From: Rhodothermales bacterium
Lineage (GTDB): Bacteria; Bacteroidota; Rhodothermia; Rhodothermales; Bin80
DNA: 64,000 bases
Assembly: GCA_951812585.1 (NCBI GenBank)
Contig: OX638318.1
Location: 958,819 to 1,022,818 of the forward strand
Direction of reading: 5' to 3'
Below, piece after piece: positions 1 through 64,000 of this stretch (position 1 is its first letter; every line of letters begins with the position of its first letter). Under the pieces are notes generated by a model that searched no databases, was not told the origin of the DNA, and saw nothing but the letters and a program-made list of their open reading frames with translations. Made by a program: the position numbers and the translations under genes.

Positions 1-2
1 AG

Positions 3-1940
3 GCGCGCGTCTACATGGTGTGGAACGTACCCGCAATCTATACGCTGGATTTCAGCCGCCTGGGCCTCGTGGCCTCGGTGCTGGCGAGTGGTATGAATTC
101 CCGCTTGTACAAGCGCCTGGTTTATCACGACAAGATCGCCACCAGCGTCAGCGCCTACGTCAGCGGTGGAGAGATCGGAAGCCAGTTCGTGGTGGTCGGC
201 ACGGCGCATCCAGGCCGCGACCTTCGCGCGGTGGAAGATGCCCTGAACGAGGAAATAGCACGCTTCTTGGCCGAGGGCCCCACCGAGCAGGAGCTGCGCC
301 GCGTCATCATCGAAGGCAAAGCAGGCTTCATACGGCGTGCAGAGCGCATCGGCGGCTTCGGCGGCAAGTCGGCCATCCTTGCGCAGGGCGAAGTCTACCA
401 GGGCAATCCCGGGATATACAAGCGGGAGCTGCAGCGGTGGGCGACAGCCGCACCGGAGAACCTGCGTTCCGCAGCCGAAGCGTGGCTTGCAGATGGTATC
501 TACATACTGGAGGTACACCCTTTTGTCGCCCGGCAGTCCGCGCCGACCGGCGTTGCGCGCGGCCACCCCCCTGCGGTCTCGCCGCCGCGCGACGCGGCGT
601 TTCCTGCGATCGCACACGCCACGCTTTCCAACGGCTTGCGCGTGCTACTCTCGGAGCGACATAGCATTCCGGTCGTACAGGCATCGCTGTTTCTTGATGC
701 AGGATTTGCAGCAGACCATGGCGGCATCCCGGGCACGTCGAGCTTGGCACTCAGTATGCTGCCGCTCGGTACCGCACGTCTGACGGCGCTCGAAATCAGC
801 GACCGCCTGGCCAACCTGGGTGCATCAATTGCGGCGACTTCCAACCTGGACGGCTCATCGGTCGGGCTTTCAGCCTTGAAAGAGCATCTGGAACCGAGCT
901 TGGACCTGTTCGCTGATGTGGTGCTGAACCCAGTGTTTCCGCAGGCAGAATTTGATCGTCTGCGGCAAGAGCGGCTGGCCCAGATTCAAGCCGAGAAAGC
1001 CTCGCCGCTTGCAATGGCACTTCGCGTGTTCCCACGACTGTTGTATGGCGACGACCATGCGTACAGTCTTCCGCTGACCGGCAGCGGCACCGAACATTCG
1101 GTGCGGCTGCTGACACGGGACGGCATGGCGGCATTTCACCAGTTGTGGTTCAGACCAGACAACGCCACGCTGGTTGTCGCAGGTGACATCACCCTTGATG
1201 AGGTAGTTCCACTGCTTGAGTCGCGCTTTGCGGGCTGGGCGCGCGGCCCTGTACCTGAGAAAAACGTCGCAGCGGTCGCACACCGCGCAGCGTCCAGCCT
1301 GTACCTGATTGACCGGCCGGGTTCGGTTCAATCAATCGTGTTCGCCGGCCATATCGCGCCCCCGCGTAATACGCCCGAGAACCTGGCTATCGAAACCATG
1401 AATCGGATTCTGGGCGGCTCCTTTACTTCTCGCATCAACATGAATCTGCGCGAAGACAAGGGCTGGAGCTATGGCGCACAGTCTGTCGTGGTGAATGCGC
1501 GCGGCCAGCGCCCATTCATCGTGGTTGCATCGGTCCAGAGCGACAAGACCAGCGAAACAGTGCAGGAAATCCTCGGTGAGTTGCGCGCCATCAGCAGTGA
1601 TCGTCCGCCGAGCAGCGACGAGGTTCACAAGGCGCAGGAGAGCATCACGCGCTCACTCGCGGGCCGCTGGGAAACCAGTGGGGCTGTACTCGACTCCATC
1701 GTCAATCTGGTTCAGTACACACTGCCTGATGACTATTACGATACCTACGCTGACCGCGTGCGCGCGCTTGATGCCGCACAGGTCGCAGCTGCAGCCCGCG
1801 CGGTCTTGCGACCCGACAACGTCGTTTGGGTGATTGTAGGAGATCGAGAAACGATCGAGCCCAGCCTGCGCGCGCTAGGGCTCGGCAGCATCACCCTCCT
1901 TGATACCGAAGGCACCGTGCTGAATCAGGGGCCAGGGTGA
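3..1940 (+). CDS. M16 (insulinase-family) zinc peptidase, 5'-truncated by the window edge
   Basis: The reading frame is open from base 3 and runs to a TGA at 1938-1940, so about 646 residues of the C-terminal part are visible. The first ~165 residues match the end of an M16 catalytic half (leading residues ARVYMVWNVPA, then the M16_C fold). The remainder is a complete second half starting near FPAIAHATLSNGLRVLLSE. No HxxEH zinc motif is visible, which fits the usual arrangement: the catalytic half is N-terminal and lies outside the window, and the second half is inactive. Such two-half proteins are exported and degrade peptides in the periplasm or outside the cell. Family confidence is high. 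The substrate cannot be told. Confidence 0.9.
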   Translation, partial: ARVYMVWNVPAIYTLDFSRLGLVASVLASGMNSRLYKRLVYHDKIATSVSAYVSGGEIGSQFVVVGTAHPGRDLRAVEDALNEEIARFLAEGPTEQELRRVIIEGKAGFIRRAERIGGFGGKSAILAQGEVYQGNPGIYKRELQRWATAAPENLRSAAEAWLADGIYILEVHPFVARQSAPTGVARGHPPAVSPPRDAAFPAIAHATLSNGLRVLLSERHSIPVVQASLFLDAGFAADHGGIPGTSSLALSMLPLGTARLTALEISDRLANLGASIAATSNLDGSSVGLSALKEHLEPSLDLFADVVLNPVFPQAEFDRLRQERLAQIQAEKASPLAMALRVFPRLLYGDDHAYSLPLTGSGTEHSVRLLTRDGMAAFHQLWFRPDNATLVVAGDITLDEVVPLLESRFAGWARGPVPEKNVAAVAHRAASSLYLIDRPGSVQSIVFAGHIAPPRNTPENLAIETMNRILGGSFTSRINMNLREDKGWSYGAQSVVVNARGQRPFIVVASVQSDKTSETVQEILGELRAISSDRPPSSDEVHKAQESITRSLAGRWETSGAVLDSIVNLVQYTLPDDYYDTYADRVRALDAAQVAAAARAVLRPDNVVWVIVGDRETIEPSLRALGLGSITLLDTEGTVLNQGPG

Positions 1941-2006
1941 GTCAGGCGCGGTTTCAGGTCAAGCGCCGTGCTTAAGCATAGGCGTACGGTGCGCTGCGGA
2001 AGGCTT

Positions 2007-3230
2007 CTATTGACCCGACCCTGCAGAGACGCGGCTCAGCATTCCCGCCACATCGATGCCGGTAGAAGCCTTGAGGCTTTCCAGGAGCGCGGGCGTTGAT
2101 CCCGCAATCTGGTTGAATACCGCAGGCACGCCGGTGCCCTGACCGCCATCCACCACGGTCAGCTTATCGATCTTGAGGCTGTCCACCGTCTGCACCACCT
2201 GCGACAGTATGTCCGGCAGCATCTGAATAAGGAACAGGCGTTCGGCATCGGAACCCGCCTCATTCCACAGGGCCAGCTTCTGTCGCAGTACTTCAACCTC
2301 TGCCTGGCCATCTTCCATAATGCGCGCCGCGTTGCCCTTGGCGAGTTCTTCCTTGGCGATCCTTTCCGCCTCTGCCCTGACCACGATGTCAGCACGGACG
2401 CGTTTTTCTGACAGCTTGATCTCCTCCAGTGCGAGTTCCTGCTTTGCTTGGGCCTCAGCAACGTCTGCGGCCACATCCACGCGCGCTTCTTCGGCCCGCG
2501 CCTTGGCGGCGAGCTTGGCCTTAAGGATGCGCAGCTCGTTTTCGGCTTGCTCTATCGCCTTGTCCGCGGAAGCTTCGGCCAGGCGGGCCTTCTCCTTTTT
2601 GTCCGCCTCTGCAATCCGTGCGGCAGCGATAATGTGCGCGGATTGTTGCCGCCCGATCGCATCCAGGTAGCCCACTTCATCCTCCACACTCTGGATCTTC
2701 ATGGTATCGAGCTGCAGTCCCAGGTTGCCGAGATCAGCGTCTGCTTCGGCGAGGAGCTCTTTTCCGAATTTCAGCCGATCCTCGTTAACCTCCTCTGGCG
2801 TCAGGGTGGCGAGAACACCGCGCAGGTTCCCTTCCAGCGTTTCTTTGGCGATCGTTTGAATCTCATACGCGTCTTTGCCGAGCAGCCTTTCTACAGCGTT
2901 GGCCAGTTCAGTCTCGTGCGAAGCCACTTTAACGTTGGCAATGGCACGGACCGTCAAGGGAATGCCGCCCTTCGAGTACGCGTTAGTCACCGTCAAATCA
3001 ATGGGTACTGTGTTGAGCCGGATCCGATCAACACGCTCAAGCAGCGGAATTCGAAAGCCGCGCCCTCCTTGGATAATGCGATAGCCCACGCGCTTTCCGT
3101 CCCTTAGTTGCCGTTTGCGGCCGCTGAAGATCAACGCTTCGTTTGGCTGGCAAAGAAACAAGTTCGCCTTGATTATCCCGACGATGGTGAAAAATGCCAA
3201 GACGATGATGCCGCCAATGATCAATCCCAT
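2007..3230 (-). CDS. Flotillin-like SPFH-domain membrane protein
   Basis: 407 residues. One N-terminal membrane segment (about residues 2-20) precedes an SPFH/band-7 domain (about 25-200). A long Ala/Glu/Lys-rich coiled coil (about 190-310) and a short C-terminal tail with GTGVPAVFNQIAGS follow. This is the flotillin/FloT/YqiK architecture. Such proteins form membrane-attached oligomers that organise microdomains and affect fluidity. The gene follows an NfeD-like gene by 44 bp on the same strand, the classic nfeD-flotillin pair, so the two are probably co-transcribed. No clear Shine-Dalgarno site precedes the ATG, and the gap between the two genes holds a 15-bp tandem repeat. It converges with the M16 gene. 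Confidence 0.92.
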   Translation of the reverse strand: MGLIIGGIIVLAFFTIVGIIKANLFLCQPNEALIFSGRKRQLRDGKRVGYRIIQGGRGFRIPLLERVDRIRLNTVPIDLTVTNAYSKGGIPLTVRAIANVKVASHETELANAVERLLGKDAYEIQTIAKETLEGNLRGVLATLTPEEVNEDRLKFGKELLAEADADLGNLGLQLDTMKIQSVEDEVGYLDAIGRQQSAHIIAAARIAEADKKEKARLAEASADKAIEQAENELRILKAKLAAKARAEEARVDVAADVAEAQAKQELALEEIKLSEKRVRADIVVRAEAERIAKEELAKGNAARIMEDGQAEVEVLRQKLALWNEAGSDAERLFLIQMLPDILSQVVQTVDSLKIDKLTVVDGGQGTGVPAVFNQIAGSTPALLESLKASTGIDVAGMLSRVSAGSGQ

Positions 3231-3233
3231 AAC

Positions 3234-3263
3234 GTGAATAGGCTAAATGTGAATAGACTAAAT
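3234..3263. repeat. 15-bp tandem repeat between nfeD and flotillin genes
   Basis: Two adjacent units, GTGAATAGGCTAAAT and GTGAATAGACTAAAT, differ at one base. They fill most of the 44-bp gap just upstream of the flotillin start codon on the minus strand. The spacing suggests slippage duplication. A role in translation or transcription of the flotillin gene is only a possibility. Confidence 0.85.
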
Positions 3264-3274
3264 GTGTACGGTGC

Positions 3275-3832
3275 TTACGAGGGTTTGACAACTTCGGCTA
3301 TACCGCCCTCTACGCGAACGACGACGACCTCGTCCCCTAATCCGTAGGTTTCCTCTACATCTTCAAACGAACGTGCAACCATTTGAATGCGCTGCCCCTT
3401 GCCGACGAGCGCTATCTTGCCTCTGTCGTACTGACCAAATGGCAAGAGCACCTTTGCACTCTGTCCCTTAAGGTCATCTGCGGTCACGTTGCTGGAAACG
3501 TGGGCGTAGGCTACGCGGCTGATCACATAATTCCCTGTGATCCCGATACCGAGTCCTGTTGCAAGCGACACAAGCGCTCGCGTAAGCCCCGTCACGCCAG
3601 CCAGCGGCAGCAACACGCCGCAAAGGCCGAAGAAGGCGGCAAACAGCAGTATTGTTCTAATGGACAACAGGTTGACCCAGCCGGATCCAGCGTCCAAGGC
3701 AGTGTCCGCATCGGCGGCTGCATCGAAGTCGGCGTCAAGATCTGCTCCGGCGTCCGTGTCGCCGCCCCCGAAGATGGTGGCGAGCACCGAGATGCCCCCT
3801 ACTATCAGACAGGTCCAGTATAGTGTTTCCAT
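3275..3832 (-). CDS. NfeD-like / YuaF-type membrane protein
   Basis: 185 residues. TM segment at about 3-20, then an unusually Asp/Ala-rich acidic stretch (about 24-47), then two more TM segments (about 57-105), and a C-terminal OB-fold-like domain (about 115-185, ending EVVVVRVEGGIAEVVKPS). This is the short NfeD form without the serine-protease domain, as in YuaF. Family knowledge: these proteins pair with flotillins in the membrane. The gene lies directly upstream of the flotillin gene on the same strand, which supports the call. The repetitive acidic stretch D-A-D-L-D-A-D is noteworthy but its role is unknown. Confidence 0.85.
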   Translation of the reverse strand: METLYWTCLIVGGISVLATIFGGGDTDAGADLDADFDAAADADTALDAGSGWVNLLSIRTILLFAAFFGLCGVLLPLAGVTGLTRALVSLATGLGIGITGNYVISRVAYAHVSSNVTADDLKGQSAKVLLPFGQYDRGKIALVGKGQRIQMVARSFEDVEETYGLGDEVVVVRVEGGIAEVVKPS

Positions 3833-4226
3833 CGCCCGGAGCCGCCGGCGCCCTGCAATCCCACATCGGCAGGTGCAGGTCTATGCCGAATGAGGGCCTG
3901 AAGGCACCCTGCGTGCATTGCGTGAACGTTCGCCGCAGCATGTTACGCCAGAACCGTTGGCTAGGATTCACCTACCATCGCCCGAAGCCGGCGGCTCGAT
4001 AGCCCCGGCCGCTTGAAAGCCTGAGGTACGCTTGGCCTCGCCCACAGCCTCCGGAGCTGCCTGGTCCGGTGAGCACACCCAGGTCCAATGCCATGCGCGA
4101 CGGGCCTCCACAATGCACGCGCTGGGGGTCTATACAATGCGTAGTGCCGGCGATAAAGTACGCGCAAGCACGCGCAATAACCACCCTTTAGCCCGGATCA
4201 ACGTGCAGCGGCCTCCAGGCGCCGTA
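3833..4226. other. 394-bp intergenic stretch with no supported gene
   Basis: It lies between the 3' end of glnK and the 5' end of the NfeD-like gene, both on the minus strand, so it should hold the glnK terminator and the promoter of the NfeD-flotillin unit. Short open frames of 68-70 codons on the minus strand have arginine/glycine-rich translations and no recognisable motif. I see no convincing hairpin with a T tract, no tRNA and no conserved RNA. Confidence 0.5.
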
Positions 4227-4577
4227 CTACTGGACAGGCGTCACGGCTTCTGTGTCCGTCTCACCCGTGCGGACGCGCACGACCTTCTCAACGGGGAGGA
4301 TGAAGATCTTTCCATCCCCCACGCTTCCGGTACGCGCGCACCGCTGAATAACGCTGACAGTGCGCTCCACGAATGAATCCGAAACGCCGATATCCAGCAT
4401 GATCTTGTCTCGCAGCTCCATCTTTACCGTCGTACCGCGGTAGGTCTCTACAGCATCAACCTCCCCGCCATGACCGCGTACGCGCGATACCGTTATACCG
4501 AATACCTCGGCTGCGTAGAGTCCACGCAGGACATCTGTGAGCTTGTTTGGCCGAATAATGGCTTTGATCAGCTTCAT
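4227..4577 (-). CDS. glnK: PII nitrogen regulatory protein (GlnK/GlnB family)
   Basis: 116 residues with the PII fold: N-terminal MKLIKAIIRPNKL, a T-loop region with YRG at 46-48, the B-loop TGSVGDGKIF, and C-terminal VVRVRTGE. PII trimers bind ATP/ADP and 2-oxoglutarate and plug the AmtB channel. Position 51, the tyrosine uridylylated in enterobacterial GlnB/GlnK, is a valine here, while Tyr46 is kept. Uridylylation by GlnD is therefore not expected, and control should be by ligand binding. The gene starts 11 bp after the amt stop codon, so it is the second gene of an amt-glnK operon. Confidence 0.95.
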   Translation of the reverse strand: MKLIKAIIRPNKLTDVLRGLYAAEVFGITVSRVRGHGGEVDAVETYRGTTVKMELRDKIMLDIGVSDSFVERTVSVIQRCARTGSVGDGKIFILPVEKVVRVRTGETDTEAVTPVQ

Positions 4578-4588
4578 TGCGCTATTGT

Positions 4589-5947
4589 CTACAGGGTTGG
4601 TTGCATGCCATTGAGGCCGTTTGCCTCCAAAGGCACCTCGGTGCGATCGAGCAGCACCGCGCCTTCTCCATCGGCATACGCTTCTTCACCATGGTCCGTG
4701 ATGTCCATCCCGATCCCTTCGTCGTCGGCTGCAGCGCGGATCTCTGTGACCTGTCCAAGCACCTTCAGGATAACAAAGGTTACCGCTCCACTATAGATGG
4801 CTACAGCCAGCACGGACAGTGCCTGAATGCCCACTTGCCCCGCATTGCCGAAGAGCAAGCCGTCCGCGCCGCCCGCATTGATGGCCGCCGAAGCGAAGAC
4901 GCCGGTAAGCAGCGCACCCGTAAGCCCCCCTACGCCGTGTGCTGCAAAAACATCCAGTGAATCGTCTACGCTCGTGCGAACACGCCACCGGATGATGAAG
5001 TAACTGGGGAAAGCAGCCAGTGCGCCCAGCGCCAGCGCCGATGCGGGGGTCACAAAACCTGCCGCGGGCGTGATGGCCACCAGGCCCACCACGATCGCGG
5101 TTGCAATGCCTACCGCCGTGATCTTCCGCGTGACCATGTGGTCCAGCAGCGTCCAAGTCACAAGGCACGCTGCGGGTGCCAACATGGTGTTGACCAGCGC
5201 CAGTGCGGCTATGCCGTCAGCAGCCAGTGCACTGCCCCCGTTAAAGCCAAACCATCCAAACCAAAGCACCCCGGCTCCAAGCAGCACAAACGGCACATTG
5301 TGCGGGATAATCGCCTCATTGCCGTAGTCCTTGCGCGCACCCAGGACCAGGGCCGCGACGACCGCGGCAATGCCTGCGTTGACATGAACCACGGCCCCGC
5401 CCGCAAAGTCAAGGGCACCCATCTCACCAAGCCAGCCGCCACCCCACACCCAATGCGTCACCGGAGCATAAACCAGAAGGCCCCATACGGCAATGAAGAC
5501 CATGTACGGCACAAACCGCATGCGCTCCACTACCGCACCCGAAATGAGCGCAGCCGTGATGATCGCAAACGTCCCCTGAAACCCCATGAACAGCAGGCTC
5601 GGGATTGAACCGTCCGGCTCAAGCCCCACGCCACTCAAGAGCGCCATGGAGAAGTCGCCAACGAACGCGGTACCTTTGCCAAAAGCCAGAGAATACCCCA
5701 CCAGCGCCCATAACACGCCGGAAACGCCCAGCGCCACAAAGCTCATCATCATCGTGTTCAGCGTATTCTTTGAGCGTACCAAACCCCCGTAGAAAAACGC
5801 CAGCGCGGGCGTCATCAGAAGCACCAGTGCCGTTGACACCAACATCCAGGCGGTATCGGCACCGGATAAAGACGAAGCCTCCTGGGCATAAGCACAGGGC
5901 ACCACCAAGGCCAAAGTTGCAACGACCAGCAGAAAACGTTTTGCCAT
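4589..5947 (-). CDS. amtB: AmtB ammonium transporter
   Basis: 452 residues. An N-terminal signal sequence (about 1-22, ending CAYAQ) is followed by 11 predicted membrane segments. Family motifs are present: TPALAFFYGGLVRSKN near the N-terminus, HWVWGGGWLGEMG, and the two pore histidines, His188 in AVVHVNAG and the one in AAHGVGGLTG near residue 340. Amt/Rh channels conduct ammonium across the inner membrane, and the downstream glnK product should gate it. The upstream AT-rich region contains a 16-bp perfect palindrome and a LacI-type dyad (see separate entries), suggesting specific transcriptional control. The C-terminal tail is long and acidic. Confidence 0.97.
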   Translation of the reverse strand: MAKRFLLVVATLALVVPCAYAQEASSLSGADTAWMLVSTALVLLMTPALAFFYGGLVRSKNTLNTMMMSFVALGVSGVLWALVGYSLAFGKGTAFVGDFSMALLSGVGLEPDGSIPSLLFMGFQGTFAIITAALISGAVVERMRFVPYMVFIAVWGLLVYAPVTHWVWGGGWLGEMGALDFAGGAVVHVNAGIAAVVAALVLGARKDYGNEAIIPHNVPFVLLGAGVLWFGWFGFNGGSALAADGIAALALVNTMLAPAACLVTWTLLDHMVTRKITAVGIATAIVVGLVAITPAAGFVTPASALALGALAAFPSYFIIRWRVRTSVDDSLDVFAAHGVGGLTGALLTGVFASAAINAGGADGLLFGNAGQVGIQALSVLAVAIYSGAVTFVILKVLGQVTEIRAAADDEGIGMDITDHGEEAYADGEGAVLLDRTEVPLEANGLNGMQPTL

Positions 5948-6000
5948 AGCTTGCCTAAGTCTCTAAACTGAAATGAATTTCATGACCTGTAGAACTTAAG

Positions 6001-6016
6001 CAAATTGTACAATTTG
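6001..6016. promoter_or_regulatory. 16-bp perfect palindrome upstream of amtB, candidate operator
   Basis: CAAATTGTACAATTTG reads identically on both strands. It lies 54 bp upstream of the amtB start codon, inside the only strongly AT-rich stretch nearby. Its position fits a repressor or activator site at the amtB-glnK promoter. No sigma-54 -24/-12 box (GG-N10-GC) is apparent. The regulator is unknown and not encoded in the window. Confidence 0.6.
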
Positions 6017-6035
6017 TCTACGAAAATAAGGTGTA

Positions 6036-6049
6036 TGGAATCGTTTCCA
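6036..6049. promoter_or_regulatory. LacI/GalR-family-type operator upstream of amtB
   Basis: TGGAATCGTTTCCA fits the general LacI-family operator pattern TGNAANCGNTTNCA at every fixed position. With the flanking A/T pair (6035, 6050) it forms 6-bp arms around TCGT. It sits 89 bp upstream of the amtB start. LacI-family operators centre on CG and usually control sugar genes, so a site at an ammonium operon would be unusual. It could also act on an unannotated transcript. No LacI-type regulator gene is seen in the window. Confidence 0.5.
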
Positions 6050-6184
6050 TTACAAATTAAAGATTTGTTCATAATCTGCCTTAGAAAGGGTGGAGACTCA
6101 GTGTACGGGCAGGCATGGCGGTCTGCCGCAGCAAACCGCCCTCCAGGATGAAGAAGTCGGCGCGAAGTTGCGCGAAGCTGCTGC

Positions 6185-6208
6185 CCTGCCAGTGGAGCTA
6201 ATGGCAGG
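6185..6208 (-). terminator. Hairpin downstream of the beta-barrel gene, possible terminator
   Basis: CCTGCCA (6185-6191) and TGGCAGG (6202-6208) form perfect 7-bp arms around a 10-nt loop, 36 bp beyond the stop codon of the minus-strand gene at 6244-7734. There is no T tract on either side, so a standard intrinsic terminator is not certain. Confidence 0.3.
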
Positions 6209-6243
6209 TGCCCGGCGGAAACAACACGGGCGTGCGGGACCGG

Positions 6244-7734
6244 CTACTCAGACAGTGGAATCAGCAGCGAGAGGCGGTGGGTCCAGACACGCGCATCCAG
6301 CAGGTCAAGCGCGCCCGCAGGGGCTACGACGAAGCTCGCATTCAAAGCACGGTCATTCATACCCACGCCCGGCTGGCGGATGCCAGGCTGGCCGGTTCCC
6401 CACGTAATGATGCTCTGGTACTGAAGTCTGAATCCAGTAAAGTCGTAGCCGAGACCCGTTGAAAGCGTCCATTCGCCCCAAGCCTCGTCAAGCACCCGCT
6501 TGCTGCGCTGAACAAAATCTTCCTGATTCAGCCGGTACCGGAACAGGTGCAGGTCCAGCCCAAGGCCAAACTTCAGGCGACTGCCTGCCTGCCGGACACC
6601 CACCCGGAAGATGCTGTTGTGGAACCGGAAATAGTTTTCAACGGTCATGTCGCCCGCCTTGACGCCTGTGGGCTCGTCATCAATGATGATATCCTCTACT
6701 GCGTTGGCCCAGGTGTGACTCCAGATCGGCTCGTAGATAAACTCAAAGGCATAGGTGGTCTTCTCTATCACGCGCGAAAGCCCAAGACCAACGTTGTACG
6801 CTCCGGTATTGCCAGGATCGCGTGGAATCTGCATCAGATCATAGTTGGGAATCTTCGGGTGTGTTTTCCAGTCCCCCACAACACGCGCACCGAACCGCCA
6901 CCCGTGCGCCATAGGCTGCGTGTAGGCCAGCCGGAGCGCAACCCCGTTCGTTTCATCATTCTCCAAGCGCTTTTCGCTATGCCACCCGTCTTCTTCTCCC
7001 CAGACAAAGGCAACCATCGCGTGCGACATGCTGAAGGTGTGATACTGCGCTACCAGTTCGGCCGTGCGTCCGTCGGCCCAACGCTGGTACAGACCTGCCT
7101 TATAGGTCGCCATTCGTCCATCCTGATCTACGTCATCGCCCTGACTGTAGAGCAACTGAACCCCCTCGACGCCCTTCAGGTTGGCCAGAAACACGCTGAT
7201 GCCTGCGCTCAGACCCTCACGCAAAACCTTGCCGCCCGAAGCGACAACGTACAGGTTGTTGCGCGTCGTCGAGTTCTCCGTAACCGTGACAGAGGAGACA
7301 AGGGAAGAGGAGATAAGAAGGTTGGGGTCAATCTCTCCAAAGACGGTGCAGCACCGCTGAATCGACCGCCGGACCATCTCCTGCCATGCCACGGAAACGC
7401 CGCCGAAATAACTGCCGCGACGCACGAGCGCACCCACGGGAATGGTCCGCGTAGCATGTCCGTTTAGATTGGATGTTGCCCCGATAGAGTAATAGTACGG
7501 CGTGGTTGAAAAGTAATTTTCCCGGATGTTGGCGCCTTTGGCCGGATTGCTGAACGGGTCAGCCAGCGCATCGTCCAAAGCAATGGTAAGGCTGCTCAGG
7601 CCTGTGAATTCTGACGGGTACAGCAGAAACTGACTGCCCGTGGCTACGGGAATGGACTTGACTGCAATTTCCTGTGCGGCGGCTGCGCAGGGCAACAGCA
7701 TAAGCGCCGCCGCTAGCGTCTTCGTAAATTGCAT
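6244..7734 (-). CDS. Predicted outer-membrane beta-barrel protein of unknown function
   Basis: 496 residues from the ATG at 7734, chosen because it begins a clean signal peptide (MQFTKTLAAALMLLPCAAAAQ). An upstream in-frame ATG at 7794 would add 20 residues that spoil it. The mature protein is rich in alternating aromatic/hydrophobic strands (for example WRFGARVVGDW, YAFEFIYEPIW, FGLGLDLHLFRYRL, STGLGYDF) and ends in a strand with RLSLLIPLSE. This fits an outer-membrane barrel. I recognise no named family. It stands between the phosphofructokinase gene (upstream, same strand, 112 bp) and the amtB promoter region, and no partner genes suggest a substrate. Confidence 0.7.
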   Translation of the reverse strand: MQFTKTLAAALMLLPCAAAAQEIAVKSIPVATGSQFLLYPSEFTGLSSLTIALDDALADPFSNPAKGANIRENYFSTTPYYYSIGATSNLNGHATRTIPVGALVRRGSYFGGVSVAWQEMVRRSIQRCCTVFGEIDPNLLISSSLVSSVTVTENSTTRNNLYVVASGGKVLREGLSAGISVFLANLKGVEGVQLLYSQGDDVDQDGRMATYKAGLYQRWADGRTAELVAQYHTFSMSHAMVAFVWGEEDGWHSEKRLENDETNGVALRLAYTQPMAHGWRFGARVVGDWKTHPKIPNYDLMQIPRDPGNTGAYNVGLGLSRVIEKTTYAFEFIYEPIWSHTWANAVEDIIIDDEPTGVKAGDMTVENYFRFHNSIFRVGVRQAGSRLKFGLGLDLHLFRYRLNQEDFVQRSKRVLDEAWGEWTLSTGLGYDFTGFRLQYQSIITWGTGQPGIRQPGVGMNDRALNASFVVAPAGALDLLDARVWTHRLSLLIPLSE

Positions 7735-7846
7735 GGCGAGTAGGCGATTCGTGTGTTTACGAGCAATACACGCAGCAGTGCCGTCTGTACCCAAGTGCGC
7801 CGGCCTTCGCGCCCCGGTGTGCCAGTATCCGCGCCCAGGCGCACCG

Positions 7847-9040
7847 CTAATCCGCCGTCATCACAAACAGCGGCACGTTGTCGAAAGAAAGATAGCTTGG
7901 CCGCAGGCGATCCTTGTTATAGAACCGATCCACATCCAACACCTTGTGTGGTGCGTTGATGCATTCCAGATCCGTACTGCCGTAGATGCCATCATGGATG
8001 TTGATAAGCTGACCGGAAACGCCCTCCAGGATAAGATCCAGCGCCAGGTTGCCGAACGCCATGGGCACAATGCAATCGAGCGCATCGGGTGCTCCGCAAC
8101 GAACCAGGTAGCCCAGGCGCTGATTGACCACATTGATGCGCTTGCCTTTGTTGTACTTGGGCGAAAGGTGCTTGAGCGCGGCACCCACGCGCGCGCCGAT
8201 GCCACCGAGCTTGGCATGCCCGTACTGATCTTTTTCAGTGCCCATATAGGACATGGACGCGTCTCCTCTGATCTTCGCACCTTCGGAAATAAGCACTACG
8301 GAGTACCGACTGCTTCGCCTGTTGCGGTCGTAAATCAGGAGTTCGGCCAACTGATCAATGTCAAAGTCGACCTCTGGAATCACACAGCGGTCCGCGGCAC
8401 CCGCCATAGTCGGCAGCAGCGCTGAATAGCCCGCATAGCGACCGAAGACCTCAATAACCAGAAAGCGCTCGTGTGATCCTGCAGAGGTGCGCAGCGTGTG
8501 CGACAACTCAATCGTACGCGTAACGCAGGTCCCGAACCCGATGCAGTAGTCCGTGCCCGGCACGTCGTTGTCCATCGTCTTCGGAATGGCTACCACTTTC
8601 ACACCCTCTTTGTGCAAACGGTACCCGTAGCTCAGCGTGTCGTCACCGCCAATGGGAATCAGAAAATCAAGCCCCAGGAACTCAATGTTGTCCAGCACGG
8701 CGGCAGTTACGTCATTCAACTCCGCCGTATAGGACGACCGCAAATGGAGCGGCACATTCGTGGCCGGCAGGTGGCTGGGACGCGTCCGTGAGCTGTGAAG
8801 GAAGGTGCCGCCGGTTCGTGCCGCCGGGTTAACAATATCCTCGGAAAGCTCCAGAAAGTTGTTGGAATTGTCTGCTTCGCGATCCGGGATCAGATCCACG
8901 AGTCCAGCCCAACCCCTTCGGACGCCCACAACACGATACCCTTCTCTCATCGCGCGAATAGTGACTGCGCGAATGGCAGGGTTGAGGCCCGGCACATCCC
9001 CGCCGCCCGTCAGGATTCCAATGGTGCCCTTGTATGCCAT
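7847..9040 (-). CDS. 6-phosphofructokinase with pyrophosphate-type signature residues
   Basis: 397 residues of the PfkA superfamily: TGGGDVPGLN near the N-terminus, IGGDDT at 130-135, IPKTMDNDVPGTD at 152-164, and the MAGAADRCVIPE substrate region. Phosphorylates fructose 6-phosphate in glycolysis. Two family-diagnostic positions match the PPi-dependent type: Asp in GGDD (Gly in ATP enzymes) and Lys in PKTMDND (Gly in ATP enzymes). A reversible PPi-linked reaction is therefore the better prediction, although substitutions elsewhere can shift specificity. The gene is divergent from the small periplasmic protein at 9183, with 142 bp between them. Confidence 0.92.
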   Translation of the reverse strand: MAYKGTIGILTGGGDVPGLNPAIRAVTIRAMREGYRVVGVRRGWAGLVDLIPDREADNSNNFLELSEDIVNPAARTGGTFLHSSRTRPSHLPATNVPLHLRSSYTAELNDVTAAVLDNIEFLGLDFLIPIGGDDTLSYGYRLHKEGVKVVAIPKTMDNDVPGTDYCIGFGTCVTRTIELSHTLRTSAGSHERFLVIEVFGRYAGYSALLPTMAGAADRCVIPEVDFDIDQLAELLIYDRNRRSSRYSVVLISEGAKIRGDASMSYMGTEKDQYGHAKLGGIGARVGAALKHLSPKYNKGKRINVVNQRLGYLVRCGAPDALDCIVPMAFGNLALDLILEGVSGQLINIHDGIYGSTDLECINAPHKVLDVDRFYNKDRLRPSYLSFDNVPLFVMTAD

Positions 9041-9182
9041 ACGGTCAGGAAATCGATTATTACAGCGGAAATTTACGGCATGGCCGCGATACCGGCTTCA
9101 CCGCCGGGAAATAGCCCCATGCATTTGGAATAAAAACCCTCGCAAGGGAGTCTAATCCATTCATACTAACCGGTATTGTGTT

Positions 9183-9593
9183 ATGACTGCCAGATCTTCT
9201 TCCGTTGTTGCCGTATTGATGGTTTTCGGCCTCCTGTTGGCGACCGCCGCGATGGCACAGCCGAACAGGCCGCTCTTGGACCCAGCCGCAGCGCAGCAGC
9301 GCATGGCTGCCGAAATTGAGTCCGTCATTGAGCTCCTGGATTTGGAGGGCGAGGACGCAGACACCGTACGGGCCGTCCTTACGGTCCGCAACGAAAAGAT
9401 GACCAAAGCTAGAGAAAAGCTGCGCGCCGCCCGCGGCGACCGTACGCAAATGGGACAGATGCGTGAGTTCCTGGCTGCCATTGAAGAGGAAACCAACGCG
9501 GCATTGGCAGAACTCCTGACAGAAGAGCAGATGAAGCAGTATGTAGAATTCAGGGCAAGTCGGCGGGGCAACCGCCCGCGCGGGCCCCGCTAG
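9183..9593 (+). CDS. Small exported Spy/CpxP-like periplasmic protein
   Basis: 136 residues. Signal peptide to about residue 25 (VFGLLLATAAMAQ), then an all-helical, charged body with a region reading LLTEEQMKQYVEF, close to the LTxxQ signature of Spy/CpxP/heavy-metal-resistance proteins, and a basic tail RRGNRPRGPR. Such proteins act as periplasmic chaperones or adaptors in envelope stress. The MacAB-type efflux operon begins about 400 bp downstream on the same strand, which fits an envelope-stress setting. Its role here is inferred only from the small motif and the helical composition. Confidence 0.7.
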   Translation: MTARSSSVVAVLMVFGLLLATAAMAQPNRPLLDPAAAQQRMAAEIESVIELLDLEGEDADTVRAVLTVRNEKMTKAREKLRAARGDRTQMGQMREFLAAIEEETNAALAELLTEEQMKQYVEFRASRRGNRPRGPR

Positions 9594-9601
9594 GGGGCCG
9601 C
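9580..9601 (+). terminator. Strong hairpin spanning the stop codon of the Spy-like gene
   Basis: GCGGGCCCC (9580-9588) pairs with GGGGGCCGC (9593-9601) around the loop GCTA, with one G-G mismatch in nine pairs. The TAG stop codon lies at 9591-9593, mostly in the loop. No T tract follows, so it may serve as a stability or termination element of a non-classical kind. Confidence 0.4.
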
Positions 9602-10001
9602 ATCGGTCGGGTTGCATTGGAGCACACAGGGACTTTATTGGTATCATTTGGACAGCCCTTGGACCAGGATAGGCCGATCCGATTTGCGCAACCCGCGTAG
9701 TGTCAACCTGCATCTGGCTTCTGTGGTGCGAGCCCGGCCAACCGGTGCTGCCGCCGGACTACCCCGGTGGGATCCGCGGCAGACAGAACGTGTGGCGATG
9801 GTGGGCTCAGCTGCTAGTCCCAAGGATACAGCCCCATGTATGTCAGGCACGTATTTCGTGACACAGCTTCCCCGTATACAAAGAGCCGTCCTATCGACTC
9901 AGATTGCAATTGGGAATCCAACCGGTCACACAATCAACATCGCGGCGCCCTGACGGGCACTGCGACCACAACGTGTATTCATCCGTAAGTTTTCATCCGC
10001 T
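9594..10001. other. 408-bp intergenic stretch with no supported gene
   Basis: It separates the Spy-like gene from the MacA-type gene. A 113-codon open frame (9612-9953) and antisense frames translate to low-complexity-like sequence without motifs, so I do not call them. The promoter of the efflux operon should lie here. TATCATTTG near 9639 is one base away from the Bacteroidota -7 element but is too weak to call. Confidence 0.5.
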
Positions 10002-11297
10002 ATGAAGAAGCTAGTGCCGATCATTGTGATTATCGCCGCACTGGGCGCTGTCGCCTACTGGTACTTCAACCGCAACGGCGAAGAAACGGAGAGCCCCTAC
10101 CGCTTTGTAACCGTGGAGCAAGGCGATCTGGAGTCCGTTGTCGCAAGCACCGGCACGCTCAATCCCATCACGACGGTGCAGGTGGGCACGCAGGTCTCGG
10201 GCATCATCTCCGAAATCTATGTCGACTTCAATGACATAGTGAAGCGCGGCCAGATCATTGCCCGTATTGACACGACGCTTTTGACCAGCTCCGTGCGGGA
10301 CGCGGAAGCCAACCTGGAGCGCAACGAAGCGCAGCTGCGACAAGCCCAGCGCGAGTACACGCGCCTAAAGGCGCTTTTCGAAAAGCAGTTCGTAACCGAG
10401 GTTGATTTCAATCAGGCGCAATACAACCTAGACATCGCGATCGCCTCGACGAAGTCTGCACAGATTTCCCTGGAGCGGGCGCAGCAGAACATGTCCTACG
10501 CCACGATTTCCGCCCCGGTGTCTGGGACTGTGATTGAGCGCAATGTGGATGTAGGACAGACCGTGGCGGCCAGCTTTTCAGCCCCGCAGCTCTTTCTTAT
10601 AGGTCAGGACCTTTCCAGCATGGAAATCCTAGCCGCGGTCGATGAGAGCGATATTGGCATGATCAAGCAGGGGCAGGCTGCGCGCTTCACCGTACAGGCT
10701 TATCCGGAAGAAACGTTTATGGGCACTGTCCATCAGGTGCGGCTGCAATCAACCACACTGGAAAACGTCGTCAACTACACCGTAGCCGTGGATGTCGAGA
10801 ATCCCGATGGCCGACTGTTACCCGGAATGACGGCTACGGTGGACTTTCTAATTGAGACCGCCGACAATGTGCTTAAGATTCCTAATGCGGCACTGCGCTT
10901 TCGTCCCTCTGAGTCCATGTTCGCGGAACTCCGTGCACAGATGGAAGAGCGGCAGGCCGCCCGCGGCGATACCGCGCTTGGCCGGGGCGGCGGCGGACGG
11001 GAAGGCGGCTCCATGGGCGGCAGCTTTGGCCGCCCGGGCGGTAACGGAAGCCCATTTGGCGGCGGCGGTCCCGGGGGCTCCAGCGATCTGGTCATGCTTT
11101 GGTATGTGGATGATGCCGGCGCGCTCTCGATGGCGATGGCCCAGACCGGCATATCCGATGGCTCCATGACGGAGATCATCTCCCGCCGCGTTCAGCCGGG
11201 AATGGAGATTATCGCAGGTGTCACGCAGGTCGAGGAATCGTCCCGGTCCATCAACCCGTTCCAGCAGAACAATCAGCGCAGAAGACGTGGCTTTTGA
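10002..11297 (+). CDS. macA: MacA-like periplasmic adaptor of a tripartite efflux pump
   Basis: 431 residues. An N-terminal membrane anchor (about 4-22), then the HlyD/membrane-fusion fold: a first lipoyl half (VQVGTQVSGIISEIYV), a coiled-coil hairpin (about 90-160), the second lipoyl half (SAPVSGTVIERNVDVGQTV) and beta-barrel domains. It links the inner-membrane ABC permease to an outer-membrane channel. Between the last beta domains, about residues 327-363, lies a long glycine/serine-rich insert not usual in MacA. Seven bases separate the stop from the start of the ATPase gene, and the three genes form one operon. No TolC-like gene is present nearby. Confidence 0.93.
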   Translation: MKKLVPIIVIIAALGAVAYWYFNRNGEETESPYRFVTVEQGDLESVVASTGTLNPITTVQVGTQVSGIISEIYVDFNDIVKRGQIIARIDTTLLTSSVRDAEANLERNEAQLRQAQREYTRLKALFEKQFVTEVDFNQAQYNLDIAIASTKSAQISLERAQQNMSYATISAPVSGTVIERNVDVGQTVAASFSAPQLFLIGQDLSSMEILAAVDESDIGMIKQGQAARFTVQAYPEETFMGTVHQVRLQSTTLENVVNYTVAVDVENPDGRLLPGMTATVDFLIETADNVLKIPNAALRFRPSESMFAELRAQMEERQAARGDTALGRGGGGREGGSMGGSFGRPGGNGSPFGGGGPGGSSDLVMLWYVDDAGALSMAMAQTGISDGSMTEIISRRVQPGMEIIAGVTQVEESSRSINPFQQNNQRRRRGF

Positions 11298-11304
11298 TAC
11301 GCCG

Positions 11305-12066
11305 ATGACGGCAAACGATGTGATCATGCGCACGCAAAGCGTGCGCAAGGTGTACAACATGGGAAAGACCCAGGTGCATGCGCTGTGCGGCATTGACCTT
11401 ACCGTGCGCCGCGGCGAGATGATCGCGATCATCGGGGCATCAGGTTCCGGTAAATCCACCTTGATGAACATCATCGGATGCTTGGACTACCCTACGTCAG
11501 GAACGTACTTCCTAGATGGCGTCCAGGTAGAGACTATGTCCAAGAATCAGCTGGCCGATATCCGCAACCAGAAGATCGGCTTCGTCTTCCAGGGCTTTAA
11601 CCTGCTCGCCCGCACCTCGGCGCTGGAAAACGTGGAGCTTCCACTGCTCTACGACCGAAGTGGCCGCAAGCGTAAAATCCGTGCCCTCGCGCGCGAAGCA
11701 CTAGAACGCGTTGGGCTGGGTGATCGCATGGATCACGAGCCCAATGAATTGTCCGGAGGGCAGCAGCAACGCGTGGCTATCGCGCGGGCCCTGGTTTCAT
11801 CGCCCGCCATCCTGCTGGCGGACGAGCCAACCGGCAACCTGGATAGTCGCACCTCCGTGGAGGTACTGTCACTCTTTCAAGCGCTCAATGCGCAGGGCAT
11901 CACCATCCTTATCGTCACGCACGAGCATGATATTGCGGCCTGTGCGCATCGCATCATTGAACTGCGGGACGGCCTTGTGATCCGCGACGAAACGGTTGAT
12001 CAGCGGCGCGACGCCGCCCGCGAATTCACCAAGCTTACAGACCTCCAAACTGCTCCGGACCCATGA
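11305..12066 (+). CDS. ABC transporter ATPase, MacB/LolD type
   Basis: 253 residues from the ATG at 11305. A longer open frame starts at 11218, but it would overlap macA by 80 bp and add a basic, unstructured N-terminus. Walker [11 protein letters not shown]-loop FQGFNLL, signature LSGGQQQR, Walker [13 protein letters not shown] and the H-loop VTHEHD are all present. It powers the MacB-type permease encoded next, with which it shares a 4-base ATGA overlap. In E. coli these two functions are fused in one protein; here they are separate, as in many other phyla. Confidence 0.95.
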
Positions 12067-13280
12067 AAGGATCCACCCTGATAAAGGTCGCTTCCCAGAG
12101 CATCCTCAAGAACAAGATGCGAACGCTGCTAACGATGCTCGGCATCGTGATCGGCGTAGGCGCCGTTATTGTCATGGTGGCTATCGGCCAGGGGGCCCAG
12201 TCGCAGATTCAAGAGCAGATCGACAACCTGGGCACGAATCTCATCGTGATCACGCCCGGCTCCAGCTCCTCAGGGGGCGTCAGCAGGGGCGCACAGACCT
12301 ACAACCGGCTGACGATCAAGGACGCAGACAAGATCAGACGCGAGAGCCTCTACATCAATGCCGTATCACCCGTGGTCTGGACACGGACACAGGTGATCGG
12401 GGGCAGCGGGAACTGGCGTACTTCCATCAACGGCGTATCGTCAGACTATACCGTGATCAGAAACTGGCCCCTGCGGTACGGGCGTTTTTTTGACGCCAGC
12501 GAGGTACGTGCACAGCGCCGCGTCGTCGTACTGGGCCATACGGTGGCCGAACAACTGTTCCAGGATGAGGATCCTACGGGTCAGCGCGTGCAGGTCCGTA
12601 ACGTGCCCGTGCAGGTGATCGGCGTACTGGAGCCCAAAGGACAAACGCCTGACGGGCACGACCAGGACGATGTCATCCTTGCGCCCTACTCCTCCGTCCA
12701 AACCCGGCTCAGCGGTTGGAGCCGCATATTCCAGATCATGGCCAGCACGCCTTCCCCTAACGAGGTTCCGCGGGCGCAAGACGAGATTGCCGCCATCATG
12801 CGCGAGTCGCACAACCTGTCGGAATGGGAAGAGAATGATTTCACCGTGCGCAACCAGAATGACCTGGCGGACGCGGCACAAGGCACCACGGAGGTGATGA
12901 CGCTTTTGCTTGCTGCCATTGCATCGATATCGCTCATTGTCGGCGGTATCGGTATCATGAACATCATGCTGGTTTCCGTCACAGAGCGGACGCGCGAGAT
13001 CGGGATACGGATGGCTATTGGTGCGCGCGGCCGCGATGTGCTGACACAGTTCCTGGTGGAGAGCATTGTGATGAGCATGATCGGCGGCATGATCGGCGTT
13101 ACTTTGGGATTCAGCTGCGCCACCCTCGTGGGGCGCGCCACCGGCTGGAGCACGACGATTTCGCCCGAGACCGTGATCATTGCACTGGTGTTTTCCGCTG
13201 GCGTAGGCATCTTTTTCGGCTTCTACCCGGCCCGCAAGGCGGCCGCGCTCAACCCCATCGACGCGCTTCGCTACGAATAG
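12063..13280 (+). CDS. MacB-type ABC transporter permease
   Basis: 405 residues. TM1 at about 21-45, a large periplasmic MacB_PCD domain (about 46-285), and three C-terminal TM segments of the FtsX type, with the conserved GIGIMNIMLVSVTERTREIG segment and closing PARKAAALNPIDALRYE. In MacAB pumps this mechanotransmitting permease drives export of periplasmic substrates such as macrolides or peptides without carrying them through the inner membrane. The start codon overlaps the ATPase stop codon, showing translational coupling. The substrate is unknown. Confidence 0.95.
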   Translation: MKGSTLIKVASQSILKNKMRTLLTMLGIVIGVGAVIVMVAIGQGAQSQIQEQIDNLGTNLIVITPGSSSSGGVSRGAQTYNRLTIKDADKIRRESLYINAVSPVVWTRTQVIGGSGNWRTSINGVSSDYTVIRNWPLRYGRFFDASEVRAQRRVVVLGHTVAEQLFQDEDPTGQRVQVRNVPVQVIGVLEPKGQTPDGHDQDDVILAPYSSVQTRLSGWSRIFQIMASTPSPNEVPRAQDEIAAIMRESHNLSEWEENDFTVRNQNDLADAAQGTTEVMTLLLAAIASISLIVGGIGIMNIMLVSVTERTREIGIRMAIGARGRDVLTQFLVESIVMSMIGGMIGVTLGFSCATLVGRATGWSTTISPETVIIALVFSAGVGIFFGFYPARKAAALNPIDALRYE

Positions 13281-13284
13281 CCCC

Positions 13285-13440
13285 GTGGATAGACCGATGC
13301 ACCGGCGATTGCTGCTAACGCTTCAAGCACGCTGATCGGCGGCGGCACAGACCTCAACGGCCGTGGATAGACCGACGCCCCAGCGATTGCTGCTAATGCT
13401 TCTGGTGCTGTCCATGATCGGCACCGGCGCAGATCTGTTG
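13285..13440. repeat. Diverged tandem duplication (78-bp offset) of the 5' end of the next gene
   Basis: GTGGATAGACCG occurs at 13285 and again at 13363, and about 75 bp following each copy align. Both begin with GTG in the same frame, but copy A lost a few bases and runs into TGA at 13333-13335 after 16 codons. Copy B is the working 5' end of the membrane-protein gene at 13363. Copy A is therefore a decayed duplicate of the start region. Confidence 0.8.
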
Positions 13441-13785
13441 CTCCTCGGACACTACGAAAACACCACACAGCAGCTGCCGCTCGGGATGATTGCACTGGCC
13501 TTGCCCCTGACCGCGTGGTACGTGCATAAACAGTCGCGTGCGAGTGCGCTCGCGTTCAACGGCGCCATGGTCGCATGCATACTCGTGGGACTGGCCGGGC
13601 TCTTTTTTCATTACCGGGGCAACGTCCTGTTTGAGCTGGAGATGCAGCCTGCCATGAAGGGACTCCCTCTGTTCTGGGAAGCGATTCGCGGTGCAACACC
13701 GGCACTCGCACCGGCCATGATGGTTTACACAGGGCTGCTTGGTCTCATCTACTGCCTTGTAAACGACCCAACAAACCATTCGTGA
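13363..13785 (+). CDS. Small four-helix membrane protein, unknown
   Basis: 140 residues from a GTG start. Hydrophobic segments at about 8-28, 39-52, 63-82 and 112-132 suggest four membrane helices. I recognise no family. The 5' end is duplicated just upstream (see repeat at 13285), and the GTG at 13363 is preferred because copy A is closed by a stop codon. Its TGA stop overlaps the start region of the next gene (GTGATGA), so the two are probably co-translated. It follows the MacAB operon by about 80 bp. Confidence 0.65.
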   Translation: MDRPTPQRLLLMLLVLSMIGTGADLLLLGHYENTTQQLPLGMIALALPLTAWYVHKQSRASALAFNGAMVACILVGLAGLFFHYRGNVLFELEMQPAMKGLPLFWEAIRGATPALAPAMMVYTGLLGLIYCLVNDPTNHS

Positions 13786-14471
13786 TGAACAAAGTCATCT
13801 GCGTCCTGGGCGTACTGCTTTTACTGTGGTCTTTTGCCGGGACTTCGATTCAGACAACGGGCATCGCAGCCGCGGGCCCGGAAGGCCTCGCGCCATGTGT
13901 CATGACCGCCTGCACGGGCATGCATCAGCGCGCCATGCTCAATGCCAACCTCGCGACCCGCGAGCAGCTGGAAGGCGCGGCCGATGCACCAATTGCCGAT
14001 GCCATCATCGCTGCGCGCCCGTTCCTTACGCTTACCGCACTCTACGAAGCGCTGGAACCGCTCATCGGAGACGAGCGCACGCGTGCGCTTTTTGCTTCTG
14101 TCAGCGTCCCGATCAACCTCAACACAGCGTCACGAGAAGAAATCCTACTCATTCCTGGCGTCGGCAACCGCATGGCGCATGAGTTCGAGGAGTACCGGCC
14201 CTACAAAGCCATGGCGCAGTTTCGGCGCGAGATCGGCAAGTATGTGGACGACGACGAGGTTGCCCGGCTGGAGCAATTCGTATTCGTCCCGATCAACCTC
14301 AACACAGCGTCACGAGAAGAAATACTGCTCATTCCTGGCGTCGGCAACCGCATGGCGCACGAGTTCGAAGAGTATCGGCCCTACACAAGCATGGCGCAGT
14401 TTCGCCGCGAGATCGGCAAGTACGTAGACGACAAGGAGGTTGCGCGGCTGGAGCGATTCGTCACCTTGTAG
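13782..14471 (+). CDS. Exported helix-hairpin-helix protein with a duplicated HhH unit
   Basis: 229 residues from GTG 13782 (ATG at 13785 is an equal choice). A signal peptide or anchor at about 5-30 is followed by one diverged HhH-like segment (LNANLATREQLEGA) and two nearly identical 59-residue ComEA-like units: INLNTASREEILLIPGVGNR, then MAHEFEEYRPY and MAQFRREIGKYVDD. The two units differ at only four residues. ComEA-type HhH motifs bind DNA non-specifically at the cell surface, but no competence genes are nearby, so DNA binding is an inference from the motif only. Confidence 0.8.
   Translation: MMNKVICVLGVLLLLWSFAGTSIQTTGIAAAGPEGLAPCVMTACTGMHQRAMLNANLATREQLEGAADAPIADAIIAARPFLTLTALYEALEPLIGDERTRALFASVSVPINLNTASREEILLIPGVGNRMAHEFEEYRPYKAMAQFRREIGKYVDDDEVARLEQFVFVPINLNTASREEILLIPGVGNRMAHEFEEYRPYTSMAQFRREIGKYVDDKEVARLERFVTL
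14105..14461 (+). repeat. Tandem 180-bp intragenic duplication
   Basis: Bases 14105-14281 and 14285-14461 align without gaps at an offset of 180 bp with about 15 mismatches, many of them silent. This is a recent in-frame duplication that created the second ComEA-like unit of the HhH protein. Confidence 0.92.
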
Positions 14472-14562
14472 GCCGCGTCGCCACAATTCACGGAGCATTC
14501 GTAAGGAAGCCGAGCAATAACCGGGCACTTGCGCGTTAAGGGTGCTTTGATCCACCGCGCGT

Positions 14563-14940
14563 ATGGACCCTCGCAGCTCGGCCGTCAGAAGCATCTTCGT
14601 GCTTGGAAGTATCCTGATCATTCTGGGCGTCGGCACATGGGCCCTGGTCGCCAATCCGGCCACTGATTTCATGAGGCCGGCACTCTTTGGCGTTGGCTTC
14701 CTGGTAATCGGCAGCGTGCTGCTGAAAGTGCAGGATTGGTATCGACGCCTGCTGATGCTATCCGTCCTGGTCGCCATCGGCATCATGGCACTCAGCTCCG
14801 GCACCGTTTGGGAAGCCGTGCGCGCAGGCAGCGACGCAGGTTTTTCGCCGGTCGCGATGCAGCAGTCAGTGGCTGTGCTCTTGTGCGGCGGCTTTGTCTT
14901 TGTGTCGCTGCGACGGCTGGCCTCTGCATCCACGCGCTAG
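14563..14940 (+). CDS. Small membrane protein, unknown
   Basis: 125 residues with four hydrophobic segments (about 9-28, 35-53, 62-80 and 98-115) and a basic tail LRRLASASTR. No family recognised. It ends two bases before the likely start of the RidA-like gene, so the two are probably co-transcribed. Composition and codon use look like the neighbours, which supports a real gene, but the evidence is only the open frame, the membrane pattern and the tight spacing. Confidence 0.6.
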   Translation: MDPRSSAVRSIFVLGSILIILGVGTWALVANPATDFMRPALFGVGFLVIGSVLLKVQDWYRRLLMLSVLVAIGIMALSSGTVWEAVRAGSDAGFSPVAMQQSVAVLLCGGFVFVSLRRLASASTR

Positions 14941-14942
14941 CC

Positions 14943-15332
14943 GTGGTGGGGCAGCGGTTCCATGGCGGCGCACCTTGGGAATCAACCGTAGGCTACGCAC
15001 GCGCCGTGCGCGTCGGATCCCATGTATTTGTTTCGGGTACGTGCGCCGTTGACGCTTCCGGCAGGGTCATCGCACCGAACGACGCCTACGCGCAGGCACA
15101 ACACATTATCTCTGTGATCGGCCATGCCTTGTCCGAATTGGGCGCTTCGCTCCGCGAGGTGGTACGCACCCGCATCTTCGTGGTGGACATTGCCGCCCAT
15201 GGCGAGGCTGTGGGTCGGGCTCACGGCGAGGCGTTTGGATCCGTCCAGCCGGCCTGCACCATGGTGGAAGTGACCCGCCTGATTGATGAACAGCTGCTGG
15301 TCGAGATCGAGGCGCACGCGATGGTCGGATAG
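14943..15332 (+). CDS. RidA/YjgF/UK114-family protein
   Basis: 129 residues starting at GTG 14943, directly after the stop of the membrane-protein gene. A longer frame from 14736 would overlap that gene by 205 bp. Family features: GAPWESTVGYARAVRVGSHVFVSGT at the start of the fold, VVRTRIFVVDI in the middle, and PACTMVEVTRL near the end. RidA proteins hydrolyse reactive enamine/imine intermediates from PLP enzymes, but this GAPWE subgroup differs from true RidA and its substrate is not defined. It converges with the smc gene 33 bp away. Confidence 0.85.
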   Translation: MVGQRFHGGAPWESTVGYARAVRVGSHVFVSGTCAVDASGRVIAPNDAYAQAQHIISVIGHALSELGASLREVVRTRIFVVDIAAHGEAVGRAHGEAFGSVQPACTMVEVTRLIDEQLLVEIEAHAMVG

Positions 15333-15365
15333 CAGACTGAAAGCCGACCATGCGGTTCGCCTGTA

Positions 15366-18300
15366 TCAGGCGGCCATCGCTAGTGCTTCCTCGAATTCGA
15401 CGCCGACCACGCGCGAAACACCCTCCTCCTGCATAGTAATGCCGTACAGGCGGTCGGCCATCTCCATCGTGCGCTGATTGTGCGTCACCAGCACAAACTG
15501 CGTGTCCAGTGAAAACCGTCGGATAAGGCGCATGAATCGCTCAATGTTGGCATCGTCCAATGGCGCATCCACCTCGTCCAGGAAGCAGAACGGGCTCGGC
15601 TTCACCTGATAGATCGCAAACAGAAGTGCTATAGCCGTAAGCGTCTGTTCGCCGCTGGATAGCTGCGCAATGCTGATCGGGCGCTTGCCCCGGGGTCGCG
15701 CCGTGATGGCTATGGGTGATTCCAGCGGATCACCGGGGTCCACCAGCCGCAAATCTGCACTGGTATTGCCATCAAAAAGGTCGCGATAGAGCTTACAGAA
15801 ATTCTCCCGGATAACCTGAAATGTCTCTATGAACCGCTTCGCTGCAGTCCTGTTGATCTCATCCGCGGTCTGCAGTAAGGTAGCCTCCGCCTTGCGCAGG
15901 TCTTCACAGTGCTCCATCATGAAGGCATGGCGCTCCCGCTCTTTCTCATACTCCTGCAGCGCCAGCGCATTGACCGTACCGATGCTGCGAAGCGAGGCCT
16001 GAATCGTCTCCAGCTCCGTGCGCATGGCGGCCTCCTCATTGGGCAGGAGCAGGTCGTCGCTGATCACAGCGCCGTAGGCCTCCTGTGCGGCCGTCGCTAT
16101 GTCCGCCATCCTGGTTGCATGGGCGACACGCTCAACGGAGAGCGTGCGCTCCTCTGCCATGGCCTCTTCGTGCGTCCTGTGCAACCTGCGCAAAGCTTTC
16201 TCCAGCTCATCCATGGCCACGCGGGTTTCCATAAGGCGTGTCCTGCCCTGCCGATCCGCTTCCTCCAAACGCCTGCTCCTGGCGCGCTCTGCAGCCAAGT
16301 CGTCTTGCAAAGCGGCGATAGCCCGATCCAGGGAAGCGCGCTGCGCTTCAAGCGCGGCGGACTCTTCCTCCAACGCCTCAGCGCGCTCCGCTGCACGCTT
16401 GGCTTCACCTTCAATTCGTGAGATATCGCGACCCAAATGCTCCCAGGCGCTGCGGGCTCGCTGATCGGCAAGGCGCGCGGACAAGTAGCGATCCTGCCGC
16501 TGGTTGACTTCCGCTTCGGCGGTCATAAGCGCCCTTTGCGACACCGACATGCGCGTCTTGAGCGAAGCCAGCCGCCGCGCTTCCTCTTGGGCCGCCGCTT
16601 GCGGCTCGCTAGCCTGATTCGCCAGGGATTGCGCCTCTTCCGCCAGCGTCTTAAGGCGCGCGCGCAGCCGCGCCTGGCGGTCCACGGCCGATGCTCTTTC
16701 CTGCTGCACGCGGTCGTACGCATGATGGGCATCAGCGAGCGCTTGCTTCGCCTCCAAGAGCGCAGACCGCTTGGCCTCTAGGCCCACAGCGCGCTGAGAC
16801 GACCGCAGCACTTTCAGCGCCGCCTGCTGCTGCTGATGCTCGGCTTGTAACCCGTTGAGCGACGCCTCCGCGGCAGCCAGCCGCGCAGCGCGATCCATGT
16901 GCACAAACGATGTCTCTTGAGCCTCACTGCCTACCTGCACGAAGCCGGATGCATCCAGCCATTCGCCGGATGCGCTGACCAGGCGCCATGGCGGCGCAAC
17001 GAGGGGGCACGCCCAGTCGAGCTGATCCACATAATACGTGTCGCCAAGCACCAACCGCACCAGCGTGGCATACGCGGGGTCATGGACCTGAACCAGATCC
17101 ATAAGCGGGATGAAGCCCGGGTGCGGTGGCGGCCGCGGCACTGTACGTGGCAAGCGATCCATTACCACAAGCAGAGCCCGACCTTTGTCTTCTGTTTTCA
17201 GAAGCGCCGCGGCCTGCGCGGCCTCCTCGACGGTCTGAACCACGATGCATGCGCCAAGCGGCCCTAGTGCTGCCGCTATCGCCGCTCTGTACTCAGGATC
17301 CGAGGTCAAAAGGTCGCTGATGGTCCTGATTTTGCCTAACGCCTGCGCCAAGAACTTCGTAGCCACGGGGAAATCTTCGTACCCTTCCACCAGCGCACGA
17401 AACAGTGTCGCCTCCGCCTTCATGGCCGCTTCCCGCTGAGCCAGGGCGCGCAGCGCAGCATCCGCGGTAGCAATCTGCTGTTCGATTAGACTATGCTCCG
17501 CTTCCGCCCTTGCCGCCTCCTCGCGGGCCGTGTTCAGAACCTCCGTTGCCTCTTCGTGTGCTTCCAGCGCCTTGCGAACGCGGACCTTTTCCTCCGCTGA
17601 TCGGGCCGCAAGGACCTGGGCCTTTGACTTAAGCCGTGCGGTCTGCGCCGCGTTATGCTCTAATGCCGCAGTGATCCTGTCGCAAAGGCGCAGCTGCGCC
17701 GCCTGCGCCGCGATGAGCTGCCCGTGCTGCCTGGACAGGTCGTCAAGCAATGTGCGCTCGGCCTTCACCGCTTTTCTAGCTGCGTCCCGCGCTTCCATGG
17801 CCCGCTTCAAAGAATGGGCGGCCCCTGCCAGCTCCGGCTCGGTGCGGCTGCGATCTTCGCACAGCGTGGAAAGGGATTCCTCCCTCCGGGCCTGCCGGGC
17901 CAGCGTCTCTTCCCGACGCCGATGGACCCGCGCCACCTCGCGCCGCGTAGCAGCCTGCTGCTCCCTTTTCAGCCTGATCTCCGCCATCAGGCTATCCACG
18001 CGCCGCTCGTGGTCCCGCAGCGCGTTCCTGCTGCGCTTTGCCGCTTCTTCCAAGTCCATGTATCCCTTCCTGCGCTCCATGAGCCGCGCATCCTGGCTTC
18101 CCGTCTCCGCCTTTATGCGGGCTAGCCTCTCGCGCAACGTATTCAGCGCCTCGTCGAGCACCGACACCTCGAAGTCCAACTTGTTGTACTCCAAGGTCGA
18201 CAGTGCCAGCGACAGCGCGCGCGCCCGCGTCGTGAGCGTGTCGTGTCGCGCCGCTGTCTTCGCCTGCCGGTTCAAGCGCTTGGCGCGCGCGGCAACCTCT

Positions 18301-18887
18301 GCCGTAAGGTCCTGCACCCGCAACAAGTCGGCCTGCACATTTTCCAGCTTGCGAAGCGCCTGGCTTCGGCGCTGTTTGTAGCGGGTGATACTGGCAGCCT
18401 CCTCAAACAGCCGCCGCCGATCATGGGCAACATCCGACAGGATGTCGCCGATCATCTTCAGCTCAATGACTGAGTAGGCCCCTGACCCCATCCCGGTATC
18501 CAGGAACAGTTCTACGATGTCACGAAGCCGGCACAGCGTGCCATTGAGAAGGTATTCCGAATCGCCGGAACGATACAGGCGGCGTCCCAGCGTGACTTCC
18601 GAATACTCCGTCGGCAGCAATGCGCGCGTATTCTGAATCGTCAGTTGCACCTCGGCCATACCCAGCCCACGGCGGCGCGCCGTTCCATTGAAGATGACGC
18701 TGTCCATCTTATCCGACCGCAGCACGCGTGGACGCTGCTCTCCAATCACCCACCGGAGCGCGTCCACCACATTGGACTTCCCACACCCATTCGGCCCTAC
18801 AATCGCCGTGATCCCGGGATCGAAGCGCAGTGCCGTCGGCATTGCAAAACTCTTGAAGCCGTGAATATCAAGCCTGCTCAGATACAT
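15366..18887 (-). CDS. smc: Chromosome partition protein SMC
   Basis: 1173 residues, full length for bacterial SMC. Walker A GPNGCGKSN at 31-39, a long coiled coil, a hinge at about 505-640 (TKFLAQALGKIRTISDLL... then LGPLGACIVV), a second coiled coil, and a C-terminal head with the LSSGEQ signature and Walker B FCFLDEVDAPLDD. With ScpA/ScpB it forms the condensin that organises and segregates the chromosome. scpA, scpB and ftsY, common partners, are not in the window. It lies downstream of clpB on the same strand but is separated by a strong hairpin, so it likely has its own promoter. Confidence 0.97.
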   Translation of the reverse strand: MYLSRLDIHGFKSFAMPTALRFDPGITAIVGPNGCGKSNVVDALRWVIGEQRPRVLRSDKMDSVIFNGTARRRGLGMAEVQLTIQNTRALLPTEYSEVTLGRRLYRSGDSEYLLNGTLCRLRDIVELFLDTGMGSGAYSVIELKMIGDILSDVAHDRRRLFEEAASITRYKQRRSQALRKLENVQADLLRVQDLTAEVAARAKRLNRQAKTAARHDTLTTRARALSLALSTLEYNKLDFEVSVLDEALNTLRERLARIKAETGSQDARLMERRKGYMDLEEAAKRSRNALRDHERRVDSLMAEIRLKREQQAATRREVARVHRRREETLARQARREESLSTLCEDRSRTEPELAGAAHSLKRAMEARDAARKAVKAERTLLDDLSRQHGQLIAAQAAQLRLCDRITAALEHNAAQTARLKSKAQVLAARSAEEKVRVRKALEAHEEATEVLNTAREEAARAEAEHSLIEQQIATADAALRALAQREAAMKAEATLFRALVEGYEDFPVATKFLAQALGKIRTISDLLTSDPEYRAAIAAALGPLGACIVVQTVEEAAQAAALLKTEDKGRALLVVMDRLPRTVPRPPPHPGFIPLMDLVQVHDPAYATLVRLVLGDTYYVDQLDWACPLVAPPWRLVSASGEWLDASGFVQVGSEAQETSFVHMDRAARLAAAEASLNGLQAEHQQQQAALKVLRSSQRAVGLEAKRSALLEAKQALADAHHAYDRVQQERASAVDRQARLRARLKTLAEEAQSLANQASEPQAAAQEEARRLASLKTRMSVSQRALMTAEAEVNQRQDRYLSARLADQRARSAWEHLGRDISRIEGEAKRAAERAEALEEESAALEAQRASLDRAIAALQDDLAAERARSRRLEEADRQGRTRLMETRVAMDELEKALRRLHRTHEEAMAEERTLSVERVAHATRMADIATAAQEAYGAVISDDLLLPNEEAAMRTELETIQASLRSIGTVNALALQEYEKERERHAFMMEHCEDLRKAEATLLQTADEINRTAAKRFIETFQVIRENFCKLYRDLFDGNTSADLRLVDPGDPLESPIAITARPRGKRPISIAQLSSGEQTLTAIALLFAIYQVKPSPFCFLDEVDAPLDDANIERFMRLIRRFSLDTQFVLVTHNQRTMEMADRLYGITMQEEGVSRVVGVEFEEALAMAA

Positions 18888-18969
18888 GCGCGCAGGTTAC
18901 CGACCCAATGCACAACTTGGTAAGGTAGACAAGGTATGCCCGTTATGCAACTATGCAACCCGGGCACGT

Positions 18970-19006
18970 GGCCATCGCCGATCAGGTTATGGTGTCGGCG
19001 ATGGCC
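18970..19006 (-). terminator. 12-bp-arm hairpin between clpB and smc
   Basis: GGCCATCGCCGA (18970-18981) and TCGGCGATGGCC (18995-19006) are perfect inverted copies around a 13-nt loop. It lies 64 bp beyond the clpB stop and about 80 bp before the smc start. It has the size and GC content of a terminator stem but no T tract, so it may instead be a Rho-linked or processing element. Confidence 0.45.
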
Positions 19007-19069
19007 CAAAGCAACCAGCCGAACAGGCATGACCACTATTGGGGCACGGCTATAACCGGTATTGGGAGC

Positions 19070-21700
19070 CTAAGCAGCTTTGGCTAATTCGCTGTCCAGC
19101 GTTTCGAACATCAGTCCGGACTGGTCCGGTGCCACACTAATGGCGATGTGCTGCCCGGCCTGTACCCAGCCGGACAGAATCCCTTCGGCCAGCTTGTTGG
19201 CCACCTCGCGCTGGAGAACGCGCTTGACGGGCCGCGCACCGAAGGCCGGTTCGTATCCAAGGTCGGCCAGATAAGCCGCCGCGTCCTCGCCCAGGGTCAG
19301 ATGGATCTTATGGTTCAGCGCCAGCTGCTTGAGCCCTGCGAACTGGGTCTGCACAATCCTGCGAATGACATCCCGGTCCAGCGCATTGAATAGCACGATC
19401 TCATCGATGCGGTTCAGAAACTCCGGCCGCAGCCTTTTCTTGAGCAGCTGCAGCACATCGCGCTTAAGGCTTTCCTGGTGTGCCGGCGGCAGCACATCGT
19501 CCATCAGCTCCAGGCGCTCCCGCAGCATGTCGGAGCCCAGGTTGCTGGTCATGATGACGATGGTGTTCTTGAAGTCCGTCGGACGCCCTTTGCCATCGGT
19601 GAGGACGCCATCATCCAGCACCTGAAGCAGCGTATTGAACACCTCGGAATGGGCCTTTTCTATCTCGTCCAGCAAGACCACCGAGTAGGGCCGGCGGCGC
19701 ACCGCCTCTGTGAGCTGTCCGCCCTCTTCGAACCCCACGTATCCGGGCGGTGCCCCTACCAGGCGACTCACGCTGTGGCGCTCCTGATACTCGCTCATGT
19801 CAATGCGGACGAGCGCACTCTCCTTGTTGAACAGGAACACCGCCAGGGCCTTGGCCAATTCTGTCTTGCCTACACCCGTCGAGCCAAGGAAAATAAAAGA
19901 GCCGATAGGCCGCCCTTCTTCCTGCAGCCCCGCGCGGCCCCGCCGCACCGCGTTGGCCACGGTGGCGATGGCTTCATCCTGCCCTATTACGCGGGCCTTA
20001 AGCTCCGCTTCAATGCGTACGAGCTTGGCGCGCTCGCTTTCCAGCATTCGTGACACCGGCACGCCGGTCCACTTGGCTACGACCTCGGCAATATCCTCAC
20101 TGTCAATCTCTTCCTTGAGCAGTGATCCATGGGCCTGCACTTCCGCCAATTTGGCCTGCGCATTCTTGATCTGCGCTTCCAGCGCGGGAATCTTGCCGTG
20201 CCGAATACGTGCCACTTCACCGTACTTGCCCTCGCGCAGGAGCGATTCATCCTTGATGCGCAGCTCTTCAATCTGCGCACGCGCAGACCGGATTTCGCCG
20301 ATGAGCTCCTTCTCCTGCGTCCATCGTGCGCGCAGCGCGGATCGCTCGGACTCAAGATTCGCCAGCTGCTTGTTAATCTGTGACAGCTTGGCCTGATCCT
20401 TGTCGCGCTTGACTGCTTCCCGCTCGATTTCCAGTTGCCGCAGTTGCCGCTCCAAGTCGTCAAGCTCTTCCGGCAAGGAGTCTATCTCCGTGCGCAGACG
20501 GGCCATCGCTTCGTCAATCAGGTCGATGGCCTTGTCCGGCAAGAAGCGGTCCGCGATGTAACGGTGGCTCAGCTCTGCGGCCGACACGATAGCATCATCA
20601 TTGATGCGTACGCCGTGATGCACCTCGTAACGCTCACGAATGCCGCGCAGGATTGAAATGGTGTCCTGCACGCTCGGCTCATCCACCAGTACGGTTTGGA
20701 ATCGGCGCGCGAGCGCCTTGTCTTTCTCGAGGTGTTTCCGGTACTCATCCAGCGTAGTGGCTCCAATGGTACGCAGGTCGCCGCGCGCTAGGGCCGGCTT
20801 CAGGATGTTTGCGGCATCCATGGCACCCTCTGCACTGCCCGCGCCAACGAGCGTATGTATCTCATCAATGAACAGGAGTACCTGCCCATCGGAATTGGCC
20901 ACCTCTTTGATCACTGCTTTGAGACGATCCTCAAATTCGCCGCGATACTTGGCCCCGGCGATCAGTGCGCCCATATCCAGGGCATGAATGCGCCTGGTCT
21001 TGAGACCTTCCGGCACATCACCCTGGACGATGCGGATGGATATCCCTTCGGCTATGGCGGTTTTCCCTACGCCTGGCTCGCCGATCAGCACAGGGTTGTT
21101 CTTCTTGCGGCGCGACAGGATCTGAAGCACGCGGCGAATCTCTTCGTCGCGCCCGATCACCGGGTCAATCCTGCCGTTCGCTGCCAGGTCGTTGAGATTG
21201 CGCGTAAAGCGCTCCAAGGCCTGGTAGCGATCCTCCGCATGCCGGTCCGTCACACGCTCATTCCCGCGCACTTCGGCGAGTATGGACAGAATGGCGGGCT
21301 TGGTCACCCCTTGTCTGCGCAGCGCATCGGCAACGGTGCCGTCGGTGGTGGCCAGTCCCAGAAGCAGGTGTTCGCTGCTTATGTAGTCATCTTGCAAAGC
21401 GGCGGCTTCTTTGACAGCCGCATCAAAGACCGCCTTGATGCCCTGCCCCAGGTACTGCCCGCTTACGCTGGCACCGGCAACCTTTGGCAGCTTGGTCAGG
21501 GCATCGGCCACCTCTGCTCGCATCAGCGGCATGCTGACGTCGAGCTTATGCAGGATGGCGGCAACGATGTTGCCGGGCTGCGACAGCAGCGCCTCCATAA
21601 GGTGTGGAGCCTCGAGACCCTGGTGCTGCTTCGAAGCCGCAAGGGAAAGTGCCTCCTTTACAGCCTCCTGAGCCTTTACAGTGAGCTTGTCGGTATTCAT
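19070..21700 (-). CDS. clpB: ClpB protein disaggregase
   Basis: 876 residues with the full ClpB layout: an N-domain (about 1-145), AAA1 with Walker [10 protein letters not shown] and Walker [15 protein letters not shown], the long ClpB-specific middle coiled coil (about 400-530), and AAA2 with GSTGVGKTE and [11 protein letters not shown]. It lacks the IGF/L loop of ClpA/ClpX, so it works with DnaK to re-dissolve aggregates rather than with ClpP. The 109-bp upstream region shows no CIRCE element or HspR-type inverted repeat. Confidence 0.97.
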
Positions 21701-21809
21701 GGTTTGGTCGTGTCAGAGTTCCTGGCAAAACAAGCCTTGCTGCCCATTTCTACCAGATCCTGTATCACCAAAAGCGTACCAAACCAGCCGGGTGTGACAG
21801 AATGGCAGA

Positions 21810-22859
21810 CTAGCGCAGGCGTTCCGCCGCAATGAATCCAAGGAGCAGTACGCCATCACCCGCCAGCCGCAATCCCACCGATCCTGGGCCGGGCGCTGGG
21901 CCATGGCTGTGAATGATCATCTCACCATCCGCGTAGGCACGGAAATGCGTACGATCGCTTACTGCGCGGTACCGCGCCCAGGATGCAGGCACGAAGGACT
22001 CGTCCTCCAGGATTTGCGATTCGCCCGCCACCATGCGCCCCTGCCGCACATGCCCGGAAGCGAACTCGGTATAATGGTAATTGAGCGAATCCTGCACATT
22101 ATACACGACCTGGACAGAACCGCGAAAGGCCGTGAGCCCCAGGTCCAGATCCACCTGGACGCTGCCAAAGTCACTTTCAAGCACCACGAGCGCCGGGGCG
22201 CGCCGGGCGACCAAAGCCAGCACCGTATCCCCCTGCACGGATGCCTGCAAATCTCCTGCCTTCAGCACAAAAGCCTGCAAAAACGCATCCGCTGCGTAGC
22301 TGCCGGGCATCCAGCGCCATGATCCATCTTCCCTTACCTCTGGAAGCTGACGCCCACCCTTAAGGCGCGCGATCTCACGCTGGCTGGATTTCAGTTGCGA
22401 CGCCATCGCCTCTACGGCCGCCACGCCAACGCCGTGTTCATAGACCATGCGGCCCCCGTGATCGGCGGTCTTGTAGATCACGAAGAGCCCCCCGGCCGCA
22501 ACTAGGATCAGCGGGATTTGCACACGTATGTTGCCCCGCCATGCGGCACGCAAAGCCACCACCAGACGCAGCAGCGCATAGGCCACAAAGTACCAAAGCG
22601 CTACGGCGGCCCAGTCGGCATGGGTCGTGAGCAAGACGCTGGCCTGACCGGACACGCTCACCGTATCCGCCGCCGCCTTGCCTGACAGAAAGCTTGCGAC
22701 GGTACCGAGCGCGCCGAGGACATACAACGTGAGGGCTGTGGTGGCCAAAAGCCGCCGCCAAAAGAGCGACAACAGATCCACCAGTACGGCCACCACGAGC
22801 AGCGCAATTGGCAGATGCACCACCATAGGGTGAATGTTTGGAGCCCAATCCGGAATCAT
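21810..22859 (-). CDS. DUF2231-like membrane protein fused to a concanavalin-like C-terminal domain
   Basis: 349 residues. The first half carries IHPMVVHLPIALLVVAVLVD and four TM segments (about 15-35, 40-58, 80-105, 112-130), matching DUF2231-type membrane domains. A short linker helix with ASQLKSSQREIARLKGG follows. The C-terminal ~180 residues (SWRWMPGSYAADAF to the end) read as a secreted beta-sandwich of the LamG/DUF1080 kind, with FRAYADGEMIIHSHG and GSVGLRLAGDGVLLLG. The gene starts 11 bp after copA on the same strand, so a link to copper handling or respiration is possible. Confidence 0.75.
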   Translation of the reverse strand: MIPDWAPNIHPMVVHLPIALLVVAVLVDLLSLFWRRLLATTALTLYVLGALGTVASFLSGKAAADTVSVSGQASVLLTTHADWAAVALWYFVAYALLRLVVALRAAWRGNIRVQIPLILVAAGGLFVIYKTADHGGRMVYEHGVGVAAVEAMASQLKSSQREIARLKGGRQLPEVREDGSWRWMPGSYAADAFLQAFVLKAGDLQASVQGDTVLALVARRAPALVVLESDFGSVQVDLDLGLTAFRGSVQVVYNVQDSLNYHYTEFASGHVRQGRMVAGESQILEDESFVPASWARYRAVSDRTHFRAYADGEMIIHSHGPAPGPGSVGLRLAGDGVLLLGFIAAERLR

Positions 22860-22870
22860 CGTGCGGCCAT

Positions 22871-25249
22871 CTATCTGAATCGAAAGAGACGAAGACTGTT
22901 GGTTACTACGGACACGCTTGAAAGCGCCATGGCCCCCGATGCGATCATCGGGCTGAGCATGACGCCCAGTACAGGAAACAGCACACCGGCCGCTACAGGA
23001 ATGCCGATGACGTTGTAAACAAAAGCGAAGAACAGATTCTGGCGAATGGTGCGCATCGTGCGCCGCGCCAGGCGGATGGCTTCGGGCACCGCTTGCAGAC
23101 TACTCTGCATCAGCGTCACGTCCGCCGCCTCTACCGCGATCTGTGCGCCTGCGCCGAGCGCAATGCCTACATCCGCTTCCGCGAGGGCGGGCGTATCGTT
23201 GATGCCGTCGCCAACCATAGCGACGACGCGCTTCGCCGCTTGCACACTGCGGACCGCTTGTGCTTTTTCGCCGGGCAAGATCCCAGCAACAATCTGTGTG
23301 ATGCCAGCCGCCTGGGCCACCGGGCGCGCACTTGCTTCCGTGTCCCCCGTTGCCATCGTGGTTTCGATGCCCAGCTGCCGCAGTGCACCAATCGCTGATG
23401 GCGCATCCTCCCGCAACCGGTCCTGCACAGCCACTGCGCCAGCGGGCACACCATCCACGGCGACCAGCACGCTGGCATGGCCGCCTAATGCATCGCTTAT
23501 CGGCAGCAGCGTCTGCGCCGGCACGCCGTGCCGCTCCAGAAACGCCGCATTTCCGATGAGAAGGTCGTGCCCTTCTACCTGTGCGGCGATCCCAAGTCCG
23601 GTAGCCGACTCGAATGACGACACCGGCGGCAATTGTAGATCGCGGCGTTTGGCTTCCGCCACGATGGCCGTGCCTATGGGGTGCTGTGAGCGGGCCTCCG
23701 CCGAAGCGACCAGCCGCAGCAGTGCGTCCTCCTGCCAAGTACCCAGCGTCTCAAGGCCCGTCACCACCGGCTGCCCTTCGGTCAGCGTACCGGTCTTGTC
23801 TATTACTACATGCCGGATGGCCGCCGCGCGCTGAATGGTGTCGGCACCTTTGAAGAGTATACCGCGTCGCGCCGCAACGCCAGTAGCCACCACCGCAGCC
23901 GTCGGAGTTGCAAGTCCCAGCGCACAGGGACATGCGATGATGAGCACCGAAACGAATGCCACCAGTGCACGCGGCAGCGCCGCGGCAGTGCCCCAGAAGA
24001 GCCAGGCCGCCAGCGTGATCACCGCGACGCCCAGCACGGCCGGCACAAAGAACGCACAGACCTTGTCAGCGAGGTGCTGTATGGGTGCTGTGCGCTGCTG
24101 CGCTTCCCGCGTGAGACGCACAATCTGCTGCAGCGCCGTGTCTTGACCGATGCGCAATACACGGACCACCAGCGCACCGTGCGTGTTCACCGTCCCGCCG
24201 GTGACCGGGCTGCCGGCGACCTTTTCCACGGGCAATGGCTCGCCCGTGAGCATACTTTCGTTTACGGCGGAAGCACCTTCCTCGACGATGCCATCTACGG
24301 GCACATGCTCCCCGGGCCGTATGACCACGCGATCTCCCACGCAAACGGCCTCGACCGGCATATCGGTCATCTGCCCGCCGCGCAAGACATGGGCCAGAGC
24401 CGGTTGCAGTGCCATGATTCCTTCCAGCGCTGCCAGCGTACGCTTGCGTGCACGCGCTTCCATGAGCCGACCGCCGCGCACCAGTGTTACAATAACGGCA
24501 GCCGCTTCAAAGTACACGGCAGGCGCGCTGCCTGCAGCCGTTATCCAGGCTGGCCAGATCGTAGCCACCACGCTGTAGCAATAAGCCGACCCTACACCCA
24601 GCGCTATAAGCGTATTCATGTCGGCAGAGCGGTGCCTAAGCGCCTCCCAGGCGCTCACAAAGAAGGTGTACCCGGCCCACACGACGACGGGCGTCGCCAG
24701 CGCCCACAACAGAAAGTGCACCCCGCTGAAGGCCAGGCCAGGCACCATCGACAGTGCGAGAATCGGAACGCACAGCAGCGCAGATATCACAAAGCGCTGC
24801 CGCTCGCGTGCCAGCACCGCGGCTTGCTCCGCGTGCGGGCGCTCCGGATCAGGCGCTGCAGCAACCTCCAACCCGGCCTTACGGGCGGCATCAATGAGCA
24901 GATCGCGATTCGCCGCACCCGCGACAAACGTCACTACCAGTTGCCCGCTCATCGTGGTGCGCACCTCCTGAATGCCCGGCACAGCGGCCAGAGCCGTCAG
25001 ATCAGTCGGGAAGGGACAAGCAAACTCGAGACGCTCCAGCGCAACGCTGTAGCCGGCTGATTCGACGGCTTTGACCATAAGTGAGAGGTCTACTTCGTCA
25101 TCCTGCACCACCGTGGCCGTGCCCGAAGCATAGTTGACCCTGGCCGCCTGTACTCCGGGCACCTTCTGCAGGCTTCGCTCCACGCGCGCAGAACAGGCGG
25201 CACAGGTCATTCCCGCGACTTGTATCGTTGTGGTAGCAGGATTTAGCAT
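22871..25249 (-). CDS. copA: Copper-translocating P1B-type ATPase
   Basis: 792 residues from the ATG at 25249, chosen because it directly precedes the first metal-binding domain. An in-frame ATG 51 codons upstream would add residues unlike the family. HMA1 has the CxxC motif (GMTCAACS, Cys16/Cys19). A second HMA-like domain (about 75-125) has lost it and keeps a single cysteine. Catalytic core: TGEPLPVEK, the ion-binding [23 protein letters not shown] and [21 protein letters not shown]. It exports Cu(I) from the cytoplasm. Operon partner downstream is the DUF2231 fusion; divergent neighbour is a START-domain gene. Confidence 0.96.
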
Positions 25250-25330
25250 CAGGGCATTGCAGGTAGCCACAATATTGAACCTCAAGAGTCCGTAATTGTT
25301 GATACCTCGTCTTTGCTTATCGAAATAGCC

Positions 25331-25777
25331 ATGCACAAGGCTACCCTTGTTCACGAGGAGGTGATGGAAGCCGATCCTGCCGCGCTCTTTGCGGCCCTCC
25401 ACACGCCGCGGGCCATCTGCAACTGGTGGGGTGCTGCTACCGCCATAGTCGTGGCAAAAACTGACGGCTATTTTGTGGTGGCCTGGGGTGCGGAAGAAGA
25501 CCCTACGTATTTTTCATTAGCCCGCATTACGACGTTTGAGGCTCCGTATCGGATGGTGCTTGCCGACTATCAGTACTACGCCAAAGATGGTCGCATGCCC
25601 ATTGATGCAGACTTTGTCGTCACCTTTGAGGTCAACCCAGCAGGTAGCGGCGCGAGGCTGCGTATCATCCATGATGGATTTCCACCCGGCTCCAACGAAT
25701 TCTTCCAAAGCTGTGTACAGGGATGGGCGGACACTTGCGTGGGGCTTCGGCGCTACATGGCGGAGGCCAATGCATAA
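25331..25777 (+). CDS. START-like (SRPBCC/AHSA1) domain protein
   Basis: 148 residues from ATG 25331 (a TTG at 25313 is a weaker option). The sequence has the AHSA1-type pattern: [21 protein letters not shown] near the N-terminus, central strands, and a C-terminal helix [16 protein letters not shown]. These helix-grip folds bind hydrophobic ligands or Hsp90-like partners, and single-domain bacterial members usually have no known function. It is divergent from copA with 81 bp between the starts and precedes hpnC on the same strand by 92 bp. It is one of three such proteins in the window. Confidence 0.8.
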
Positions 25778-25869
25778 GAGCCTGGGTGAACCCTGCGATG
25801 GAGCGGCTGGCCCTTGCACGCGCAGCCGCAGCGCGCTGCGATGCTACGGCTTTTGAGCAAGAATGCACC

Positions 25870-26763
25870 ATGCGCAGCACTTCTACACGCGCGCTCGCGA
25901 GAAGCAGCAAGTCCGAGAAGGACGAAAACTTTCCCGTGGCACCGCTTCTGTTGCCGGCGCACCTTCGACCTCATGTCAAGACTTTCTACCGGTTTGCGCG
26001 GACCGCAGACGACATCGCAGACAATCCGACGCTGCATCCTAGCCAGAAGATTACGGCCCTTGCTGCACTAGAATTCGCACTGGAGTCCAGTCAAAGCCAC
26101 ACCCCTGAACCGGCGCGGGCCATGCGCGACAGCCTGGCACAGACGCAACTGACGCCGCAGCACTGCAAAGACTTGCTCCGCGCCTTCGCGCAAGATGCAA
26201 CCAAGTCCCGGTATGCGTCCTGGACGGAACTCATGGATTACTGCCGATGGTCCGCGGCGCCTGTTGGGCGCTACCTTATTGACCTGCACGGGGGCCCCCG
26301 CACAGCCTATCCTGCCTCCGATGCACTCTGCAGCGCGCTGCAGGTGCTTAACCATTTGCAGGACTGCCAGAATGATTATTTCTTACTGAACCGCGTGTAC
26401 ATCCCGCAGGATTGGCTGCAGGATGAAGGCCTCACCGCTTCTGCGCTTGCCGGATGCCAGAGCAGCGCAGCGCTCCGCCGCGTGCTGAACCGTTGCTTGG
26501 CGGGCATAGAGAATTTGCTGTCCCAAGCCACGCCCCTGCCTACCCAAATAGCCCACTGGCGCCTTGCAATGGACGCTTCTGCGATCCTCGCGATTGCCGG
26601 GGCACTGACCGGCGCGCTCAAGCGTCGTGATCCACTGGCCGAACGTGTCGCGCTTAGCGCCTGGGGCGCTGCCGGCTGCATCATCTCCGGCGTAAGCCTT
26701 GCCGCATGGCAGCGGCTGCGCAGCCGATCACAAGTTCGGCGCAGAGCCACCACTGCCGCATAG
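25870..26763 (+). CDS. hpnC: Squalene synthase subunit-like enzyme HpnC (hydroxysqualene synthase side)
   Basis: 297 residues from ATG 25870; an upstream in-frame ATG at 25798 would add 24 residues. All-helical prenyl synthase fold with the first Asp-rich motif FARTADDIADNP and the second LQDCQNDYFLLNRVYIPQDWL. ENFPVAPLLLPAHLRPHV just after the start is typical of HpnC. Established for HpnCDE: HpnD makes presqualene diphosphate, HpnC converts it to hydroxysqualene, and HpnE reduces that to squalene. Ten bases separate it from hpnD and the third gene overlaps the second, so the three form one operon. Confidence 0.92.
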   Translation: MRSTSTRALARSSKSEKDENFPVAPLLLPAHLRPHVKTFYRFARTADDIADNPTLHPSQKITALAALEFALESSQSHTPEPARAMRDSLAQTQLTPQHCKDLLRAFAQDATKSRYASWTELMDYCRWSAAPVGRYLIDLHGGPRTAYPASDALCSALQVLNHLQDCQNDYFLLNRVYIPQDWLQDEGLTASALAGCQSSAALRRVLNRCLAGIENLLSQATPLPTQIAHWRLAMDASAILAIAGALTGALKRRDPLAERVALSAWGAAGCIISGVSLAAWQRLRSRSQVRRRATTAA

Positions 26764-26773
26764 GCGCGTGGGT

Positions 26774-27622
26774 ATGACGGGCGACATACCGGATCCGTGG
26801 GCGTATGTGCACGAGATCGTAGGCACTGCCCGATCCTCTTTTCTGTGGGGTATGCGGGCGCTGCCCCAGCGCCGCCGGCGTGCCATCTATGCGGTCTATG
26901 CCTTTTCCCGCGTGGTGGACAACATCGCCGATCAGCCTGGGGCGATCGATGCCAAGCGACGCGCCCTGGCTGACTGGCGCGAAGAGGTGAATCAGCTCTA
27001 TGCTGGTTCGCCGCGACATCCCTTGACACGCGCGCTTGCAGACCCTGTCCAGGAGTTTGCGCTTCCGCAATCGGAGTTCCATGCGCTGATCGACGGCATG
27101 GAAGCGGACGCCATGGACTCGGTCCGGATGCCGACACTGGAAGATCTTATGCTTTACTGCCGGCGCGTGGCAGGGGCTGTGGGCGTGTTGTGCATCCACA
27201 TCTTCGGGCTACGCAAAGAGCCGGCATTGCAGTTCGCCGTGACGCTCGGCAATGCTTTTCAGCTCACCAACATTCTGCGCGACATCAAGGAAGATGCCGC
27301 CCGCAATCGACTGTACATCCCGCTTGAAGTGCTGCAACGCCATGCAGTAGAGCCAGAGCCGCTCCAGGGCTTGATGGCTCAACGCGGCTTTGCGGCTGCC
27401 TGTGCCGATCTGGCCTCCCTTGCCCAATCCCAGTACACCGAAGCAGAGCGTCTGATTGCGCAACTGGGCTGGTGGCGTACCCGTCCCCCTGTGCTCATGA
27501 AGGCGGTCTATCAGGCTGGCCTCGACCGCCTCATGGCGCGTGGCTGGACCCAATGGGAGCAACCGGCACGGCCGGGCCGCCTACATCAGCTGTGGCTTGT
27601 CCTTCGGTACGGCTTCCGTTGA
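26774..27622 (+). CDS. hpnD: Presqualene diphosphate synthase HpnD
   Basis: 282 residues from ATG 26774, ten bases after hpnC; the upstream start at 26699 would overlap hpnC. Trans-isoprenyl head-to-head synthase with AVYAFSRVVDNIADQP and LGNAFQLTNILRDIKEDAARNRLYIP as the two Asp-rich motifs, and LMLYCRRVAGAVGVL between them. Condenses two farnesyl diphosphates to presqualene diphosphate. Its stop codon overlaps the TTG start of hpnE (TTGA). No squalene-hopene cyclase gene is in the window, so the end product (hopanoid, sterol or carotenoid-like) cannot be told. Confidence 0.93.
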   Translation: MTGDIPDPWAYVHEIVGTARSSFLWGMRALPQRRRRAIYAVYAFSRVVDNIADQPGAIDAKRRALADWREEVNQLYAGSPRHPLTRALADPVQEFALPQSEFHALIDGMEADAMDSVRMPTLEDLMLYCRRVAGAVGVLCIHIFGLRKEPALQFAVTLGNAFQLTNILRDIKEDAARNRLYIPLEVLQRHAVEPEPLQGLMAQRGFAAACADLASLAQSQYTEAERLIAQLGWWRTRPPVLMKAVYQAGLDRLMARGWTQWEQPARPGRLHQLWLVLRYGFR

Positions 27623-28866
27623 GCGGTTCTGGGACCATCCATATCGTGGGCGCGGGCCTGGCAGGCCTGGCCGGAGCCGTCAGGTCGGTGCAGCGCGGAG
27701 CAAAAGTTTGCCTGTACGAAAGCGCCTTGAGGGCCGGCGGACGCTGCCGGTCCTTTCATGACGCGAAGCTGGACCGCACCCTGGATAACGGCAACCACCT
27801 GTTGCTGAGCGGCAATCGTGCCACGATGGACTACTTGCGTACGGTTAAGAGTCTGGACCGCCTGGTCGGCCCGCCGCGCGCAGCTTTTCCTTTCGTGGAC
27901 CTGCGTACGGGCGAGCGCTGGTGCATTCGCCCAAGCCGGGGACCGGTACCCTGGTGGATTTGCAACCGGCAGCGGCGCATTCCTGGCACCACGTTGCGGG
28001 ACTATGCGAGTGCACTCCGCCTGTTGACGGCTGGTGAGGCCGCGACGGTTCTGGCATGCGTCGGCGACGCGGGCGTTCTGTTCGAGCGGTTCTGGACGCC
28101 GCTGGCCGTGGGTGCGCTCAACGCGCCCGTGCATGAAGGTGCAGCGAGGCTGCTTGGGCCCGTCCTGAAAGAAACATTTGCGAAAGGCGAGGCCTACTGT
28201 CGCCCTCGCATCGCGCGACATGGGCTGTCGGACGCTTTCGTGGTGCCCGCGCTTACATGGCTTCGAGATCACGGTGCATCGATTCACCTTTCGCATCGGC
28301 TGCGTGCCCTGCCATCCGAGGGCTCCCGGGTGGCCGCGCTGGACTTCGGAAATACTAGCGTATCCATTGGCGAGCATGACCGCGTGATTCTCGCCGTCCC
28401 TTCCTGGGTCGCGGCGATGTTGCTCCCGGACGTTACGGTGCCGGAGGGACAGAGCGCTATCGTCAATGCCCACTTCCTGTTGCCGTTCTGCGGTGCGGAC
28501 CTGTTCCTCGGCATCCTCGGCGGTACGGCGCAGTGGATCTTTTTCAGGGATGATGTGGCCTCGGTGACCGTCAGCGCAGCCGGCCCGCTGGCGCGCAAGG
28601 ACAATGACGCCCTGGCCTACGCTATATGGCAGGATGTCGCCAAGACGCTGGGAATCGCATCCGGGGCACCGCCTCCGTTCCGCATTATCAAAGAAAAGCG
28701 CGCCACCTTTCGGCAGGTGCCGGGCAATCTCAAACGCCGCCCTGGTGCGGCCACCCACCTCGAGAATGTGTTCTTGGCCGGGGACTGGACCAATACCGGT
28801 CTGCCTGCCACCATAGAGGGCGCGGTTCGTTCGGGCTTTACGGCGGCGCAGGCTGCCTTGCGTTAG
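27619..28866 (+). CDS. hpnE: Hydroxysqualene dehydroxylase HpnE
   Basis: 415 residues from a TTG at 27619 that overlaps the hpnD stop codon. Longer frames starting at 27472 run through hpnD and are rejected. An N-terminal FAD-binding Rossmann motif IHIVGAGLAGLAGAVRS is followed by the amine-oxidase/phytoene-desaturase fold, with ALRAGGRCRSFHD and a C-terminal VFLAGDWTNTGLPATIEGAVRSG, the usual FAD-contact segment. Reduces hydroxysqualene to squalene. It meets the PLP lyase gene tail to tail, the two stop codons sharing bases. Confidence 0.92.
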   Translation: MSGSGTIHIVGAGLAGLAGAVRSVQRGAKVCLYESALRAGGRCRSFHDAKLDRTLDNGNHLLLSGNRATMDYLRTVKSLDRLVGPPRAAFPFVDLRTGERWCIRPSRGPVPWWICNRQRRIPGTTLRDYASALRLLTAGEAATVLACVGDAGVLFERFWTPLAVGALNAPVHEGAARLLGPVLKETFAKGEAYCRPRIARHGLSDAFVVPALTWLRDHGASIHLSHRLRALPSEGSRVAALDFGNTSVSIGEHDRVILAVPSWVAAMLLPDVTVPEGQSAIVNAHFLLPFCGADLFLGILGGTAQWIFFRDDVASVTVSAAGPLARKDNDALAYAIWQDVAKTLGIASGAPPPFRIIKEKRATFRQVPGNLKRRPGAATHLENVFLAGDWTNTGLPATIEGAVRSGFTAAQAALR

Positions 28867-30053
28867 CCTAGCGCCTGGATAAGGTCCGCGCACAGATCAT
28901 CGGGGTCTTCCAAGCCCACCGAGAGCCGCATTACGCCTTCACCCGTATAAGCTTTGTATGCTGCGAGGTCGTCTCCTGTCAGCCGAAACGTCGACCGCAT
29001 GATGGCATGGGTGCCGATATAGAAGAGCAGACTATGGACATGCCCCAGCGAGACCGCATAGCTGATAACCTTCAGGCGCTGCTGCAGCTGCCGCGCCATC
29101 GCATCTCCGTCTGCTACCTGAAAGGTGAGCATGCCGCCGGGCAGGCGCATCTGCTGCGCCGCAAGGCCCGCCTGGGGGTGCGTGGACCGTCCTGGGTAGA
29201 CAACCCTGGTCACACGCGGATGGTGCGCAAGCATAGCGGCAATCTGTTGGGCGCTATCGCTGTGCGCCTGCATTCGGAGCGGCAACGTCGCAATGCCGCG
29301 CAGTATCAGCCATGCATTGAAGGGACTCAGCACGCCGCCCACGCGGGTGCCTATACGCGCGCGTATGGGACCTACCAGGCTGCTGCGTCCCGCGATGACG
29401 CCGCCCAAGGCATCGCCGTGCCCACCCAGGTACTTAGTGAGCGAATGCACCACGAAGTCCGCACCTAGCTCCAGCGGCCTGGTGATGACGGGCGATGCGA
29501 AGGTAGAATCCACCGATAGCAGCGCGTTCGCCTCATGGGCCAGCGCAGCAACGCGTGCGATGTCGGTCAGGCGCAAGATGGGATTACAAGGCGTCTCTAT
29601 GTGCACCAGCCTGGTGTTCGGGCGCAGTGCACGCTGGACGGCTTCCAGGTCGGACGTATCCACATGCGTCACGGATACGCCCATCTGCGGCAGCATGTCG
29701 TAGGTGTACTCGACCGCGCCCGCATAACCGACGTTGGTCATCACCAGGTGGTCGCCCACCCCGAGATGGTGTGCAAAGAGCCCTGTGATGGCCGCGATAC
29801 CGCTGCTGAAACACAGCCCCTCTTCGGCACCCTCCAGCGAAGCCACGCGGTCTTCCAGCATCGCCACCGTGGGATTGCCCCACCGCGTATAGATGAATGG
29901 CGATTCCGGCGTCAGGTCTTCCGCAGAAAAGCTGAGGTCCGCCGGGGTCATGTACGAGTTCGCCATGTGGAGTGGCGGGACTACGGCCCGTCCGGGCGCA
30001 TGGGGCAGTTCGCCGCCGTGAATGGCGCGCGTACGCAGGCTGGTGTGCTTCAT
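28863..30053 (-). CDS. Cys/Met-metabolism PLP enzyme (methionine gamma-lyase or cystathionine gamma-synthase/lyase type)
   Basis: 396 residues from ATG 30053 (MKHTSLRTRAIHGGE). In-frame starts at 30062, 30077 and further up add residues without family likeness. Fold-type I PLP enzyme: IYTRWGNPTVAMLEDRVASLEG, SSGIAAITGLF, and the PLP lysine in VVHSLTKYLGGHGDALGG. SxTKYxxGH is shared by cystathionine gamma-synthase, gamma-lyase and methionine gamma-lyase, so the exact reaction is open. The open frame extends another 130 codons upstream, but this part is Arg/Ala/Cys-rich noise. The neighbouring genes give no pathway context. Confidence 0.9.
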   Translation of the reverse strand: MKHTSLRTRAIHGGELPHAPGRAVVPPLHMANSYMTPADLSFSAEDLTPESPFIYTRWGNPTVAMLEDRVASLEGAEEGLCFSSGIAAITGLFAHHLGVGDHLVMTNVGYAGAVEYTYDMLPQMGVSVTHVDTSDLEAVQRALRPNTRLVHIETPCNPILRLTDIARVAALAHEANALLSVDSTFASPVITRPLELGADFVVHSLTKYLGGHGDALGGVIAGRSSLVGPIRARIGTRVGGVLSPFNAWLILRGIATLPLRMQAHSDSAQQIAAMLAHHPRVTRVVYPGRSTHPQAGLAAQQMRLPGGMLTFQVADGDAMARQLQQRLKVISYAVSLGHVHSLLFYIGTHAIMRSTFRLTGDDLAAYKAYTGEGVMRLSVGLEDPDDLCADLIQALG

Positions 30054-30507
30054 GAGGCTCATTATTGCTGTTGCCATCCTGTGCTGCCCCGGCTTCGTGT
30101 CCCACCGGCTTTCCTCCAACGAGAGCGGGTCGAACGGCTCAGCACAAGCGGCGCGTAGACAGGCCGCCTGGCAGCTGTGGAAAGTACAAAGACTTCGGCA
30201 ATGCACGTGAGTGGCGCACAGGGCAGCGCTGCACGGTGATGAAACAGAGCGGCGCTGCACGGTGTCGCAGGCACTCCGCCCTGCTCCGTGCAGGGGAGGA
30301 GAACCGAAAACCTTCGTTGCTATGGCATGACCTTTTGGACCACGCGGCACGTTTTGCACTGCGCGGGCCCTGCAACGCAGCGCGGAGCCGTCACGATGCA
30401 GTGCGGCGGGCTGAACTGCGCGGCTGCTCTGCGGCCGCCGCACTGCGCTGATGCAACACTATGCGGCGACGGCGCGTATCCTTCGTTCTGCACTGACGCA
30501 CGCCTAT
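30054..30507. other. 454-bp divergent intergenic region without a supported gene
   Basis: It separates the PLP lyase (minus) from the DUF2461 gene (plus). It contains CGCTGCACGGTG at 30227 and again at 30253, and a very GC-rich, TGCGG-repeating stretch around 30340-30470. Open frames on both strands have arginine/alanine/cysteine-rich translations and no motif. The minus-strand leader next to the lyase gene has hairpin-like GC blocks but does not fit a riboswitch well enough to call. Confidence 0.5.
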
Positions 30508-31182
30508 ATGTTCGTAACATCCGAACTTTTTGATTTTCTATCCGAACTTACTGACAACAACGACCGTGCATGGTTTGCCGCGAACAAACATCGCTATGAG
30601 GACCATGTCAAGGGGCCTCTGCTCAACCTGATTTCGGCGTTCGCTGAGCCGCTCAGCCAGATCAGTCCAAACTTTCGTGCCATTCCCAAAGTGGGCGGCT
30701 CGCTTTTTCGGATCCATCGAGACATTCGCTTCTCGAAAGACAAGCGCCCGTACAAGGATTACGTAGGAATTCACTTTCGGCACAATAAGGGCAAGGATGC
30801 GCATGCGCCCGGCTTCTACTTCCATCTTGAGCCCGATCTCTGCTATACAGCGGGCGGCATCTGGGGGGCCAATTACAAGATGCTGACCCGGGTTCGCACG
30901 GCGATCGTTGACGACACGCTGCAGTGGGCTGCCTTGAAGGAGCGACTGATCACTGAATTCGACCTGGGCCTGCGCAACAAGAGCCTCAAGCGCGTGCCGC
31001 GCGGCTTTGATCCCGCGCATCCGTTTGCGGACGACCTGCGGCGCAGGCATTTCATCGCGGTCAAGACGCTGACCCGAAGCCAGGTCATAGGCGATGATCA
31101 GCTGGAAATGCTCGAAGTGAACTTTCGCAAATGTGCGCCTTTTGTAGAGTTTTTGACACGTGCCGTTGGTATGACCTGGTAA
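30508..31182 (+). CDS. DUF2461 family protein
   Basis: 224 residues from ATG 30508, which places the family start FDFLSELTDNNDRAWFAANK ten residues in; the frame upstream to 30451 lacks similarity. The conserved block GGSLFRIHRDIRFSKDKRPYKDYVGIHF is the DUF2461/TIGR02453 signature, followed by the FYFHLEPD strand and the C-terminal helical part. The family is widespread in Bacteroidota and soil bacteria, with no established function. It stands at the start of a series of small single-gene units. Confidence 0.9.
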   Translation: MFVTSELFDFLSELTDNNDRAWFAANKHRYEDHVKGPLLNLISAFAEPLSQISPNFRAIPKVGGSLFRIHRDIRFSKDKRPYKDYVGIHFRHNKGKDAHAPGFYFHLEPDLCYTAGGIWGANYKMLTRVRTAIVDDTLQWAALKERLITEFDLGLRNKSLKRVPRGFDPAHPFADDLRRRHFIAVKTLTRSQVIGDDQLEMLEVNFRKCAPFVEFLTRAVGMTW

Positions 31183-31222
31183 TTCCGTCAGAACCGCTGA
31201 ACACACTAACCACACCACACCC

Positions 31223-32014
31223 ATGTTTCCAACCATGAATCCCTTCTTGACGCACGGCGCGGTCAGCTGGAGCGAATACCTTGCCGCCGACCCCGCCGTG
31301 TCCATCGCCTTTTACGAGAACGTGCTCGGCTGGCAGCACCATGCCATGCCAATGGAGGGTTCCGGCCTGTACCGCATCGCTACGGCCAACGGCACGTTTG
31401 CGGCGGGATTCATGCAGCGGCCCCACGAGAGCATTCCACCGTGCTGGGGCTTTTACGTCACTGTTGAGGATATACAGGCATTCATTGCCAGGCACAAGCC
31501 GCGCTTGTGTGTTCCGCTGACCGATACGCCCATGGGGCCGTTTTGCGGCATTCTGGATCCTCAAGGTGCAGTGCTGTATGCGATCGAGTACAACGCCGCA
31601 GAGAATGAAACCGAAGCGGTCACCGACTTTGTGAGCGCATTCACCCGGCATGGACTCTTCAGCTGGTTTGAGCTGCATACCAAGGATGCAGCAGCGGCAG
31701 CGCAGTACTATGGGACGCTTTTCGGATGGACATTCGACGAAATGCCGATCCCCTCAGGCATCTACCGGCGTATCTCTGTGGGCGACGTAGGGATCGGCGG
31801 CATCGCTGAAATGCCACTGGGCGATGCACCGGCCTACTGGCACGGCTTTGTTACGGTTGACGATGTGGATGCGCGCATCGATAAAGCAACCGCTCGCGGT
31901 GCCGAGGTCAAGATGGGACCCTTTGACTTGCCCGGCGTTGGGCGTATGGCGCATATCCATGACCCGGATGGCGCGCCGCTGTCGCTGATCACCTACGAGC
32001 TCATGGTCGACTGA
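31223..32014 (+). CDS. Two-domain VOC (glyoxalase/dioxygenase fold) protein
   Basis: 263 residues made of two VOC domains of about 125 residues each: GAVSWSEYLAADPAVSIAFYENVLGW in the first and LFSWFELHTKDAAAAAQYYGTLFGW in the second. Domain ends show FCGILDPQGAVLYAIEY and MAHIHDPDGAPLSLITYE. This is the architecture of the Cfp30B-type glyoxalase-like proteins, whose substrates are unknown; metal-ligand histidines are only partly conserved. It lies 40 bp after DUF2461 and its end overlaps the convergent membrane-protein gene by 22 bp. Confidence 0.87.
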   Translation: MFPTMNPFLTHGAVSWSEYLAADPAVSIAFYENVLGWQHHAMPMEGSGLYRIATANGTFAAGFMQRPHESIPPCWGFYVTVEDIQAFIARHKPRLCVPLTDTPMGPFCGILDPQGAVLYAIEYNAAENETEAVTDFVSAFTRHGLFSWFELHTKDAAAAAQYYGTLFGWTFDEMPIPSGIYRRISVGDVGIGGIAEMPLGDAPAYWHGFVTVDDVDARIDKATARGAEVKMGPFDLPGVGRMAHIHDPDGAPLSLITYELMVD

Positions 32015-32550
32015 CCCGCCTCCGCGGCAGGGCGGCCCTGCTGCATCACAGCCCCAACGGCTCCCTGCTGCCGGCGCTTGATCTGAGCAGCGCCTGCCAG
32101 CACCGCGGCCACGGCCAGAATCGGCGTGAGGATGTGGACCCACATCGGTCGCACGGCGCTCCGGACGATCTCCATCCGCTCGAGTGTGGCTTCCCTCGCG
32201 GCTACCGGGGCCTCTTCAGCCCCTTGGAGCGTGGCAAAGCCGATAAGGACCACAATCAGAATCAGAAACAGGACTGCCTGGCCGCGCCGATCCACTGCCT
32301 GGCATAAAAGGCCGCCCACATAGGCACCGAGGGCGGTCGCGGCGAGGCTTACCGCGATCCATAAGGCCGACACGTTCCACGACTCCTCATGAAAAAGCCG
32401 CTCCGCGCCAAAGGCGCTGCAGGCACCCTCCAAGCCCAGCAACAGGGTACCGCTGAGCACCGAGTAACCAATCATGCAGACAACGAACGCGCGAAAGTTG
32501 CGGCCCACAAAACGCAAGGGCAGTGCAACCAGGCGCAGGAGAAAAAACAC
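31993..32550 (-). CDS. Membrane protein, paralogue of the next gene (A)
   Basis: 185 residues from GTG 32550. Four TM segments (about 20-42, 63-85, 90-110, 135-155) and a basic/polar tail. The core WNVSALWIAVSLAATALGAYVGGLLCQAVDRRGQAV matches the same region of the protein at 32713-33153 (WAPSTLWIALSIVVGLGSAFVGGLTAQSIDHSGRAV). The two are tandem paralogues on the same strand. No named family recognised. The last 22 bases overlap the convergent VOC gene. Confidence 0.7.
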   Translation of the reverse strand: MFFLLRLVALPLRFVGRNFRAFVVCMIGYSVLSGTLLLGLEGACSAFGAERLFHEESWNVSALWIAVSLAATALGAYVGGLLCQAVDRRGQAVLFLILIVVLIGFATLQGAEEAPVAAREATLERMEIVRSAVRPMWVHILTPILAVAAVLAGAAQIKRRQQGAVGAVMQQGRPAAEAGQSTMSS

Positions 32551-32712
32551 AGCCGTCCAAGTGGTTTACCATCGATATGCGGCGCCGTGCGTCTTGCAGC
32601 GCATGGCTGATCCACAAGGTTAAAGCCGATCGGAGTCGGCCAGCACCCTCTCGGGGGCCGACCCAGGTGCAGGATTCGACCCGCGACCGGCCTGCGCCCC
32701 GGCGAATGCTGC

Positions 32713-33153
32713 CTACCTGCTACGTTTCACCTTGGTGGACAGAAACACGCCTACTGCGCCCAGAACCGGGTTCAGGTAGTTGAGCCACACGGGCGACACC
32801 GCATTGTTCATCGCTTCCATGTTGCTGGGCGACGCATTCAGTCGCTCCCCTGGCACTGACACGCCCTCCATAAAGGCCAGCACCAGGCCGACCACAAGGA
32901 CCACACCCACCAGGGCGCTGACCGCCCTGCCCGAGTGGTCAATAGATTGAGCTGTCAGGCCGCCGACGAAGGCCGACCCTAGGCCCACAACAATGCTCAG
33001 CGCAATCCACAGCGTAGAGGGGGCCCAAGAGCCTGACTTAAAGGACAAGCCCGGTCCTATCGCCAAGTAGGCCACCGTGAACAAGCCCATGATCAATAGG
33101 GCCATCGCTGCATATCCAGCAATGACCCCTAAAATGGTTTTAAATATTTTCAT
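32713..33153 (-). CDS. Membrane protein, paralogue of the previous gene (B)
   Basis: 146 residues from ATG 33153; a longer frame to 33255 adds a polar stretch without homology to its paralogue. Four TM segments with the shared TLWIALSIVVG, GGLTAQSIDHSGRAV and NAVSPVWLNYLNPVLGAVGVF pieces. It looks like an ancestral copy of the gene downstream or the reverse. The AT-rich patch around its start (TTAAATATTTT) is the likely promoter area. Function unknown. Confidence 0.7.
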   Translation of the reverse strand: MKIFKTILGVIAGYAAMALLIMGLFTVAYLAIGPGLSFKSGSWAPSTLWIALSIVVGLGSAFVGGLTAQSIDHSGRAVSALVGVVLVVGLVLAFMEGVSVPGERLNASPSNMEAMNNAVSPVWLNYLNPVLGAVGVFLSTKVKRSR

Positions 33154-33276
33154 TGGCGCCAGCAGATGGTTCGACTCGGCCCAAGGTACGGCATTTCGGC
33201 CATTATTTGCACCGGCGCCGCGCGCTTCTTGGCACCGCTTGGAGTGCCGGTGCACCTTCGCGCATGAGGCCGAGGC

Positions 33277-34251
33277 CTAGCTGTGCGCGAGCCGCTCCTT
33301 GCGGCTGTCCCAGCGCCACGGAACCTCGCGTCCTTGCAAGTGCACGCCGCCCAGCCACTGATTGATGCCACGCAGACGCACAGCATCCACATGGCCGCTT
33401 ACCACGGACTGCCCGACCTTCGTGGTGCCCAGCGTGGCACGTCGCATGTCATAGCGATCAAACGGACCCGCTATGGTGATAAGCGGGTCGGGGGCCCGCG
33501 CCAACTCCTGCAGCCGGTGCCACAAGGACCAGTCTCCCAAAAACGGCGCGGCTTCCTGGTCCCAGTGTGCCTTCAGCAGGGCCACCGGGTCCGTAATACC
33601 GCTGGCAATGGCACCCAGTGCATGACGCGCCGTGCGACCCAGACCATTGAAGGTGGAAGGCAACTCCTGGAGGTGGCGAATCAGAGCAGCCCGCATAAAG
33701 GGCAACGCTGCCGAATCGGTCGCCAGGAACGCCTCGACCGCGCATGGAGTGTCGCTGGTAAAGCATTCCCAGGCTCCAAGCGCAACCGTGTATGCTTCGG
33801 CTGAAACCGCGCGGCGCGTCTTGAAGAGCGGTGCCACATGGCGTGGCTTCAGGTCACCCAGTCCCCTGAAGCGGGCAACGCCTGGATGCCGATCAATGCA
33901 GATCAGCGAGATGCAGCGATCCGTGCCCCCTGTCGCAGCAAGAATGGAAAGGATCTGCGCGAGCTGCAGCTGATCATACAGGTCGTGCTCAAACCACAGC
34001 ACCACTTCGTCATACGCCCGGTGGTTTCTGAGGGTCTGATCACGCGCGGCGAAGGCTGCACGCAAGTCCGCCAAGGTGCCCCAGCCGCGGCTCGCCAGAA
34101 AGGCCGCGCGCATCAGGCTGAGCTCCTCGAGCGGCAGCTGCGGCACCGGGCCTTCGTGCAGCACATCACGCCATGTTGCTATCTTGCCTTTACAGCCGCC
34201 AGCCTTCAGCAATGCGCGGGCGGCATCTCCATTGGTAACATGCAGCAACAT
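33277..34251 (-). CDS. DUF1835 domain protein
   Basis: 324 residues. The N-terminus MLLHVTNGDAARALLKAGG, with KIATWRDVLHEGPVP soon after, is the DUF1835 signature. The middle has VVLWFEHDLYDQLQLAQIL, and the C-terminal half contains a helical domain (DUF3658-like placement) ending in WLGGVHLQGREVPWRWD. The family is common in Bacteroidota, Firmicutes and soil bacteria and has no assigned activity. It is divergent from the START-domain gene at 34335 (83 bp between starts). Confidence 0.85.
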   Translation of the reverse strand: MLLHVTNGDAARALLKAGGCKGKIATWRDVLHEGPVPQLPLEELSLMRAAFLASRGWGTLADLRAAFAARDQTLRNHRAYDEVVLWFEHDLYDQLQLAQILSILAATGGTDRCISLICIDRHPGVARFRGLGDLKPRHVAPLFKTRRAVSAEAYTVALGAWECFTSDTPCAVEAFLATDSAALPFMRAALIRHLQELPSTFNGLGRTARHALGAIASGITDPVALLKAHWDQEAAPFLGDWSLWHRLQELARAPDPLITIAGPFDRYDMRRATLGTTKVGQSVVSGHVDAVRLRGINQWLGGVHLQGREVPWRWDSRKERLAHS

Positions 34252-34334
34252 GGTGCGTACCGCGTTGTGCGCCGCAGCGCAATCAGCAGCGCATAAACGA
34301 CCGGTCAGGTGGCGGGACCGCGCGCATTAACGCT

Positions 34335-34766
34335 ATGGCAGATATCTATCACGAATTGCTCATCAACGCGCCACGCGCGCGCGTTTTTCAGGCCATTGCT
34401 TCGCCAGCGGGACTCAATGCCTGGTGGACCATGGAGGCCGAGGGCACACCCGAGGCGGACAATGGGTATGTGCTCTACTTCGGTCCCGGCTATACGTGGC
34501 ACGCCAAGGTGCTCCAGTGCAAAGCGCCGGACCACATCGAGTGGGAATTCACTGAGGCGGACCCGGACTGGACCGGAACGCACCTGCGCATGGACCTGTC
34601 CGCAGCCAACAGCCATACCGTGGTTGCATTTGTCCATTCGGGATGGTCCGTACCCAATCGGCATTACCGCATATCCAGCTTCTGCTGGGCCATGTACCTG
34701 CGCCTGCTCAAGCGATACGTGGAGCACGGAGAAGTGGTGCCCTATGCACAGCGCCTGGACGTGTAG
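34335..34766 (+). CDS. START-like (SRPBCC/AHSA1) domain protein
   Basis: 143 residues: YHELLINAPRARVFQAIASPAGLNAWWT at the N-terminus is the AHSA1/SRPBCC entry helix-strand unit, followed by a beta-sheet and the C-terminal helix SSFCWAMYLRLLKRYVEHG. Ligand and partner unknown. It converges with lexA, one base between the two stop codons. Second of three START-type proteins in the window; it is not closely similar to the others beyond the fold. Confidence 0.83.
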   Translation: MADIYHELLINAPRARVFQAIASPAGLNAWWTMEAEGTPEADNGYVLYFGPGYTWHAKVLQCKAPDHIEWEFTEADPDWTGTHLRMDLSAANSHTVVAFVHSGWSVPNRHYRISSFCWAMYLRLLKRYVEHGEVVPYAQRLDV

Positions 34767-34767
34767 G

Positions 34768-35445
34768 CTACTGGGGGCGGAACCGGTAGATCTTCGGTCG
34801 CGCGACGCGACGCGGCGGTGTGTGCTCGTGCCTGTAGATCGCGGTACGGGTGACATGCCCTATGTATCGCCCCAATACGGTGACTTCCTCAAAAATGTCC
34901 GGCTCGATGTGGATGTCGTCATACAGCGGATTGGCCGGCTCAAGCCTGAGCCCGTTGCGGTCCATATAAATGCGCTTGAGTGAGGTCTCCCCATTGTAAA
35001 GAATCGCCCCGATGCCGCCGTTGGGGATGTCATCATCTACGAGCAGCACGTAGTCCCCGCTGTTGATGTCTGCGCCCACCATCGACTGACCCGAGACCCT
35101 CAGGGCAAAGACGCGGTCGATATTCGGAAACAGTGTCTCCAGCGTAATGGTGCCGAGATTGGCCTCTACCGCTTCCTGGAGCTGTCCCGCCTCAATGATG
35201 CCCTTGATCGGAATGGACGGCCTCATTGGTACGGAGTCAGCGAATTCGTACCCGACTCCATACTTGACAAGGACTCGCTTCTTCAGGAGCGCCTTGATGT
35301 TCTGGGTTACGCTGTTGGGAGACTTGAAACCAAACTGCTCACTGATCAGCTTGTACGTAGGCCAGTCGCCATCGTGCGTCTCCATGTACGAGCGAATAAA
35401 GGCAACGAACTCCTTCTGCTTTTCGGTAAGTCTGTTGGTGGGCAT
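34768..35445 (-). CDS. lexA: LexA-type self-cleaving repressor (S24 peptidase)
   Basis: 225 residues. An N-terminal winged helix (LTEKQKEFVAFIRSYMETHDGDWPTYKLISEQFG), then the cleavage site Ala86-Gly87 in GIIEAGQ, the catalytic Ser121 in VSGQSMVGA and Lys157 in GETSLKRIY. A ~40-residue C-terminal extension ends RPKIYRFRPQ. RecA-stimulated cleavage would release SOS genes. The helix reading KSPNSVTQNIKALLKK differs from proteobacterial LexA, so its operator is probably not the CTG-N10-CAG box, and I could not identify a palindromic site in its own upstream region. Confidence 0.9.
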   Translation of the reverse strand: MPTNRLTEKQKEFVAFIRSYMETHDGDWPTYKLISEQFGFKSPNSVTQNIKALLKKRVLVKYGVGYEFADSVPMRPSIPIKGIIEAGQLQEAVEANLGTITLETLFPNIDRVFALRVSGQSMVGADINSGDYVLLVDDDIPNGGIGAILYNGETSLKRIYMDRNGLRLEPANPLYDDIHIEPDIFEEVTVLGRYIGHVTRTAIYRHEHTPPRRVARPKIYRFRPQ

Positions 35446-35528
35446 TGCAAATACGGTTGGTTAGCGGCGTAGCAGTGGCGCGAGCACCATGCACAGGGCC
35501 GAAAAAAATCTCGCGATCGTCGGCATAA

Positions 35529-36020
35529 TCATGTGCGGCTCTGGGCATCCTCCGGCCGGGATCCGTCGGCATCGGGTGGCGATGCAGCGGCCTCCTCCAG
35601 GATGCGTACTGCGAACAGTTGCAGGCTCCAAAGCGTGCCAAGCACCCGTTCAATGCGTCCTTTCTTGTCATCCGCAAAGGGTGCCCGGATGGTTACAGCG
35701 ATGGCATCGCCGCTGGCCTCAATGTGTACATCCTGATCCTTGAAGTAGCGCTGTGCGTCGCTTCTTGTTCGCGCTCCCACTGCAGGCACCGTGCCTTCGC
35801 ACGCCGATATGTTGATCTTCGCGCTAAAACCCGCAGGCGAGACTTCCAGCGCGCCGGAAAGATGGTCATTGGCGCTGGGGTTTCCATCTACAAGCAGGCG
35901 GCCGCCGTCGCTCACTGCTTGCTGCAACGCGTTCCAGACCTCCAACTCGTGGTAGCGCCAGCTTGCGGCCGACTTGGACCACGGCATCTGAACGAAGTCT
36001 ATTTCAAGAGGCTTGGCCAT
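35529..36020 (-). CDS. Hypothetical protein
   Basis: 163 residues starting MAKPLEIDFVQMPWSKSAASWRYHELEVW. Mixed alpha/beta composition with no signal peptide or TM segment, an Asp/Lys-rich middle (RAPFADDKKGRIERVLG) and a proline/aspartate-rich tail. I do not recognise the family. Its start is two bases from the stop of the VOC gene upstream on the same strand, so the two are almost certainly co-expressed, which is the main argument that it is real. Confidence 0.6.
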   Translation of the reverse strand: MAKPLEIDFVQMPWSKSAASWRYHELEVWNALQQAVSDGGRLLVDGNPSANDHLSGALEVSPAGFSAKINISACEGTVPAVGARTRSDAQRYFKDQDVHIEASGDAIAVTIRAPFADDKKGRIERVLGTLWSLQLFAVRILEEAAASPPDADGSRPEDAQSRT

Positions 36021-36022
36021 GG

Positions 36023-36469
36023 CTATGAATCCGTGCAGGCGTCGCCATCGATGCCCGGCCGTGGAAAGAACTGATCGATCAGGATGGCATTGCCATCAGG
36101 GTCGGTAAGCATCAGGCTTCCAGGACCGTCCGGATTTGCTTTTTCGTCTACGCCGCTCAAAAGCTCCACTCCTTGCGCCTGAAGCGCCCGCTGAATGTCA
36201 CGCACATCCGTGAAATCCGCCACGCGCCAGTCCGACAGCGGATTGTCCGTGACACCTCCGGACACGTGCAGCCCTGGATTGAACGTCAGAATGTTGTTCT
36301 CGAACATGTCCTGGAACAGCCCCAAGACGGTTGTACCCTGACGGAGCATGATGTATCCGCTTCCGCCGCCCGTTACATGGAACCCCAGCCGCTCATAGAA
36401 GGCGCGCGATGCTTCCAGGTCCTTCACTGCGATGCTTACGGAAAAGGCACCAAGCCTGAGCTGTTTCAT
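36023..36469 (-). CDS. Single-domain VOC family protein
   Basis: 148 residues with one glyoxalase/bleomycin-resistance fold: [45 protein letters not shown], and the closing [20 protein letters not shown] substrate cannot be assigned. It is followed closely by the hypothetical gene at 35529-36020. Its upstream region contains a pair of CCTTCAATATG repeats (see 36509) that could be a regulator site. Confidence 0.87.
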
Positions 36470-36856
36470 CGTGTCGTACTGCTTGGAATCGTTTACAACG
36501 TCCGATTACCTTCAATATGAATGCCTTCAATATGCATATGTTCTACACGGTACAAGGCATACATATGTAACGATCTGGACAAGGCGGCTGCTATGGATGA
36601 CTTTTTATGGCTTTCGCACGGCACGGCGTATGCGGACGTTGAGGGTCGGCATGCTGGTATCCGGCGGCGCACTGCGTGATGCGCTGCGCTGCCAGAAAGG
36701 CCTGATCGCGCGCTTTCGCACCCGCGCTTTTCGAGGCGCGACCCGTACCTTTGCCCCGTTCCTTTGGGTAGAGCTGCTGCGCGTCGTTGCGTCTCGTGCG
36801 TGAACCTCCGCCAGCACCAAGCGTTTTGATGGCCTACTTGCCCACCCGATCTGTTT
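36470..36856. other. 387-bp intergenic stretch without a supported gene
   Basis: It lies between the VOC gene (minus) and the DUF1801 gene (plus), so it holds both promoters. The left part (36490-36570) is AT-rich with CATATG palindromes and a direct repeat. The right part has only Arg-rich open frames on both strands, none with a motif. Confidence 0.5.
36509..36534. repeat. CCTTCAATATG direct repeat upstream of the VOC gene
   Basis: CCTTCAATATG occurs at 36509-36519 and 36524-36534, i.e. with a 15-bp period, 40 bp upstream of the VOC start codon. Nearby CATATG palindromes add to an operator-like look. Regulator unknown. Confidence 0.6.
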
Positions 36857-37273
36857 GTGGCAGCGCTGAAGACCAAAAAGAATGACGCCAGCGTCTTGGC
36901 CTTCATCGAAGGCGTCAAAGACCCCGTCCAGCGGGCGGATTGCCTGACCCTTATTGCGCTTATGCAGGACATTACGCAGGCCGCTCCGGCAATGTGGGGC
37001 TCCAGCATTGTGGGCTTCGGATCGTACCACTACAAGTATGCTTCTGGTCGCGAAGGGCAGTGGTTTGTGACGGGCTTCGCGCCGCGCAAGGGCAAGCTGT
37101 CGCTCTACCTTATGGGAGGCTTATCCGATCTCCAACCTATCCTGGCACGCCTTGGCAAGCATGCGCGTGGCAAGGGATGCCTGTACATCAAGCGTCTCAG
37201 CGATGTCAACGCGGCCGTACTGCGCGAGCTTGTAACCGCTTCGGTGGCCCGGCACGCACCAGTTTCTCACTGA
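36857..37273 (+). CDS. DUF1801 (YdhG-like) domain protein
   Basis: 138 residues from a GTG start. Shows the DUF1801 pattern: VQRADCLTLIALMQDITQAAPAMWGSSIVGFGSYHYKY, then GKLSLYLMGG and a C-terminal cysteine/lysine stretch GKGCLYIKRLSDVN. The fold resembles frataxin-like/YdhG proteins; no activity is established. Stand-alone gene facing the 3' end of the lhr gene, 168 bp away. Confidence 0.88.
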   Translation: MAALKTKKNDASVLAFIEGVKDPVQRADCLTLIALMQDITQAAPAMWGSSIVGFGSYHYKYASGREGQWFVTGFAPRKGKLSLYLMGGLSDLQPILARLGKHARGKGCLYIKRLSDVNAAVLRELVTASVARHAPVSH

Positions 37274-37441
37274 GTGCACCCGCACAGTCACAAGGCTGCG
37301 CACGGATCGACGCTCCGGTATCTTTGCCGCGTCATGGCATCTGGCAGTAGCTGCATCAGACGCGCCGCGCTGCGATTCTGGGGCGTCGGGCATGGAGGCA
37401 AGACGCATGCGCCCGCGCCGCGCCTGGCTGGATGGTTTGCG

Positions 37442-40400
37442 CTAGGCCGGGGCCACAGCCCAGCGGGGGCGACGACCGGACCCTCGTCGCACGGGCGCGC
37501 CGGGTTGTCGCAGCAACCGTTTTTTGAGCGCAGCGCGGTCTGCATCGCTAGTCCGAAATGACACTTCTCCGGCTATAACCGTGGCGACGACAGTGCCCCC
37601 ACGATAGAGGATTCTGTTGGACGGGCGGGCGGGGATGCGCGCACCCGGCGTCAAGATGCCCTCGAGATTCAAGGGGTCTGCCGCACTGATGGCTATCGGC
37701 TCTCCGGCTGATGGATCCTGCCCTACGCTGCGCAAGAGCCCTACTGCTTCCGGCAATGCAAAATGCTCCCCGGGCACACCGGCCAGAAAGCGCCCGCCCC
37801 GGACCTCGCCGCGCGCCTCCAGCCGCCAGTAGATCCGCACCAGGTCGCGCCAAGGAGGCACATTTACCTCCCGCGCCAACACGCGCCTGCAAACCACGCC
37901 GTAGCGGCGCAGCAGGATGCGGGCCACCTGTTCCATCCAGTTTTCCGCTGGTTCCTCGGGACCCGACACGAGTGACCAGCGTCCCAGCGCTTCCATACCC
38001 AGGGGCGCTTTGCGATGACCACGCCGGCGAGTGTCCATCGGCGCCTGCAGCAGCCGAAGCCCTGCAAATCCATCGCTGGCAACCAGCCCCCGGCAAACAA
38101 GCTCTGCCAGCGCAGCCTCCACCTGCGTAGGAAACAGTCCCGTAGCAGCTCTGATCCTACCCATGAACGAAGCCCCGCACCGTGTCAGGACATCCCGCAC
38201 CTGCGACGCATGAGCAGAGAGTGTGGCCTCCGCTGGCGGAGCAACAAACAGCGGCGCGTGCTCCTGCAAATAGAGCGCAATGGGCATGGAGCGCACTGGC
38301 GCTGCTGCGGTGGACTTCTCTGGGGCGGATCGGCACCATCCCACACGACCCGTAAAGCACAAGGTGTCCAGCACAGCAGGCGCAAAGTCCTCCACACGCA
38401 AGGGTAGGATGTCCGCCTCCCACGCTGCAGTCGCCGCACCAAAGCCATCCACCTGCGCCACCACCTGGTGCAGTCCTTCGAGACCCGCCACCTTGTGTCC
38501 CGGTGCAGCGTGTTGCCACGCCATCAAAAAGCGTATATACTGGACCACCGGCACGGGTTGTATCGCTTCCCGGCGACGGGCAATGGTCCGGCGGTGAACT
38601 CTCGCCAACAGCCGCCGGTGGCACCACTCTACGTCTGTGGCCGTTGCCGTGAAGCGGCCCTGCAGGAGGTCGCCCGAAGCCTCGAGCGCGCCCAGGGTGC
38701 GCTGCGTTTCGGATAGCGGCAGCGCCATGACCCGAGCCACGGATGCTGCAGTAACGGGTCCACTCGTCTCCATGAAACCGCGCATGAGGGCCAGCGCAGC
38801 CTGATCCCTAGGTGCTGCGGGGACCGCAGCCGACGGCACCGGATCCAGATCCATATCCCATAGCGCCAACGCCTCATGCAGCCGCTCCGCTGGAAGCCAG
38901 ACCTGTTGTCCCGTCGCCTTGATGGAGCCTTGTACGGCGCGGTCATTGCTGACCAGCGCAGCAAAGAAGTCCGCCCAGGTCCCGTCCGCAGGCGCGGGCA
39001 GCCAGCCGGCCGTCAGCAGCACATCGTGCAGTTCGTCCGCATCGCGTGGATCGGGATGCGCCTCGGCGCACACCTTCGCTATTACCGCCTCATCCAGCAC
39101 AGCCTGCCCACCCGTGGGCGCATACGCGCGCCGGCGCTGCGCTGCCTGCGTGCGCCTTTCCTCCAAGGGGGCGTCATCCAGGAAGGCATAAGGCCTGGCC
39201 GTCAGGATCTCATGCGAAAGCGGCGAAGGCTCGGCGCTCTCGGAGGTGGCGAAGGTGATCCGACCGTGCGCCAGGTCCGTCAGGATGCTGCGGAGCCGCT
39301 CGCAGTCCATCGCGATCTGCAGGCAGTCGCTGATGGTCTGCGTGACCAGCGGATGTCGCGGCACCTCGCGATCTCCGCCGATGTTTTCCAGGCACGCCGC
39401 CGCATCGGGAAAGATGGACACCAGGATGTCCTCCGCCTGCATGCGCTGCAGGGGCGGCGGTACTTTACGGCCGCCACGTCGGCGCGGCACCGCCAGCGCA
39501 ATGTTGAGGTTCCAGCGCCAACGCGTATGGAACATCGGCGCATCCAGCACCGCCTGCACCAAGATAGCTTCCAGCGTGTGCGGCGTGAGATATGCCATGA
39601 TCTCCGCTAACGGGAAGGAGTGCTGTGGTCCCAGGGAGAGCAGCACTGCATCCTCGGTCGCCGCAGCCTGCAGCTCAAAGTTGAACTTGCGGCAGAACCG
39701 CTTGCGCAAAGCCAAGCCCCAGGCACGGTTTACGCGCGCCCCGAAGGGCGCATGCACGACCAGCTGCATACCGCCCGCGTCGTCGAAGAAACGCTCCACA
39801 ACGATGCGGTCCTGCGTCGGGAGCGTACCCAGAATCCTTGCTGACTGCCAAAGGTATTCCGCGAGCTGTTCGGCGGCCGGCGGCGGCAGGGTGTAGTGTT
39901 CGCGGAGCCACGCTGCCGTAGTCGCGCGGCGTTTGAGTTGGGGCAGCACCTGAGCACGGAGTCTGGATACTGCAGCAGACAGCACATCGCTTCGCCGCGG
40001 CGCTTCGCCAAACCAGAACGGAATGTTGGGCGGCGCACCCTTGGCATCTTCCACCCGAACCGTTCCGGACCCAATGCGCCGGATACGCCAGGACATGTTA
40101 CCCAGCTGAAAGATGTCACCCACGATGCTCTCGACAGCAAAATCTTCGTTGACCGTGCCCACGAATATGTCCTCTGGCTCCTGCACCACGCGATAATCAG
40201 CATTGTCGGGGATGGCGCCGCCCGAGGTCAGTGCCGTCAAGCGTGCGCCCCTGCGTCCCTTAATGCGATGATTGATCCCGTCACGGTGAATGAGTGCGCC
40301 GCGGCGTCCTCGCTCGGTGACAAAGCCGTGCGCGAGCATGTGGAGCACATCATCGAAGGTTTCCTGCGAGAGTGCGCGATACGGAAAAGCGCACCGTACC

Positions 40401-41683
40401 AAGGCCAAGAGCGCCTGTTCGTCCCATGGTGCTGCGGCGGTTTCCGCCACGATCTGCTGCGCCAACACATCCAGTGGGGCCGGGAGCGGTTCGACTTCTT
40501 CCAACTCACCGTCGCGCAGCGCCTTAAGCAGCGCCGCGCATTCCACGAGTTCGTCCCTCGTCGTCGGAAACAGTCGTCCCTTGCTGACGCCCCCTACGTG
40601 GTGTCCTGCGCGGCCCACGCGCTGCACAAAGGTCGCAATCGAACGCGGGGAGCCGATGAGGCAAACCAAATCCACCGCGCCGACATCTATGCCCAGCTCC
40701 AGCGACGCCGTCGCTATGACCAGCTTCAGCGTGCCCTGGCGCAAGCGCCGCTCCGCATCTTCACGCGTGGGCCGCGAAAGGCTGCCATGGTGCGCGCATA
40801 CCTGGTCCTCGCCCAGCCGCTCCGCCATATGGCGCGCCACACGCTCAGCCAGCCGCCGTCCGTTCACAAATACCAGGGTCGTACGATGCGCATGCGCCAG
40901 TGCCGCAAGGCGGTCATAGATTTCGTCCCATACCTCGTGGGCCATGACCGCATCCAGCGGCGAAGCGGGTAGCTCCAGCGCCAGGTCCACTGCACGCGCA
41001 TGCCCCAGGTCTACGGTGGCGCAGGGCGCACCGGTCAGAAACTTTGCCACAGTGCTGAGGGGTCGCTGCGTCGCTGACAGGCCGATGCGCTGCACCGGTC
41101 CCTCTGCGACATGCGCCAGACGCTCCAAGGTCAGCGTCAGATGTGCGCCGCGGCGTGAGGGCAAGACGGCATGAATCTCGTCAACGATCACCGTCCGCAC
41201 AGTGCGGAGTGTAGTGCGACTCCGCCCTGCAGTCAGCAGCAGGTACAGGGACTCCGGCGTGGTCACCAGAATATGGGGCGGCCGCCGCACCATAGATGCA
41301 CGCCTGGAAGCGCTGGTATCCCCTGTGCGGATGCCCGTCGTAATGCGGGGCGCATCCAGACCGGCGTCTTGCGCTGCCAACCGGATGCCATCCAGAGGGC
41401 GCTCCAGATTCACATGCACATCAGTGCTGAGCGCCTTCAGCGGCGAAACGTATACGATGTACGTTTCGTCGGGCAGCGACCCTTCGTCCAGCGTGCGCCG
41501 GAACAGTGTATCCAACGCAACCATGAAGGCCGCAAGGGTCTTCCCGGAGCCCGTGGGTGCGCATGCCAGCACATCGTTGCCTTCCTGTATACGCGGCCAC
41601 GCTTGCGCCTGCACCTTGGTAGCACGGCCGAAGGCCTTGCTGAACCAAGCCGCAACAACCGGATGGAAGCCGTCCAATGTCAT
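37442..41683 (-). CDS. lhr: Lhr-type large superfamily 2 DNA helicase
   Basis: 1413 residues from ATG 41683 (the GTG three bases up is equivalent). Helicase core: motif I APTGSGKT, motif II VDEIHAV, motif VI FVQRVGRAGH, then the winged-helix and Lhr-core domains, and a long C-terminal region (about 900-1413) as in full-length Lhr. Family members are 3'-5' ATP-dependent DNA/RNA-DNA helicases linked to DNA repair. The radical SAM gene lies directly upstream with three bases between, suggesting co-expression, and the YcaQ-like gene diverges beyond it. Confidence 0.95.
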   Translation of the reverse strand: MTLDGFHPVVAAWFSKAFGRATKVQAQAWPRIQEGNDVLACAPTGSGKTLAAFMVALDTLFRRTLDEGSLPDETYIVYVSPLKALSTDVHVNLERPLDGIRLAAQDAGLDAPRITTGIRTGDTSASRRASMVRRPPHILVTTPESLYLLLTAGRSRTTLRTVRTVIVDEIHAVLPSRRGAHLTLTLERLAHVAEGPVQRIGLSATQRPLSTVAKFLTGAPCATVDLGHARAVDLALELPASPLDAVMAHEVWDEIYDRLAALAHAHRTTLVFVNGRRLAERVARHMAERLGEDQVCAHHGSLSRPTREDAERRLRQGTLKLVIATASLELGIDVGAVDLVCLIGSPRSIATFVQRVGRAGHHVGGVSKGRLFPTTRDELVECAALLKALRDGELEEVEPLPAPLDVLAQQIVAETAAAPWDEQALLALVRCAFPYRALSQETFDDVLHMLAHGFVTERGRRGALIHRDGINHRIKGRRGARLTALTSGGAIPDNADYRVVQEPEDIFVGTVNEDFAVESIVGDIFQLGNMSWRIRRIGSGTVRVEDAKGAPPNIPFWFGEAPRRSDVLSAAVSRLRAQVLPQLKRRATTAAWLREHYTLPPPAAEQLAEYLWQSARILGTLPTQDRIVVERFFDDAGGMQLVVHAPFGARVNRAWGLALRKRFCRKFNFELQAAATEDAVLLSLGPQHSFPLAEIMAYLTPHTLEAILVQAVLDAPMFHTRWRWNLNIALAVPRRRGGRKVPPPLQRMQAEDILVSIFPDAAACLENIGGDREVPRHPLVTQTISDCLQIAMDCERLRSILTDLAHGRITFATSESAEPSPLSHEILTARPYAFLDDAPLEERRTQAAQRRRAYAPTGGQAVLDEAVIAKVCAEAHPDPRDADELHDVLLTAGWLPAPADGTWADFFAALVSNDRAVQGSIKATGQQVWLPAERLHEALALWDMDLDPVPSAAVPAAPRDQAALALMRGFMETSGPVTAASVARVMALPLSETQRTLGALEASGDLLQGRFTATATDVEWCHRRLLARVHRRTIARRREAIQPVPVVQYIRFLMAWQHAAPGHKVAGLEGLHQVVAQVDGFGAATAAWEADILPLRVEDFAPAVLDTLCFTGRVGWCRSAPEKSTAAAPVRSMPIALYLQEHAPLFVAPPAEATLSAHASQVRDVLTRCGASFMGRIRAATGLFPTQVEAALAELVCRGLVASDGFAGLRLLQAPMDTRRRGHRKAPLGMEALGRWSLVSGPEEPAENWMEQVARILLRRYGVVCRRVLAREVNVPPWRDLVRIYWRLEARGEVRGGRFLAGVPGEHFALPEAVGLLRSVGQDPSAGEPIAISAADPLNLEGILTPGARIPARPSNRILYRGGTVVATVIAGEVSFRTSDADRAALKKRLLRQPGAPVRRGSGRRPRWAVAPA

Positions 41684-41689
41684 CACGCG

Positions 41690-42757
41690 CTATCCAAAGA
41701 GTGTGCCCTGCTCATCCGCCAAGCGCCGAAAGTGTGCTGTAGAAAGCGGCTGCTGCGGGCGATTCAGGTCCAGCGCGTGACAGGTGCTCTTGAACAGCTT
41801 GGACAGGGTTTCGGCCCAGATGCCCTGTCCGCGCATGCGCCGACCAAATGCTGAATCGGTCAGCTTCCCCGCTCGCAGCTCCTTCAGACGCCGCAACACT
41901 TTGTCTTTGCGGTCTGGAAAGGCGTCCGAAAGCCATTCAATAAAGAGCGGCGCCACCGGTCCTGGCAGACGCAGCACGACGTATCCGGCCCAGCTTGCGC
42001 CGCGCTGCGAAGCGGACTTGAGGATGGCGGGCACTTCTTCGTCCGTCAATCCGGGAATGACGGGAGCAACCATGACGCCCACCGGCACATTTGCTTCCGC
42101 CAGCTTCTGGATCGCTTCAAGCCGACGCTGGGGTGTTGCGGTACGCGGCTCCATGCTGCGCGCCACTTCGGCGCGCAGCGTAGTGATGGATATCATGACA
42201 CGCACGAGGTTATGCTGCGCGAGCCCGCGCAAGAGATCCAGATCCCTGGTAACCAGATAGTTCTTCGTGATGATCGCTACGGGGTTGCGATGGCGCAGAA
42301 AGACCTCCAGGCAGCCGCGCGAAAGCTTGAAGGTCCGCTCGGCTGGCTGATATGGATCGGTATTACCCGCCAGGCAAACGACCTGTGGATGCCATGAGGG
42401 CTTTTGGAATGCCTTAGAAAGCAGCGTGGGCGCATCGCCTTTGACGAGGATCTTTGTTTCGAAATCAAGTCCGGCCGACCAGCCCAGATACTCATGGCTG
42501 GGCCGAGCATAGCAGTAAATGCATCCGTGCTCGCAACCCCGATACGGATTCACGCTGTAGGAGAACGGAACATCCGGCGAGTTATTCCTGGACAGTATGG
42601 ATCGCGACTTTTCGGCATAGAAGGTCGTCGGAATGTGGCGCAGTTCCTCCGCGGTCAGCTCCGCAGGATCCATCTCCACGGTGATGGGCTCAAAGCGGTT
42701 CGGTGTGTTGAAGGATGCGGCTCGTCCCTTGCGCCGCGGCATGGCCGATGTCTTCAT
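41690..42757 (-). CDS. SPL-like radical SAM protein (PA0069 family)
   Basis: 355 residues. The [4Fe-4S] motif is in YRGCEHGCIYCYARPSHEYLG (CxxxCxxC spacing). KILVKGDAPTLLSKAF and the ISITTLRAEVARSMEPRTATPQRRLEAI segment are typical of the PA0069/Rv2578c group. These are relatives of spore photoproduct lyase whose reaction is unknown. The gene is the upstream member of a two-gene unit with lhr. The C-terminal part (about 270-355) is helical and positively charged. A DNA-repair role is inferred from neighbours and relatedness only. Confidence 0.9.
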   Translation of the reverse strand: MKTSAMPRRKGRAASFNTPNRFEPITVEMDPAELTAEELRHIPTTFYAEKSRSILSRNNSPDVPFSYSVNPYRGCEHGCIYCYARPSHEYLGWSAGLDFETKILVKGDAPTLLSKAFQKPSWHPQVVCLAGNTDPYQPAERTFKLSRGCLEVFLRHRNPVAIITKNYLVTRDLDLLRGLAQHNLVRVMISITTLRAEVARSMEPRTATPQRRLEAIQKLAEANVPVGVMVAPVIPGLTDEEVPAILKSASQRGASWAGYVVLRLPGPVAPLFIEWLSDAFPDRKDKVLRRLKELRAGKLTDSAFGRRMRGQGIWAETLSKLFKSTCHALDLNRPQQPLSTAHFRRLADEQGTLFG

Positions 42758-42988
42758 GGGTGGATCTCGCCGTGCTTAGCCTAAGGATACGATTCTGAGA
42801 AGCTGCATGATTCCTGGAGTGGGTGTACGGGCATCCCGCGCGGAGTCTGCGTGTTCTCAAAAGAAACGAACACCGCACGTACGAACAGCCTGCGTTACTG
42901 CAACGATTTGCCTACTTTCGGCGCGCACCGCTACGCTGCATGCGCCGGCCCACAGCGGGCACACGTCCAGTAATGCAGCGTACACGAC

Positions 42989-42993
42989 GGAGG
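42989..42993 (+). promoter_or_regulatory. Shine-Dalgarno site fixing the ycaQ-like start
   Basis: GGAGG ends six bases before ATG 43000. Clear SD sites are scarce in this window, so it is a good argument for this start over the frame beginning at 42823. Confidence 0.75.
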
Positions 42994-42999
42994 TTGGCT

Positions 43000-44184
43000 A
43001 TGCCCCGCAAACCACTCACCATACAGCCTGAAGCGGTTACGCGCCTGTGGCTGCACCTGCAAGGATTGGACGTGCCGCACGGGCATGCGGCTTTAACACG
43101 CGAAGGCTTTGTACGCCACCTGGAGCAGACGGGCGGGCTTCAGCTTGATAGCGTCAATGCAGTGGAGCGCGCGCATTACCTAACGCTTTGGAGCCGGTTT
43201 GGAGCCTATGATCGCGCACAGCTGGATGCGTGGATCTACGGCGAGCGTCTAGCCTACGAGTACTGGGGGCATGAGGCCACCATATTGCCGATCTCGCACT
43301 TGCCACTCGGGCTTCGGCGCATGCGGCGTTTTCCGCCCGCTGAATGGAAGCGTGCGGCCTGGTGGCCGCGCTGGAACACCTCTGCCGCTTCCAAGCGGCG
43401 CGTCCTGCGCCTAATACGGAGCCACGGCCCCACAGAGCGGGCAGACATCCGTACAGGCCCTCGGGATCAGCGCAAAGAAGACAAGCAGTCGCTGATGGTT
43501 CTTTGGCACAGCGGTCGGATTGCAGTGTGCGAGCGACGACACTTCCGGCGCGTCTACGACCTCGCTCCGCGCGTGTACCCGGAAGTGGTGCCGACTAGCG
43601 GCATCGCGCTGGAGGACAGCTGGCTTATGATCGGGCTGCGCGGGAATGGCCTCGCCAGCGAAGATCATCTGGTCAACTACTGGACGGGGCCGCGGCCCAA
43701 TGCCGCGCTGCGGCGGCGCATCTTGGAACGCAACATCAGAGCCCAGCGAATCATACCGGTACAAGTACATGGGTTTGACCGGATGTTTTACGTTTTGCCT
43801 GTGCACCTGGACATGCTGGAGCGTGTGCCAGCACCGCGAGGGACTACACTGGTCTGTCCTTTTGATTCGCTCTTGTGGCAGCGGAAGCGCGCCGAAGATC
43901 TTTTGAATTTCAGCTATCGCATCGAGATTTATGTGCCGAAAGTCCGGCGCATCCACGGCTACTATGTGTGCCCCATCCTGCACAACGGGCGTCTGGTCGG
44001 CCGGCTGGACCCCAAGCTGCACCGCGCACGAAGCACCCTTGAAATCAAGCGCTTGTTCCTGGAACCGGGTGTGGTAGTAGACCCTCTGCTTCGTGCCGGA
44101 CTGCGCGACACCTTGGAGAGTCTGGCCACCTTTCTCGGTGCCGCAGATATTGAGGTCCGAGATCGCACCGTGGTGGACCTGTAG
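43000..44184 (+). CDS. YcaQ/AlkX-type DNA glycosylase (HTH_42 superfamily)
   Basis: 394 residues. The catalytic-site motif is Gln48-Leu-Asp50 in GGLQLDSVNAVERAHYLTLWSR, the Q-x-D form of YcaQ/AlkX rather than the Q-x-Q form of AlkZ. Further winged-helix repeats include YWGHEATILPISHLPL and CPFDSLLWQRKRAEDLLNFSYRIEIYVP near the end, which are strongly conserved in the family. Known members unhook interstrand crosslinks and excise bulky N7 adducts. It is divergent from the radical SAM-lhr unit, 242 bp between starts. Confidence 0.92.
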   Translation: MPRKPLTIQPEAVTRLWLHLQGLDVPHGHAALTREGFVRHLEQTGGLQLDSVNAVERAHYLTLWSRFGAYDRAQLDAWIYGERLAYEYWGHEATILPISHLPLGLRRMRRFPPAEWKRAAWWPRWNTSAASKRRVLRLIRSHGPTERADIRTGPRDQRKEDKQSLMVLWHSGRIAVCERRHFRRVYDLAPRVYPEVVPTSGIALEDSWLMIGLRGNGLASEDHLVNYWTGPRPNAALRRRILERNIRAQRIIPVQVHGFDRMFYVLPVHLDMLERVPAPRGTTLVCPFDSLLWQRKRAEDLLNFSYRIEIYVPKVRRIHGYYVCPILHNGRLVGRLDPKLHRARSTLEIKRLFLEPGVVVDPLLRAGLRDTLESLATFLGAADIEVRDRTVVDL

Positions 44185-44287
44185 CCGGACGCGCACGGCA
44201 AGCCTGCGGCCCCAGCGTATGGCCGCGAAGCACGCATTACTACAGGCATTCGTTGTACTTTAAAAGTGTGTAAAGCACCCGATCTGT

Positions 44288-44854
44288 ATGAAGAAAATCT
44301 TACGCATACTAGGCATTCTCCTTGGCGGAGGCATCGTGGCCCTTCTGCTGTTGGGCCTTTTCGTCAGACAGGTTTCCTACACGACCACGGTCGATGTCAA
44401 AGCACCGGTAGCCGCGTCATGGGCCACCTTTGCCGATGGTGATCGCCTGGGAGAGTGGATGAAGGACCTTTCGGAAGTAGAGCTTCTGGAAGGTCCGCAA
44501 GACAGTGTGGGCAGCCGCTACCGCCTTCATTTTGATACGGGCGAAACGCTGGACGAACACGTTACAGCAATGGTGCCGAATGAGCTTTATGCATTCGATC
44601 TGGAAACGTCCATCTTTACAGGCTCTGCTCGGGTAACCTTTGTTGAACACAACAACGGCACCCGCATCACGCAGACCACCACTGTGCGCGGCGCAGCATT
44701 CCACTGGCGTGCATTGCTGCCGGTGATCAAACCCCTTATGCAGAATTCACAGATGCAGGTACTGGATGCGCTCGCCGCTGTGATCGAGAAGGCACCCTCC
44801 GCAGTGCCTGTGGTGGAAAGCGACACACTTCAGGCATCGACCGGCGAGCCCTGA
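44288..44854 (+). CDS. Membrane-anchored START-like (SRPBCC) protein
   Basis: 188 residues. One N-terminal TM helix (about 5-27: LRILGILLGGGIVALLLLGLF), then an SRPBCC domain (TTVDVKAPVAASWATFADGDRLGEWMKD, then the sheet and LLPVIKPLMQNSQMQVLDALAAVIE as the long C-terminal helix), and a polar tail. The topology suggests a domain held at the membrane. Function unknown. It precedes the LarA-type gene by 42 bp on the same strand. Confidence 0.83.
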   Translation: MKKILRILGILLGGGIVALLLLGLFVRQVSYTTTVDVKAPVAASWATFADGDRLGEWMKDLSEVELLEGPQDSVGSRYRLHFDTGETLDEHVTAMVPNELYAFDLETSIFTGSARVTFVEHNNGTRITQTTTVRGAAFHWRALLPVIKPLMQNSQMQVLDALAAVIEKAPSAVPVVESDTLQASTGEP

Positions 44855-44896
44855 CCGGCTGCAGCGCCTTTCAGACACAATGCCAGACGGAGAACG

Positions 44897-46177
44897 ATGA
44901 CTCGCAGTGATTCGAGCATTCTCCTGCAGTATGGACAGGCGGGACTGTCGCTTGCCACGCGCGGGCTCAACGCGACCATTCTGCGCCCGCAGCCAATGCC
45001 CGGCCTTGCGGATGAACGTGCTGCGTTCAGGCAGGCCGTGCAGAATCCGTACGGTACGCCGCCACTGCGCACGCTTGTCCGGACCGGCGAGACGGTCGCC
45101 ATCGCCATCCCCGACATTACGCGCGCGCTGCCGACCCGCCGACTGCTTCCGTGGGTGCTTGACGAGCTGTCCCATATACCCCGAGGTGATATTCGGATCG
45201 TTGTTGGCACAGGCACCCACCGCACGAATACACGAGCGGAGCTCTGCAGCATGGTCGGTCCGACGGTTGTGGACACCATCCCCGTCATCTGCCACAATGC
45301 GCGGGACCGGTCCACCATGACCCGTGTCGGTCGCAGCCGGTACGGGTATGACGTATGGTTCAACACAGAGTACGTACGCGCGGACCGCCGCATCCTTATG
45401 GGGTTCATAGAGCCGCATTTCATGGCGGGTTTTTCGGGCGGATACAAGGCGGTCTTTCCTGGTCTTGCCGATATGGACGCCATCCTTCAGTATCACGGCT
45501 ACGACAACATTGCTCATCCCCGCAGCACCTGGGGCCTGTTGGCGAACAACCCTACACAGGACCATGTGCGCGCGGGCGGCTCGCTGGTACCTGTCGACTT
45601 CCTGATCAACGTCACGCTCAACGATGAGCATGCAATCACGCGCTTTTTCTGCGGCGATGTGATCCAGGCCCACGAAGTGGGCTGCGCCTACTCGAGAGCG
45701 TGCGCCATGGCCTATGTGGAGAAGCCCTTCCCAATCGTGGTGACAACCAACAGCGGCTACCCCTTGGACCTGAACCTGTACCAGAGCGTCAAGGGCATGT
45801 GCGCTGCGGCGGCTATCACGGCAAAAGGTGGCCTGATCATCACGGCGGCGCGTTGCAACAATGGTTTTCCTGATCACGGAGCATTCAAGGATCAGCTCAT
45901 TCGCTTCCGATCGCCAGCCGAGGGCCGGCGTGCCATTCGCCATCCCGAATTCTCTGAGCCCGACCAGTGGCAGACCCAGAAGCTGTTTCAGATTCTGAAG
46001 ACGTGCCGCATCCAGCTCTACAGCGAACTGAGCCCGCATGATGTGCGGCGTGTCCACCTGGATCCGATCGCCTGCGTTCGAGAGGCCATTGACGCTGAAC
46101 TGCGCCGCATCGGCGACCCCGAGGCCCCCGTAGCGATCATGCCTGAGGGACCGCTGACCATTCCCTACCTAGCGTAG
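44897..46177 (+). CDS. LarA-type nickel-pincer (NPN) hydroxyacid racemase/epimerase
   Basis: 426 residues of the LarA (DUF2088) family. The residues numbered 108, 174, 184 and 200 in lactate racemase are all present at the same numbers: His108 in GTGTHRT, His174 in EPHFMAGFSGG, Lys184 in GGYKAVFPG and His200 in QYHGYDNIAHP. Lys184 anchors the NPN cofactor. The family racemises lactate, other 2-hydroxyacids or sugar acids. The cofactor-synthesis genes larB/larC/larE are not in the window. The next gene, 25 bp on, is a GPH sugar-cation symporter, so a sugar-acid substrate is likely. Confidence 0.9.
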   Translation: MTRSDSSILLQYGQAGLSLATRGLNATILRPQPMPGLADERAAFRQAVQNPYGTPPLRTLVRTGETVAIAIPDITRALPTRRLLPWVLDELSHIPRGDIRIVVGTGTHRTNTRAELCSMVGPTVVDTIPVICHNARDRSTMTRVGRSRYGYDVWFNTEYVRADRRILMGFIEPHFMAGFSGGYKAVFPGLADMDAILQYHGYDNIAHPRSTWGLLANNPTQDHVRAGGSLVPVDFLINVTLNDEHAITRFFCGDVIQAHEVGCAYSRACAMAYVEKPFPIVVTTNSGYPLDLNLYQSVKGMCAAAAITAKGGLIITAARCNNGFPDHGAFKDQLIRFRSPAEGRRAIRHPEFSEPDQWQTQKLFQILKTCRIQLYSELSPHDVRRVHLDPIACVREAIDAELRRIGDPEAPVAIMPEGPLTIPYLA

Positions 46178-46202
46178 GCAGGCCGCACATCACGGTGCTG
46201 GC

Positions 46203-47588
46203 ATGACAAATCAGGTTCGGCTTCACGAAAAGATTTCCTACAGTCTTGGAGACATGGCTTCGTCCATGTTCTGGAAGCTCTTTTCGCTGTTCGCGCTGTA
46301 TTTCTATACCGATGTCGTAGGGCTTGGCGCAGCAGTAGTGGGCACGCTGCTGCTCACCACTCGCATATGGGACTCGGCCAACGATCCCATCATGGGTATG
46401 ATCTGCGACCGCACGCGGTCTCGCTGGGGCAAGTTTCGGCCATACCTGCTTTTCGTCGCGGTTCCGTTCGCCATTATCGGCATGCTGACCTTCACTACGC
46501 CAGACTTTGGTCCTGCGGGCAAGCTCATCTATGCCTATGTGACCTACGGCGTCATGATGATGATATACACGGCCATCAATGTGCCGTATGCTGCGCTTCT
46601 GGGTGTCATGACCCCCAGTCCGCAGGAGCGGACTTCTCTGGCTTCGTGGCGATTCATCGGCGCATACGCAGGAGGCATCCTGGTGACGGCTACAGCCAAC
46701 GATTTGATCCGGATCTTCGGCCGGGGTGGCAATGAGGCTGCTGGATACCAGATGACGGTTGCGCTCTACGCTGTGGTTGCCTGCCTGCTGTTTCTGCTGA
46801 CTTTTGCCGGCACCAGAGAGCGCTTGCAGCCGCCCCGTATCCAGGTACCGCGCCTGCGAGACGATCTTAGGGATCTGTTGACGAATGGGCCGTGGCTGCT
46901 CATGCTCGGCGCTTGTGCGTCCTTGCTGCTGTGCAACACCATGCGGGACGCGGCGATTCTCTTCTACTTCAAATACTACGTTGGCGATGTTTCGATGTGG
47001 CTCTTCGGCGATGTCTCCATGCCCAGGCTTTCGGCAGCCTTCATGACGACGCTGCTGGTCGCCAACCTGATCGGCGTAATCTTCGCGTCGCCGGTGGCGC
47101 GGGCTATCGGCAAGAAGCATGCACTGATCTTCTCTGGCGTTGTCACGGCCCTCCTGTGCGTCGTATTCTTCTTTGTGCCAGCCTCGCAGGTACTGCTGAT
47201 CTTTGCTATCAACGTGCTGATCGGCATTGCAGGCGGCATCGTGTTTCCACTCATCTGGTCGATGTATGCAGATGTTGCAGACTACTCGGAGTGGCGATCC
47301 GGTCGCCGGGCCACGGGACTTGTGTTTTCGTCGTCGTCCATGTCGCAGAAGATTGGATGGTCTTTAGGCGGCGCGCTGGCCGGATGGATTCTGGCCTATT
47401 TTGGATTTGAGGCCAATGTCGCTCAGACTGACACGGCGCTTCTGGGTATTCGTCTCCTAATCAGCGTCTTTGCCGCCGTAGGTGCGCTCGCTTCCGTCGT
47501 CTTCATTTACTTCTACCCACTGGACAAGCGCCGCATGGCGACGATTGGCGCCGAGCTTCAGGAAGCGCGCGCCGCCGCCAGGCGGTAG
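46203..47588 (+). CDS. GPH-family sugar:cation symporter (MelB-like)
   Basis: 461 residues, 12 predicted TM segments. The first helix region KISYSLGDMASSMFWKLFSLFALYFYTDVVG, and WDSANDPIMGMICDRTRSRWGKFRPYLL in the loop after TM2, are the GPH signature (DxxxD-G-x-DRT-x-SRWGKFRPY). Family members bring in melibiose, glucuronides, xylosides or related sugars with Na+ or H+. It follows the LarA-type gene with 25 bp, so they form a transporter-enzyme pair. A 12-bp repeat GCGGTAGGCTGC lies over its stop codon (47582 and 47604). Confidence 0.93.
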   Translation: MTNQVRLHEKISYSLGDMASSMFWKLFSLFALYFYTDVVGLGAAVVGTLLLTTRIWDSANDPIMGMICDRTRSRWGKFRPYLLFVAVPFAIIGMLTFTTPDFGPAGKLIYAYVTYGVMMMIYTAINVPYAALLGVMTPSPQERTSLASWRFIGAYAGGILVTATANDLIRIFGRGGNEAAGYQMTVALYAVVACLLFLLTFAGTRERLQPPRIQVPRLRDDLRDLLTNGPWLLMLGACASLLLCNTMRDAAILFYFKYYVGDVSMWLFGDVSMPRLSAAFMTTLLVANLIGVIFASPVARAIGKKHALIFSGVVTALLCVVFFFVPASQVLLIFAINVLIGIAGGIVFPLIWSMYADVADYSEWRSGRRATGLVFSSSSMSQKIGWSLGGALAGWILAYFGFEANVAQTDTALLGIRLLISVFAAVGALASVVFIYFYPLDKRRMATIGAELQEARAAARR

Positions 47589-47615
47589 GCTGCGGCATGT
47601 GACGCGGTAGGCTGC
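47582..47615. repeat. 12-bp direct repeat over the symporter stop codon
   Basis: GCGGTAGGCTGC at 47582-47593 and 47604-47615; the first copy includes the TAG stop at 47586-47588. It is another short local duplication at a gene end. Confidence 0.75.
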
Positions 47616-47759
47616 ACTGCCCAGCGGCAGGGATCGCACACGCTGAACGCGTATTGCGCCTTGCAGCGTGCGCTGCGTGCCGTGCACTCCCGTTGCCAGG
47701 CGTCCAACGGCCCCGGCTAGTTTTGCGTGCGCGCCTCGCCGCGTTTGGACTGCGCCTTG

Positions 47760-48467
47760 CTACTTGGCGAGTGCTGCACGGAGGTGCTCCAGCATGAAGG
47801 CCGCCACGAACCGATTACCGGCCTCGTTGAGGTGCACGCCGTCGGTTGTCAGGATGCCCTCGTAAGCCTTGTCCGCGTTGTGCTCCACCAGGTATGCTTC
47901 AAAGGCTTGCTGCAAGTCGCACAGCGTGGCTCCCGTTTCGCGCGCGACGCTGCGGCTGATCGCAGCATATTCCATCAGTCGCCTGTTGACCGGTGCGGCA
48001 CTGGTGGGGTCTTCCCCGATCACGCTGGGCGTGCACAACAGCACTGTGGCACCGCGCCCCTGAATCACTTGGACCAAATCGGTCAATCCGACGCGAAAGG
48101 TGTCCGGGTGCGTGCCGGTTACATGGTCGAACTCGAAGTGATGCCATACATCGTTGATGCCGATGTATATCACGACATGGGTCGGGCTATGCGACAGAAC
48201 ATCGCGGTGCAGCCTTTCCTGCAAGTCTGGGACCTTGTGCCCACTGATCCCCGCACCGATGACTTCAATGGACCTGCCGGCAAAGACTTCAGCCAGGCCA
48301 CTGTCCACCTGCGCCACATAGCCACCCGGCAAGGCTCCTGCTTCCGTGATGGAATCGCCAAAAAACACGACGCGCACGGGGGATTCGGATGGCGCAGCGT
48401 CCCGCTGTGCACAGGCACTGTGCATCACAGCGCCCACGATCAGAAAACCGATAGACTTGGCAAACAT
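47760..48467 (-). CDS. SGNH/GDSL-type lipoprotein esterase
   Basis: 235 residues from ATG 48467, which gives a good signal (FAKSIGFLIVGAVMHSAC with a lipobox-like Cys); ATG 48497 would add ten residues. SGNH blocks: FFGDSITEAG (Ser), the block II Gly, VIYIGINDVWHH (Asn) and TTDGVHLNEAG (Asp/His). Family members remove acyl/acetyl groups from sugars and lipids. It lies opposite in direction to its neighbours, in a catabolic region with a sialidase, so de-O-acetylation of glycans is a reasonable guess. Confidence 0.88.
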   Translation of the reverse strand: MFAKSIGFLIVGAVMHSACAQRDAAPSESPVRVVFFGDSITEAGALPGGYVAQVDSGLAEVFAGRSIEVIGAGISGHKVPDLQERLHRDVLSHSPTHVVIYIGINDVWHHFEFDHVTGTHPDTFRVGLTDLVQVIQGRGATVLLCTPSVIGEDPTSAAPVNRRLMEYAAISRSVARETGATLCDLQQAFEAYLVEHNADKAYEGILTTDGVHLNEAGNRFVAAFMLEHLRAALAK

Positions 48468-48554
48468 GGATTTCGTACCATAACCCCAACGTTTCACCTA
48501 AGATTATCGATCGGGTGTTTACAACGCAACTGTTTCACGGCCATTGACTGCGCG

Positions 48555-49490
48555 ATGTCTAGCACTATTCTCTTGCGTGTGTGCTGGTGCCTGCCGCTGG
48601 TAGCCATGCCTATCATCCTGTTCGGACAAGGCATGGATCCCACCATTCGCACCGGCGCTACCGTGCAGGTCTCTGATCATGTCTACTACATCCCGGACGA
48701 AAGCCGGCCGCTTGTGCCCAACGTCGGCATCGTGGTAGGCAGTGATGCAACCCTCGTAATCGATTCCGGGCTCGGACTGGAAAACGGCACCATCGTCCTT
48801 GCGGAAGCGCAGGCCCTGTCACAGGGCGCGCTGTTCTACGTGGCGGCGACGCACACGCACCCAGAACATGATCTGGGTGCCATGGCCTTTCCAGAAAACG
48901 CCGTGGTGGTTCGTTCTGCCTCACAGGAGATGGACATCGAAGAATTCGGGATGGGCTTGGCAGAGCGATTTGCGACGTTCTCTGCGCGCACCGCGGCGCT
49001 CCTGGATGGTGCCTATATCCGCGAATCGGATATGGTGTTTGATGGTGAACACACACTGGATTTAGGCGGTGTTCATGTGCACCTGCTTGAGGCGGGTCCT
49101 GCCCATACACGCGGAGACCTTGCATTCCTCGTAGTCGAAGACAGCGTCCTCTTCACGGGTGATGTGGTAATGAACGAATTTCCGAACCCCATGAGTCCAA
49201 CCTCCAGCATCGACCGCTGGCTAGAACGACTAGATGAGCTGGAGGCGCTGAAACCTAAAATGGTCATCCCCTGCCACTATCCCATCGGCGGCATCGAAAT
49301 GATCGGGAACTACCGCCGCTATTTCCTTGCGGTCAAGGAGAAGACGCTGGCCCTGGCTGAAAACGACTTGCCGCGCGATGCAATCATGGAAACGGTCCAG
49401 GAAGAGATCGCAGCCATGTTCGGCGACTTTCATGCGCCGCAGCGCATCCGCACGGCCGTAGGCGTCGTGCTGCGCGAGCGGCAGCCATAG
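48555..49490 (+). CDS. Exported metallo-beta-lactamase-fold hydrolase with HxHxEH motif
   Basis: 311 residues from ATG 48555. A much longer open frame upstream to 47727 runs antisense to the SGNH gene and is rejected. Signal peptide about 1-25. MBL-fold: metal motif His100-T-His102-P-Glu104-His105 (normally HxHxDH), GPAHTRGDLAFLV, FTGDVVMNEFP and IPCHYPIGG. The Asp-to-Glu change at 104 may alter the second metal site. It is exported and 15 bp upstream of the sialidase gene; substrate unknown. Divergent promoter with SGNH. Confidence 0.88.
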   Translation: MSSTILLRVCWCLPLVAMPIILFGQGMDPTIRTGATVQVSDHVYYIPDESRPLVPNVGIVVGSDATLVIDSGLGLENGTIVLAEAQALSQGALFYVAATHTHPEHDLGAMAFPENAVVVRSASQEMDIEEFGMGLAERFATFSARTAALLDGAYIRESDMVFDGEHTLDLGGVHVHLLEAGPAHTRGDLAFLVVEDSVLFTGDVVMNEFPNPMSPTSSIDRWLERLDELEALKPKMVIPCHYPIGGIEMIGNYRRYFLAVKEKTLALAENDLPRDAIMETVQEEIAAMFGDFHAPQRIRTAVGVVLRERQP

Positions 49491-49505
49491 CACCGCCATC
49501 GAGCC

Positions 49506-50624
49506 ATGACGCTCTGGATACGGCTCTTCGTACTGGCGCTGCCGCTCGTTGCGGCCAGTAGCGCGCAGGTGCCCAACTACATCTATCAGAAGGGCGACGA
49601 CGGGTACGCCTGCTTCCGCATCCCGGCCATCGTGGTTGCACCGGACCACTCAGTGCTCGCCTTTGCCGAAGGTCGAAGGCACAGCTGTTCCGATACAGGC
49701 GATATCGACCTGGTTGTGAAGCGCTCCCTGGACAACGGCAGGACCTGGGGCGCTTTGCAGATCGTCTGGAATGAAGGAGAGAATACCGCTGGCAATCCGG
49801 CTCCGGTCGTCGACGCCGCCACCGGCACCCTGTTTCTGCTTGCCACCTGGAACCTGGGTACGGATCGCGAACCTGATATCATCAACCAGACGTCTACTGA
49901 CACGCGCCGCGTTTATGTGCTGGCGTCCCGGGACAGCGGACAAACCTGGTCGGAGCCCCGAGAGATCACCACCGACGTGAAGAAGGCGTCCTGGACCTGG
50001 TATGCCACCGGACCCGGGTCCGGCATGCAGGTTCAGCGCGGCCCGTTCGCCGGGCGACTCATGGTGGCGTGCGATCACATCGAAGCGGAGACGAAGCATT
50101 ACTATTCTCACGTAATCTATTCCGACGATCACGGCCAGACCTGGCAGCTGGGCGGCAGCACGCCGCAACACTTTGTCAATGAATCAGAGGTTGCCGAGCT
50201 GGAAGATGGCGGCCTCCTGTTGAACATGCGCAACTATGCGCAAGGGGAGCGGCACCGCAAGATTGCGAGAAGCTATGATGGTGGCCTGACTTGGACTGAT
50301 CTCCAGTCCGATTCCACGCTCATCGAACCCATCTGCCAGGCCAGCCTGCAGCGCTACCAGTTCGCAGACGAAGGGCAGAGCATCTTGCTCTTCTCCAACC
50401 CTGCCAGCAAACATCGGCGCGAAAACATGACGCTGCGCGCAAGCTTCGATGATGGGCGAACCTGGCCCAGAAAGCTTCTGGTCCATAGCCCCATGGCAGC
50501 GTATTCCGACCTGGTGCGCCTGGCAGACGACTATATCGGCCTGCTCTACGAAGCGGGTCCTGACCAGCAGAGCACCTATCAAGGGATCGCCTTTCGCCGC
50601 ATTGCGCTTGCGGAACTGCAATAG
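49506..50624 (+). CDS. Exo-alpha-sialidase (GH33-like, BNR repeats)
   Basis: 372 residues. Signal peptide about 1-20, then the FRIP motif CFRIPAIVV (first catalytic Arg), the acid/base Asp in GRRHSCSDTGDIDLV, and Asp-box repeats SLDNGRTW, SRDSGQTW, SDDHGQTW, SYDGGLTW and SFDDGRTW around a six-bladed propeller. NESEVAEL supplies the Glu and AAYSDLV the nucleophile Tyr. Releases terminal sialic acid or similar sugars from glycans outside the cytoplasm. No sialic acid lyase (nanA) or kinase is seen in the window, so released sugar use is not explained here. Confidence 0.93.
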   Translation: MTLWIRLFVLALPLVAASSAQVPNYIYQKGDDGYACFRIPAIVVAPDHSVLAFAEGRRHSCSDTGDIDLVVKRSLDNGRTWGALQIVWNEGENTAGNPAPVVDAATGTLFLLATWNLGTDREPDIINQTSTDTRRVYVLASRDSGQTWSEPREITTDVKKASWTWYATGPGSGMQVQRGPFAGRLMVACDHIEAETKHYYSHVIYSDDHGQTWQLGGSTPQHFVNESEVAELEDGGLLLNMRNYAQGERHRKIARSYDGGLTWTDLQSDSTLIEPICQASLQRYQFADEGQSILLFSNPASKHRRENMTLRASFDDGRTWPRKLLVHSPMAAYSDLVRLADDYIGLLYEAGPDQQSTYQGIAFRRIALAELQ

Positions 50625-50716
50625 CAGGCTGGAAGCGATTGCAACGCCGCAACCCTTTCGATTCACAGCGCAGCCCTTTATTTTTTGCTGGCTAATGGGA
50701 TACTGACGGGTTTTTG

Positions 50717-53700
50717 ATGAAGCTGGGACTAGTATTTATGACCGCGTGCCTGTTCCTTGGAGCGTGCACATCTGGCGTCACGACGGATCCCGAAATCCTG
50801 GCGCAGCTGCCGGCACGCGTGGATTACAACTTCCATGTCAAGCCGCTGCTTTCCGACCGGTGCTATGCGTGCCACGGGCCGGATGACAATGCCCGCGAAG
50901 CCGACCTGCGGCTGTATACGGAAGAGGGGGCGCTGCACACGAGACTCGTTTCCGGCGGGCGCGCCATCGTGCCCGGCAGCCTGCGGCGCAGCAAGGTGAT
51001 GCAGCGAATCACCTCGGACGACCCCAGCTTCATGATGCCGCCGCCGGAGTCCAACCTGCATCTGACCGAATACGAAAAGGCGCTCATCGCCCGATGGATC
51101 AAGCAGGGGGCCGAATGGTCGGCCCACTGGGCTTTCATTCCGCCGCAAGCACCCCCCATACCGTCCGTAGCGAACACGTCATGGCCTGTTGATCCAGTGG
51201 ATCGGTTCATCCTGGCCCGGCTGGAGCGGGAGGGGCTGCGTCCAAGCAGGGAAGCAGACAAGGAGCGCCTTTTACGGCGGGTGACCTTCGACCTGACAGG
51301 CCTGCCACCCACGATTGCCGAGATCGATGCTTTTCTGGAAGATGATAGCCCACACGCGTACGAGCGCGTCGTGGACCGCCTCCTGGCGTCAGAAAGCTAC
51401 GGAGAACGCATGGCCACCGAGTGGATGGATGTCGCACGCTATGCCGACAGCCATGGATATCATGCCGATGGTGTCCGCACGATGTGGCCGTGGCGGGACT
51501 GGGTCATCAAGGCCTTCAACGAGAATATGCCCTACGACGACTTCGTCACATGGCAGCTCGCCGGGGACCTGCTGCCGGACGCAAGCCTGGAGCAGATCCT
51601 TGCCACGGGATTTCACCGCAACCATCCCATGACCGCCGAAGGGGGCGTCATCGACGAGGAGTATCGCGTGGAGTATGTGGTGGATCGCACCAACACCACG
51701 GCGCGGGCATTCCTGGGCATGACGATGGAATGTGCACGGTGCCACGATCACAAGTTCGATCCCGTTTCCCAAAAAGAATACTACCAGCTCTCTGCATTCT
51801 TCAACAACGTGAACGAGCTGGGCATGACAGGAGACGATGGCAATGCAGGGCCACTGCTCATGATGCCGTCCGATGCGCAGAAAGAAGCGCACCATGCGGC
51901 AAAGGCGGAAGTTCAGCGCCTGGAGGAAGCGATCGCCGCGCGACGGCAAACTGTGCTTGAAACGGCAGCGCACAGCGGCGCGCGCCTTCCGCAGGATGCC
52001 TTGTCCAAAGGGCTGGTGTCACACTACCCGCTGGACAGCATCGAGGAGAACACCACGCCAAACCTTGGCGGCGTCGACGGAAATGTTCAAGGCGAGTTGG
52101 AGCTTGTCGACGGCCCGCGGGACAAGGCCGTACGGTTTGACGACGACTATGACTTTCTGGAGCTGAAGCAGGCCGGCCTGTTTGAACGCACCGGATCCTT
52201 TACGGTCAGCGTGTGGCTGCACATGGAGCAGGAAGGCGACTACACCAAGATCATCGGCAACGCCTTCCACAAGAACACGTACTGGCGCGGCTGGGAACTC
52301 TATGTGGACAGCCTGAACCATCTGTCGGCACGCCTGATACACGCCAAGCCCCATAACTATCTTCACATTCGCACCCATGAGACGTTAGCCAGCCACGCGT
52401 GGACGCATGTGGCGGTAACGTACGACGGGTCAAGCCGCGCGGCGGGTGTACACTTGTACATCGACGGCCAACAGCAACCGATCTCGGTGGAATTTGATCA
52501 CTTGTACAAGAGCATCCATCCTGTTGACCACCATTACAAGCCTACAGAACTGGCTTTGCGCGTCGCGCGCAGCTACCGCGCCTTCGGCGGCAACGATGGC
52601 ATCTACCGGGGCAGCATGGACGATGTGCGCTTGTACGACCGGGCCCTTGTGCCTGCAGAAATCGCGCTGATGGCCGGTGCAACCCCACCCGCCGATGGCG
52701 CTTTGGAGACGTACCTGCACCATTACGACGATGAGTATGGCGCGCTGCTCCGCTCCCTGCAAGAGGCGCGCGAAGCGGAGCAGACGGTAGCAGAGGAGAT
52801 CATGGAAGTGATGGTAATGGAGGAGATGAGTACGATGCGGCCTGCCTATGTGCTCGAGCGCGGACTGTATGGCCAGAAAGGTGCGGCGGTTACGCCCGAT
52901 GTGCCGGCTGCTTTTGGGGCGTTTCCGGACCACTTGCCGAGAAACCGGCTTGGCCTTGCGCAATGGCTCTTTGCGCCGGACCACCCGCTTACGGCACGGG
53001 TGGCCGTGAACCGCTACTGGATGCAGCTTTTTGGCCAGGGACTGGTCAGCACGCCGCAAGACTTCGGCAACCAGGGAAGCCTGCCGTCACATCCTGCCCT
53101 GATGGACTACCTGGCCACCAGCTTCATCGAGTCCGGTTGGAACCTCAAGGGGTTGATGAAGCGCCTGGTGATGTCATCCACCTACAGACAAACCAGTACG
53201 GCCACGGACGAGCTCCTGGCACGGGACGGCGAAAACATCCTTTTGGCACGCGGGCCGCGCCACCGCCTGCCAGCGGAGATGATCCGGGACAATGCCTTGG
53301 CCGCCAGCGGCTTATTGGTTGACCAGGTTGGGGGCCCCAGCGTCAAGCCTTACCAGCCGCCTGGGCTCTGGATCGAAAAGGGCAACTTTTCGGCGGCGCT
53401 CTTGCACTACAAGCAGGATAGCGGGGACAGTCTCTACCGAAGGAGCCTCTACACGTTCATCCGGCGCACTTCGCCGCCACCCTCCATGACCGTGTTTGAT
53501 GCTCCAGACCGCACGACCTGCTTTGTGCGGCGACAGAATACGAACACGCCCACCCAGGCCTTGGTGCTGCTCAACGATCCAACGTACGTAGAAGCCGCGC
53601 GCGTGCTTGCGGAACGCATGCAGAAAGAGGGCGGACCCGGGCTTGCGGAGCAGATCACGCTCGGATTCCGATTGTCTACAGGACGCTACCCCTCCGACCA

Positions 53701-53893
53701 GGAACTGGCCGTCCTTCTGGACCTGTACGCGGAAGAGGCGCTGCGCTACGAAACGTCGCCCGCTGATGCGGACTCACTCTTTCAGGTGGGCGAATACCTG
53801 GCCGATGCGCAGCTGGACCAGTCCAGAACCGCGGCGCTCGCCATGGTGGCTGGCGTGATGCTGAACCACGACGAAGCCTATACGAAGCGGTAA
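50717..53893 (+). CDS. Planctomycete-type cytochrome lipoprotein: PSCyt1-DUF1549-LamG-DUF1553
   Basis: 1058 residues from ATG 50717. Lipoprotein signal (MTACLFLGAC). Domains in order: a heme-binding PSCyt1 with CYACHGP near residue 50 and the axial SFMMPP; DUF1549 (about 150-390) with CARCHDHKFDP near residue 340; a concanavalin/LamG insertion (about 430-650, GSFTVSVWLHME); a coiled-coil helix (about 680-705); DUF1553 (about 745-1030, TYRQTSTATDELLARDGENILLARGPRHRLPAEMIRDNAL). Family function is unproven. Two CxxCH sites suggest electron transfer, and LamG suggests glycan binding. It is 31 bp upstream of its usual partner DUF1501. Confidence 0.93.
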   Translation: MKLGLVFMTACLFLGACTSGVTTDPEILAQLPARVDYNFHVKPLLSDRCYACHGPDDNAREADLRLYTEEGALHTRLVSGGRAIVPGSLRRSKVMQRITSDDPSFMMPPPESNLHLTEYEKALIARWIKQGAEWSAHWAFIPPQAPPIPSVANTSWPVDPVDRFILARLEREGLRPSREADKERLLRRVTFDLTGLPPTIAEIDAFLEDDSPHAYERVVDRLLASESYGERMATEWMDVARYADSHGYHADGVRTMWPWRDWVIKAFNENMPYDDFVTWQLAGDLLPDASLEQILATGFHRNHPMTAEGGVIDEEYRVEYVVDRTNTTARAFLGMTMECARCHDHKFDPVSQKEYYQLSAFFNNVNELGMTGDDGNAGPLLMMPSDAQKEAHHAAKAEVQRLEEAIAARRQTVLETAAHSGARLPQDALSKGLVSHYPLDSIEENTTPNLGGVDGNVQGELELVDGPRDKAVRFDDDYDFLELKQAGLFERTGSFTVSVWLHMEQEGDYTKIIGNAFHKNTYWRGWELYVDSLNHLSARLIHAKPHNYLHIRTHETLASHAWTHVAVTYDGSSRAAGVHLYIDGQQQPISVEFDHLYKSIHPVDHHYKPTELALRVARSYRAFGGNDGIYRGSMDDVRLYDRALVPAEIALMAGATPPADGALETYLHHYDDEYGALLRSLQEAREAEQTVAEEIMEVMVMEEMSTMRPAYVLERGLYGQKGAAVTPDVPAAFGAFPDHLPRNRLGLAQWLFAPDHPLTARVAVNRYWMQLFGQGLVSTPQDFGNQGSLPSHPALMDYLATSFIESGWNLKGLMKRLVMSSTYRQTSTATDELLARDGENILLARGPRHRLPAEMIRDNALAASGLLVDQVGGPSVKPYQPPGLWIEKGNFSAALLHYKQDSGDSLYRRSLYTFIRRTSPPPSMTVFDAPDRTTCFVRRQNTNTPTQALVLLNDPTYVEAARVLAERMQKEGGPGLAEQITLGFRLSTGRYPSDQELAVLLDLYAEEALRYETSPADADSLFQVGEYLADAQLDQSRTAALAMVAGVMLNHDEAYTKR

Positions 53894-53910
53894 TGCGGTA
53901 ATGCGGTAAT
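53887..53910. repeat. Triple GCGGTAAT tandem repeat across a stop codon
   Basis: Three perfect 8-bp copies (53887-53894, 53895-53902, 53903-53910) begin in the last codons of the DUF1549/DUF1553 gene and include its TAA stop. They fill most of the gap before DUF1501. Confidence 0.9.
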
Positions 53911-53924
53911 TGTAATTTGGTGCC

Positions 53925-55376
53925 ATGCACGAATGCTGTAACTACGACGAGCGGTATACACGCAGGGATTTCCTGACGCGAACCACGCTGGGACTCGGTG
54001 CTGCGACGTTGGCTTCCCTCATGAATCCCCTATCGGCCTTTGCCCGGCTTGGAGACGAACCGGACAAAGGCGTGTTGGGCCAGCCGCATTTTGCGCCGAA
54101 AGTCAAGCGCGTGATCTACCTCCTGCAGAGCGGTGCACCGAGCCAACTCGACCTCTTTGACTACAAGCCTTCGCTGGCGCGTTACCACGGGCAGGAGCTT
54201 CCGGCATCTGTACGCGGAAAGCAGCGCCTGACGGGCATGACGGCAGGGCAAAAGAATTTTCCGATGGTGCGCTCGCCGTTTGGCTTCGCGCAGCGTGGCG
54301 GCAGCGGCGCATGGGTGAGCGAACTCTTGCCGTATACCTCGCAGATCGTAGATGAGCTCTGCTTCGTGCGTTCGATGCACACCGATGCCATCAACCACGA
54401 TCCGGCGATTACCTTCCTGCAGAGCGGATCACAGCAGCCGGGACGCCCGTCCATGGGCTCCTGGTTGAGTTGGGGCTTGGGCAGTGATAACGCAAATCTG
54501 CCAGCTTTTGTGGTCCTGGTTACCAAAGACAAGATGGGACAGCCGCTCTACGCGCGCCTTTGGGGCAACGGATTCTTGCCGTCGCGCCATCAGGGCGTGC
54601 AATTCAGAAGCGGTAAGGATCCTGTGCTGTACCTGACCAATCCTCCCGGCGTAACGAACAGCGACCGTGCACGCCATATAGCGTACCTGCGCAAACTCCA
54701 GGATATGCAGCACGACGCCTTAGGCGACCCGGAGATTGAGGCCAAGATTGCGCAATATGAGATGGCGTTCAGGATGCAGACCTCGGTTCCCGGGGTCATG
54801 GACCTGTCGGATGAGCCTGAGTCAACCTACGCGCTCTACGGTGAAGAGGCGCGAAATCCCGGAACCTTTGCTGCGAACTGTCTGCTGGCGCGCCGGCTTG
54901 CTGAGAAGGGTGTCCGTTTTGTACAGCTCTACCACCAGGGTTGGGATCATCATGGCGGGCTGCCTACCGCGATCCGAACGCAGTGCAAAGAAACAGACCA
55001 GGCCTCCGCAGCGCTCGTGCTGGACCTCAAGCAGCGCGGCATGCTAGACGATACGCTGGTTATCTGGGGCGGCGAGTTCGGGCGCACCGTCTATTCTCAG
55101 GGCAAGCTTACGGACGAGAGCTTCGGCCGTGATCACCACCCGCGCTGTTTCACGCTGTGGATGGCCGGCGGCGGCATACGGAAGGGTTTCACGTACGGCG
55201 AAACCGATGAGCTCGGCTACAATGTGGCGCGGGACCCCGTGCACATCCATGACTTTCAGGCGACCGTCCTTCACCTCTTGGGCATCGATCACGAGCGCCT
55301 CACCTTCCGCCATCAGGGCCGCCGCTACCGCCTGACCGATGTGCACGGCAACGTGGTGCACAACATCCTGACCTGA
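53925..55376 (+). CDS. DUF1501 protein with Tat signal (partner of DUF1549/DUF1553)
   Basis: 483 residues. A twin-arginine signal near the N-terminus (YTRRDFLTRTTLGLGAATLASL) is followed by the DUF1501/sulfatase-like alkaline-phosphatase fold: VKRVIYLLQSGAPSQLDLFDYKP, then HHGGLPTAIRTQCKETD, LVIWGGEFGRT and GRDHHPRCFTLWMAGGGIRKG. Exported folded through Tat. Proteins of this type occur next to DUF1549/DUF1553 proteins in Planctomycetota, Verrucomicrobiota and Rhodothermota. Enzymatic activity is not established. The pair together with the sialidase suggests an outer-surface degradation complex. Confidence 0.93.
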   Translation: MHECCNYDERYTRRDFLTRTTLGLGAATLASLMNPLSAFARLGDEPDKGVLGQPHFAPKVKRVIYLLQSGAPSQLDLFDYKPSLARYHGQELPASVRGKQRLTGMTAGQKNFPMVRSPFGFAQRGGSGAWVSELLPYTSQIVDELCFVRSMHTDAINHDPAITFLQSGSQQPGRPSMGSWLSWGLGSDNANLPAFVVLVTKDKMGQPLYARLWGNGFLPSRHQGVQFRSGKDPVLYLTNPPGVTNSDRARHIAYLRKLQDMQHDALGDPEIEAKIAQYEMAFRMQTSVPGVMDLSDEPESTYALYGEEARNPGTFAANCLLARRLAEKGVRFVQLYHQGWDHHGGLPTAIRTQCKETDQASAALVLDLKQRGMLDDTLVIWGGEFGRTVYSQGKLTDESFGRDHHPRCFTLWMAGGGIRKGFTYGETDELGYNVARDPVHIHDFQATVLHLLGIDHERLTFRHQGRRYRLTDVHGNVVHNILT

Positions 55377-55409
55377 TTCGCGCTGCATCCATCTGCGCGC
55401 TGCCGGTGC

Positions 55410-55559
55410 TTGGAATACGAAAACCGTCCGCAGGATTCGCGCGACCTGAACGAGCCGCCATCCAACATCACAGGCGGCCTGGGCGTCGTCAGCGCGCTCA
55501 GCAATCAGAGCTCAGATTTTGAGGTCTCAGATTTTGAGGTCGTAGCGGCGGACACGTAA
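55410..55559 (+). pseudogene. Truncated gene remnant, C-terminal piece resembling DUF4249 proteins
   Basis: In frame with the DUF1501 stop codon (55374-55376), an uninterrupted stretch reads LEYENRPQDSRDLNEPPSN, then ITGGLGVVSA, and ends at TAA 55557-55559. Such ends (a YE..R stretch then SNI-GGLG-x-F/V-G/S-A) are typical of the Bacteroidota lipoprotein family DUF4249. There is no start codon, signal or body, so it looks like a leftover 3' end. It contains the perfect 15-bp tandem repeat at 55511. The family match is from memory of the motif and moderate. Confidence 0.45.
55511..55540. repeat. Perfect 15-bp tandem repeat in the gene remnant
   Basis: CTCAGATTTTGAGGT occurs twice back to back, giving SDFEVSDFEV in the remnant's frame. 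No mismatch, hence recent. Confidence 0.9.
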
Positions 55560-55720
55560 CCAGACTAGATGGGCAGGCTACCCGCGCCGTGCAGGAAGGC
55601 ATGGACCGACCCCCGCTGGCGGCGCACATCATGATTGGCGTAGTGCCGCCCCAGCTGCAGCAGCATGGGCACCGCAGGAAAGGCAACGCGAACACCCCGG
55701 CGCAGGCCGCGCTTGACAGA

Positions 55721-55741
55721 TGACCGGTACGTGACCGGTAC
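55721..55741. repeat. 10-bp duplication at the 3' end of tRNA-Leu
   Basis: TGACCGGTAC at 55721-55730 and 55732-55741 on the plus strand, overlapping the acceptor end of the minus-strand tRNA. It resembles a small duplication next to a tRNA end, as integration leaves, but no integrase or second border is present. Confidence 0.6.
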
Positions 55742-55823
55742 CCGGGGTGGGACTCGAACCCACACGTCCTCATCGGACAACGGATTTTGAGTCCGTCGCG
55801 TCTACCAATTCCGCCACCCGGGC
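55739..55823 (-). tRNA. tRNA-Leu (CAA anticodon)
   Basis: 85 nt. The acceptor 5' strand GCCCGGG pairs with CCCGGGT at the 3' end (one G-U pair), discriminator A, CCA not encoded. D-arm GCGGAATTGGTAGACGC, anticodon stem-loop ACGGA-CTCAAAA-TCCGT giving anticodon CAA, a long class II variable arm and T-arm GTGGG-TTCGAGT-CCCAC. The long variable arm and the anticodon confirm leucine, decoding UUG. Confidence 0.96.
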
Positions 55824-55848
55824 ATGTGCCTGGAATAATACCCTAGGA

Positions 55849-57219
55849 CTAGCTGCTGGATCCGTAGGCCGCCAGGAAGCGGATAATGGATTCCACGCCC
55901 TGCCTGAAGCGGTCTATGCCAAAGTGCTCATTGGGGGAGTGGATCGCGTCTGTGTCCAAGCCGAATCCCATGAGCACGCTGTCAAGGCCCATCAGGCGCT
56001 TGAAGTCGGCGACGACCGGAATGCTGCCGCCAATCCGCGTAAAGAACGGCCGTTGACCATATACGTCCTCGAGCGCATGAGCCGCCGCCGCCATCGCCGG
56101 ACTTTCCGTGCTGACAAGCACCGGCACAGCGCCGTGAATCTCCTCCAAGCGTACGTGCATCGTGGGCGGCGCATGAGCCTCAAAGTACGCACGGGTCTTT
56201 TGCGCAATGTCTTGGGGATCCTGGTCCGGAACCAGGCGCATAGAGATCTTGGCACTCGCCGTGGATGGCAAAACCGTCTTGGCACCCTCGCCCATGTACC
56301 CACCCCAGATGCCGTTGCAATCCAGCGTTGGTCGGGCCGTGGCGCCTTCCAGAGGCGTAAAGCCTGCCTCGGTGCGCGTGTGGCCTACGCCGACTTCCGC
56401 AGCCCATGCCGCAGCATCAAATGGAAGTGCCGCAAATTCGGCACGCTCTGCTGCCGTAAGGGGACGAACATCATCGTAAAACCCTGGAATCGTGATGCGG
56501 TGATCCGCATCGTGCAGCCCACCGATGAGCTGCCCCAGCACATTGATCGGGTTCTCAATCGCGCCCCCGTACACGCCCGAGTGCAGATCGCGGTTTGGAC
56601 CAGTCAGCGTCACCTCCACATAGGACATGCCACGCAATCCACAGGTAATCGATGGCACGTCCGGCGCAAAAAGCGCCGTGTCAGAAATGCACACGACATC
56701 AGCGGCCAGCGCGTCGGTATGGGCCTGAATGTAAGGCGGCAGATGCGTAGAGCCACACTCCTCCTCGCCCTCAAAGATGAACTTCATATTGACGGGCGGC
56801 AAACCACCCGTCTTCACGTAAGCCTCCAGCGCCTTGACCCACATGAAGAGCTGTCCTTTGTCGTCGCATGCCCCGCGCGCATAGATCGCCCCATCGCGGA
56901 TCACCGGCTTAAAAGGCGGCGAGATCCAAAGCTCCAAAGGATCCGCGGGTTGGACATCGTAATGGCCGTAGACCAGAATCGTCGGGCGCGCTGGCGCCGC
57001 TTGATGCGCTGCAACAACGATGGGGTGTCCACCCGTCGGCGCGGCATGCGCTCCCGTGGCACCGAGCCCCCTGAGATGATCCACCAGCCACGCGGCCGCG
57101 CGGGCGACCTCTTCTGCGTAGGCAGAATCCGTGCTGACCGACGGAATGCCGAGCAGCGCCACCAGCTCCTCAAGGAACCGATCCTGATGACGCCGTGCGT
57201 AGTCCAATGCCTGAAGCAT
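55849..57219 (-). CDS. M20-family dipeptidase
   Basis: 456 residues. Zinc ligands and catalytic residues appear in order: YGHYDVQP (His/Asp), RGACDDKGQLFMW (bridging Asp), FEGEEECGS (catalytic Glu and ligand Glu), SDTALFAPDVPS (Asp) and HSPNEHFGID (His). The central dimerisation domain (about 200-370) has LTGPNRDLHSGVYGGAIENP, typical of the CNDP/PepV-like dipeptidases. Cytoplasmic cleavage of dipeptides is expected. It is the last protein gene of the minus-strand series, 18 bp after the small lipoprotein gene, with the tRNA just beyond. Confidence 0.94.
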   Translation of the reverse strand: MLQALDYARRHQDRFLEELVALLGIPSVSTDSAYAEEVARAAAWLVDHLRGLGATGAHAAPTGGHPIVVAAHQAAPARPTILVYGHYDVQPADPLELWISPPFKPVIRDGAIYARGACDDKGQLFMWVKALEAYVKTGGLPPVNMKFIFEGEEECGSTHLPPYIQAHTDALAADVVCISDTALFAPDVPSITCGLRGMSYVEVTLTGPNRDLHSGVYGGAIENPINVLGQLIGGLHDADHRITIPGFYDDVRPLTAAERAEFAALPFDAAAWAAEVGVGHTRTEAGFTPLEGATARPTLDCNGIWGGYMGEGAKTVLPSTASAKISMRLVPDQDPQDIAQKTRAYFEAHAPPTMHVRLEEIHGAVPVLVSTESPAMAAAAHALEDVYGQRPFFTRIGGSIPVVADFKRLMGLDSVLMGFGLDTDAIHSPNEHFGIDRFRQGVESIIRFLAAYGSSS

Positions 57220-57237
57220 AATGCGGGTTGCCTCGTG

Positions 57238-57738
57238 TTATAGTTCGCTTTCGTCGCGCCAGCGCTGCAAACGCCATGCGTCGGTGCTGTCAGTGCGCAC
57301 TAGCAGAAAGTTGACATTGCCATCCCCTCGAAAGATCTCCCCGCCTTCCAGGGAGATGGACAGATTAAAGCTGCGTACGACGCGCGTGGACACCTTCGGC
57401 GTCAGCTCCTGCTGCGTGATCACATGATTCCACTGGAGCTGCACCCCTACCGCGTTCTGAAACAGCCGGCGCGTGGATTCAAGCTCCTGAATAAAGCCCC
57501 ACTCGCGTTCCACGCCTGCGTCGAAGTCTGTATACAGAAAGACGAAAGCCGAATCAATCAGTGGCTCGTACAGCGAGATATCCATGAGCTCGTACGCATT
57601 CTTGAACGCCGTGAAGTAGCCATCGATGGTCGTTGGATCGCCCAGCAGGTGCGTGTACGGGTCTCCCTCCCCTAGACCCGGTGCAAACGGATTACACGCG
57701 GCCCAAAGCAAGAGGGCGCTATGCAGCAACGTGCGCAT
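57238..57738 (-). CDS. Small lipoprotein, unknown (B)
   Basis: 166 residues with a lipoprotein signal (LLHSALLLWAAC). The mature part, TIDGYFTAFKNAYELMDISLYEPLIDSAFVFLY and later NVNFLLVRTDSTDAWRLQRWRDE, looks like an NTF2/SnoaL-like cone fold. The companion upstream (57742-58314) ends in similar wording (GMWTLRRWTDQE), so the two are probably distant paralogues. Three bases separate them. Function unknown. Confidence 0.68.
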   Translation of the reverse strand: MRTLLHSALLLWAACNPFAPGLGEGDPYTHLLGDPTTIDGYFTAFKNAYELMDISLYEPLIDSAFVFLYTDFDAGVEREWGFIQELESTRRLFQNAVGVQLQWNHVITQQELTPKVSTRVVRSFNLSISLEGGEIFRGDGNVNFLLVRTDSTDAWRLQRWRDESEL

Positions 57739-57741
57739 CGC

Positions 57742-58314
57742 TCAGTTGGCAAACTCCGCCTTGAGGTCACTCCATGAAGCCGCGCCGCTCAGCTCCTGAT
57801 CGGTCCACCGCCGCAAGGTCCACATTCCGTTTTCGTCGGACGCAATCTCCCAAATGAGTCGGCCCTGCAGCGTATCCGGCACGCCAAAGCGCTGGTGCCG
57901 AATCACCAGCAAATAGTTCGCGTCCATCTTGTAATGCCGGTCTCCGATCTCTGACGTCACATCGTCCAGGCGTAACAGGTGGCCGGTACCTTGGCGCGCC
58001 GCCTCGGTCAGGGTCGTGAAGTAGCTGTTCTCCTCAGCATGTCCCCAGCTTGCCCAAAGCGAGGGATCACGGGCCTCTGCGATGGCCGTGGGTGTAAACT
58101 CCAGTGACGCATGCAGCGAGCGGCGGTAACTGGAGGCGTTGAGCTCGGCTACAGCAGCACGCAGGTTGGTGATGACAATATCCGGCGCATCAGGCTGTAT
58201 GAATGTGCCGCCTGCGCCCCCAGGCTCTTCGGGCGTGCGTGGCACGAAAATATCGCAAGCGCTCAAGCAGAGCAGCAGCCCCAGTCCTGCGGCGCTACGC
58301 TGCGGCTGCCACAT
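57742..58314 (-). CDS. Small lipoprotein, unknown (A)
   Basis: 190 residues with a lipobox (LLLCLSAC) and a Gly/Pro linker. The mature domain has ITNLRAAVAELNASSYRRSLH, YKMDANYLLVIRHQRFGVPDTLQG and MWTLRRWTDQE, again compatible with an NTF2-like fold. Its first codons overlap the end of ispH by 20 bp on the same strand, so it is translated as part of that operon. The link to isoprenoid synthesis is only positional. Confidence 0.68.
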   Translation of the reverse strand: MWQPQRSAAGLGLLLCLSACDIFVPRTPEEPGGAGGTFIQPDAPDIVITNLRAAVAELNASSYRRSLHASLEFTPTAIAEARDPSLWASWGHAEENSYFTTLTEAARQGTGHLLRLDDVTSEIGDRHYKMDANYLLVIRHQRFGVPDTLQGRLIWEIASDENGMWTLRRWTDQELSGAASWSDLKAEFAN

Positions 58315-59533
58315 GGAATTGCGTGAGCATCTCCTCAGGCTTCAGTGCCCCAGGAATCATGCCGATGATTCGATGGATAACCTGATCCAGCTGCGCATCC
58401 GGACAAGAAGCACCCGCGGTCAGCGCGATGCGGAGCGGGCGCACCTCCGGCATCCAACCTTTTGTTTCGTGCAGCGTCTGGTTCGCATAGTCGAAATGCT
58501 TCAGCTGCAGCGGCGAAAGAATTTCCTGCGCGTCCTTGATGAAGTAGGTAGGAACGACCTCAGCGCAGAGGCTGACCAGCTGACTCGTGTTGGAGGAGTT
58601 GTAGCCCCCGACCACCAGGGCAATGTCCAGCGGCGTTTCCAACAGAACCCGCGTACTTTCCTGGTTTTCGTGGGTCGCGTAGCACAGCGTATCGCTGGTG
58701 TCGGCAAAGTGATTCGCAATGGCATCCGCGCCGTAGCGCCGCACCAGCGCCTGGCGCAGCTCAGCCGCAATGACCTGTGTTTCGGAGACGAGCATCGTCG
58801 TCTGGTTTACTACGCCGATGCACCTGAGGTCTCGCGCGGGGTCAAAGCCGTCGCTGTACTTGCCATGGAATCGCTCAAAGAAGAACGCTTCGCCTTCCTC
58901 TTGCGTGATGACCCGCCCCAGGTCACGCGCTTCGCGAATGTCGCGCACAACCACCACCGGCGCATTCTGCCTGGCATGGGAGAACGTTGCGCGGGTTTCC
59001 TCATGGTAGCGCTTGCCGTGCACTACCACGGTGAAGTCCGCCTGGCCCAATTGCGTGCTGCGACGCCAAACCTTGACCACAAAGGGACAGGTTGTATCGT
59101 AGGTCTTGATGTCCAGCCCTCGGTCCTTCAGGTCCTGCTTGAGCTCCCGCGTAGTCCCGAAGGCGGGGATCAGCACGATGTCGTCGGGCGCAAGCGTGTC
59201 CATCGGAATCAGCTGCTCGCCTGTGGTCGTACGCAAGAAGTGCATCCCCCGTTGGCGCAGGTCATCGTTCACATGCGGATTGTGAATCATCTCGGAAAGC
59301 ATGAACAACCGCTTATCCGGGTGCCTTTCCAACGCCTCGTAGGCAATTTCCACGGCGTTTTCTACGCCGTAGCAGAATCCGAAGCTGCGTGCGACATAGA
59401 AGACGACAGGCCCGAAATCCAGCACCGACGGCGTCTTGTCACGCTTGCGGGGATCTTTCGCCGCGCGCGCTTCCTTGACCGCGGATACCATGCCACCGCG
59501 GTAGTACAAAGGAATACGGAATTGTCGTGCCAT
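58295..59533 (-). CDS. ispH: 4-hydroxy-3-methylbut-2-enyl diphosphate reductase IspH
   Basis: 412 residues from ATG 59533; a further in-frame ATG at 59557 would add eight. [4Fe-4S] cysteines Cys54 (SFGFCYGV), Cys149 (TYDTTCPFV) and Cys377 (AGASCPDAQL), plus HNPHVN, GKRYHEET and NSSNT phosphate/substrate contacts. Last step of the MEP pathway, giving IPP and DMAPP. It carries a ~40-residue N-terminal extension compared with E. coli IspH. Lipoprotein A starts inside its 3' end. Together with hpnCDE it accounts for part of the isoprenoid supply. Confidence 0.95.
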   Translation of the reverse strand: MARQFRIPLYYRGGMVSAVKEARAAKDPRKRDKTPSVLDFGPVVFYVARSFGFCYGVENAVEIAYEALERHPDKRLFMLSEMIHNPHVNDDLRQRGMHFLRTTTGEQLIPMDTLAPDDIVLIPAFGTTRELKQDLKDRGLDIKTYDTTCPFVVKVWRRSTQLGQADFTVVVHGKRYHEETRATFSHARQNAPVVVVRDIREARDLGRVITQEEGEAFFFERFHGKYSDGFDPARDLRCIGVVNQTTMLVSETQVIAAELRQALVRRYGADAIANHFADTSDTLCYATHENQESTRVLLETPLDIALVVGGYNSSNTSQLVSLCAEVVPTYFIKDAQEILSPLQLKHFDYANQTLHETKGWMPEVRPLRIALTAGASCPDAQLDQVIHRIIGMIPGALKPEEMLTQFHVAAAA

Positions 59534-59578
59534 AAGACCATTGATACGCCAGCCCATTGCCGCGGGTTCAGCGCAGAG

Positions 59579-60703
59579 CTAAAGGCGTCGGCTAACCTGC
59601 GGCTGAACTGCCTGGCGGAAGGCTTCATACCGGTCGTCCAGGATAGCCTGGCGCGCCTGCTCAACCAGCCAGTGGTACAGGAGCAGGTTCTGGATTGAAG
59701 CAATCTGCAGGCCCAACAGCTCCCTGGCCTGAAACAGATGGCGCACATACGCCTTCGTGAACGCCTGACTCGTTGGTGCATCCAGGCCAGGGTCAAGCGG
59801 CGAAAAATCTGTTTCCCAACGCTTATTGCGAATGTTGAGTATGCCGCGTGTGGTGAAAATCATGCCGTTGCGACCATTGCGCGTCGGCAACACGCAGTCG
59901 AACATGTCCACACCGTGCCCAATGCACTCCAGAAGGTCCCGGGGCATGCCGACGCCCATGAGGTAGCGGGGCTTCTGCGGCGGCAATGCGCGCGCAACCA
60001 GACCCGCGGTCGCGTACATGTCCTCCGATGCCTCTCCCACCGACAATCCGCCTATAGCATAGCCCGGAAAGTCCATCGCCACAAGGGCCTCCGCGCACGC
60101 CAGGCGGAGCGCCGGATCGATGCCGCCTTGCACGATGGCAAAGAGCGCCTGCTCATGGTTGTAGCATGGCGCTGTGCGTCGCCACTGCAGGAGGCTGCGC
60201 TCCGCCCATTGCACGGTGCGCGTACAAGCGGCCACTGCACGCTGCGCAGATACGCCCGCGGGCGGGCACTCGTCCAACACCATCATGATGTCGCTGCCCA
60301 ACGCCCGCTGCAGGTCTACAACAGCCTCCGGCGTAAAGAGGTGGGCGGAACCATCGAGATGGCTCTGAAACGTAGCGCCCTCGTCGGTGACCCTGCACCG
60401 GCTGGCCAGCGAAAACACCTGGTACCCTCCCGAGTCCGTGAGTATCGGCTTGGGCCAGGCCATGAAGCGGTGCAACCCGCCCGCCGCGCGCACCACCGGC
60501 ATGCCAGGCCTAAGGTGCAGATGATAGGTATTGCCAAGAATGATCTGCGCGCCCACCTCATCCATCAAGCTGCGCGGCGCAATACCCTTGACCGACGCCA
60601 GCGTGCCCACCGGCATGAACACCGGGGTGTCAATCGTGCCATGGTCCGTAGACAGCCGCCCGGCGCGGGCCTGTCCGTCAGCGTGCTGCAGGTGAAACTC
60701 CAC
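59579..60703 (-). CDS. tgt: Queuine/preQ1 tRNA-ribosyltransferase lacking the zinc ligands
   Basis: 374 residues. Substrate-binding GGYQVFSLASRCRV and LDECPPAG, and nucleophile region MFDCVLPTRNGRNGMIFTTRG, place it firmly as bacterial Tgt. The zinc site, usually C-x-C-x2-C plus His in the DPxCDCYTC/IHN segment, is replaced: Leu307, Ala309, Ser312 and Gln338. Exchanges guanine-34 for preQ1 (or queuine) in tRNAs with GUN anticodons. One base separates its start from the stop of the PH-like gene, and ispH follows by about 45 bp; it is in one minus-strand operon. Confidence 0.93.
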   Translation of the reverse strand: MEFHLQHADGQARAGRLSTDHGTIDTPVFMPVGTLASVKGIAPRSLMDEVGAQIILGNTYHLHLRPGMPVVRAAGGLHRFMAWPKPILTDSGGYQVFSLASRCRVTDEGATFQSHLDGSAHLFTPEAVVDLQRALGSDIMMVLDECPPAGVSAQRAVAACTRTVQWAERSLLQWRRTAPCYNHEQALFAIVQGGIDPALRLACAEALVAMDFPGYAIGGLSVGEASEDMYATAGLVARALPPQKPRYLMGVGMPRDLLECIGHGVDMFDCVLPTRNGRNGMIFTTRGILNIRNKRWETDFSPLDPGLDAPTSQAFTKAYVRHLFQARELLGLQIASIQNLLLYHWLVEQARQAILDDRYEAFRQAVQPQVSRRL

Positions 60704-60704
60704 G

Positions 60705-61283
60705 CTAGGCGTTCACGACCGCACGACAGGCGATGGCCTGCCCGCCGGCTGTGGCCCGCTCCAAGCATTGCGTGAAGACCGCCTGGTCGCTCGGCATGAG
60801 TCCGACTGCCAGCTTGGTCTGCGCCGCGACGATGATAACAACCTCAGGCGTAAGCCTGCTGATGAATGGCACCACCGCTAGCTGCCGCCGATATTCCCGG
60901 TGGTACGCGAGCGCCGTGATCACCGCGAAGCTGCGAATTGCGTCGTGGGACAACGTGCGCAGGCGCTTCCCCTGACGCAGCACGAGACCCGAATCGTGCA
61001 CGAAGATCCGGACGGGGGGCTTGAATCCCACGGCCCCCAACAAGGCGACCGCCAAGATGGCCAGCACCTGCGCCCAGAAGAAACGCGTCGCTGCAACGGC
61101 TGCCGGCTCCAACCAGGTCCATGCAATAAACTGGGCCAGAATCACCAGCAGCACAATCAATGGAAACACCACCAGATACACGGATTCGGCCTGCCAGCGG
61201 TCTTGCACCAGGCAGCGAATGCCCAAGCCCAGCAGCGAGCGTGAGGGCGAAAGCCGAGGCGGAACGTAAAAGGCGCGACCCAC
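60705..61283 (-). CDS. Two-helix membrane protein with PH-like domain, unknown
   Basis: 192 residues from GTG 61283, two bases after the mlaD stop; a longer frame to 61358 would overlap mlaD by 73 bp. Two TM segments (about 45-65 and 76-95) are followed by a cytosolic or periplasmic beta-rich part VRIFVHDSGLVLRQGKRLRTLSHDAIRSFAVI of bacterial PH-domain type. No named family recognised with certainty. It sits between mlaD and tgt with minimal gaps. Confidence 0.65.
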   Translation of the reverse strand: MGRAFYVPPRLSPSRSLLGLGIRCLVQDRWQAESVYLVVFPLIVLLVILAQFIAWTWLEPAAVAATRFFWAQVLAILAVALLGAVGFKPPVRIFVHDSGLVLRQGKRLRTLSHDAIRSFAVITALAYHREYRRQLAVVPFISRLTPEVVIIVAAQTKLAVGLMPSDQAVFTQCLERATAGGQAIACRAVVNA

Positions 61284-61285
61284 GG

Positions 61286-62374
61286 TCAGCGGTCCGGTAT
61301 GCTCTGCGCCTGGGTTGAGTCCAGCGCCGCGGCCAGCGTCTGGAGTCGCTGCTCCCACTCCAAAAGCGCGCGCTCCCGCGCCTGCAACTGACGGAAGCTT
61401 TCGGCAATCGCTTCTTCGCGCACCTCAAAAGGAGCCTGCGAGGCGTATCCCCGCTCCTCAAAGTAGCGCTTGAACAGCCAATTGTGCTTGCCCGCCTCCA
61501 TGAGCTCAGCGAATCGAAACGCGCCGATGGCCCCCCAGTTTGCTACGTTTTCCACATCGTGGATCAAAAAACGAACATCTTGCGCTATGGTCAGAAGCGT
61601 GTCGGATATCGCCAGGACATCCTGGTATACCTGGGGATCGTTCAGCAGCTGCGCCACGGTGCCATCGCCATGCTCCACCTTGTCGAAGATAGACTTCACA
61701 CCTTCGGTGGCTTCCGTCGCCAACCCCACTAGGGCCTCGGCGTCGTCCCCCAGGTGCACCAACAGCTCCCGCGTGGCATCTGTTGTTGCCACTATGCTGT
61801 TGTACAGCGCGGGGTCGTAAACGAGCTTTCCGAGGGTGCCCTTGCCTTCACGCACATCGTCGACAATAAGGAAAAACGAGGCGGCTGCCTGCTCGAAACG
61901 CTGCACCGATGCCAACGCATTGTCAGTGATCTCGAAAAGATCAAAAGGATCTACACCCTGAATAGTGCCGCCATCCGCTACGGGCTCCGGCTCCGGCACA
62001 TCATCGGGCACAGGCGGGTTGACCAGAACCACAATCATGTTGCCCAAGACCCCTTCCGTCTTGATCTGGGCCTGGGTGCTGCGACGAACAAGGTGTTGGG
62101 CATTCTTGCTTATGCCCATCGCCACCTCAATCGGCGCACCGGGCGCAACGGGCAGAGAAACGCTGGAAACAGCGCCGACGCTTACGCCCTGGTATTGGAC
62201 ATTTGCGCCGGCGCTCAGGCCCGCAACCTGATTGTATTCGGCCTTGACCTCGAAGCGGTCGCTGAAGGTGAACGAGCGGCTGGCGACAACATAGATGACC
62301 AGCGTAAAAAGCACACCTCCAACCAGGATCAGAAGTCCAACGCGGGCCTTGCTGTTCGTTTGACTTGTGACCAT
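61286..62374 (-). CDS. mlaD: MlaD-like MCE-domain lipid-transport protein
   Basis: 362 residues. N-terminal TM helix (about 11-29), an MCE domain (about 37-115: FEVKAEYNQVAGLSAGANVQYQGVSVG, then SVSLPVAPG), and a long helical C-terminal part (about 145-350) with DNALASVQRFEQAAASF and coiled-coil ending. Forms hexameric rings that move phospholipids between inner and outer membranes. It follows mlaF by 9 bp. mlaB and mlaC homologues are not seen here. Confidence 0.92.
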   Translation of the reverse strand: MVTSQTNSKARVGLLILVGGVLFTLVIYVVASRSFTFSDRFEVKAEYNQVAGLSAGANVQYQGVSVGAVSSVSLPVAPGAPIEVAMGISKNAQHLVRRSTQAQIKTEGVLGNMIVVLVNPPVPDDVPEPEPVADGGTIQGVDPFDLFEITDNALASVQRFEQAAASFFLIVDDVREGKGTLGKLVYDPALYNSIVATTDATRELLVHLGDDAEALVGLATEATEGVKSIFDKVEHGDGTVAQLLNDPQVYQDVLAISDTLLTIAQDVRFLIHDVENVANWGAIGAFRFAELMEAGKHNWLFKRYFEERGYASQAPFEVREEAIAESFRQLQARERALLEWEQRLQTLAAALDSTQAQSIPDR

Positions 62375-62383
62375 AGTCCTGTG

Positions 62384-63139
62384 TTAAGCGTGGGCACCAA
62401 AGAAGTTGCGCAGCTCAGGATGCGACGAGGCCTTGAGCATGGCCAGCGTACCCTCCTCAACGACGCGACCCTGGTGCAGGAAGCACGTCCGGTCGGCGGT
62501 GATCTCTGCGCACAAGAGGTCATGGGTGATGGACACAATCGTGATGCCGAGCGCATCGCGCAGCCGTACCAGGAGCTCCGAAACCACGCGCACCGACACT
62601 GGATCCAGACCAGTCGTCGGCTCATCGCACAACAGTATGTCAGGCTTCAGTATGATGGACCGCGCCAGCGCAATTCTTTTGCGCTGGCCACCCGACAGCG
62701 CAGCCGGGAAATCTCCGGACTTATTTCCGAGATTGACCCACTCCAGCGCCTCCTGAACACGCTCGGCGCGCGCTGAAGCGCCAAGGGCGGAATGGCGCGA
62801 AAGGATGAAGTCCAGATTCTCCGCAACCGTCATCGAATCAAAGAGCGCGCCCCCCTGAAACAGAAAGCCAACCCGTAGCCGAAGCTTGTCCAGCTCCGCC
62901 TCCTTCAGTCGGTCCACGCGCTGCTTGTGCACCCACACCGCACCTTTGTCGGGTGCCATCAGGCCCACGATATGCTTGATGAGCACGCTCTTGCCTGTGC
63001 CAGAACCGCCCATTACCGCAGTGCATACGCCGCGCGGCACATCCAGCGAGACGCCGCGCAGCACGGCGACGGACCCGAAAGACTTGTGCAGGTTGCGCAC
63101 AGATATGGCAATATGATCGGGCGGCCTCTGGTCTTGCAA
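62384..63139 (-). CDS. mlaF: MlaF-like ABC ATPase of the lipid transporter
   Basis: 251 residues from a TTG start, three bases after the mlaE stop. Walker A GGSGTGKS, Q-loop FQGGALFDSMTV (the ALFDS segment is typical of MlaF), signature LSGGQRKR, Walker B LLCDEPTTGLDP, and H-loop SITHD. Powers the MlaE permease. Confidence 0.94.
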   Translation of the reverse strand: MQDQRPPDHIAISVRNLHKSFGSVAVLRGVSLDVPRGVCTAVMGGSGTGKSVLIKHIVGLMAPDKGAVWVHKQRVDRLKEAELDKLRLRVGFLFQGGALFDSMTVAENLDFILSRHSALGASARAERVQEALEWVNLGNKSGDFPAALSGGQRKRIALARSIILKPDILLCDEPTTGLDPVSVRVVSELLVRLRDALGITIVSITHDLLCAEITADRTCFLHQGRVVEEGTLAMLKASSHPELRNFFGAHA

Positions 63140-63142
63140 ATC

Positions 63143-63907
63143 CTATCCTCCAAAAAGCGCCAGCGAGATGCGCACCAGGAAGACATCGGCCACCAATATC
63201 AAGAGCGACGACAGCACCACGGCCTGCATCGCGCTGCGTCCGACTTCACGCGTGCCGCCACGCACATGGTAACCCATCTCACAGCCGACGATGCCGACGA
63301 TGAGCCCGAAAACGCTGGTCTTCGCCGTGGAAAAGGTCACATCCGAGAGCCTAACATCTGCGAAGGCGCGATCGATGAAGAGCCTGTAGTCCGTGCCCGC
63401 AGCGATCACGGATTCGAGAAACCCGCCGGTCAGCGCTACCACATCGCAGCATATGGTCAGCACCGGAAACATCACCATGCACGCCAGCACCCGTGTCACT
63501 ACCAGGTAGTTGAACGGCTTCAGCGCGGCCACCTCCAGTGCGTCTATCTGCTCGGTCACGCGCATGGAGCCAATCTCCGCCGCGATGCCGGCACCAAGCC
63601 GGCCGGCTAGGACCAGCGAAGTCAACACGGGTCCGATTTCTTTTATGACCGACAACGCAAGCATGCTGGGCAGCACAGACTCCGCCCCGAAGCGCGCGAG
63701 GGTGCCCCGGCTCTGCATTGACAAGACAGCGCCAATGGAAAGCCCCGTAACGACAACCAGCAGCAGGCTTTTGGAGCCTGCTTCGTCCATCTGATTCAAT
63801 AGCTCACGCCCCTCGAACGGCCGTCGAAAGCACTTTTTGCAGAACTCCAGCGCAAAGAACGTCAGTCCCGCCGTGCGCTCCAGAGCACCGACAATGAGAT
63901 CGCGCAT
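63143..63907 (-). CDS. mlaE: MlaE-like permease of the lipid transporter
   Basis: 254 residues, five to six TM segments. Family signatures: QMDEAGSKSLLLVVVTGLSIGAVLSMQ, LVLAGRLGAGIAAEIGSMRVTEQIDALEVAA near the middle (the most conserved segment), and GCEMGYHVRGGTREVGRSA in the last loop. Inner-membrane subunit of the MCE transporter. First gene of mlaE-mlaF-mlaD here, 12 bp after the partial gene at the window edge. Confidence 0.95.
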   Translation of the reverse strand: MRDLIVGALERTAGLTFFALEFCKKCFRRPFEGRELLNQMDEAGSKSLLLVVVTGLSIGAVLSMQSRGTLARFGAESVLPSMLALSVIKEIGPVLTSLVLAGRLGAGIAAEIGSMRVTEQIDALEVAALKPFNYLVVTRVLACMVMFPVLTICCDVVALTGGFLESVIAAGTDYRLFIDRAFADVRLSDVTFSTAKTSVFGLIVGIVGCEMGYHVRGGTREVGRSAMQAVVLSSLLILVADVFLVRISLALFGG

Positions 63908-63919
63908 CCTTACAAGAAG

Positions 63920-64000
63920 TCAGTAAGCGTACTGTACGACCAGGCTCGCGCCAATAGACTCCGTGTCGCCTCGCAGCCGTGCAAGCAGCCACGCAAACAG
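63920..64000 (-). CDS. C-terminus of a probable outer-membrane beta-barrel protein (partial)
   Basis: 26 codons are visible and end LRGDTESIGASLVVQYAY before TGA 63920-63922. The alternating pattern and terminal aromatic Tyr match the last strand recognised by the barrel assembly machinery. The gene continues beyond the window, so its identity cannot be given. It is 12 bp upstream of mlaE on the same strand and could be co-transcribed. Confidence 0.5.
   Translation of the reverse strand: MFAWLLARLRGDTESIGASLVVQYAY

Follow-up and report, generated by a model that had tools for sequence, protein, structure and literature searches.

LarA-type racemase homologues with intact cofactor residues in a Rhodothermales lineage lacking detectable larB, larC and larE

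In this study, we analysed a 64,000-nucleotide stretch of a Rhodothermales genome (contig OX638318.1 of assembly GCA_951812585.1; hereafter the window), in which a gene for a LarA-type NPN racemase homologue of 426 aa lies on the forward strand at positions 44897–46177. On the same strand, it is preceded at a distance of 42 bp by a gene for an SRPBCC/START-like (Polyketide_cyc2) protein of 188 aa (44288–44854) and followed after 25 bp by a gene for a GPH-family sugar:cation symporter (MFS_2) of 461 aa (46203–47588). Beyond the symporter lies a reverse-strand gene for a GDSL lipase/acylhydrolase (47760–48497), and a gene near the locus, at 49506–50624, encodes a sialidase-like BNR-repeat protein whose N-terminus resembles a signal peptide. 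An open reading frame of 436 aa antisense to larA (44747–46057) was taken as a shadow of larA. Scanning for promoters and terminators as operon signals around larA gave results at chance level. An earlier note on this DNA had reported a LarA-type protein with four catalytic residues at the same numbers as in LarA, and a GPH symporter 25 bp downstream. Both observations are confirmed, the former by Pfam domains and an alignment to a characterised LarA, the latter by the open reading frame coordinates and the TIGR00792 score.

The 426-aa protein contains the Pfam domains Lar_N (193.9 bits) and LarA_C (93.3 bits), which place it in the LarA superfamily. Its top NCBIfam model is Ni_dep_LarA (NF033504), with a score of 425.6 bits, which does not reach the 460-bit cut-off of this lactate racemase equivalog. 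In the alignment to Lactobacillus plantarum LarA (5huq), His108, His174, Lys184 and His200 are identically numbered (codons at 45218–45220, 45416–45418, 45446–45448 and 45494–45496), and the arginine for the NPN phosphate, Arg75 in L. plantarum, corresponds to Arg76. This set of Arg, His, His, Lys and His is kept in all 30 aligned rows of the window's type of LarA (hereafter the first type), which represent 19 of 19 distinct genomes, 11 rows being second copies of the same contig. The alignment excludes three fetched loci (L101, L102 and L105) that match neither of the two LarA-type profiles, and the LarA homologue of genome G228 (L073), which is without equivalents of His174 and Lys184, was counted under no type. 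The dN/dS values of unsaturated pairs were 0.08–0.17 for the first type (ten pairs listed, mostly repeats of the same contigs; pairs including the window itself have a synonymous distance above 1.5) and 0.10–0.27 for the second type described below (eight pairs listed). Both LarA types are maintained under purifying selection.

The symporter scored 389.6 bits against TIGR00792 (cut-off 231.35), and its nearest named subfamily is YagG (396 bits, under the cut-off of 610 for that subfamily). In E. coli, YagG is associated with the use of xylonate. We compared 17 larA loci of the window's clade (the window, L005–L017, L022, L026 and L128), some of them on contigs that end close to larA, so that absences of neighbours are partly uninformative. 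The SRPBCC/START-like gene precedes larA, in the same orientation, in 13 of the 17 loci including the window (12 of 16 relatives), at no more than 75 bp from larA in seven of the 17, and is a more conserved neighbour of larA than the symporter. Its product in the window has a hydrophobic N-terminus, and no other upstream neighbour of larA is as conserved. In 11 of 16 relatives, larA is followed at a distance of up to about 105 bp by a GDSL gene that converges on it, and in most relatives the GDSL gene directly follows larA, at the place occupied in the window by the symporter. Because the symporter adjoins larA in only three of the 17 loci (the window, L005 and L017), it is a local, optional partner of larA and not a general one; the pairing described in the earlier note is real in the window but does not extend to a general partnership.

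Published work on LarA homologues allows the pocket to be read. In PMC11770544, the four pocket positions are given as F, F, W, E/Q for LAR and E, V, A, H for GntE. The window's LarA carries Phe175, Met176, Trp358 and Gln359 at these positions, which differs from the GntE set and matches the SAR (LarAH2 group) pattern, a Leu/Phe-Met loop with Trp and Gln. Trp358 and Gln359 are present in 19 of 19 aligned first-type genomes and Met176 in 17 of 19, both genomes of family f6 having Phe. The closest solved structure is that of Isosphaera pallida LarA (LarAH2/SAR; PDB 9eia, 9eid and 9eif; E 4e-68), which shares with the window's LarA the Met, Trp and Gln pocket residues and all NPN residues, while the first loop position is Leu in place of Phe. 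PMC11851776 gives the pocket of this enzyme as Leu174, Met175, Trp356 and Gln357, its kcat/KM as highest on L-lactate and 2-hydroxybutyrate with L-glycerate next, and its NPN adduct as about +450 Da. Compared with L. plantarum LarA, the window's protein has Met176 for Phe176 and Gln359 for Thr359. Given that the pocket follows the published short-chain 2-hydroxyacid (SAR) pattern and not that of GntE, small 2-hydroxyacids (lactate, 2-hydroxybutyrate, glycerate) are likelier substrates than sugar acids. The earlier note had proposed a phylogeny against characterised LarA homologues as a check; in a tree with only three characterised chains, the window's clade lies outside both the LAR and the SAR representatives and does not join the SAR clade (LarAH2 group), and the root is uncertain, so that the specificity stands as a prediction. 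The proposal of the earlier note that the enzyme epimerises a sugar acid rather than lactate is thus not borne out by the pocket, and we rejected a sugar-acid reading of this protein on the pocket residues together with the poor conservation of the symporter.

The genome encodes a second LarA homologue, of 420 aa, outside the window (C1:2137609–2138871; L002 and L106). It has all five NPN residues, which are intact in all 16 second-type homologues from the order, 15 of them from the window's family, and a PHEV loop, whose fit to GntE extends to the first two pocket letters (E, V). It matches the GntE/hexonate-type model NF052594 weakly (143.8 bits against a cut-off of 500) and the putative uronate isomerase structure 4nar with an E value of 2e-58; the window's LarA is of a different type from the GntE/hexonate-type homologues (NF052594; LarAH18–20). 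In relatives, the second larA is the first gene of a series that also encodes a 3-hydroxyisobutyrate-type dehydrogenase, a seven-bladed lactonase and, in several of them, an aldo/keto reductase along with a Gfo/Idh/MocA oxidoreductase. In the window's own genome, the second gene lies near sulfatases and is grouped with genes for a dehydrogenase and a seven-bladed lactonase. The sugar-acid enzyme of this genome looks, from loop and gene run, to be the second LarA homologue and not the one in the window.

The earlier note had found larB, larC and larE missing from the window, which is upheld, and had concluded that they must be elsewhere. The window's genome is a single contig of 3.2 Mb rated 95.7% complete, and a search of it with profile models and curated cut-offs for LarB, LarC and LarE returned nothing over cut-off. 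LarC (PF01969) had no match at all, LarE (TIGR00268) had two sub-cut-off matches (37 and 25 bits) and LarB one (40 bits); these LarE-like and LarB-like matches were set aside because the genes encode NAD synthase, GMP synthase and PurE. In L. plantarum, NPN is synthesised by the organism's LarB, LarE and LarC, none of which was found here, and the window's LarA cannot be classed as an NPN-dependent enzyme with its own biosynthesis, defined by larB, larC and larE in the same genome. The earlier note had named a genome devoid of NPN synthesis genes as one result that would refute its reading, and by that standard its simple picture fails. The same holds across the order: among 78 genomes at least 90% complete, 18 have a LarA homologue, LarC was found in none of the 78, and neither LarE nor LarB exceeded its cut-off in any of the 18, the LarE-like and LarB-like matches of the 17 other than the window's being judged by score alone (19–45 bits). 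Nevertheless, the window's GTDB family has 15 genomes that are at least 90% complete, and each of them keeps at least two LarA homologues, of both types and with the five NPN residues intact. As far as profile searches reach, this lineage cannot make NPN by the known route.

The LarC and LarB searches readily detect their targets elsewhere in the phylum. In a sample of 392 genomes, 45 have a LarA homologue. Of these, 34 lie outside the order, and 17 of the 34 have LarC (389–487 bits), with LarB exceeding its cut-off in exactly those 17. Genome G409, from the same class as the order, has a larC–larE–larB operon, and the same clusters are present in the same order in G416, also of this class. 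Outside the order, first- and second-type LarA are accompanied by LarB and LarC in 11 of 11 sampled genomes (three of the first type and eight of the second, with G088 counted under both the first and a third type), although, because of kinship, independent events are far fewer than such genome counts and the absence throughout the order may go back to one or a few events. In addition, a genome named Opitutaceae (G425, locus L011) contains a larA with 62% identity as well as a larE–larB–larC set (L132) of the same composition, which supports NPN use by the window's enzyme clade. The joint presence of this larA and the lar set in G425 also raises the possibility of transfer between phyla.

The window's protein is most likely a working NPN-dependent 2-hydroxyacid racemase, its activity and substrate being inferred, as is the uptake of the cofactor. 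We suggest that the LarA homologues are racemases that need NPN, that the lineage no longer synthesises it, and that the cofactor, or a late precursor of it, comes from an external supply, an explanation to which we give about even chances. According to this model, the Rhodothermales lineage would have lost its own larB, larE and larC, and the cell would take up NPN or a late precursor from other organisms. Lys184 would then receive the cofactor, His200 would bind the nickel, and inversion at C2 would follow the known mechanism of proton-coupled hydride transfer, carried out by two histidines and the cofactor. The model is proposed because the cofactor residues and pocket are intact, larB, larC and larE are absent by profile search and selection is purifying, and because larB and larC accompany these enzyme types in other parts of the phylum. 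Against it, no NPN transporter or salvage enzyme has been identified, and no description of NPN uptake was found in the literature searched.

Alternatively, the lineage might make NPN itself, with unrelated, non-orthologous enzymes replacing LarB, LarE and LarC. Such replacement would account for two LarA types that retain every NPN residue under purifying selection without larBCE, and the absence is not unique to this lineage: a third, hexonate-type LarA (NF052594; loci L071 and L080–L100, assigned from scans of two members, L088 and L071) occurs in 22 genomes of the phylum sample, of which seven have LarB and LarC and 15 do not. NCBI names the NF052594 homologues nickel-dependent. However, all three known steps are absent together, which fits the loss of a pathway better than three replacements, and neither larA has a candidate gene next to it; we regard replacement as unlikely.

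It is also conceivable that the enzymes no longer use NPN and have adopted another pyridine cofactor or some other role. The lack of larBCE would then be expected, and both the score of the window's LarA under the equivalog cut-off (425.6 against 460) and the position of its clade outside the characterised LAR and SAR representatives point in this direction. If NPN had been abandoned, however, drift would be expected at the residues that serve it, and the cofactor tether Lys184, the nickel ligand His200 and the phosphate-binding Arg76 show no change in any of the 19 genomes. This makes abandonment improbable.

The possibility that larBCE are present but were missed, because of a patchy distribution in the family, a replicon absent from the assembly or the small percentage of the genome that was not captured, has some basis, given the 95.7% completeness rating and two LarC matches among all 114 order genomes of any completeness. 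One, at 291 bits, is in G458, from another family of the order. The other is in G427, the sole further member of the window's family (16 searched in all; 89% complete, 8% contaminated), which we treated as the same MAG as G426 (L017) since the two agree in size and in the position of the LarC match. This match is a LarC C-terminus, intact over 54 codons, at the start of an 8.4-kb contig (L131; G426:C16, 8429 bases). The tetranucleotide profile of this contig correlates with the MAG mean at 0.79, compared with 0.87–0.93 for nine of ten other contigs of the MAG, 0.74 for the remaining one and 0.42–0.68 for stretches of other family genomes, in a test that excludes contigs with less than 5 kb of readable bases (nine of 18 fetched, six of these N throughout). 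Contamination is possible. If the contig is native, the loss of larC is not family-wide and took place within the family, the window's genus still being without larC. On the other hand, the window's assembly is one contig and that of G012 four, and all 15 family genomes at least 90% complete are negative for a protein that is easily detected elsewhere, at 389–487 bits. A missed set of genes is improbable. Least probable is the explanation of the earlier note, in which the GPH symporter supplies a sugar-acid epimerase with its substrate and the NPN genes lie at another place in the genome, an explanation which the 25-bp spacing and the YagG-like symporter favour but the SAR-type pocket, the symporter's presence in three of 17 loci, the absence of larBCE and the sugar-acid-like loop and gene run of the genome's other LarA homologue contradict; as a whole, the interpretation in that note is partly supported.

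Returning to an outside supply of NPN, a bolder form, which we put forward only tentatively, is that the whole family depends on it, having two nickel-pincer enzymes, a lost synthesis and an as yet undiscovered uptake system for NPN or a precursor. Several of the MAG names are ones that we take to denote marine-sponge metagenomes; a literature search on habitat from the MAG names gave nothing relevant. Likewise, no report of NPN salvage or auxotrophy, or of LarA without larBCE, was found in the literature, subscription papers including the 2014 larA survey being outside the search, and it is uncertain whether LarA without larBCE is new in print.

NPN is usually regarded as made where it is used. 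About 15% of genomes, many of them cyanobacterial, have larBCE without larA according to PMC11796402, and in these, too, NPN supply and use are uncoupled. Set beside such makers without LarA, the window's lineage would be the mirror image, users without makers. If an outside supply is true, NPN would be a shared, vitamin-like good, and organisms with larBCE only would be possible donors. Confirmation of two intact LarA homologues without maker genes would imply either movement of NPN between cells or a second route of synthesis, and either would be new nickel biochemistry.
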